From a virus, in the IMG/VR virus record IMGVR_UViG_3300032304_001935, positions 1-31,568 of that record: 31,568 nucleotides of DNA; one strand, 5' to 3'. This document shows, piece after piece, positions 1 to 31,568 of the stretch (position 1 is the stretch's first letter; each line of letters begins with the position of its first letter). The translations under genes were made by a program, and so were the position numbers. The notes below the pieces were generated by a model, which saw only the letters and a list, made by a program, of their open reading frames with translations, was not told where the DNA came from and made no database searches.

Positions 1-1
1 A

Positions 2-639
2 GAATCAATTTGGCCTAATGGCGGAACTGTACCACACCCAACAACTGCTTCGGTATTAGACATTGTGTCTACTAGCACAGATGATGATGGTAGCCCAGTA
101 GGAACAGGGGCAAGAACTGTATACATTGAAGGTTTAAATGGTAGTTACAATATCGTTAGCGAAACTGTTACGCTAAATGGCACAACCAACGTACCAACAG
201 TTAATTCATATCTTTACGTTAACCAGTTTTATGTTGCTACCGTAGGTAGTGGCGGCGCAAACGCAGGTGAAATTACTGCAAAAGTAAGCACAACGCTATA
301 CGACCTTATTGCTGTTGGATACAACCAGCGCACCACGGCGCACTACTGTGTACCTGCGGGATATACTGCATATTTAACGGAAGCTGTTCTTACAGCCGGA
401 CAAGCATCTGGATCTACTTCGGTTACTGCTTTTTTAAAGCAGCATGGCCCAGACGGTATCTTGCGAGTGGAAGCAATATCTACACTAAATAACGGTTCAA
501 TTTCGTATGATTTTGCGTATCCAATTCAAATATTAGAAAAAAATTGTTTTGGTGCAACGGCAATAGGTACCGCCAACAACAACTCAGTCAGCGCGTTTTT
601 TAACTTTGTCTTAATTAAGAACGATCTACAGGTAGCTTA

Positions 640-640
<1 letters not shown>
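2..640 (+). CDS. Phage virion protein, 5' truncated
   Basis: The frame is open from base 2, so this gene begins outside the window; the GTG at 65 is probably internal. About 212 residues are visible. The visible part starts with a loop of the type IVSTSTDDDGSPVGTGART, then a beta-rich stretch (VYIEGLNGSYNIVSETVTL, a NGTTNVPTVNSYLYVNQ segment and GSGGANAGEITAK). This pattern is known to me from structural proteins of many uncultured aquatic phages, where it is thought to be a surface or neck protein. No catalytic motif is seen. The TAA stop overlaps the ATG of the next gene by one base, which suggests translational coupling. The virion role is a family-level inference; the exact position in the particle is unknown. 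Confidence 0.6.
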
Positions 641-2374
<1,734 letters not shown>

Positions 2375-2383
2375 GGACAACAA

Positions 2384-2791
2384 ATGGCAAACCCAAACAT
2401 CGTCAACGTCACATCCATCTTTGGCAACACTGCCTATGTGATTCCATCCACAACCTCAGCCACTACAAGCTGGACACATAACGGCACAACGGCGCTCACT
2501 GGCTTAACACCAGCGGTTGGCACAGTGAACCGCATTACCAGCATTGTCGCGGCAAACACTACGAGCGCGGCGGCATTAGCAACGGTCGGTGTCGGTAACA
2601 ACGCCACGTTTGGATCATCAACTGTAGTGTCTTACCCAGCATACCAAATCTCGGTACCCGCTGGCGCTGCGCTGATCATCACAGACAAGACAACCAGCTT
2701 TTATTTAACAGAAAACCAATCGGTTGGTGTAACATCAGGCACAGCAAGCGCACTCACATTTACTGCCACATTCGAAGCCATTAGTTCTTAA
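2384..2791 (+). CDS. Small fibre-cluster structural protein
   Basis: A 135-residue Thr/Ser/Ala-rich protein without charged clusters, starting MANPNIVNVTSIFGNTAYV. Predicted to be mostly beta strand (repeated short hydrophobic strands such as YQISVPAGAALIIT and ALTFTATFEA). Its ribosome binding site AAGGA overlaps the stop codon of the collagen-like gene (TAAGGACAA, nine bases before ATG). Proteins with this N-terminus occur next to fibre genes in marine T4-like cyanophages as I remember them, suggesting a conserved accessory tail component. No enzymatic motif is visible. The function is unknown; a fibre-associated or capping subunit is the best guess. Confidence 0.6.
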   Translation: MANPNIVNVTSIFGNTAYVIPSTTSATTSWTHNGTTALTGLTPAVGTVNRITSIVAANTTSAAALATVGVGNNATFGSSTVVSYPAYQISVPAGAALIITDKTTSFYLTENQSVGVTSGTASALTFTATFEAISS

Positions 2792-2802
2792 GGACAATAT
2801 AA

Positions 2803-3672
2803 ATGTCCATGCGTTACCTCGGCGGCTTCATAACCACCACGTACAATCCGTTAATTAAGTATCCCCCAACACTTCAATATTTAGTTGTGGCTGGCGGCGG
2901 CGGTGGCGGTCAAGGTTCTGGTACCGCTGGAGACGGCGGCGGCGGTGGAGCTGGCGGACTATTAACGGGTTCAATTACTGCTTCAATAGGCACAACATAT
3001 ACAGTCACTGTTGGTGCGGGAGGTGTTTCTGGGGTTACACCAACTAATGGTGTCAATTCTGTTTTTAGTTCTTTCACTGCAATAGGTGGCGGTTTTGGTG
3101 GAAGAGGAAGCGCAACTGGTGGTGGAGCAAATAATACCAATGGCGCAAACGGTGGATCTGGTGGTGGGTGCGGTGCGTATGGTTCAAATGCGGTTTCCCC
3201 TGGATTAGGCACAGCCGGTCAAGGAAATGATGGCGGTCCTTACGGAAGCAGAGCAGCGCCGTTTAGAGGATCAGGTGGCGGAGGTGCAGGCGCCGCAGGA
3301 GCACAAGGAAACGCCGGCCCTGGAAATGGTGGTATTGGTGTTCAATCATCCATTACTGGCACAGCAGTATATTATGCTGGCGGCGGCGGTGGTGGAACAA
3401 CAGATCCTGCGCTACCCCCAGCGCCCGGTGGTTTAGGTGGCGGAGGTGCTGGTGGTACAGAAGTCACATTAAATGGTGTTGCTGGAACTGCAAACACTGG
3501 TGGCGGCGGCGGTGGTTCTGGTTATGCCACAGCTGGTGGCGCCGGCGGTTCTGGTGTAGTTATTATTTCTGCTCCATATCCAGCGGCTTCAACATCAGGC
3601 TTCCCAGTAGTAACCACATCGGGCGGCAGAACAATTTACCAATTTACCTCATCCGGATCTATTACCTTCTAA
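2803..3672 (+). CDS. Glycine-rich tail fibre/adhesin protein, copy 1
   Basis: A 289-residue protein with runs of Gly throughout residues about 30-255. The core starts at LVVAGGGGGG and contains GTTYTVTVGAGG; the C-terminus ends GGSGVVIIS... and a closing IYQFTSSGSITF strand. This layout is that of the glycine-rich domain found in many phage fibres. Polyglycine type II helix bundles have been shown structurally in the S16 gp38 adhesin, so a similar Gly-helix receptor-binding sandwich is plausible here. The SD AAGGA overlaps the upstream TAA. The next gene is a clear paralogue. High Gly content makes homology searches noisy, so the fold remains inference. Confidence 0.75.
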   Translation: MSMRYLGGFITTTYNPLIKYPPTLQYLVVAGGGGGGQGSGTAGDGGGGGAGGLLTGSITASIGTTYTVTVGAGGVSGVTPTNGVNSVFSSFTAIGGGFGGRGSATGGGANNTNGANGGSGGGCGAYGSNAVSPGLGTAGQGNDGGPYGSRAAPFRGSGGGGAGAAGAQGNAGPGNGGIGVQSSITGTAVYYAGGGGGGTTDPALPPAPGGLGGGGAGGTEVTLNGVAGTANTGGGGGGSGYATAGGAGGSGVVIISAPYPAASTSGFPVVTTSGGRTIYQFTSSGSITF

Positions 3673-3674
3673 CC

Positions 3675-4523
3675 ATGACAATCCCATACTCCGGATCATT
3701 CACACTATCGCAACAGATGCAAGCCAAGGCTGCGTCTAATTGGCCTGTTGCATCAATTATTGTTAGTTATTTAGTTGCTGCGGGTGGCGGCGGTGCGGGC
3801 GGTCAAGAAACCACGTTTGGTGGTGGCGGCTGGGCTGGTGGAGGCGGCGGTGCTGGTGGATTAGTTATAGGAAGTATTTCGATAGTCCCTAGCACAACGT
3901 ATACCGTCACAGTTGGCGCAGGTGGCGCAGGAGGTACATCCTCAAGTTCTCCAACAAATGGCTCCAACGGAAATGACTCAGTTTTTTTTGACATAACAGC
4001 AAACAGTGGGGGAGGTGGCGCTAGAGGCCCCGGGAGTACCTCTGCCATCCCTGGAATAAGTGGCGGTTCAGGGGGAGGAGCGGGCTCATCTAATGTCTCT
4101 ATTGCATCTGGTGGAGCAGCAAACCAAACAAGTCCATCTGGCGGAACGGGTTACGGAAACGCTGGCGGAAGCAGCACTCAAGGTACCGGCAATGGCGGCG
4201 GCGGCGGTGGTGCGGGCGGTGTAGGCGGTTCACCAGCAACTAGAGGTATCGGTTTAGCTTCGTCCATTACGGGATCTTCAGTTACATATAGCACTGGCGG
4301 GCGTGGTATTTATGGCAGTGGAAACACTGCTGGTACGGCTAACAGCGGTAATGGTGGAGATAATGGAATTTCTAATAACGTAGCTTCATTAGCGGGCGGT
4401 TCTGGTGTAGTCATCATCTCATCTTCGGTAGCAGCCACAGCAACTACAGGCTCCCCAGTAACATCCACATCAGGCGGAAACTTTATTTACCAATTCAACT
4501 CTTCTGGTTCAATTACATTCTAG
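3675..4523 (+). CDS. Glycine-rich tail fibre/adhesin protein, copy 2
   Basis: A 282-residue paralogue of the preceding gene, starting two bases after its stop. Both share the order hydrophobic LVxAGGGG strand, a TTYTVTVGAGG strand, a long Gly/Ser/Asn-rich body, GGSGVVIIS, and a terminal IYQFNSSGSITF. The Gly-rich body differs strongly in length and order between the two, while the flanking strands are conserved. That is what is expected if the body is the variable receptor-contacting part. No distinct SD is visible ahead of the ATG (TCTAACCATG), so translation may depend on coupling with copy 1. The role in host recognition is inferred. Confidence 0.75.
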   Translation: MTIPYSGSFTLSQQMQAKAASNWPVASIIVSYLVAAGGGGAGGQETTFGGGGWAGGGGGAGGLVIGSISIVPSTTYTVTVGAGGAGGTSSSSPTNGSNGNDSVFFDITANSGGGGARGPGSTSAIPGISGGSGGGAGSSNVSIASGGAANQTSPSGGTGYGNAGGSSTQGTGNGGGGGGAGGVGGSPATRGIGLASSITGSSVTYSTGGRGIYGSGNTAGTANSGNGGDNGISNNVASLAGGSGVVIISSSVAATATTGSPVTSTSGGNFIYQFNSSGSITF

Positions 4524-4532
4524 AGATTAGCT

Positions 4533-4850
4533 ATGGCACATTTCGCAAAAATCCAAAACAACATTGTTACCCAAGTCATTGTGGCTGAACAAGACGTGAT
4601 TGACAGTGGTCTTTTTGGTGATCCGGCATCATGGATTCAGACATCCTATAACACCCACAATGGCGTTCATGTCCTTGGTGGCACACCACTACGCAAGAAC
4701 TTTGCTGGCGTTGGATACACATACGACCCCGTAGCGGATGAGTTTAATCCGCCGTTTGTTGCTGAGGTAGTAGAAGATGTTATAATACCGTCACAAACTG
4801 CTACAGAATCTGTCTCAATTACAACGGCATCGGAAACAATTAATCTATGA
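4533..4850 (+). CDS. Small tail protein of the MAHFAKI type
   Basis: A 105-residue protein beginning MAHFAKIQNNIVTQVIVAEQD, followed by SWIQTSYNTHNGVHVLGGTP and RKNFAGVGYTYDPVADEF. This set of motifs is highly characteristic of a small tail-associated protein present, often in several copies, in T4-like cyanophages and other aquatic phages. Its biochemical role is not known. The C-terminal 25 residues are Thr/Ser/Val-rich and less conserved. The stop codon overlaps the start of the giant LamG gene (ATGA), so the two are probably translationally coupled and may form one fibre complex. Confidence 0.75.
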   Translation: MAHFAKIQNNIVTQVIVAEQDVIDSGLFGDPASWIQTSYNTHNGVHVLGGTPLRKNFAGVGYTYDPVADEFNPPFVAEVVEDVIIPSQTATESVSITTASETINL

Positions 4851-7800
4851 GCAATCGTTGGCCCGGCGGCATAATTAACGCAACAGCACCAGTACCCACT
4901 GGCGGTGGTGCAGGCGATTCTGCGCCTGGTGTTTGGACAATAGACCAAGCTGACCAGTACATTGCTGTCCAAGAATGGCCCGGCACAGGCATACCCGACC
5001 CACAGTTCCAATACGTCACTGCGTTACTTCACGGTGACGGCGTTAACGGCGGTCAGAACAACACCTTCTTAGACTCATCGTCTAACAACTTCAGCATCAC
5101 CCGCAACGGCAACACCACACAAGGGTCGTTCAGCCCGTATGGTAATTTGTGGAGTAACTTCTTTACGACAAACAATTATTTAACTGCCCCAGCGAATGCA
5201 GCATTTCAGATGGGCAGCGGCGACTTTACCATTGAAGCGTGGATATTTCCAACCGCTACGGCTGGCTCTAGCAATAGTGAAGTAATTAGCTATGGAGCGC
5301 CTAACGAATTTGATGGATGGCATTTCTATCAAGTCGCATCTACTAATGTATTAAGTTTTGGACTTAACTATGCTGGTTTAATTGTTTCATCATCTGCTGC
5401 ATTACCCTTAAACACATGGACTCATGTCGCTGTTACAAGAAGCGGAACTACATTTAAATTATGGATTAACGGCGTAAATGATGGAACAGCTACTAGTTCT
5501 ACATCTCAATCTACAAATGCAAACGATAAACTTTATGTAGGTACAGGCTCTTACAGCCAAGGTGCTGACAGGTCATTTATTGGTTATATTTCAAATGCAA
5601 GGGTAATTAAAGGTTCTGCAATATACTCGGCTACATTTACCCCAAGCACAACACCATTAACTGCTATTAGCGGAACTTCTGTTTTAACTTGCCAGTCTAA
5701 TCGATTCATTGACAACAGCTCTAACGCTTTCGCAATTACTGTTACAGGATCACCATCAGTCCAACGCTTCTCGCCCTTCCAAAACCTAGCAACGTATCAG
5801 CCAGCCGTAATCGGCGGGTCGGGGTACTTTGATGGTACGGGAGACTTTTTAACTGTTGCTAATAACGCAGCATTAAATGTAGAAACTGGGGACTTTTGTG
5901 TTGAGTGCTGGTTTAATAGGCCAAGTTATGCTAGTGGCACAGATTCAGACATTTTGGTTGCAAAAGGCACAAATAATTTTGTTTTGGCTATTAACCCATC
6001 TAATCAAATACAATTTGCGCAATATGGTGTGGCGCTTTTACTTACATCAACAACTATAGTAACATACAATCAATGGTTTCATGTAGCAGTAACAAGATCT
6101 GGCACTACATTAAGAATGTTTGTTAATGGTGTGCAGGAAGCAAGCACAACAAGTTCTGCAAACTTCACATCTACAACAGCATTAAACATTGGTTTAGATC
6201 CATTAAATACAGCCCAAAAATTTATCGGCTACATTTCAAATTTGAGGCTCGTTAAAGGTTCTGCAGTTTATACATCAGCGTTCACCCCAAGTACCGCCCC
6301 GTTGACAGCTGTGTCTGGCACATCTCTGCTTACCAACTTCACCAACGGCGCTATTTTTGACAGTGACGCATCCAACAACTTTGAAACAGTTGGCAACGCT
6401 CAGATCAGCACCAGCGTGGTTAAGTACGGCACTGGCAGTATGGCGTTTGATGGAAGTGGTGATGGTTTAAATGCACCAGATTCCCCTCAATTTGATATGG
6501 GAAGCGGTAATTTTACTGTTGAAATGTGGTTGTACGCTAACTCTTTAAGTGGTGAACAGTTTTTAGTGGGGCAACATAACAATTCTACTTACTATGCACC
6601 ATTTAGATTTGCATTTGATGGCTCACGACTTGTAGCATTTATGAGTACAACTGGTTCATCTTGGGGTCTTCGTTTAGAAGCGGGTTCTTCTTTAAGCACA
6701 TCAACTTGGTATCACATTGCACTAGTAAGGAATGGAACTTCATTTAAGATATATGTAAATGGAAATCAGTATGATTCTGGCACATTAAACGGTGCTTTAT
6801 ATAACTCAACAGACATTATGAGAGTTGGATGGGGGTCTATTAGTGCAGGTGTTTTTTCATTGAATGGTTACATCGATGACCTACGCATAACGAAGGGCTA
6901 CGCCCGATACTGGTACAACTTCCAGCCTCCGACCAGAGCATTCCCGAACTACGGCGGCACAGTAGTACAGCCAGTAGAAGATCCATTGTTCCAGTACAAC
7001 ACGCTGCTACTTAACGGCAACGGAACCAACGGAGCGCAGAACAATACATTCCTAGACTCCTCTACCAATAACTTTACGATTACTCGTAACGGCAATACGA
7101 CACAGGGTAGCTTTAGTCCTTACGGAACATTGTGGAGTAACTTCTTTAATGGTAGCAATGCATATTTAACCGCTCCTAATGACACAAACTGGCAGATAGG
7201 AAGCACTTCTACTTATTCTGTTGAGGCGTGGGTTAATGTTGGGTCAACTAGCGCACAAAGCGCATTATGCGGGGCATTAAACAGATGGTGGCTCGGGTCC
7301 AATTTTACTGACGTATCAGGAGCTTCAGGTAAGTTTTGCTTTGCAGTATTTAATGGTTCTAGCTGGCAGACAATAAGCTCAGCAACAACAGTAGTCGCCG
7401 GGACTTGGTACCATGTTGCTGCAACGTTTAATAATGGAACAACACGACTGTATATTAATGGTGTTCAAGAGGCAACAACAACCGGCGTGGCAACTAATAC
7501 CGCAACAGGCACATTGTTTGTCGGAGCAATTTTAAATCCAGGTTATAGTTACGGATTAACTGGTTATCTGTCAAATATTAGAATTACTAAAGGCAGCGCT
7601 TTACCTTATACGGCAAACTTTACACCTAGCACTACTCCATTAACAGCGGTTAGCGGAACAGTATTTTTATCGTGCCAGTCTAACCGTTTTGTTGACAACT
7701 CCACTAATAATTACACAATTACAGCATCAGGCACACCATCAGTCCAACGCTTCTCACCATTTAAGCCAACAGCACCATACTCTACTAGCGTAATAGGTGG

Positions 7801-8959
7801 AAGTGGGTACTTTGATGGAACTGGGGATAGTTTAAGCGTTGCAAACAACACGGCACTAGAGTTTGGTTCTGGCGACTTTACGATTGAAACATTTGTATAT
7901 TTTAATTCTTTGGCTACAAATCGAGGGATTGTTTACCTCGGCACGGATCCAAATTCAAACTTTTCTTACGGATTACAGTGGTCTGGTAATGTACTGTATT
8001 TTTGGTATACAACGAATGGTTCGGACTTAACAAACAAAAACGCTTCTTGGACTCCAGTAACAAGTACTTGGTATCATGTTGCCGTAACAAGAAGTGGTAA
8101 CGACCTTAGATTTTTTGTAGACGGTGCGCAGATTGGCACAACGCAAAGTCTTTCTGGCGTTACTATTTTTGACTCAACATCAGCAATGTTAATTGGCGGT
8201 GAAGCTACTGGCTCCCCAACTTCACTACCTGGGCCAATGAATGGCTATATTAGTAACTTACGCATATTAAAGGGAACTGCGTTATACACGTCAAACTTTA
8301 CTGTGCCAACAGCGCCGCTTACAGCCATTACCAATACGTCTTTGCTTACTAGCATGACCAACGCTGGCATCCCCGACCTTGCTATGATGAACAACTGGGA
8401 AACAGTGGGTAATGCACAAGTCAGCACAGCGCAGTCTAAGTTTGGCGGTAGCAGCTTGGCGTTTGATGGTACTACTGACGGATTAGTGTTAGCTAGCAAT
8501 CCACCGCAAGTGTTAAGGGGTGATTTTACTATTGAAAGTTGGGTATATTTAAATAACACAACAGGCTTCCAAACAATTATTGGAAGATGGCAACCATCAA
8601 ATCAAGAATATTTGCTGTGGGTTAGTAGTGGAACTGTTCAATTCTATCTTAGGGCATTTAGCGACTCAACGCCTTTAGTTAGTTCATCTTCTACATTATC
8701 TGCTACAACTTGGACTCATGTTGCAGTAATTAGGAATGGTAGCACTTTTACAATATATATTAACGGAACATCGGCTGGAACGGCAACAAATTCATCTGCA
8801 ATGACAGTTACAAATGCAGCTACAACTGTTGGCTCTATTTTGCCTGGCTTTTCTGGATATGATTTGAATGGCTTTATCCAAGACCTACGTATTACGAACG
8901 GAATAGCCCGCTACGTACAGCCGTTCACACCACCGACACAAGCATTTCAGACATATTAA
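4847..8959 (+). CDS. Giant adhesin with six LamG/concanavalin A-like modules
   Basis: A 1370-residue protein, the second largest here. After an N-terminal segment with the SAPGVWTIDQADQY motif (about 25-40) come six LamG-like lectin modules: A about 54-311, B 318-500, C 509-700, A' 715-975, B' 978-1168, C' 1182-1370. Each has a strand such as YFDGTGDFLTVANNAAL, then GDFTIEAWIF, a WTHVAVTRSGTTFKLWING strand and GYISNxRxxKG. A/A', B/B' and C/C' are each other's closest relatives, so a three-module cassette was duplicated in tandem. LamG domains bind sugars in other proteins; here they probably serve as receptor-binding or glycan-binding parts of a tail fibre. The preceding gene overlaps by four bases. 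No signal peptide is seen. Confidence 0.85.
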   Translation: MSNRWPGGIINATAPVPTGGGAGDSAPGVWTIDQADQYIAVQEWPGTGIPDPQFQYVTALLHGDGVNGGQNNTFLDSSSNNFSITRNGNTTQGSFSPYGNLWSNFFTTNNYLTAPANAAFQMGSGDFTIEAWIFPTATAGSSNSEVISYGAPNEFDGWHFYQVASTNVLSFGLNYAGLIVSSSAALPLNTWTHVAVTRSGTTFKLWINGVNDGTATSSTSQSTNANDKLYVGTGSYSQGADRSFIGYISNARVIKGSAIYSATFTPSTTPLTAISGTSVLTCQSNRFIDNSSNAFAITVTGSPSVQRFSPFQNLATYQPAVIGGSGYFDGTGDFLTVANNAALNVETGDFCVECWFNRPSYASGTDSDILVAKGTNNFVLAINPSNQIQFAQYGVALLLTSTTIVTYNQWFHVAVTRSGTTLRMFVNGVQEASTTSSANFTSTTALNIGLDPLNTAQKFIGYISNLRLVKGSAVYTSAFTPSTAPLTAVSGTSLLTNFTNGAIFDSDASNNFETVGNAQISTSVVKYGTGSMAFDGSGDGLNAPDSPQFDMGSGNFTVEMWLYANSLSGEQFLVGQHNNSTYYAPFRFAFDGSRLVAFMSTTGSSWGLRLEAGSSLSTSTWYHIALVRNGTSFKIYVNGNQYDSGTLNGALYNSTDIMRVGWGSISAGVFSLNGYIDDLRITKGYARYWYNFQPPTRAFPNYGGTVVQPVEDPLFQYNTLLLNGNGTNGAQNNTFLDSSTNNFTITRNGNTTQGSFSPYGTLWSNFFNGSNAYLTAPNDTNWQIGSTSTYSVEAWVNVGSTSAQSALCGALNRWWLGSNFTDVSGASGKFCFAVFNGSSWQTISSATTVVAGTWYHVAATFNNGTTRLYINGVQEATTTGVATNTATGTLFVGAILNPGYSYGLTGYLSNIRITKGSALPYTANFTPSTTPLTAVSGTVFLSCQSNRFVDNSTNNYTITASGTPSVQRFSPFKPTAPYSTSVIGGSGYFDGTGDSLSVANNTALEFGSGDFTIETFVYFNSLATNRGIVYLGTDPNSNFSYGLQWSGNVLYFWYTTNGSDLTNKNASWTPVTSTWYHVAVTRSGNDLRFFVDGAQIGTTQSLSGVTIFDSTSAMLIGGEATGSPTSLPGPMNGYISNLRILKGTALYTSNFTVPTAPLTAITNTSLLTSMTNAGIPDLAMMNNWETVGNAQVSTAQSKFGGSSLAFDGTTDGLVLASNPPQVLRGDFTIESWVYLNNTTGFQTIIGRWQPSNQEYLLWVSSGTVQFYLRAFSDSTPLVSSSSTLSATTWTHVAVIRNGSTFTIYINGTSAGTATNSSAMTVTNAATTVGSILPGFSGYDLNGFIQDLRITNGIARYVQPFTPPTQAFQTY
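4990..8956 (+). repeat. Two-copy tandem repeat of a LamG triple cassette
   Basis: About 2 kb (roughly 4990-6950) is repeated at about 6975-8956 within the giant adhesin gene. Landmarks of the first module in each copy are near 5059-5163 and 7045-7150. There the encoded peptide is almost the same (NTFLDSS, ITRNGNTTQGSFSPYG, LWSNFF) but many third-codon positions differ. Boundaries are approximate because they were taken from protein motifs. Confidence 0.7.
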
Positions 8960-8968
8960 GGATAAATT

Positions 8969-9310
8969 ATGACACTATACTCCAAGCTGGGATCCATACC
9001 CTACCCATACACCGACGGCACAAGCGGCTGGATCGAGGTACCAGACAAGCCAATTCCGCCCGAAGGTAAAGAGGTTGTCTGGTGGTATCCACCAGGCTGG
9101 GTCATTCGCGACCCCCAGCCAGAAGCAAGGCCAGGCTATGTGTGGTCTTGGTCTGAGTCCGAGGAGCAGTGGAACGAGTACCCTATCGTACAGCCCGATC
9201 CACCCATTCCACCAGATCCTCCCGTGCCAACACCCACAGCCAGCCCAACAGTAAGTTTTTCATTTAGCACTGGTACTGGCGCAGATACAATAACCCTAAC
9301 AGGGGCGTAA
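8969..9310 (+). CDS. Pro/Trp-rich fibre-cluster protein of unknown function
   Basis: A 113-residue protein with an AAGGA SD overlapping the preceding stop. The N-terminal part is rich in aromatic residues and Pro (GWIEVPDKPIPPEGKEVVWW, PPGWVIRD, YVWSWSESEEQW). A Pro-rich linker follows (DPPIPPDPPVPTPT, about 77-90) and then a short Thr/Ser-rich tail. It is the last gene before a terminator-like element at 9302-9324. I do not recognise the family. Its position suggests a virion component or fibre accessory. No catalytic residues or membrane segments are visible. Confidence 0.5.
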   Translation: MTLYSKLGSIPYPYTDGTSGWIEVPDKPIPPEGKEVVWWYPPGWVIRDPQPEARPGYVWSWSESEEQWNEYPIVQPDPPIPPDPPVPTPTASPTVSFSFSTGTGADTITLTGA

Positions 9311-9324
9311 AACCCGAGTTTTTT
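9302..9324 (+). terminator. Weak terminator-like element, composite copy 1
   Basis: AGGGGCG at the gene end is followed by AAAACCC and a run of six T (9319-9324). The visible stem is only three or four base pairs (GGG with CCC), so intrinsic termination would be weak. It is listed because the same arrangement, with better stems, occurs at 14202-14224 and 20457-20479, each fused to the same downstream motif. Confidence 0.4.
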
Positions 9325-9341
9325 GCATTAGTATATACAGG
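9325..9341 (+). promoter_or_regulatory. Putative phage promoter motif, copy 1
   Basis: GCATTAGTATATACAGG follows a T-run directly and lies 20 bases upstream of the glycosyltransferase ATG. The same 17-base motif (consensus GCATTAGTRTATRYAGG) occurs at 14225 and 20480. An AT-rich segment ending in A-GG is compatible with a promoter whose transcript starts at G. It lacks a -35 box at normal sigma70 spacing, so a phage-encoded RNA polymerase or a phage-modified host enzyme is a possible user. Confidence 0.5.
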
Positions 9342-9360
9342 ATACTAAGCGGAGAAATCC

Positions 9361-10407
9361 ATGAAAATAGCTGTATATGCTATTGCAAAAAACGAAGAAA
9401 AGCATGTAAAACGGTTTTGTGAATCAGCCCAAGAGGCAGATTTGATCGTCATAACCGATACAGGTTCAGAAGACAATACGGTTGAGGAGGCTAAAAAGCA
9501 TGGGGCTCTGGTTCATTCCATTCGCATTAATCCTTTTCGCTTCGATGTGGCTCGTAACGCCGCACTAGCACTATTGCCTGCCGACGTAGATGTCTGCGTC
9601 TCGATGGACCTTGATGAGGTGCTGTTGCCAGGTTGGCGAAAAGAAATTGAGCAGTGCTGGTCGGAAGACATTACGCGATTAAACATTGGCTTTGACTTTG
9701 GTCAGCACCGTGTGTTTTATCCGTCCCGAGCACACAATCGGCATGGGTATTATTGGAAGTACCCCTGCCATGAGTACATCACACCAGATCAACGGGTGGC
9801 AGACATTTGTGGTCATACGTCATTTGTAATGATGTCACACAAACCAGACAATACAAAATCAAGGGGGCAGTACCTTGATCTGCTAGAGATGGCAACAAAA
9901 GAAGATCCAAACTGCCACCGCAGTTGTTATTATTACGGCAGGGAGTTAACCTACCGGTCACGGTGGCTTGATGCGCAAACAGAATTAGAGCGTTACCTGA
10001 CGCTACCAACAGCAACGTGGCCACTAGAACGAAGCCACGTCATGCGCATGATTGGTAGCTGCCTAGAGAAACAAGACAAAGACGGCCTGAAGTGGTTTAG
10101 GCTAGCAGTAATAGAAGATCCTAGCATACGTGAAAATTGGTACGACTTAGCAATGACTTGCTACCAAAAACACCAGTGGATTGAGTCTTATGCGGCAGCC
10201 AAGAAGGCGCTAGAGATTAAAGACAACATGGCGCAGCACACTGGCAGCGCAGACGCCTGGGGTTTTATGACATACGATTTGGTGGCGATTGCCGCGTACC
10301 ATTTGAAATTGAAAGACGAAGCAATTAAGTTTGGCAGCATCGCACTACAGATGCAACCCGAAAACCAACGACTAATAGATAACCTAAAGTTTTATAAGGA
10401 ATTATAA
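9361..10407 (+). CDS. Family 2 glycosyltransferase with C-terminal TPR-like helices
   Basis: A 348-residue protein, ATG preceded by GGAGA with five-base spacing. The GT-A core shows the nucleotide-binding start IAVYAIAKNEEKHVKRF (3-19), DTGSEDNT (33-40) and a DxD-type motif MDLDE (Asp83, Asp85), which normally binds the metal and sugar nucleotide. Residues about 190-345 are helical with TPR-like spacing (YYYGRELTYRSRWLDAQTEL, WYDLAMTCYQKHQWIESYAA). GT2 enzymes fused to TPRs are common in phages and bacteria. The gene sits between fibre genes, so it may glycosylate fibre proteins or host surface sugars; this is inference. The stop overlaps the next ATG by one base. Confidence 0.85.
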   Translation: MKIAVYAIAKNEEKHVKRFCESAQEADLIVITDTGSEDNTVEEAKKHGALVHSIRINPFRFDVARNAALALLPADVDVCVSMDLDEVLLPGWRKEIEQCWSEDITRLNIGFDFGQHRVFYPSRAHNRHGYYWKYPCHEYITPDQRVADICGHTSFVMMSHKPDNTKSRGQYLDLLEMATKEDPNCHRSCYYYGRELTYRSRWLDAQTELERYLTLPTATWPLERSHVMRMIGSCLEKQDKDGLKWFRLAVIEDPSIRENWYDLAMTCYQKHQWIESYAAAKKALEIKDNMAQHTGSADAWGFMTYDLVAIAAYHLKLKDEAIKFGSIALQMQPENQRLIDNLKFYKEL

Positions 10408-12083
10408 TGGCACAAAGCGGTCACACCCCCATCCAGCTGTACTACAGCACAACCGGCGCAGCGCAGCCCCTAGCCGCTGACCTGCAATACGGCGAGCTGG
10501 CGCTTAACGTAGCTGACGGTAAGCTGTACTACAAAAACCTCGCCAACTCGGTACAGCTCCTTGTATCCGCTGGTACGGGTGGCGGTACAGTGACCAACGT
10601 AAACGGCTCGGGCGGCACAACGGGGCTTACGCTAACTGGCGGCCCAATCACCAACACCGGCACCCTAACCATTGGCGGCACACTAGCGGTTGCAAACGGT
10701 GGCACAGGAAACACATCCTATACCGATGGCCAGTTACTCATCGGTAACACATCCACTGGCGGCCTGACAAAGGCGACCTTGACAGCTGGTTCAAACATCA
10801 CCATCACCAATGCAGGCGGCGCAATCACCATTGCATCAACTGGCGGCGGTGGCGGCGGAGTTACTTCGGTGGGTGCTACATTCCCAGCAACCACCACTGG
10901 TGGCACAACACCAACGATTGGTATTGCAAACGGCTCTGGCGCGTGTACATCAACCACCGGCAGCGGCGCTTTGGTGTTCAATACATCGCCGACATTAGTG
11001 ACCCCAGTATTAGGTACACCAAGTTCCGGTACGTTAACAAGTTGCACAGGCTTACCTTTAACCACTGGTGTAACTGGTGTACTGCCTGTAGCTAACGGTG
11101 GTACTAACCTATCAGCCACGCCAGCCAATGGTCAGGTATTAATTGGTAACGGCACAGGCTTCACATTAAATACATTAAGCGGCGCTGGCACGGTTTCAAT
11201 TACTAACACCTCAGGTGGTATTACAATTACTGGCAGTGGCGGTACAGTAACAAACGTTAGCGGTACAGGCACAGTAAATGGAATTAGTTTATCTGGTTCT
11301 GTAAGTACTTCAGGCAGCTTAACATTAGGCGGCACTTTAAGTAACGTTAGTTTGTCAAGCCAAGTTACTGGCACGCTACCGATTGCAAACGGCGGTACAG
11401 GATCCACAACACAAAACTTTGTTGATTTATCTAGCAATCAAAGCACAATCGCCGGAAACAAAACGTTTACTGGAGTAACAACATTAGCTGGCCAAGCGTT
11501 CACTTACGGTTTATATACCGGAGGAACTACTACAGCTAACAGCATGTTCTTTAGTAGCTCGTCAATTAATTTTTGGGACACTGATACTGGCAATCAATAT
11601 AATTCACTTTTTTATATAGCAAACGGAACTGCTTTAATTGACCAAGCATATACGTTAGCATTTAAAACTCCAAGTGTATCTTCATCCACATCTGCTTATC
11701 AGTTTTTTGGCGATGGCACAGCTAATAAAACAGGCGGTGGTTCGTGGGGTTCTGTTTCGGATTCTCGTTTAAAAGACAATGTAACTCCTTTAACTGGCGC
11801 TTTAGCCAAAATTACAGCATTAAATCCTGTTAGCTATACATGGAAGGTTGCAAAAACAAACGACCCTACAGTTGGTTTTATTGCTCAAGAAGTGCAAGCA
11901 GTTATTCCAAATGCCGTAACAAGCCATAAGCCAACAACCGAAGAAGCACAATTTATTGACGATAAAACGTTAACTGTTGGCTGGCAAAATGATATGACTG
12001 CTTATCTTGTAGGTGCTATTAAAGAACTGAAGGCAGAGCTGGATACTGCAAAAGCAAAAATTGCAGCATTAGAGGCGAAGTAA
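10407..12083 (+). CDS. Tail fibre with C-terminal S74 self-cleaving chaperone
   Basis: A 558-residue fibre protein. The N-terminus (1-50, HTPIQLYYSTTGAAQPLAA, GELALNVADGKLYYKN) is a typical virion-attachment head. Residues about 55-330 are Gly/Thr/Ser repeats punctuated by LPVANGGTG or LPIANGGTG units, a hallmark of beta-structured phage fibre shafts. The C-terminus from about 445 is a peptidase S74/endosialidase-type intramolecular chaperone: SDSRLKDN with Ser451 and Lys456 at the five-residue spacing of the known Ser-Lys pair, then GFIAQEVQAVIP and a final coiled coil (IKELKAELDTAKAKIAALEA). In the family this domain trimerises the fibre and then cuts itself off before the Ser. An AAGGA SD lies inside the end of the glycosyltransferase gene. 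Confidence 0.9.
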   Translation: MAQSGHTPIQLYYSTTGAAQPLAADLQYGELALNVADGKLYYKNLANSVQLLVSAGTGGGTVTNVNGSGGTTGLTLTGGPITNTGTLTIGGTLAVANGGTGNTSYTDGQLLIGNTSTGGLTKATLTAGSNITITNAGGAITIASTGGGGGGVTSVGATFPATTTGGTTPTIGIANGSGACTSTTGSGALVFNTSPTLVTPVLGTPSSGTLTSCTGLPLTTGVTGVLPVANGGTNLSATPANGQVLIGNGTGFTLNTLSGAGTVSITNTSGGITITGSGGTVTNVSGTGTVNGISLSGSVSTSGSLTLGGTLSNVSLSSQVTGTLPIANGGTGSTTQNFVDLSSNQSTIAGNKTFTGVTTLAGQAFTYGLYTGGTTTANSMFFSSSSINFWDTDTGNQYNSLFYIANGTALIDQAYTLAFKTPSVSSSTSAYQFFGDGTANKTGGGSWGSVSDSRLKDNVTPLTGALAKITALNPVSYTWKVAKTNDPTVGFIAQEVQAVIPNAVTSHKPTTEEAQFIDDKTLTVGWQNDMTAYLVGAIKELKAELDTAKAKIAALEAK

Positions 12084-12085
12084 AA

Positions 12086-12319
12086 ATGGATATGCAAGAA
12101 CTATTTAACATTGCCATTCCAATCATTTGCGGCGTCCTTGGTTGGTTTTGTCGTGAACTTTGGACTGCGGTCCAGGAGCTTAAAGAAGATTTAGCCAAGC
12201 TACGCGCCGAGCTACCAACGCATTACGTATCCAAGGACGACTTTAACGATCGTTGGAATGAGGTACTAAAAGCCCTTCATCGTATTGAAGATAAATTAGA
12301 TAAAAAAGTCGATAGATAA
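12086..12319 (+). CDS. Small membrane protein with coiled coil, lysis cassette
   Basis: A 77-residue protein with one hydrophobic segment near the N-terminus (about 6-23, LFNIAIPIICGVLGWF) and a charged helical tail (about 28-75) likely to form a coiled coil. It starts two bases after the fibre gene and heads the group of holin and endolysin genes. The layout is compatible with an inner-membrane spanin-like or accessory holin subunit, but there is no lipobox partner and no family-specific motif. Function is inferred from topology and position only. Confidence 0.55.
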   Translation: MDMQELFNIAIPIICGVLGWFCRELWTAVQELKEDLAKLRAELPTHYVSKDDFNDRWNEVLKALHRIEDKLDKKVDR

Positions 12320-12340
12320 TAATTATAAAAATGACTACAT

Positions 12341-12796
12341 ATGCCACCAGATCAGTTTGGATTTTTAGAAGGAGCCAAGACTCTTAGCGGCACGATTGAC
12401 TCGACCAGAGAAAGTGCTAAACAACTAACCAAAAGCATCGAAGGCATCCAGCAAGACGGTGTCGACGTTGCCCAACAAAGAGCCCAAGAGCGCCGTAGAG
12501 CCGCCCGCGAGGCCGAAATCAAAAAGCAAAACGCCCTCATCCGAGCATTAGACGAGTGGAAACGCAAAAAACAAATCTCCGACGAGGAGGCAAATCTAAA
12601 AATAAACTTCGTAAAGAAGTACGGCGCAAAGGAGTGGGATGCCCTACTCAAAATAAAACTAGACATCGAGAATCTAGAAAGGAAAAATCATGAAGAGTTT
12701 CAACACGATCTTAAAGCGGTGCGTAGAGTTCAGCTCTACTGTTTTGCAGCGGCTACGCTCATTGCTTACTACCTTACTTGGGGCCATAAAGGGTAA
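12341..12796 (+). CDS. Charged coiled-coil protein with C-terminal membrane anchor
   Basis: A 151-residue protein. Residues about 30-125 are highly charged and helical (DVAQQRAQERRRAAREAEIK, EWKRKKQISDEEANLKI, IENLERKNHEEFQHDL). A single hydrophobic segment sits at the extreme C-terminus (about 131-146, LYCFAAATLIAYYLTW). The start ATG lacks an obvious SD. It lies directly ahead of the holin gene, with a six-base gap. A tail-anchored coiled-coil protein in a lysis cassette could help disrupt the envelope or attach to the holin. It could equally be a minor virion protein. The family is not recognised. Confidence 0.5.
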   Translation: MPPDQFGFLEGAKTLSGTIDSTRESAKQLTKSIEGIQQDGVDVAQQRAQERRRAAREAEIKKQNALIRALDEWKRKKQISDEEANLKINFVKKYGAKEWDALLKIKLDIENLERKNHEEFQHDLKAVRRVQLYCFAAATLIAYYLTWGHKG

Positions 12797-12802
12797 AAAA
12801 TA

Positions 12803-13219
12803 ATGTTCCCATTAAGTGCACTACTCGACATTGGTGGCAAGATACTAGACAAAGTATTTCCCGATCCAGCACAGGCTGAACAGGCCAAACTCAAGCTGTT
12901 AGAGATGCAGCAAAACGGTGAGCTGGCTAAGATTAATGCCGATGCCGCAGAGCAGCACGAACTGACTGCCCGTTTAGAAGCCGACATGAACAGCGATAGC
13001 TGGCTGTCAAAAAACATCCGCCCCATGACATTGATCTTTATCCTTGGCGGCTACTTTGTATTTGCCATGATGTCAGCATTTGACTTAGACACCAACAAGG
13101 CCTACGTTGAACTACTAGGTCAGTGGGGCATGTTAATTATGTCATTCTATTTCGGCGGGCGTACGCTGGAGAAGATCATGGATATGAGAGCGAAAGAAAA
13201 ACAAAATGACAAATCTTAG
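12803..13219 (+). CDS. Holin of the GTA/3TM holin type
   Basis: A 138-residue protein. The N-terminal part (ALLDIGGKILDKVFPDPAQA, then AKLKLLEMQQNGELAKI) is diagnostic of the GTA-type 3TM holin family. Two hydrophobic segments follow a conserved IRP (about 74-92, MTLIFILGGYFVFAMMSAF; about 106-118, GQWGMLIMSFYFGG). The N-terminal segment around 3-12 is only weakly hydrophobic. Holins make the timed inner-membrane hole that releases or activates endolysins. The 3' end overlaps the M15 endolysin gene by 14 bases, so the two are co-translated. The assignment rests on family pattern and context. Confidence 0.8.
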   Translation: MFPLSALLDIGGKILDKVFPDPAQAEQAKLKLLEMQQNGELAKINADAAEQHELTARLEADMNSDSWLSKNIRPMTLIFILGGYFVFAMMSAFDLDTNKAYVELLGQWGMLIMSFYFGGRTLEKIMDMRAKEKQNDKS

Positions 13220-13637
13220 CGAACACTTTACCCTAGAAGAACTCACGCATACAGACCATCGTCAGTTTGAGAACGCGCCCAACGCTTCTGAGCTTGCCAA
13301 CCTTACACGTTTGGCAGCCCTCTTGGAGCAGGTAAAGACCATCCTTGGCGGCAAGCCCATCATGGTTAACAGCGCATTTCGGTCCAAGCAGGTTAATGAT
13401 GCGGTAGGTTCTAAAGACACATCTCAGCACCGCATTGGTTGCGCTGCAGACATTCGTGTACCCGGCGTGACCCCAGATGAGGTCGTTCGTGCCGTTATTG
13501 AATCGAGGATTGGATATGACCAAATTATTCGAGAATTTGACCGTTGGACACATATTAGTGTGCCTAATACTCTTAGCGCTAGTCCTCGTAGACAAGCTCT
13601 AATCATCGACAGATCGGGAACTCGCCCGTTCACCTAA
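13206..13637 (+). CDS. M15-type D-Ala-D-Ala/L-Ala-D-Glu endopeptidase (endolysin)
   Basis: A 143-residue protein of the small peptidase M15 class. It begins SEHFTLEELTHTDHR, the usual N-terminus of this family. The zinc ligands are visible in the order His75 and Asp82 (SQHRIGCAADI) and His116 (RWTHISV). Upstream NSAFRSKQVNDAVG is the conserved substrate-side loop. The length matches single-domain phage endopeptidases, and no signal peptide or cell-wall binding domain is present, so it would depend on the holin for access to peptidoglycan. It overlaps the holin gene and is followed by a second lytic enzyme. Confidence 0.88.
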   Translation: MTNLSEHFTLEELTHTDHRQFENAPNASELANLTRLAALLEQVKTILGGKPIMVNSAFRSKQVNDAVGSKDTSQHRIGCAADIRVPGVTPDEVVRAVIESRIGYDQIIREFDRWTHISVPNTLSASPRRQALIIDRSGTRPFT

Positions 13638-13658
13638 GTTTGTGATATAGTCACAAAC
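13638..13658. promoter_or_regulatory. Perfect inverted repeat before the lysozyme gene
   Basis: Arms GTTTGTGA and TCACAAAC are perfectly complementary around the five-base loop TATAG. It fills almost the whole gap between the M15 and lysozyme genes and ends two bases before the GGAGGG ribosome binding site. It may act as an operator or as an RNA hairpin that tunes lysozyme translation. There is no following T-run, so it is not an intrinsic terminator. Confidence 0.5.
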
Positions 13659-13669
13659 CTGGAGGGAAT

Positions 13670-14203
13670 ATGATTAAGACAATCGCAGCGTGTCTGTGTT
13701 CGGCTATGATCATGTTTGGTTCGGTAACCTACGATCCTTTTGGTACTTGGTTAATACAGTACGAAAAGAAGTTTGAATGGGTTGCAGAATCAACCATAGA
13801 ACTAATTATTGGCTTTGAAGGAAAACGTTACAAAGCGTACGTTGATGGTGTTGGAAAGTGGACTACGGGCGTTGGGCATCAAATTCGTCAAAAGGACGCC
13901 CATTTGCTTCACAGGGAGCTTTCTGAGGCCGAGGTAATGGGTATCCTACATGCTGACCTAAAAAAGTGCTCAGATGCCCTAGAATCGGCTGTAAAGGTGC
14001 CTGTCACTAGAACCCAAGCCGACGCCATGCACAGCCTATGCCACAACATTGGACCAGACAGAATGATCAAGTCTGATGTCGTTAAGCACCTTAACGATGG
14101 AAACGTTTACAAGGCGGCGGACGCTTTCTTAAACTGGAGCAATCCCAGTCAATTAAAGAAACGCAGGAAGGCTGAAAGGGCATTGTTTTTAGCTGAAATT
14201 TAG
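13670..14203 (+). CDS. GH24 lysozyme with N-terminal signal or anchor segment
   Basis: A 177-residue T4-type lysozyme (muramidase). The catalytic triad Glu50, Asp59 and Thr65 is spaced exactly as in T4 lysozyme (E11, D20, T26): IIGFEGKRYKAYVDGVGKWT followed by TGVGH. Later helices include TRTQADAMHSLCHNIG, the conserved core of the family. The N-terminus has a hydrophobic stretch (about 4-20, TIAACLCSAMIMFGSV), so the enzyme may be exported by the host Sec system or held as a signal-anchor-release endolysin. A strong GGAGGG lies three bases before the ATG. This is the last gene of its transcription unit. Confidence 0.9.
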   Translation: MIKTIAACLCSAMIMFGSVTYDPFGTWLIQYEKKFEWVAESTIELIIGFEGKRYKAYVDGVGKWTTGVGHQIRQKDAHLLHRELSEAEVMGILHADLKKCSDALESAVKVPVTRTQADAMHSLCHNIGPDRMIKSDVVKHLNDGNVYKAADAFLNWSNPSQLKKRRKAERALFLAEI

Positions 14204-14224
14204 GGCGAAACAATTGCCTTTTTT
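14202..14224 (+). terminator. Intrinsic terminator after the lysozyme gene, composite copy 2
   Basis: AGGGCGA pairs with TTGCCTT (seven pairs, two of them G-T) around the loop AACAA, followed by six T (14219-14224). The stem begins inside the lysozyme stop codon. The T-run runs directly into the promoter-like motif at 14225. Confidence 0.6.
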
Positions 14225-14241
14225 GCATTAGTGTATATAGG
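14225..14241 (+). promoter_or_regulatory. Putative phage promoter motif, copy 2
   Basis: GCATTAGTGTATATAGG is the copy most like a single-subunit RNA polymerase promoter, since it ends in TATAGGGG as T7 promoters end in TATAGGG. It lies 42 bases upstream of the next ATG, directly after a terminator. Confidence 0.5.
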
Positions 14242-14259
14242 GGCAGATCACCCCTTTTT
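14240..14259 (+). terminator. GGGG/CCCC hairpin with T-run in the 5' leader
   Basis: GGGG, a seven-base loop CAGATCA, CCCC, then five T. If transcription starts at the first G after TATA, this hairpin would form at the very 5' end of the mRNA. It could protect the 5' end or act as an early attenuator; a second true terminator here would silence the unit. Confidence 0.45.
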
Positions 14260-14282
14260 GTTCAACTACTCGAGGAAATACC

Positions 14283-14915
14283 ATGGAAGGCTTTACAAAA
14301 TTACCAAAAATGCAGTGCTTTAAAGAAGGCGGCTCTGTATTAAAAGACGTGGACACAGATAAGAACCCCGGCTTGTCAAAACTGCCAACCGAGATACGTA
14401 ACAAAATGGGTTACAAAAAAGATGGCGGCCCAGTAGACACGGCGCAAGACAAAGCCATGGTTAAAAAAGGTGTTGGCCAGCATGAAGCTAAGCTACACAA
14501 AGGCGAGCCAAAGACCGAACTCAAACTCAAAATGGGTGGTCGTGCTAAGAAAGAAGGTGGTTGCGTAGGCCGTTACAAAGCTGGTGGCACTGTAGAGAAC
14601 GCATATGGCACACCTAAGACAGACAAAGACATCAAGGACATCGCCAACACAAAACGCCAGAAGCCTAAGAAAATGCAAATGGGCGGTATGACTGGTCCAG
14701 CTGCAGCCGGCCCTATGGCAGCAGCCCCCTCAGCACCGATGGGTCAAGGAGCGGTTACAGACTTAGAGAAGCGCCGTATGATGGAAAAGCTCAAGCGCGC
14801 CCGCGCATTGGATCCAGCCCAACAAGCTGATCTGATTAAACAGTCTCCAGCTGCAGCGGGGTTAGTTCCTCCCCCAGCTGGTCGGTACAAAAAAGGCGGA
14901 AAGGCCTGCAAGTAA
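14283..14915 (+). CDS. Basic Lys/Gly-rich virion-module protein with GG repeats
   Basis: A 210-residue, strongly basic protein, SD GAGGA six bases before the ATG. Repeated short units of the form xx-GG-x-V occur: FKEGGSVLK, KKDGGPVDT, KKEGGCVGR, YKAGGTVEN and C-terminal YKKGGKACK. The segment AQDKAMVKKGVGQHEAKLHK with the following KTELKLKMGGR is one I have seen in uncultured aquatic phages. Residues about 138-160 are Ala/Pro/Met-rich and probably disordered. It is the first gene of a unit that continues with neck and tail proteins. A DNA-interacting or internal virion role is possible, but unproven. Overlaps the next start by one base. Confidence 0.6.
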   Translation: MEGFTKLPKMQCFKEGGSVLKDVDTDKNPGLSKLPTEIRNKMGYKKDGGPVDTAQDKAMVKKGVGQHEAKLHKGEPKTELKLKMGGRAKKEGGCVGRYKAGGTVENAYGTPKTDKDIKDIANTKRQKPKKMQMGGMTGPAAAGPMAAAPSAPMGQGAVTDLEKRRMMEKLKRARALDPAQQADLIKQSPAAAGLVPPPAGRYKKGGKACK

Positions 14916-15082
14916 TGCCGATTAAGTCAAAGGCACAGCAGGGCGCAATGTACGCCGCGGCGGCAGGTAAATCAACCCTTGGCATCCCTAAGAAGGTAGC
15001 CAAGGAGTTTATTAAGGCCGGCCCCGCGTCCAGCAAGTTGCCGAATAAAGTACAAAAGCGAGCCGCGGGCCGCGGAAGGTAA
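14915..15082 (+). CDS. 55-residue basic protein, MPIKSKAQQGAMYAAAAGKS type
   Basis: A short gene with its ATG overlapping the preceding TAA (TAATG) and its TAA two bases before the next GTG, so it fits the operon exactly. The product is basic (many Lys and Arg, none acidic except one Glu) and contains LGIPKKVAKEFIKAG, a motif seen in small proteins of phage structural operons (SKxQxxAMYAAAxGKS...IPxxVxKEF). The frame has no stop for 55 codons and uses the same codon style as its neighbours. A DNA-binding or packaging-associated role is conceivable; the function is unknown. Confidence 0.7.
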   Translation: MPIKSKAQQGAMYAAAAGKSTLGIPKKVAKEFIKAGPASSKLPNKVQKRAAGRGR

Positions 15083-15084
15083 CT

Positions 15085-16164
15085 GTGGCATATTCTAATA
15101 CATACAACCAAACCAAGGTCAACGTAGATCAATTAATCTCGTATGCGTTTAGAGATAGTGGTCGTACCGCTGAGGAAATTACTCCAGAGTATTCTGACTC
15201 TGGTAAGCAGGCGTTGTTCTATATCTTACAAAATTCTGCCAACCGTGGCATTAATATTTGGCTGCAACAGAATGTAGTAGTTGGTGCGCAAACCAACCAG
15301 CAATGGTTGACCATGCCTAAAAACTGTGTTGATGTACTAGAGGCTAACTGGGTATATATTATAAACCCATCCATCACATCTGCCTTACCGGTTAATAACG
15401 TAAACTCTTACGCACTCTTTGACCAGACAGCTAACGCAGACTTAGATCTGTTTGCAACGTCTACACTGAATGACAATTACTTTGGCGCGGCGTACAGCCA
15501 AGGCACTCGTATATTTTACGTTGGCTTTAATGCATACTCCCCCAATACAACCACAGAATATAACCTAAATTTAGAGGTTAGTAACGATGGTATTAACTGG
15601 ACAGTTTGGGAATCGCTACCAAGTATAACACTAGCTGATCGCGAGTGGTCCTATTACACCATTAACGCCACGCAAGAGTTTTATTACTTCCGTCTTAAAA
15701 ACCGTAGCGCAACGTCAACGTTCTCCCTGCGCGCCATTCAGTTTGCACAAAGCCAACAAGTTATCCCGCTGTCACGACTCAACCGCACAGACTATTGGAA
15801 CTTGCCAAACAAACAATTTCAAAGTCAGCGCTCGCTTCAGTATTGGTTTAATCGTCAGATTGATCCAGAGATGTATTTGTGGCCAGTACCAAACAATAAC
15901 TACCAAGTGTTTCAGTTAATCTTAGACATTCAGCCACAAGACGTTGGAGCATTAACAAACGAGCTGTACTTACCAGACCGTGTTATTCCATACATCCAAG
16001 CGGCGCTGTCACATAAAGTGGCCATGCAGTTGCCAGGTATTGATTTGGGTAGAGTAACGTATTTGGAAAAACTGGCGTTGCAAGCTCGTACAGAGTTTGA
16101 AGAGCAAGATCGTGATAAGTCTCCGATCTATTTCCAACCCAATTATAGTTACTATACACGATGA
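15085..16164 (+). CDS. Neck/tail adaptor-like structural protein
   Basis: A 359-residue protein beginning at GTG, two bases after the 55-residue gene, with GGAAGG seven bases upstream. The N-terminal helical part (VNVDQLISYAFRDSGRTAEE, QALFYILQNSANRGINIWLQ) and the C-terminal helical part (VIPYIQAALSHKVAMQLPGI, YLEKLALQARTEFEEQDRDK) look like a helical adaptor. Between them, about 145-215, sits a beta-sandwich insert (NLNLEVSNDGINWTVWESLP, EFYYFRLKNRS) resembling a discoidin-like domain. Such proteins occur beside SU10-type adaptors in uncultured phages. A portal-tail connector role is inferred. The stop overlaps the next gene by four bases. Confidence 0.65.
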   Translation: MAYSNTYNQTKVNVDQLISYAFRDSGRTAEEITPEYSDSGKQALFYILQNSANRGINIWLQQNVVVGAQTNQQWLTMPKNCVDVLEANWVYIINPSITSALPVNNVNSYALFDQTANADLDLFATSTLNDNYFGAAYSQGTRIFYVGFNAYSPNTTTEYNLNLEVSNDGINWTVWESLPSITLADREWSYYTINATQEFYYFRLKNRSATSTFSLRAIQFAQSQQVIPLSRLNRTDYWNLPNKQFQSQRSLQYWFNRQIDPEMYLWPVPNNNYQVFQLILDIQPQDVGALTNELYLPDRVIPYIQAALSHKVAMQLPGIDLGRVTYLEKLALQARTEFEEQDRDKSPIYFQPNYSYYTR

Positions 16165-16781
16165 GCGGCGCATACCAAATGACGTACGATAACCTCATAG
16201 CTGATGTTATTGCCTACATGGAGCGTGATGACCCTGGGTTTATTGCGCAAATCCCTAGCTTAATCGGGCTCGCTGAGTCAGCAATTGCTGCTGAATTAAA
16301 GACGTTACTACAGCTAACAGTTGTAGAGACAACCCTAGCAGTCAATCAAGTTGTTCTTAACAAGCCTGCCCGCTGGAGAAAAACAGTGTCCATGAAGGTC
16401 AACGGACAACCTTTACTCCTGCGATCACAAGACTACGTTGCACAGTATCAAGCCGAGTCAACATCGGGCGTACCAAAATATTATGCTGAGTATGACTACA
16501 ATAACTTTGCGTTTGCTCCAGCTCCTTCGGCTGCCTCTCCAGTTGAGATTATTTATTACAGCTTGATTCAACCACTGGATAGCACCAACCAGCAAAATCT
16601 GTTCACGCGTGAATGTCCACAAGCCATGTTATTTGGTACATTGCTCCAGGCTCAAGGCTACTTAAAAGCATTAGATAAGTTACCAGTATGGAAGTCTTAC
16701 TACACTGATTCATTAAACGCGCTGAAAAAAGAAGACAACGCCCGTCGTGTGGATCGCAACACTACTATTCAAGAGCCCTAA
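16161..16781 (+). CDS. Head-tail adaptor protein, SU10 adaptor-like
   Basis: A 206-residue protein overlapping the previous gene (ATGA). It begins with YDNLIADVIAYMERDDPGF and IPSLIGLAESAIAAELKTLL, then a beta part (LNKPARWRKTVSMKVNG) and a tyrosine-rich region (YAEYDYNNFAFAPAP, VEIIYYSLIQPL). A helical end contains a conserved ECPQAMLFGTLLQAQGYLK. This is the layout of the phage SU10 adaptor family, which bridges the portal and the tail nozzle in short-tailed phages. Length fits the family. Context (tail proteins immediately downstream) agrees. Confidence 0.75.
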   Translation: MSGAYQMTYDNLIADVIAYMERDDPGFIAQIPSLIGLAESAIAAELKTLLQLTVVETTLAVNQVVLNKPARWRKTVSMKVNGQPLLLRSQDYVAQYQAESTSGVPKYYAEYDYNNFAFAPAPSAASPVEIIYYSLIQPLDSTNQQNLFTRECPQAMLFGTLLQAQGYLKALDKLPVWKSYYTDSLNALKKEDNARRVDRNTTIQEP

Positions 16782-16784
16782 TAT

Positions 16785-18053
16785 ATGTCAACTACTTTTA
16801 CATCGCCGTTTACTGGTACCGTTGTTGTCCCAACTGACGTATCGTACTATGAGTTAAACTTTTCAGCAAACGCTCAGCTGTTCTGGCCTGCGGTTGTTAA
16901 TCCAACACAAATCCCAGCGGCTCGTATTATTGATTGCACACCATCTACTTTTGGATTATCAATAACATTACCCCAAGGTAACCAAGGATCAGTTGGTACT
17001 GACATCCTGTTCCGTAACTTTGGTAGCAACTCTTTTACCGTAGTTAATTTTGAAGGCGGCGCAAGTGTAACAATAGCCCCTGGTATTGCAGTTTATTTCT
17101 ACCTTTCAGATAACACCACACCCGCAGGTATTTGGCAAAACGTTACGTTCGGTGCTGGCACATCGTCTGCCGACGCAGCCACATTACAGGGTGCTGGACT
17201 AACTACCATCTCTGGCAAACTTGCCGTAACGTCAAACGTATCACGCATATCTACCGTACCTGTTATTTCAGATAGTAGCCGTGCCACTTCGTTTGTATGG
17301 CAGGGCGGCAACGACACAATCACATTACCAACATCCGTTGGATTGTCCACCGGTTGGTGGATTGCGTTTAGAAACGGTGGTACGGGCGCGCTTACAATTC
17401 AGCCACAAGGCATTTCGTTAATCAACGACGATAGCAATATCATTGCCAATCCCGGTGATTCTGGTTACATTTTGTATGAGCAATCGACTGGCAACTTCTT
17501 TACCATCGGCTATACCATTCCATCCAACGTAACCTTTACCTCATCGACGTATGACGTAGATAGTATTGCTGGTAGCACGCTAAACCTAGTATCGTACGCA
17601 CCAATTATCCAGACGTTTGTAGCACTATCAGGCACCCGCACGAGCACACTTAACGTAGTATTGCCAGCGATTACTCAAATGTATGTGCTGGTAAACAAGG
17701 TACCCGTGGGTACGTACAGCACCATTACATTCCAAATTTCTGGTAGTGGTGGTCCTTCCTTCTCCTTAGCTGGTAACCAAGTTGCTACCGTTATTAGTGA
17801 TGGTAATACCATCTTCTCGTTAACTAGCAGCACTGTTAATACGTTCTATGCTATTAACGGATCAGCTAGCTCGCCACCGTTTTCGTTTACATCTGACACA
17901 AACACCGGCATGTATTTGGTCGGGGCAAACGTGTTAGGTCTAACAGCGAACGCGGTTAATATGCTGACGCTTGATAATAGTAACCTTGCAGATCCTCAGG
18001 TTACAACACCCGCCACGTTTACCGCGGCGCTTATTAGCGGCGGAGTATTTTAA
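16785..18053 (+). CDS. Beta-rich tail/fibre structural protein
   Basis: A 422-residue protein with little charge and many Thr, Ser, Asn and Gly, predicted almost wholly beta. The N-terminal part (TGTVVVPTDVSYYELNFSAN, about 10-29) and a second similar domain near 155-240 (RISTVPVISDSS, WWIAFRNGGTGALTIQPQG) look like repeated jelly-roll or beta-prism units. The C-terminus carries FTSDTNTGMYLVGANVLGLT, a beta-fibre motif common in phage fibre ends. It starts three bases after the adaptor stop and overlaps the next gene by one base. A tail-hub or fibre-base role is likely, though no specific family can be named. Confidence 0.6.
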   Translation: MSTTFTSPFTGTVVVPTDVSYYELNFSANAQLFWPAVVNPTQIPAARIIDCTPSTFGLSITLPQGNQGSVGTDILFRNFGSNSFTVVNFEGGASVTIAPGIAVYFYLSDNTTPAGIWQNVTFGAGTSSADAATLQGAGLTTISGKLAVTSNVSRISTVPVISDSSRATSFVWQGGNDTITLPTSVGLSTGWWIAFRNGGTGALTIQPQGISLINDDSNIIANPGDSGYILYEQSTGNFFTIGYTIPSNVTFTSSTYDVDSIAGSTLNLVSYAPIIQTFVALSGTRTSTLNVVLPAITQMYVLVNKVPVGTYSTITFQISGSGGPSFSLAGNQVATVISDGNTIFSLTSSTVNTFYAINGSASSPPFSFTSDTNTGMYLVGANVLGLTANAVNMLTLDNSNLADPQVTTPATFTAALISGGVF

Positions 18054-20203
18054 TGGCTGACGGCCAAGTTTCACCGCAGTACAGTCAGATTTACACCCTT
18101 GGAGTACGTCCGGGGATAAAGCGTGACGGTACTGTGTTTGAATCCCAAGAATACAGCGACGGCGTGTGGTGTCGCTTTCAGCGTGGCACACCTAAAAAAA
18201 TGGGTGGCTATCGGGAACTGTTCAATAGCTTTAGTGGTATCCCACGCGGCTTTATTACTAATCCATACAACGGCGTAAACTATTCGTTTGCTGGCACGCA
18301 GGTAGGCTTAGACGTGTTTACCACTGGCACAACACTTGGCGCTGGTAGTGGTCCGTTTAACGGTATCTTTATACCCGGTTACTCTAAGCTGCCTGTCACT
18401 GGCGATACGATTACAAACACGACAACGTCGTTTACGATTGATAGCAACGCAACCACCCCAGTTAACTACACCTCAGTGTACCCAGCTGGTACCAAGGTTA
18501 TTTTTTCACAGTCTGGTACCCCGACAGTTTACACTGTTACATCTTCCACTTTTTCTACGCCAAACACGGTAGTAAACTTTTCACCTGCCGTTGGTGGCGC
18601 AGTAGTGATAAGCAATGTGTGGATATACGATCAGTTTTTTCAGGCAGACAGCCGACTACTGTGGCAGTTTGATTTTCAGTATGATCCGTCAGGCGGTCAA
18701 TTAAAATTATTAGCCCATCCAGGTCTGAACTTACAGAACATCGACAACGGTGTAAACACGCCAGTCTACTACGGCAACACGTTACCTAACTCCAGCCAAC
18801 AATGGAACTTTGAGGTCTTAGCAGATAGCAGTGGTCAAAACCCAACCTATCTACCAATTAGTGTTGACGGTGGTGTGTGCTGTCTGTATCCATTTATTTT
18901 TGCTTATGGATCAAACGGATTTATATCGAACAATAACGTCAATACAACGTATATTGACCAAGTACTAACAGACTGGAACGGTCCGTTTGCTAACCAAGTT
19001 AACATGTCTGCCTCTAAGATAGTTAAGGGACTGCCAACTCGGGGTGGTACCAATGCGCCGTCTGGATTGTTTTGGGCGTTAGATAGTTTAATCCGGGTAT
19101 CGTTCACAGCGCAATCCCCTAATTACTGGCGCTATGATATTGTTTCCAGCCAAATCTCAATCATGTCATCATCCGCAGTAGTTGAAATGGATGGCACATA
19201 CTATTGGATGGGCGTTGATCGCTTCTATGCGTATAACGGTAGTGTTACGGTTGTGCCAAATGATAAAAACGTAAACTGGCTATTTGACAATCTTAACTAC
19301 ACACAACGCCAAAAAGTGTGGGCTACCAAGGTGCCGCGCTACAACGAGATTTGGTTCTTTTATCCACGCGACAACGCAACTGAGTGTACCGACGCTATTA
19401 TCTACAACGTTAAAGATAAGATCTGGTACGACGCTGGTCAAGCTGACGGAGCGCAAAGGTCATGTGGCTACACCACCGAGATTTTTCCAACACCAGTGTG
19501 GTGTGACTGGAACTACAATGTGGAGTTTAGCCAAGCGTTTAATGTAATTACGACCCCCGCTGGCAGCCCCGCACCGACATCATCGCAGTTTTATTTATCT
19601 GGTAATCAAAGTCAGGTGTTTAGTCCGGGTGACTATGTAGCATTTAGTAACATACCAAATGACACCGCGTATAAAGTAATTTCCGCAGCGTTTACGTACA
19701 ACACGACTGGTAACCAACCTCCAGGGGCAACGTTAATTACTGTAGCCACTGTATTAAACCCAGTGCCTGCAGTCGGGCAGCTTGTCTATATGGTTACTGG
19801 CGGATACGCAATCTGGCAGCATGAGTTTGGGTTAAACAAGGTTACGTTCTTGGATGAGCAAGCCATTCAGTCTAGCTTCACTACATGCGATATAAGTTGG
19901 GTTGGTGGCACCCCATCCCAAGATGCACCACAGGGCGTTAACCGCCGCATGCACTTGCGCCGTATTGAGCCAGACTTTGTTCAAGTTGGCGATATGACGT
20001 TAAACATTCTTGGCCGTAAGTTTGCCGCTGGTGAAAATCAAGAGACTTCCGGACCGTTTTCTTTTGGTCAAGATACACCTAAGATTGACCTGCGTGTGGA
20101 GCACCGTGAGACTCGGTTACAATTTGAATCAAACACCATTAACGGAAACTACGAAATGGGTCGTATCTTAATTACTGCTGAATTTGGCGACGAGAGGCCG
20201 TAA
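18053..20203 (+). CDS. Large tail protein, possible nozzle/beta-propeller
   Basis: A 716-residue protein. The N-terminus MADGQVSPQYSQIYTLGVRP with GVWCRFQRGTPKKMGGYREL is a signature I know from uncultured short-tailed phages. The body contains repeated short units with aromatic and Gly residues (LFWALDSLIRVSF, YWRYDIVSSQISIM, AYNGSVTVVPNDKNVNWLF, KVWATKVPRYNEIWFFYPR) compatible with propeller blades, as in tail nozzles. Near 500-590 is an inserted small beta domain. The C-terminus (RLQFESNTINGNYEMGRILI) matches the usual end of such proteins. Both ends overlap neighbours by one base. The nozzle assignment is inference; tail location is more certain. Confidence 0.65.
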   Translation: MADGQVSPQYSQIYTLGVRPGIKRDGTVFESQEYSDGVWCRFQRGTPKKMGGYRELFNSFSGIPRGFITNPYNGVNYSFAGTQVGLDVFTTGTTLGAGSGPFNGIFIPGYSKLPVTGDTITNTTTSFTIDSNATTPVNYTSVYPAGTKVIFSQSGTPTVYTVTSSTFSTPNTVVNFSPAVGGAVVISNVWIYDQFFQADSRLLWQFDFQYDPSGGQLKLLAHPGLNLQNIDNGVNTPVYYGNTLPNSSQQWNFEVLADSSGQNPTYLPISVDGGVCCLYPFIFAYGSNGFISNNNVNTTYIDQVLTDWNGPFANQVNMSASKIVKGLPTRGGTNAPSGLFWALDSLIRVSFTAQSPNYWRYDIVSSQISIMSSSAVVEMDGTYYWMGVDRFYAYNGSVTVVPNDKNVNWLFDNLNYTQRQKVWATKVPRYNEIWFFYPRDNATECTDAIIYNVKDKIWYDAGQADGAQRSCGYTTEIFPTPVWCDWNYNVEFSQAFNVITTPAGSPAPTSSQFYLSGNQSQVFSPGDYVAFSNIPNDTAYKVISAAFTYNTTGNQPPGATLITVATVLNPVPAVGQLVYMVTGGYAIWQHEFGLNKVTFLDEQAIQSSFTTCDISWVGGTPSQDAPQGVNRRMHLRRIEPDFVQVGDMTLNILGRKFAAGENQETSGPFSFGQDTPKIDLRVEHRETRLQFESNTINGNYEMGRILITAEFGDERP

Positions 20204-20454
20204 TGGCGCTCCAGTCATTCTTTCCATGCACCCCCACCCTTATGAGCTGGGAAGAATGGAACGGTAATTTAGTCATGTTTTACGGGGAAGAGCCCATACC
20301 GGCGCTCCCCGAGGAAGACTGGAGATTGGTCGCTAATAACGTGGCGCAGCTAGCCACGTTTTTAAACTACCCCGTTCCAGACCCCCAGCTGTATGAAGAC
20401 TGGCAAGATTGGGCATTCGAGTTTACTGAAATTATTAACGGGCCAACACAATAA
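20203..20454 (+). CDS. Small acidic tail-operon protein
   Basis: An 83-residue acidic, Trp-rich protein (SWEEWNGNLVMFYGEE, EEDWRLVANNVAQLATFLNY, YEDWQDWAFEFTEI). It overlaps the large tail gene by one base and ends the unit, three bases before the stem of a strong terminator. Similar small proteins often follow the large tail protein in uncultured phages. No function is known; tail assembly or chaperone roles are possible. Confidence 0.6.
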   Translation: MALQSFFPCTPTLMSWEEWNGNLVMFYGEEPIPALPEEDWRLVANNVAQLATFLNYPVPDPQLYEDWQDWAFEFTEIINGPTQ

Positions 20455-20456
20455 TT

Positions 20457-20479
20457 AGGGCGTTTTTACGCCCTTTTTT
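20457..20479 (+). terminator. Strong intrinsic terminator, composite copy 3
   Basis: GGGCGT pairs perfectly with ACGCCC around the loop TTTT, extended by an A-T pair, and is followed by six T (20474-20479). It separates the neck/tail unit from the large internal-protein unit. Confidence 0.85.
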
Positions 20480-20496
20480 GCATTAGTAAATGTAGG
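20480..20496 (+). promoter_or_regulatory. Putative phage promoter motif, copy 3
   Basis: GCATTAGTAAATGTAGG, fused to the T-run of the preceding terminator and 16 bases upstream of the ATG at 20513. It shares GCATTAGT and the closing AGG with copies at 9325 and 14225. The short leader that would result has no clear SD. Confidence 0.5.
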
Positions 20497-20512
20497 ACAA
20501 ATTACTTAAAAT

Positions 20513-23500
20513 ATGGCACTAGAGACTTTGGATTCCAACGAGCAAAATCAAGACGCCACAGTCACTGTGCAGGGCGCAGACGCGTCTTTTGATAATGCCC
20601 AAGCCATAAACCAAGGTGCATTAGATACGTTAACTACCCCAACGTACGGCTCAACCCAAGCAATTTCTGATTGGTACCAAAATAAAGAAACGGGCTTAGG
20701 CCGTGAGGCCGACCTTGGTGGTCTAAATTACTGGGCAAAAGAGTTTGGTGAAACGTTAGATCCAAACGAAATATCCATTTTGCAGAGTAGCCCAGAGTAT
20801 CAAAACCGTCAATTTCTTACGGGACTATACAATACTGAATTAGGTCGTGCGTACGATCAACCCGGATATAATTTTTGGATGGAGTCGCTTGGTTCGGGGA
20901 CATCCAGAGCAGACATTGAAAAAGCGTTTAATGCATCGCAAGAAGGTTCGATGTATGACATATACCAACAAGAGCTTGGACGTAAACCAGATACCGAAGG
21001 TGCTCAGTACTGGTCTGGTCAAAACCTAACACCCGAACAGTTACGTCAACAAATTGCGCAATCTGAAGAGGGCCGCAAATACGACATTGCAACGGCTTAC
21101 GATACTAAATTAGGCCGAAAAGGATCTCCAGAAGAGATTCAAAACTGGTACGATCAGCTTTCTAAAGGTACATCTTTTGAAGATATTCTAAAGTCAATAG
21201 AATCCTCTCCAGAAGCCACGGTCTACGACGACTTTATGCAATACCTTGGTCGTGCTCCTGACGCTGCTGGTGGAAAGTATTGGATAGAACAGTTGCAAGC
21301 CGGCGTTGCACCTCAAGACATTGCAAGGGCAATTGCCCTATCCGACGAAGGCATTAAAACCGCAACCAGTGATATAACACCGTTGCTAGAAGCCACACTG
21401 GGTGCAGAGTTTGTTAAGGGAATGACTCCCGAACAAATTAATCAGTACGTTAGATTTTTTGCAGACCCAAGTTCAGACTTGGATCAAAATGCCAAGTTAG
21501 CGGATATTTATAAGCAGATTGCGTTAGACCCGATACTCGGCACCAAACTAAAGGCTGAGAACCCAATGATGTGGGAACAGTTAACGCCGCTAACCAATCG
21601 ACCAGACGAGTTAGTTCGCACGGATCGTACGGTGTACGGTCAGTACGGCTCTGTTGAGATTGGTGGTGCTAATGTGCCCATTCTTAACGCAAAAACGGCA
21701 GATCAAATTTTAGGTTCTGGTAACAGCGGAACCGTTGGAGACTTCTCGCACAGCCGTGGTGGTCTAACTCATAACTTAGGTTGGACTTCTAACTCGTTTA
21801 GTGGCGATCTGTCTAGGGGCGCAAATGCTTTGGGGGCCACTTCAACATTTGACCCCGAAACTGGTCTGACATCTTATACTGGTTTAAATGAAGCCGCTGC
21901 GCTAGTTGGTGTTGATCCAGCCCAATTTAAAGACAAGCAAGTACAAGCGACAACAAAAGATCAGTATGATGAGTACGGGCAGCTTGTAACAAAAGGTGGG
22001 CAGCCTGCTTTTCAGACTGATGAGTCTGGTAATACAACGCCCGTCATGCAAACTATTACTGCCGAGTCACAGCTGTATGACGCAGTAGGGGAAGCAGCAA
22101 AAAATATTTACAGATACACCGGCGACTCGTTGACCCCTGGTCGCGCCACAGAAGGCGGTGCTCAAAGTTTTGACACGGTGTTTTATAAGCGGGTTGGCGA
22201 TGAGTTAATTCCAATCGGCGCGCCGCAAGCACACGGCGGTGTGCAGAACATGGACATCTATCGTCCAAAAGATTCTGGTTTCAGTACCCCGCTGATGATG
22301 GCAGTTTCAATTGGTGCAATGGTTGCAGCACCGTATTTAGCACCGTATATTGGGGCTACTTTGGGCGTTGGAACAACTACTGCGGCCATAATGACTGGAG
22401 TTATAGTGGGCGCTGGTGTTGGTGCGGCAAACGCAACAATCACTGGAAAGAGTATTGGTGACGCATCTTTAAAGGGCGGTGCTATTGGCGGAGTAACCGC
22501 AGGGATAACCGCTGGCCTAGCCGAAGGGTTGAGTTCAGCGTTCCCACCAACAATTGCAGCAGACGGAACAAAAGTAGCAAATTCTATTTTCACTGGAGCC
22601 AGTGAACTAATGGGTGGTGTAGTTTCACCAGCTGGTGTGCAGTCGGTTGTTACTCAAACTTTAGCCCGCACATTGGCAACTGCTACTCAAGGCGCTAACG
22701 GGGATAAAATTTTAAGCGCATTTGGAACTGCTTTAGTATCTTCTGGATTAAGTGTTGCCGCATCAGAGCAAATTGTAAGTCAAATGGCAACCGCTGGATT
22801 CGACAAAGACAATGTTGCAAAATTAGCTAGAACAGTACAAATTGCTGTTAACACTGGAACCACTGGTGCGTTAAGCGGTAAAAGTAATGATCAAATTTTA
22901 CAATCAATTATTGCCAGTGTTGTAGCTGGCGGTCCTAGTATTGCAAAGGCAAAAGATACGACCACGGCCAATACAAATATTAATCCAGCTACAGGTCAGC
23001 CATATACAAGCAGTGATCAGAGTGCAACAGTCAGTCCAAGTAGTGGTGCCGTAACTGTTCCAAGTTCTTTAACTAACCCCGAAGCCATAAGTGCATACAA
23101 CAGTTATATAAGTCAAGGGGCAGATTCTGAATTAGCTCAAACTTTAGCTGAAGGGCACCAACAAGCCGCTACTACCGCTGGGACGGGAACCCAAGTTGCA
23201 GCAAATGTAACAGTAAAGTTTACGGCAGAAGATTCCCAAATTCTATCCGATATTTTAAAAAATCCTCAGGACGTACAAGCACAATTATATGATTCCAAAT
23301 ATTATGATACTGAAACAGGTACTTGGAAACCAGTTGAGATTTCTGAAACGGGTGGTGGTGGGGCGGGATCTGCTCAAGTAACAGGAACCGCAAGTAAACC
23401 CGGAGATGTACCGACTGCTCAAGAACTAGCAACCGATGCAGCAAACGGAACACTACCATCTACTGCAGATATTAATGAGGGTCTTGCCAACGGCAATATG

Positions 23501-24658
23501 TCTAAGGCTGCTGCAGATGCGTATTTAAAAGCCCTTAGCGATGCGGAACCTAAAGCTCCGGGTTCCGCAGATAATGATTTTGAATCAATTAATTTAGCAA
23601 TATCATTATCTTCCGGATTAATTAATAGTGGTTCTAATCCAGCAAATACATTAAGTAGGGTTTCTTTAGCAACAGGTGTTAGTCCAACGGCAATTGCTTC
23701 AGCAATAAACTCATCTGTAGGTATAAAAAGTGGTGTAACAGGTGTCACGGGCGCGACAGGAGTAACAGGCGCAACGGGCGGTACAAGCGTAACAGGTGGA
23801 GTAACAGGCGGTACAGGCGGCACAGGCGGTGTTACAGGTGGTGTTACAGGTGGTGTTACAGGTGGCGTTACTGGTGGTGTTACAGGTGGTGTTACGGGCG
23901 GAGTAACCGGTGGTGTTACTGGCGGTACAGGTGGTGTTACGGGAGTAACAGGCGGTACAGGCGGCGGAGGTGGTGGCGGGGGTAGCGGCACAGGTACACG
24001 CACACCAACACAGCCAGTGACAATACCACAGATGCGTGCTGCTCAAGCCGCACAAGAAACATCAGGCATTTATGACTTAACACCCGGCTTAACTAAGGCC
24101 AGAACAAATTATCAATTAGCCGGACAATTTAAGATGGCTACAGGAGGCGCAGTGGCAACACAATACGACCCGTTTGGATTAAATACATCAACCTATGGCA
24201 CATCAGACAGCGCGGGCATTTCAGATCCGTCTGCTTCGCCATTTGTTGGCTCTAGCTTAAAGATGCCTAAACTAAAAGTGGGCATGACAAAGCGCAATGT
24301 AGACTATAATTTACCTGGATACAATCCAAAATTTATGGCAGAAGGTGGCACTATAGAAAGCCACAATCCACAGTTCTTCAGTGAAGGCGGTTTGGGTTCG
24401 TTAGAGAACCGTTACGTTAATGGAGAAGGAAACGGTACTAGCGATGAAGTGCCAGCGATGCTTGCCAATGGTGAGTTTGTTATTCCAGCTGACGTTGTGG
24501 CAGCATTAGGAAACGGTAGTAACGAAGCGGGTGCTGGTGTACTAGATCAATTTTTACAAACCATTCGCGAACATAGACAGAAACACGATTCAAAAGAGTT
24601 GCCCCCAGATTCAAAAGGGCCCCTTGCATATTTACTTGAAGCTAAAAAGAGAGCATAA
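20513..24658 (+). CDS. Giant internal/ejection-like protein with DUF4214 units
   Basis: A 1381-residue protein. Domains in order: five DUF4214-like helical units (about 53-98, 101-145, 147-187, 189-236, 237-281), each with a YxxxLGR-PD...YW pattern; a mixed region; a hydrophobic Gly/Ala zipper (about 587-673, e.g. AIMTGVIVGAGVGAANATIT); low-complexity helical parts; a Gly-Val-Thr repeat (about 1074-1160); and a C-terminal SDEVPAML...EFVIPADVVAALGNG motif (about 1311-1347), a widespread C-terminal module in phage virion proteins. It heads a four-gene unit that looks like an internal core. The zipper suggests membrane insertion during DNA ejection, by analogy with T7 core proteins; this is inference. 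A tape-measure role is the alternative. No SD at the start. Confidence 0.65.
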   Translation: MALETLDSNEQNQDATVTVQGADASFDNAQAINQGALDTLTTPTYGSTQAISDWYQNKETGLGREADLGGLNYWAKEFGETLDPNEISILQSSPEYQNRQFLTGLYNTELGRAYDQPGYNFWMESLGSGTSRADIEKAFNASQEGSMYDIYQQELGRKPDTEGAQYWSGQNLTPEQLRQQIAQSEEGRKYDIATAYDTKLGRKGSPEEIQNWYDQLSKGTSFEDILKSIESSPEATVYDDFMQYLGRAPDAAGGKYWIEQLQAGVAPQDIARAIALSDEGIKTATSDITPLLEATLGAEFVKGMTPEQINQYVRFFADPSSDLDQNAKLADIYKQIALDPILGTKLKAENPMMWEQLTPLTNRPDELVRTDRTVYGQYGSVEIGGANVPILNAKTADQILGSGNSGTVGDFSHSRGGLTHNLGWTSNSFSGDLSRGANALGATSTFDPETGLTSYTGLNEAAALVGVDPAQFKDKQVQATTKDQYDEYGQLVTKGGQPAFQTDESGNTTPVMQTITAESQLYDAVGEAAKNIYRYTGDSLTPGRATEGGAQSFDTVFYKRVGDELIPIGAPQAHGGVQNMDIYRPKDSGFSTPLMMAVSIGAMVAAPYLAPYIGATLGVGTTTAAIMTGVIVGAGVGAANATITGKSIGDASLKGGAIGGVTAGITAGLAEGLSSAFPPTIAADGTKVANSIFTGASELMGGVVSPAGVQSVVTQTLARTLATATQGANGDKILSAFGTALVSSGLSVAASEQIVSQMATAGFDKDNVAKLARTVQIAVNTGTTGALSGKSNDQILQSIIASVVAGGPSIAKAKDTTTANTNINPATGQPYTSSDQSATVSPSSGAVTVPSSLTNPEAISAYNSYISQGADSELAQTLAEGHQQAATTAGTGTQVAANVTVKFTAEDSQILSDILKNPQDVQAQLYDSKYYDTETGTWKPVEISETGGGGAGSAQVTGTASKPGDVPTAQELATDAANGTLPSTADINEGLANGNMSKAAADAYLKALSDAEPKAPGSADNDFESINLAISLSSGLINSGSNPANTLSRVSLATGVSPTAIASAINSSVGIKSGVTGVTGATGVTGATGGTSVTGGVTGGTGGTGGVTGGVTGGVTGGVTGGVTGGVTGGVTGGVTGGTGGVTGVTGGTGGGGGGGGSGTGTRTPTQPVTIPQMRAAQAAQETSGIYDLTPGLTKARTNYQLAGQFKMATGGAVATQYDPFGLNTSTYGTSDSAGISDPSASPFVGSSLKMPKLKVGMTKRNVDYNLPGYNPKFMAEGGTIESHNPQFFSEGGLGSLENRYVNGEGNGTSDEVPAMLANGEFVIPADVVAALGNGSNEAGAGVLDQFLQTIREHRQKHDSKELPPDSKGPLAYLLEAKKRA
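23732..23990 (+). repeat. Tandem GGTGTTACAGGT-type 12-base repeat
   Basis: Direct in-frame repeat encoding VTGG units, most regular at about 23828-23940, with synonymous variation between units. It forms a flexible or collagen-like linker in the giant protein. There are no spacers, so it is not a CRISPR. Confidence 0.8.
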
Positions 24659-24660
24659 TC

Positions 24661-25554
24661 ATGGCCGGACTATCAGATCTAATTACAAACACAGCTAATC
24701 AAACTACCTCAATGCCAGCGTGGTATGATACCGCGCAACAAAACATTGTTAGCCAAGCTGGTACTGCCGCCAGTGCGATGCCCTCACTGCAAAACACAGT
24801 GGCTGGTCAAGCTATTAGTAATCTACAGGGACCACAAAACCCGTTCTTGCAAGCTCAAGGTACGCTAGGACAGATATCCTCTGGCGCTGCCAATCCATGG
24901 ATTACAGATGCCGCAACCGGTCAAGTAACTCCAAACACGGGTACTGCAATGGGCGGTTTGTTTCAAGCACAGAACCAGCAGCTAAACCAGTTAATGCCAA
25001 ACGTCACAGCGCCAGTTCAAGGTGCTAACATTGCTGGCGGTAACTATGGCAGCTTACGAGGCCAGACAGCAACTAACAAAGCAATGGCAGACGCACAGGC
25101 GCAACTGTTTGCCCAGCAGATGCAAGCTGCGCTACAGAACCAGCAGACTGGCGTATCAGCGGCCACTGGTTTGGGTAACGTAGGACAGCAAGGCACAACT
25201 GCAATGACCACGTTAGGTCAGGCACAACAGTCCGATCCGTTTACAGCCGCTGCAAACTATGGTAAAATTGTAGGCGGTATCCAAGCACCTACAACAACAT
25301 CAAACAGGACACAATTGTCGCCACTCAATGTACTAGGTAGCTTTGCTACCGCAGGCAGTACTGGTTACAATGCAATAAATGAAGCATTAAAAAATTATGG
25401 TGGTCTGAGTGGTGTATTAGGTACATTATTTGGTAATAATGCGATGACTGGCATTAATAACGAACAGTCTATGTATGACGCCGAAGCACTAAATACGAAC
25501 TATACTCCAGAACAGCTTGATGAGTATCAAGCGTATTATCAAAATAGAGGATAA
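24661..25554 (+). CDS. Gln/Ala-rich internal virion protein
   Basis: A 297-residue protein starting two bases after the giant gene. It is rich in Gln, Ala, Asn and Thr and poor in charge. The start (MPAWYDTAQQNIVSQA) and the middle (NIAGGNYGSLRGQTATNKAM, then a helical AQAQLFAQQMQAALQNQQTG) recur in uncultured aquatic phages beside large internal proteins, which resembles the T7 gp14-15 context. A Gly-rich segment near the end (GGLSGVLGTLFGNN) may associate with membrane. The function is inferred to be DNA ejection or internal core; it has no enzyme motif. Confidence 0.6.
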   Translation: MAGLSDLITNTANQTTSMPAWYDTAQQNIVSQAGTAASAMPSLQNTVAGQAISNLQGPQNPFLQAQGTLGQISSGAANPWITDAATGQVTPNTGTAMGGLFQAQNQQLNQLMPNVTAPVQGANIAGGNYGSLRGQTATNKAMADAQAQLFAQQMQAALQNQQTGVSAATGLGNVGQQGTTAMTTLGQAQQSDPFTAAANYGKIVGGIQAPTTTSNRTQLSPLNVLGSFATAGSTGYNAINEALKNYGGLSGVLGTLFGNNAMTGINNEQSMYDAEALNTNYTPEQLDEYQAYYQNRG

Positions 25555-25558
25555 ATAT

Positions 25559-27565
25559 ATGGATAATGTTAAACCAGGTTTATCTTTTACGGAAGAAAAA
25601 GAGCCTACCGGTTCTTCTTTTAATGCACCCATAGGGGGAGCAGAAGTAGTTTCCTCTGGCGGAAAATCCGGAGTAAAAACTGCAGGTAAAGTATCTCTAG
25701 GACCTGAGCAAACCGAAGGCATATTAGCCAATATGCAAGCGCTAATTAACAAGCGAACCAGTCCAATGAACACCTTCTTAACCGGACTGCAAGAAGCGTC
25801 TGCTTGGGGTGCCGGTGGTGAGCAAGGTCCGTCTGCAGCATTGACTGCAGTACGGCGCCAAAGGCAATTAGAAGAGGCTGACACACTGGGCATGCAAGAG
25901 AAGATGGCTGCATTCCGAGCTGCACAAGCTCAAGCTGCCGCTCAGCGCGAATCAACCGGTAAATTTTTAGATACATTAACACCTGGCGGTGGAGAAGGTG
26001 GCGCTGGTGGTTTACCAACCGGATTAGATCCTAATATTTTAAATCGTGTTAGACAACTTAGTTTAGGTAGCGCAGAAGATCGTGAAATTGCAAATAAATT
26101 ATTAAATGCGCACCTCGCGGATGTTGGTAAAATTAAAAGCAGTGCTGCGTATTCTCCAGCGACGTATGAGAAGAAAATTGAAGTTGAACTACCCGATGGA
26201 GGGGGAATTGGATATATTTCATTGGAAGATGCCTTGGCTGGTAAAGGTAAACCAACTCCTAAAGGCGCGGCACAAGTACAAGTTGCGCAAGAAGAAATTA
26301 AAAACGCCCCACCTAGTGCTACAGCAGGCCGCGGTAACGCGGTTGAAATTGCCGCTAAGTTAAATATTCCATTGATAAGCGGTGACCGTAGTTGGGATAA
26401 ACAATATAACCTGTATTTAGAAAGCAAAAAGCCAGGCTACACCGGCAATCCAGTTGCATTCCCAGGGACAAGCAAACACGAAAAAGGGTATGCAATTGAT
26501 GTTGGTCCGATTACTGAAAAACAGAGACAGGACTTAATTGCGGCTGGGTTTAAACAAACACTGCCACAAAAAGATCCTAACCATTGGGAATTACAAGCTG
26601 CTCCAGCGGTGTCAGTTCCTATTCCTAAACCTTCGGGAACTGCCGCTCCGGTACCTACTGAAGTTAAAAAACCTGCACCTGCTGAGATTACTACAACAAA
26701 ACCAGTTGAGATACCAGTTGCTAGAGCTGAAATTGCTGCACAACCTCAACCGGGTGTAATTGATAGAAGTAAACCTATTTCGGCAGCGATGCGAAACCAA
26801 GCTGAGATAGAAAAAGCATTGGCCATTGAAGGCGGCCAGTCAAATATTAAGATGTTGGAAGACAACGGAAAAGTTTTTGTAACTAGAACAGATCCCGTAA
26901 TGCTTGCGGAACGTTCGGGCGATGTAAAACAAATTCAAACGTTAGTTGATAAGTACGCTAATGATCCTACTATCGCCGGTATTTTTAACGATAAAGGAAT
27001 TACCAATGCAATTGCTGTGGCAATTCGAGATGGTATTCAAACTCCTGGAGGACCAATTTCGGCACCAGCGATAACTGCAGTGATGCAGCGTTTAGATCCG
27101 AACGCTTCCCCAGAAAAAATTGAAGCTGCTCAAGAAATTGCCCGTTTAATGGGTAAGCGATTGATGGACGTTGTTGCAAAGTCTAAAGGTTCAACGTCTG
27201 ATAAAGACATGGTGGCATTTAGACAAATTGCTGGATCGGCAGATAGCGGGTGGAATGTCATTAATAAGTTAAATAATTACGACAGATTAGCAATTGAAAC
27301 AGATAAACGAGATCGTCAATTATTTAATAGTACTTACAATGGCAAAACATTTGATTACGCAAAACACACTGTCAATCCTGCTCGCGAAAAACTGTACGAA
27401 GACCATTACAAGAAAGCAGATGAAATTATTAAATCTAAACTGCAAACATTAAAAACACCGAATAGGCCTGCGGGAGTGCCAAAGGGTGCTGAATACAATC
27501 CCAAAACAAATCAATGGCGGCATAAAGATAAATCTGGAAACATGGTGATTACAAATGGCGGATAA
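25559..27565 (+). CDS. Internal/ejection protein with M15 peptidase domain
   Basis: The chosen start is ATG 25559 (MDNVKPGLSF), four bases after the previous stop with AGAGG upstream; an in-frame ATG at 25517 would overlap the previous gene. About 668 residues. The middle holds a VanY-like M15 domain: ISGDRSWDKQYNLY, then zinc ligands His307 and Asp314 (SKHEKGYAIDV) and His342 in a closing NHWELQ. Flanks are helical or disordered, with a Pro/Thr/Lys-rich linker at about 355-400. M15 enzymes cut peptide bonds in peptidoglycan. Inside a structural unit this suggests a virion-carried hydrolase that opens the wall during DNA entry, as gp16 does in T7 with a different fold. Overlaps the next gene by 11 bases. 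Confidence 0.75.
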   Translation: MDNVKPGLSFTEEKEPTGSSFNAPIGGAEVVSSGGKSGVKTAGKVSLGPEQTEGILANMQALINKRTSPMNTFLTGLQEASAWGAGGEQGPSAALTAVRRQRQLEEADTLGMQEKMAAFRAAQAQAAAQRESTGKFLDTLTPGGGEGGAGGLPTGLDPNILNRVRQLSLGSAEDREIANKLLNAHLADVGKIKSSAAYSPATYEKKIEVELPDGGGIGYISLEDALAGKGKPTPKGAAQVQVAQEEIKNAPPSATAGRGNAVEIAAKLNIPLISGDRSWDKQYNLYLESKKPGYTGNPVAFPGTSKHEKGYAIDVGPITEKQRQDLIAAGFKQTLPQKDPNHWELQAAPAVSVPIPKPSGTAAPVPTEVKKPAPAEITTTKPVEIPVARAEIAAQPQPGVIDRSKPISAAMRNQAEIEKALAIEGGQSNIKMLEDNGKVFVTRTDPVMLAERSGDVKQIQTLVDKYANDPTIAGIFNDKGITNAIAVAIRDGIQTPGGPISAPAITAVMQRLDPNASPEKIEAAQEIARLMGKRLMDVVAKSKGSTSDKDMVAFRQIAGSADSGWNVINKLNNYDRLAIETDKRDRQLFNSTYNGKTFDYAKHTVNPAREKLYEDHYKKADEIIKSKLQTLKTPNRPAGVPKGAEYNPKTNQWRHKDKSGNMVITNGG

Positions 27566-28979
27566 AGACGGATGGATTAAAGAAGGTGAATCTTATACTA
27601 AAGAAATGCCTGTAGAAAAAGATGGAATTTTAAAGACCGCCGAAAACGAATGGATTTCTGAAAATAGCCCTGTAAGTGAAGCAATGGTTAACCCTGGAAT
27701 GGGTGCTTTGGGCGGAGCTGCAGTTGGAGCCGCATCTAAAGTAGTCAATCCTATTGTAAAAAAAGGGCTTGCAAAAGCCACTGATATTATCGCTGGTCCA
27801 GTTGCTGAGGGAGCAAAGCCTTCTGTTTTTAGAGTGCAGCCTTCTGAATTACATCCTACTGAAAAGTATATCGCTAAAATGTTTAAGGGGGATGTCAGCG
27901 GGGCTAAGGACGCTCAGCATATGAAAGAAGCATATGCAATGATGCTAAAGATAAAAGAAAACGAAGAAAAAGCAAAAGCGTTAGCCAGAGCAAATGCCGC
28001 ATTTGGTGTTGTACCTCCTCCAAAAGCGATAACGGAAAAGGTTGGCGATGTTGTTCGATCTGCCAGCTCCATGCTTACTCCTCAACCCGAAAGCATGATG
28101 GGTAAGTTGGCAACTGGGACCGGCCAAATGTTAGGCCGTTCATTAGCTGGGGCTGGTGCGGGCTACCAAGGATACGATGCTTGGAATCGTCTACAAGAAG
28201 GGGATATCCCTGGCGCCGCAATTAGCACTGTAGGCGCCATTGGAAGCGGATTAAGTTTAGTGCCGCTTCCAGTTACCCGTTTCGGTGGAACAGCTATTGG
28301 TATTGGAGCTGAGGCATTGAACGCGTACTTAGATTATTTAAAAAATAAAGCGCAACAACCCCCTCCTCAAGCACAACCACAACCTCAGCCGCAGCCACAA
28401 CCTGCTCCGCAAAAAATGGCACAAGGTGGACTGGTTGGTGGGCTTAACGCCACGTACAACATGCCAATGGCTGGCGGTGCATCATTAAGTATTGGTGGTC
28501 CTCAGCAACAGCCTCAGTTTAATCCAATGGTTCCTGGAATGGCTGATGGTGGCTTGGCGTCAATTGGTAGAGAAACAGAAGAAGAAAAACGTCGCCGCAT
28601 GATGCGCTTAGGTGTGTCAGCGCAAAGTCTTTCACCAATGCAAGACAGAGGTCCCGGTGCTATTCCAGGGTCAGCAAACCCGCTTAACAGTGGAATGCCT
28701 CCGGGTGTTGCCGCTAGAATGCAATTAGAAAAATCAATGGGTCCGGGTCAAGCTAGAATGGGGGCGTCAGGTGTTGGAATGGCGTTACCAAACCAACCGG
28801 GCGTTAAGATGATGCCAGGTCAAGTTAATGTAGGTTACAACATGCCTTTAGGTCAAGGCAACTTAGACATCAGTGCGCAACGTGATATAAACAAACAACG
28901 ACCTGGCATGCCGCAAAATTACGCTGCAAACGTCAACTACACATTGCCATTTGCAGCGGGCGGTTACATTAAAAAGTAA
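27555..28979 (+). CDS. Gly/Met-rich internal virion protein
   Basis: A 474-residue protein overlapping the previous gene by 11 bases. Hydrophobic Gly/Ala stretches lie at about 47-90 (GALGGAAVGAASKVVNPIVK) and about 190-260 (SLAGAGAGYQGYDAWN, AISTVGAIGSGLSLVPLP). A PQ repeat follows (about 273-291), then GG-containing tags (KMAQGGLVGG, GMADGGLASIG and terminal FAAGGYIKK). The C-terminal third is Met/Pro/Gly-rich and contains three beta-like NATYNMPMAGG, NVGYNMPLGQG and NVNYTLPFAAGG units. It ends exactly where the opposite-strand polymerase gene ends. Membrane-active internal protein is the best guess; the family is not recognised. Confidence 0.55.
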   Translation: MADKDGWIKEGESYTKEMPVEKDGILKTAENEWISENSPVSEAMVNPGMGALGGAAVGAASKVVNPIVKKGLAKATDIIAGPVAEGAKPSVFRVQPSELHPTEKYIAKMFKGDVSGAKDAQHMKEAYAMMLKIKENEEKAKALARANAAFGVVPPPKAITEKVGDVVRSASSMLTPQPESMMGKLATGTGQMLGRSLAGAGAGYQGYDAWNRLQEGDIPGAAISTVGAIGSGLSLVPLPVTRFGGTAIGIGAEALNAYLDYLKNKAQQPPPQAQPQPQPQPQPAPQKMAQGGLVGGLNATYNMPMAGGASLSIGGPQQQPQFNPMVPGMADGGLASIGRETEEEKRRRMMRLGVSAQSLSPMQDRGPGAIPGSANPLNSGMPPGVAARMQLEKSMGPGQARMGASGVGMALPNQPGVKMMPGQVNVGYNMPLGQGNLDISAQRDINKQRPGMPQNYAANVNYTLPFAAGGYIKK

Positions 28980-30911
28980 TCACTTCTTGTAGCGCTTATT
29001 GACCCATCCCTCTGCAGCTAGGGGGAAGTCAGATGCCCAAGCGGGTGGTGTTGTCATAATCTTCATCACGTCTTCCAAAGCAGCCTCACTACCAGCTTCA
29101 TCAACTAGGAGTAACACCTCGTCATGGATCAAGTTGATAACTTCATAACCGAACTTCGTAATATTGAGCGTCGCATCTGCGAGAAAATCTCTAGCAGTTC
29201 CTTGTACGGCGGATTGGAAGATGGAGCTGCCGATGAGCGAGTTACGACCCCATTGGCGGGTGTAAGTACTTTGGGAGTGGACAGTAACCCCCATCTTCTC
29301 CTCACCCCATGGAGTGGTGACCAGCTCGAACTTTGGCCGTTGCCAACAGATATGGCGACCACTGGGTAGTTTTAACCACAGCACGTCTTTCTTAGTCCAG
29401 AGTGCTAACTTACTACCGACTCTAATTGTAATACCTGGCGTGTCGATTGCTTTGATTGCGGCTCTCTCACACTCATACCATAAATCCCTCACCTTAGAAT
29501 AAGAATCTCGGTAACTGTTTACCGCAGCCTTCGCCTTGGTTTCATTTATCGTGACCCCCATTCCCTCAGCGTACTTAACCAGCCCTTTGGCTCCTTGACC
29601 AAACATTGCGCCGAGGACTGCTGATTTTGCAACTTGTCTCTGATCCTTCGTAACATCTTCGTATGGCACACGATACAAAGACGTCGAAGCGAAAACTTTG
29701 TACTCATCTAATCCTTTCCGGAACAGCTCGACTTTGTCGGTCTGTCCTGCGAGCCAAACCCCAACTCGATTTTCAATTGAGCTAAAATCCACGTCAACGA
29801 AGGTTTTTCCGACAGGGGCGACAATCGCGCTTCGGACGAGCGATGAGAGCTCGGACATTGATCCCAATCCTCCATCAAAGACTCGCGGTATAGCTCGTTC
29901 AATCTCTCCATCTTCCAGCGTGGGACGAGCGATATTCTGTAGATTGAGTCCGCCACGGCTCGCCCAGCGGCCGGTACTAGCGCCATGATATACCAGTGTA
30001 TTCCTAATTTTTCCATCTCGTTGTATCTCCTGCATCTTAGCGTACTTAGCCACGCTAGTTTGGCTGCCTTCTTGGCGCAGCTCTAAGGCGCGCCGGATGT
30101 TTGGCGATAAGTTAGTGTCCACTAACTTAGCTGTAACGGTCTTTTCGGTCAAATCGGTTAGGTTGGCGCCATGCTCATTTAACCAGTTAAGTAGTTTTTC
30201 ACGCTCTGAGGGCTTGCAGCCTGTTAGTTCAACCGTTTCCCTGTCAAGTGCGTTCTGAGCGTTTTCACAGGCCAAAACAGCGTTATGGAGCTCTTTAGGA
30301 TCCACTGGGACGCCGCACAGGTTGATCCGCTGGGTGAGGGTCCAGATGTCCTGCTCGACGGCTGTAAGGGGCCTTAAATCGGCTACAATCGCCATCTCTG
30401 TGCGTACGTCCTGTGCGCAGTAATCAAACATTTCCGCCAAGAGTTCTGGATCATTATTAAATAGCCCGTTTCTTTGCGGCTTGCATAACTTCTGGATTAG
30501 GAATCTACCACGAGTATCTTTTTGTTGGTTGGCGTCTAGGAATTTACCAGCGTCGCCCAGTGCTTGCGGAATGTTATTGGCTGCCGCTATGGCCATGGAG
30601 TCAATGCACTGCTCCAGCTTTAGTGGGGGCCAGCCGTACTTGGGTACGCAGACGCAGTTCCAAATGGCGTACTCGAACATGGCGTTCCACGCCTGGATTC
30701 TGCCACCAGCGGCAACGTGGTCAATCAGCTTGTATAGTTGCGGCTTAAAGTGTAGTTGCTCTTTTGTGGTGCTGCTAACTTCCACATCGTCAGGTTGAGT
30801 GCCATACGCAATACACAACACTTCTGTTGTGTCGTCGTTGGCGTAGATGTCAAGCCCGCGATCGGCTAGGTCGATAGTGCTACGTGTCTCAAAGTCAATG
30901 CTATAAATCAT
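28980..30911 (-). CDS. polA: Family A DNA polymerase with 3'-5' exonuclease
   Basis: The start at 30911 (MIYSIDFETRST, 643 residues) is set by AGGAG six bases upstream; the longer frame to 30983 would run through a terminator. Exonuclease motifs: Asp6/Glu8 (IDFET), Asn76/Glu80 (WNAMFE; the usual Asp is Glu), and Asp168 (YCAQDV). Polymerase motifs: TGRW (313-316); motif A DFSSIENR (Asp375, Glu380, Arg382); motif B RQVAKSAVLGAMFG (Arg425, Lys429); motif C HDE (596-598). No 5'-nuclease domain is present. It replicates the phage genome. The motif B position equal to Pol I Phe762 is Leu433, and that equal to Tyr766 is Phe437. The gene is on the opposite strand to the virion block and downstream of DUF1289 and RNR. 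Confidence 0.95.
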   Translation of the reverse strand: MIYSIDFETRSTIDLADRGLDIYANDDTTEVLCIAYGTQPDDVEVSSTTKEQLHFKPQLYKLIDHVAAGGRIQAWNAMFEYAIWNCVCVPKYGWPPLKLEQCIDSMAIAAANNIPQALGDAGKFLDANQQKDTRGRFLIQKLCKPQRNGLFNNDPELLAEMFDYCAQDVRTEMAIVADLRPLTAVEQDIWTLTQRINLCGVPVDPKELHNAVLACENAQNALDRETVELTGCKPSEREKLLNWLNEHGANLTDLTEKTVTAKLVDTNLSPNIRRALELRQEGSQTSVAKYAKMQEIQRDGKIRNTLVYHGASTGRWASRGGLNLQNIARPTLEDGEIERAIPRVFDGGLGSMSELSSLVRSAIVAPVGKTFVDVDFSSIENRVGVWLAGQTDKVELFRKGLDEYKVFASTSLYRVPYEDVTKDQRQVAKSAVLGAMFGQGAKGLVKYAEGMGVTINETKAKAAVNSYRDSYSKVRDLWYECERAAIKAIDTPGITIRVGSKLALWTKKDVLWLKLPSGRHICWQRPKFELVTTPWGEEKMGVTVHSQSTYTRQWGRNSLIGSSIFQSAVQGTARDFLADATLNITKFGYEVINLIHDEVLLLVDEAGSEAALEDVMKIMTTPPAWASDFPLAAEGWVNKRYKK

Positions 30912-30928
30912 ATATGCTCCTAGGGCAA

Positions 30929-30942
30929 CCGGACGTATCCGG
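30929..30942 (-). promoter_or_regulatory. Small hairpin in the polymerase leader
   Basis: CCGGA and TCCGG arms around a four-base loop (minus strand TACG), just after the T-run of the upstream terminator and seven bases before the AGGAG ribosome binding site. It could affect polymerase translation. No further evidence. Confidence 0.35.
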
Positions 30943-30969
30943 AAAAAAAGGGGGCCGTACTGCGCCCCC
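30943..30969 (-). terminator. Intrinsic terminator upstream of the polymerase gene
   Basis: On the minus strand GGGGGC, loop GCAGTACG, GCCCCC and seven T form a complete rho-independent terminator (six GC pairs). It sits between the DUF1289 gene and the polymerase, so it would end or reduce transcription from the ribonucleotide reductase side before the polymerase. It implies either partial read-through (attenuation) or an unseen promoter in the last 30 bases. Confidence 0.85.
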
Positions 30970-30989
30970 AAACCAACCACCATGTAAAA

Positions 30990-31184
30990 CTATTTAACTC
31001 TGTCTATTATACGCTGTTTTTCTTCGTTGGACATAACATACCATTTAGAAACTTCCTCCCTGGTTCGTTTGCATCCTTTACATACGTTAAATATGTTGAG
31101 GCGACAGACACCGTTGCATGGGGATTTGACTTCCACCCCCACGCTAGGTTCCAGTTTGTTAGGTTCAGAGGCGGGCACGCCCAT
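30990..31184 (-). CDS. DUF1289 family small Cys protein
   Basis: A 64-residue protein. SPCNGVCRLNIFNVCKGCKR places four Cys at 23, 27, 35 and 38, followed by TREEVSKWYVMSNEEKQRII, the DUF1289 signature (SPCxGVCxxD...CxGCxRTxxEIxxWxxMS). The Cys set suggests metal or Fe-S binding, but the family's activity is unknown. It starts three bases after the ribonucleotide reductase stop, with no clear SD, so translational coupling is likely. Bacterial DUF1289 genes are widespread; its place between nucleotide reduction and DNA synthesis suggests a nucleotide-metabolism or redox accessory role (inference). Confidence 0.8.
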   Translation of the reverse strand: MGVPASEPNKLEPSVGVEVKSPCNGVCRLNIFNVCKGCKRTREEVSKWYVMSNEEKQRIIDRVK

Positions 31185-31187
31185 GGA

Positions 31188-31568
31188 TCAGATCTCACAG
31201 ACGCCGGCGCTGCAAGCTAACATCTGTGCGCCCTCTACGTTGTCGGTGTTTTCTTTGAGGTCTAACCAGTTGATCTTGGGGATCTTGGCTTTAAGCTCTT
31301 CGTACTGCTCTTCGTTGATTTCCTCGTAGGGCGCTTGGCGATACGTGCCGCCGTCGTAGGGGAGGTAGCTGACGCCGCTGATTTCTCCGAAGTTTTCCCA
31401 GGTCCAGGCTCCGACTGCTGGCCAGTCTCTTTCTTCAACTGAAATAGTGACACTGGGTTTGTGCTCACACCAATGCCGCTGGAACGTAAGCCAGAGCTCA
31501 AGATGTTGTATAGGAGTGACATCTGATCGAGTGATTCCGGCGGGTGCTTTTTGAGGAAAGCTAAACAC
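31188..31568 (-). CDS. nrdJ: Class II (B12-dependent) ribonucleotide reductase, C-terminal part
   Basis: The gene continues past the window edge; 126 residues are visible and the first codon shown (GTG at 31566-31568) is not a real start. The sequence contains FPQKAPAGITRSDVTPIQHL, EHKPSVTISVEERDW, ISGVSYLPYDGGTYRQAPYE and ends ACSAGVCEI. These are the C-terminal features of monomeric adenosylcobalamin-dependent reductases. The final Cys pair (119 and 124 of the visible part, CxxxxC) passes electrons to the active site. The enzyme makes deoxynucleotides for phage replication and uses host cobalamin. It is first in the minus-strand set seen here, ahead of DUF1289 and the DNA polymerase. Confidence 0.9.
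   Translation of the reverse strand: MFSFPQKAPAGITRSDVTPIQHLELWLTFQRHWCEHKPSVTISVEERDWPAVGAWTWENFGEISGVSYLPYDGGTYRQAPYEEINEEQYEELKAKIPKINWLDLKENTDNVEGAQMLACSAGVCEI

Follow-up and report, generated by a model that had tools for sequence, protein, structure and literature searches.

A family A phage DNA polymerase with a lineage-fixed Leu762/Phe766 pair and a conserved hairpin in its leader

Among the textbook determinants of polymerase fidelity are residues 762 and 766 of Pol I, and nearly everything known about them comes from single mutants in enzymes with Phe or Tyr at position 762. The window analysed here, the whole 31,568-base linear virus record IMGVR_UViG_3300032304_001935 of an uncultured virus of bacteria, contains a polA gene with Leu and Phe at these two positions, which raises the question of what the pair says about the enzyme, its lineage and the lifestyle of the phage. 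Our overall reading, to which we assign a probability of about 0.7, is that polA encodes the replicative polymerase of an apparently virulent phage clade, that the effect of Leu762/Phe766 is mild and that the gene may be controlled through its leader. The polymerase family is a known one; its residue pair is unusual and lineage-fixed, and the conserved RNA element before the gene is new. The features of the gene itself are:

28980..30911, minus strand: polA, family A DNA polymerase with an N-terminal 3'-5' exonuclease-like domain, 643 aa (PF00476, phrog_17 and structural model)
29598..29639, minus strand: motif B (O helix), RQVAKSAVLGAMFG (translation, Pol I register)
29613-29615, minus strand: Leu433, position 762 (motif B register)
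29601-29603, minus strand: Phe437, position 766 (motif B register)
29766..29789, minus strand: motif A, DFSSIENR, with catalytic Asp375 (D705) and steric-gate Glu380 (E710), both invariant in 97 sequences (translation)

The polA protein matches Pfam DNA_pol_A (PF00476, 1.5e-28) and phrog_17 (4.2e-88). The longest mechanical open reading frame starts at 30983 and runs across a hairpin-plus-T-run terminator, whereas the ATG at 30911 has the ribosome site AGGAGC in front of it and opens the N-terminus MIYSIDFETR, which is kept in relatives; on this sequence evidence the start is therefore placed at 30911 and not at 30983, in agreement with the coordinates 28980-30911 of the initial annotation. 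At their other ends, polA and the convergent structural gene finish on adjacent bases (28979/28980), with no space for a separate terminator between them. An AlphaFold model made with 97 aligned phage sequences (pLDDT 95.3, pTM 0.92) showed the right-hand fold with the exonuclease-like domain present, and its closest solved folds over the whole length were the Pol I enzymes of Bst, Taq and E. coli (Z 25.8 and rmsd 4.2 over 523 residues against Bst 4dqi; E 9.8e-23 against Klenow 8oo6). The family A catalytic motifs A, B and C are all present, with D375, K429, H596 and D597 invariant and R425 and E598 nearly so. By fold and catalytic residues, the product is a family A DNA polymerase. It shares both with the E. 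coli, Bst and Taq enzymes, in which position 766 corresponds to Bst Y714 and Taq Y671, but these have Phe762 and Tyr766 where the window enzyme has Leu and Phe, and their Asp in exonuclease motif II is apparently Glu here.

Against the O helix of solved polymerases, motif B needs no gap. Its sequence alignments with Aquifex Pol I and with Pol nu, a KlenTaq profile alignment that sets RQvGKqavLglgYgm over RRAAKTINFGVLYGM, and the conservation of K429 and L433 (invariant) and R425 (nearly invariant) in the 97-sequence alignment all agree, so that the register is secure by alignment: Leu433 is position 762 and Phe437 is position 766. The initial annotation had read the motif in this way, and the profile, the alignments, which returned the same register, and the confident model uphold it. 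Both E710 and Y766 have been called universally conserved in family A (Bst polymerase paper, PMC4882331), but Tyr766 is absent here, replaced by Phe437 in the window and by Phe in all 82 clade members; by fold and catalysis, belonging to family A does not depend on this Tyr. The preceding position, 765, is Met436 in the window and Met or Leu in the clade, comparable to the Ile or Leu of bacterial enzymes, while most other Leu762 enzymes have Gly (LGLGY). In the exonuclease domain, which alone gave no match to any solved sequence, the position of motif II Asp424 is apparently occupied by Glu (residue 80, the E in NAMFE; 30672-30674, minus strand). E80 is nearly invariant in the 97-sequence alignment, Glu is found in nearly all Leu762 relatives, and the proofreading strength of the enzyme may differ from that of Klenow.

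The gene lies behind a short leader and two further genes, one of them cut by the end of the record:

30916..30921, minus strand: ribosome-binding site of polA, AGGAGC (GGAGC conserved in the leader alignment)
30929..30942, minus strand: polA leader hairpin, CCGGA-UACG-UCCGG (covariation; covariance-model match of 43.5 bits)
30943..30969, minus strand: intrinsic-terminator-like hairpin plus seven T, between DUF1289 and polA (fold, conservation)
30990..31184, minus strand: small Cys-rich DUF1289 protein (PF06945, 1.7e-15)
31188..31568, minus strand: class II (RTPR-type) ribonucleotide reductase, C-terminal part, cut by the record end (phrog_367, 4.6e-26)

A terminator-like hairpin (in the window GGGGGC...GCCCCC followed by seven T), then a covarying UNCG-type hairpin, then a ribosome site form the common layout of the leader (window 30929-30969, minus strand; loci L003-L082). 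Hairpins of the first kind stand between DUF1289 or the reductase and polA in 41 of 76 relatives, as against 3 of 76 after shuffling. The second hairpin, directly before the ribosome site of polA, has a 5-bp stem and a loop of UACG, UUCG or CACG. Across 46 distinct sequences, 95.2% of cells were paired and four of the five pairs had compensatory changes; none of 500 shuffles reached the observed pairing or covariation score, and the covariation was lost once the partner was shifted by one, two or three columns. Its folding energy is not unusual (z about -1.2 to +0.7), and the case for the hairpin is therefore made by covariation. A covariance model recovered it in 69 of the 82 clade loci, once in each, a 67.8 kb genome included, but neither in the rest of the 1.1 Mb of clade sequence nor beside 48 other polymerase loci. 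The element is thus clade-specific; Rfam gave no match in the window. A genome-wide repeated phage promoter was rejected as its identity, the motif occurring once per genome.

The three-part leader suggests that the amount of polymerase is set separately, probably at a post-transcriptional level, with the UNCG-type hairpin as a candidate regulatory element. A small hairpin upstream of the ribosome site of a replicative polymerase gene is also what makes up the T4/RB69 gene 43 translational operator, which is bound by the polymerase itself (PMC3014915). The T4 gp43-like layout, a hairpin and a ribosome-site element before the polymerase gene, is found here as well, although the T4/RB69 enzyme belongs to family B and its operator loop is UAAC, whereas the present enzyme belongs to family A, the loop is UACG or UUCG and the hairpin lies closer to the start. 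There is nearly an even chance that the hairpin is instead a stabiliser of the 5' end of the mRNA, or a DNA operator. An extra ORF is inserted between the hairpin and ribosome site and polA in three loci (L017 3989-6004, L060 2038-2572, L081 5782-6019), where it has taken over the ribosome site, which would make the hairpin a part of the transcription unit that is not strictly tied to polA itself; mRNA stability is kept in play as its role for this reason. A -10-like element before the hairpin in 30 of 52 loci (10 in shuffled controls) likewise puts it near a 5' end, but in the window the terminator abuts the hairpin and leaves no promoter space between them. Moreover, the sequence GCCnnAGGAGC is conserved from the hairpin into the ribosome site, as for a protein site that covers the latter, and arms that vary with compensation around a loop that stays UACG, UUCG or CACG fit RNA and speak against a DNA operator. 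As a putative translational control element, the leader hairpin offers a new and testable case of how a phage might control its replicative polymerase.

Turning to the residue pair, Leu762 and Phe766 were found together in every one of the 82 close homologues (the window itself, 80 sequences from IMG/VR and one from a metagenome-assembled genome (MAG)), and the pair is thus not a sequencing error. In the wider family, the residues at 762/766 were Leu/Phe in 109 of 285 phage sequences, Leu/Tyr in 173 and Phe/Tyr in three. Only Tyr or Phe was found at 766 in this set, and an aromatic ring seems to be required there. One alignment of 16 diverse polymerases had no stretch conserved enough for a scan of the collection, and scans were made clade by clade. 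The wider-family set was thinned at 72% identity to 103 sequences, and a tree was built with positions 762 and 766 masked. On this tree the window clade received a support of 100, and position 766 changed 10 times; given the strongly supported branches, at least seven of these changes are unavoidable. Phe766 is fixed in three clades: that of the window, a KPP23-like clade (5 representatives) and one with the motif KNSVLGLGF (8 representatives). The polymerase of Pseudomonas phage KPP23 and its relatives belong to the same broad family at about 33% identity, but stand apart in a well-supported clade that gained Phe766 independently, and no reductase and no polA leader hairpin were found in the KPP23-like records tested. 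The proposal that Leu762 with Phe766 would form one clade is accordingly borne out for the clade of the window but not for the pair as a whole, which is recurrent and not unique, though lineage-fixed in the window clade.

Phe766 had also been called unusual, and this holds outside the Leu762 enzymes: it is absent from 189 polymerases with Phe762 or Tyr762 (including 0/81 HMO-2011-like, 0/77 T7-like and 0/30 bacterial enzymes). At the rate seen among Leu762 enzymes, 3.4 to 4.8 gains would be expected in the Phe762/Tyr762 comparison tree (P of none, 0.034 to 0.008). Since the comparison set is less diverse (34 distinct sequences at 72% identity, as against 103 for Leu762), these figures suggest, but do not prove, that Phe766 depends on a Leu762 background. 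Among the columns shown, no residue beyond 766 itself changed significantly together with Phe766 in seven independent pairs. Position 766 returned no match in the text of the three PolA-762 papers (Schmidt 2014, Nasko 2018, Keown 2022).

According to the Bst polymerase paper, Y766 sits in the insertion site while the enzyme is open and pairs with E710 once it has closed (PMC4882331). In the window enzyme, Leu762 would take the place of the O-helix aromatic ring that stacks against the sugar of the dNTP. Phe766 would stand in for the Tyr that lies in the insertion site of the open enzyme and forms a hydrogen bond to Glu710 in the closed one; the stacking role of this Tyr would be kept and only the hydroxyl contact lost, so that the effect would be small and the closed state might gain in stability. 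Our best guess is that Phe766 has a mild effect on the Leu762 background, because in simulation and FRET the published Y766F variant, unlike Y766A, remains closed and makes the closed form more stable (PMC4882331); a mutator phenotype is described for Y766S (PMC3121766). No claim on the fidelity of the window enzyme is possible from sequence. Phe766, recurrent on the Leu762 background and unseen elsewhere in the sample, is probably tolerated or mildly selected there. It is conceivable, although we lean against it, that Phe766 has no functional meaning, the constraint on Tyr766 being relaxed once 762 is Leu and Phe drifting in. The many independent gains, with scattered singletons among Leu762 enzymes and changes even inside clusters of at least 72% identity, look like drift, but full fixation, both across the diverse window clade with its 82 members and in two further clades, does not, and the restriction to Tyr or Phe implies that the ring is still needed. 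The window clade and the repeated gain of Phe766 only among Leu762 enzymes offer natural, presumably working double variants for studying compensation, and a natural test of ideas on polymerase fidelity and virus lifestyle that rested on laboratory mutants. A more ambitious combination, in which the polymerase represses its own translation through a UNCG-type operator independent of that of T4 gp43 and has a naturally compensated Leu762/Phe766 site, is offered as a speculation that we consider unlikely.

The neighbourhood of polA was conserved in the clade, in the order terminase-small-subunit-like gene, DUF2800 exonuclease, small ORF, Gp2.5-like SSB, class II reductase and polA, followed by convergent structural genes. 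A full-length homologue of the truncated reductase matched 1l1l RTPR at 1.7e-51. The reductase lies just upstream of polA in 77 of 77 loci with enough sequence, the remaining five of the 82 clade loci having too little upstream sequence. One Pfam search found it in 50 of 50 clade records, compared with three of 50 records of other Leu762 phages. The initial annotation was thus right to name a class II reductase and DUF1289 as neighbours of polA, but a general co-occurrence of Phe766 with the reductase does not hold, the link being specific to the clade of the window. Of the replication-gene signature proposed from these neighbours, the reductase part stands within the clade; DUF1289, present in only 17 of 50 related records, is sporadic and was rejected as a signature. 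An SNF2-like helicase was found in 24 of 29 related records; the window, ending at the reductase, shows none. The 67.8 kb relative carries a D5-like primase, SNF2 and a sigma factor. On this basis we infer that polA, combining polymerase and exonuclease-like domains, would act as the replicative family A polymerase of an abundant, uncultured and apparently virulent phage clade, in a replisome of the SNF2-translocase and D5-like primase type, with dNTPs supplied by the clade's own class II reductase.

That the pair marks a polymerase of temperate or pseudo-temperate phages, slow and accurate as proposed for Leu762 PolA, is an improbable reading; the initial annotation had pointed to it in naming Leu forms proposed to be slower or temperate-like. 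This reading draws on a published correlation of Leu762 with temperate phages and with SNF2-type helicases that replace gp4 (PMC6302109; PMC9069017), in line with the frequent SNF2 genes among the relatives, and on mutants: with Leu at 762, Taq becomes slower and more accurate (PMC6302109), and the T7 enzyme loses 97% of its activity (PMC13228545). The clade lends it no support: none of 29 clade records, among them three of about 68 kb, has a tyrosine integrase, and none of 20 has a serine recombinase. The records may be incomplete, several being fragments, and the missing integrases do not prove the clade virulent. Among the known relatives with Leu762 are chi-like and Jersey-like phages, which are virulent. 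The published Leu762 contigs, regarded as temperate, commonly have no reductase (PMC9069017), whereas here a reductase always adjoins polA, and the window clade does not fit that picture. With the published Leu762 groups (Schmidt 2014, Nasko 2018, Keown 2022) it shares family A, Leu762 and an SNF2-like helicase in the genome, but it differs in its fixed Phe766, in Met or Leu at 765, in the reductase always being adjacent and in that no integrase was found. The published pattern is thereby broken, and residue 762 alone is unfit as a lifestyle marker. That polA is a sequencing error or a decayed gene found no support and is refuted by a motif common to all 82 homologues in independent records, intact polymerase catalytic residues and a frame open throughout.

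Only one close relative was met in cellular genomes, on a contig binned with a betaproteobacterial MAG; the stretch read had phage gene order only, and a prophage is not indicated. The 67.8 kb relative (G027) encodes a phage sigma-70-like factor (PF04539, PF04542; L291:3879-4484, plus strand) upstream of its replication genes, and promoters of its own are possible. In the structural part of the window, positions 4847-8959 (plus strand) encode a very long tail or baseplate-like protein of 1370 aa with many overlapping matches to structural families, and 9361-10407 (plus strand) is a beta-1,4-glycosyltransferase-like gene within the structural module (phrog_13126, 5e-93).
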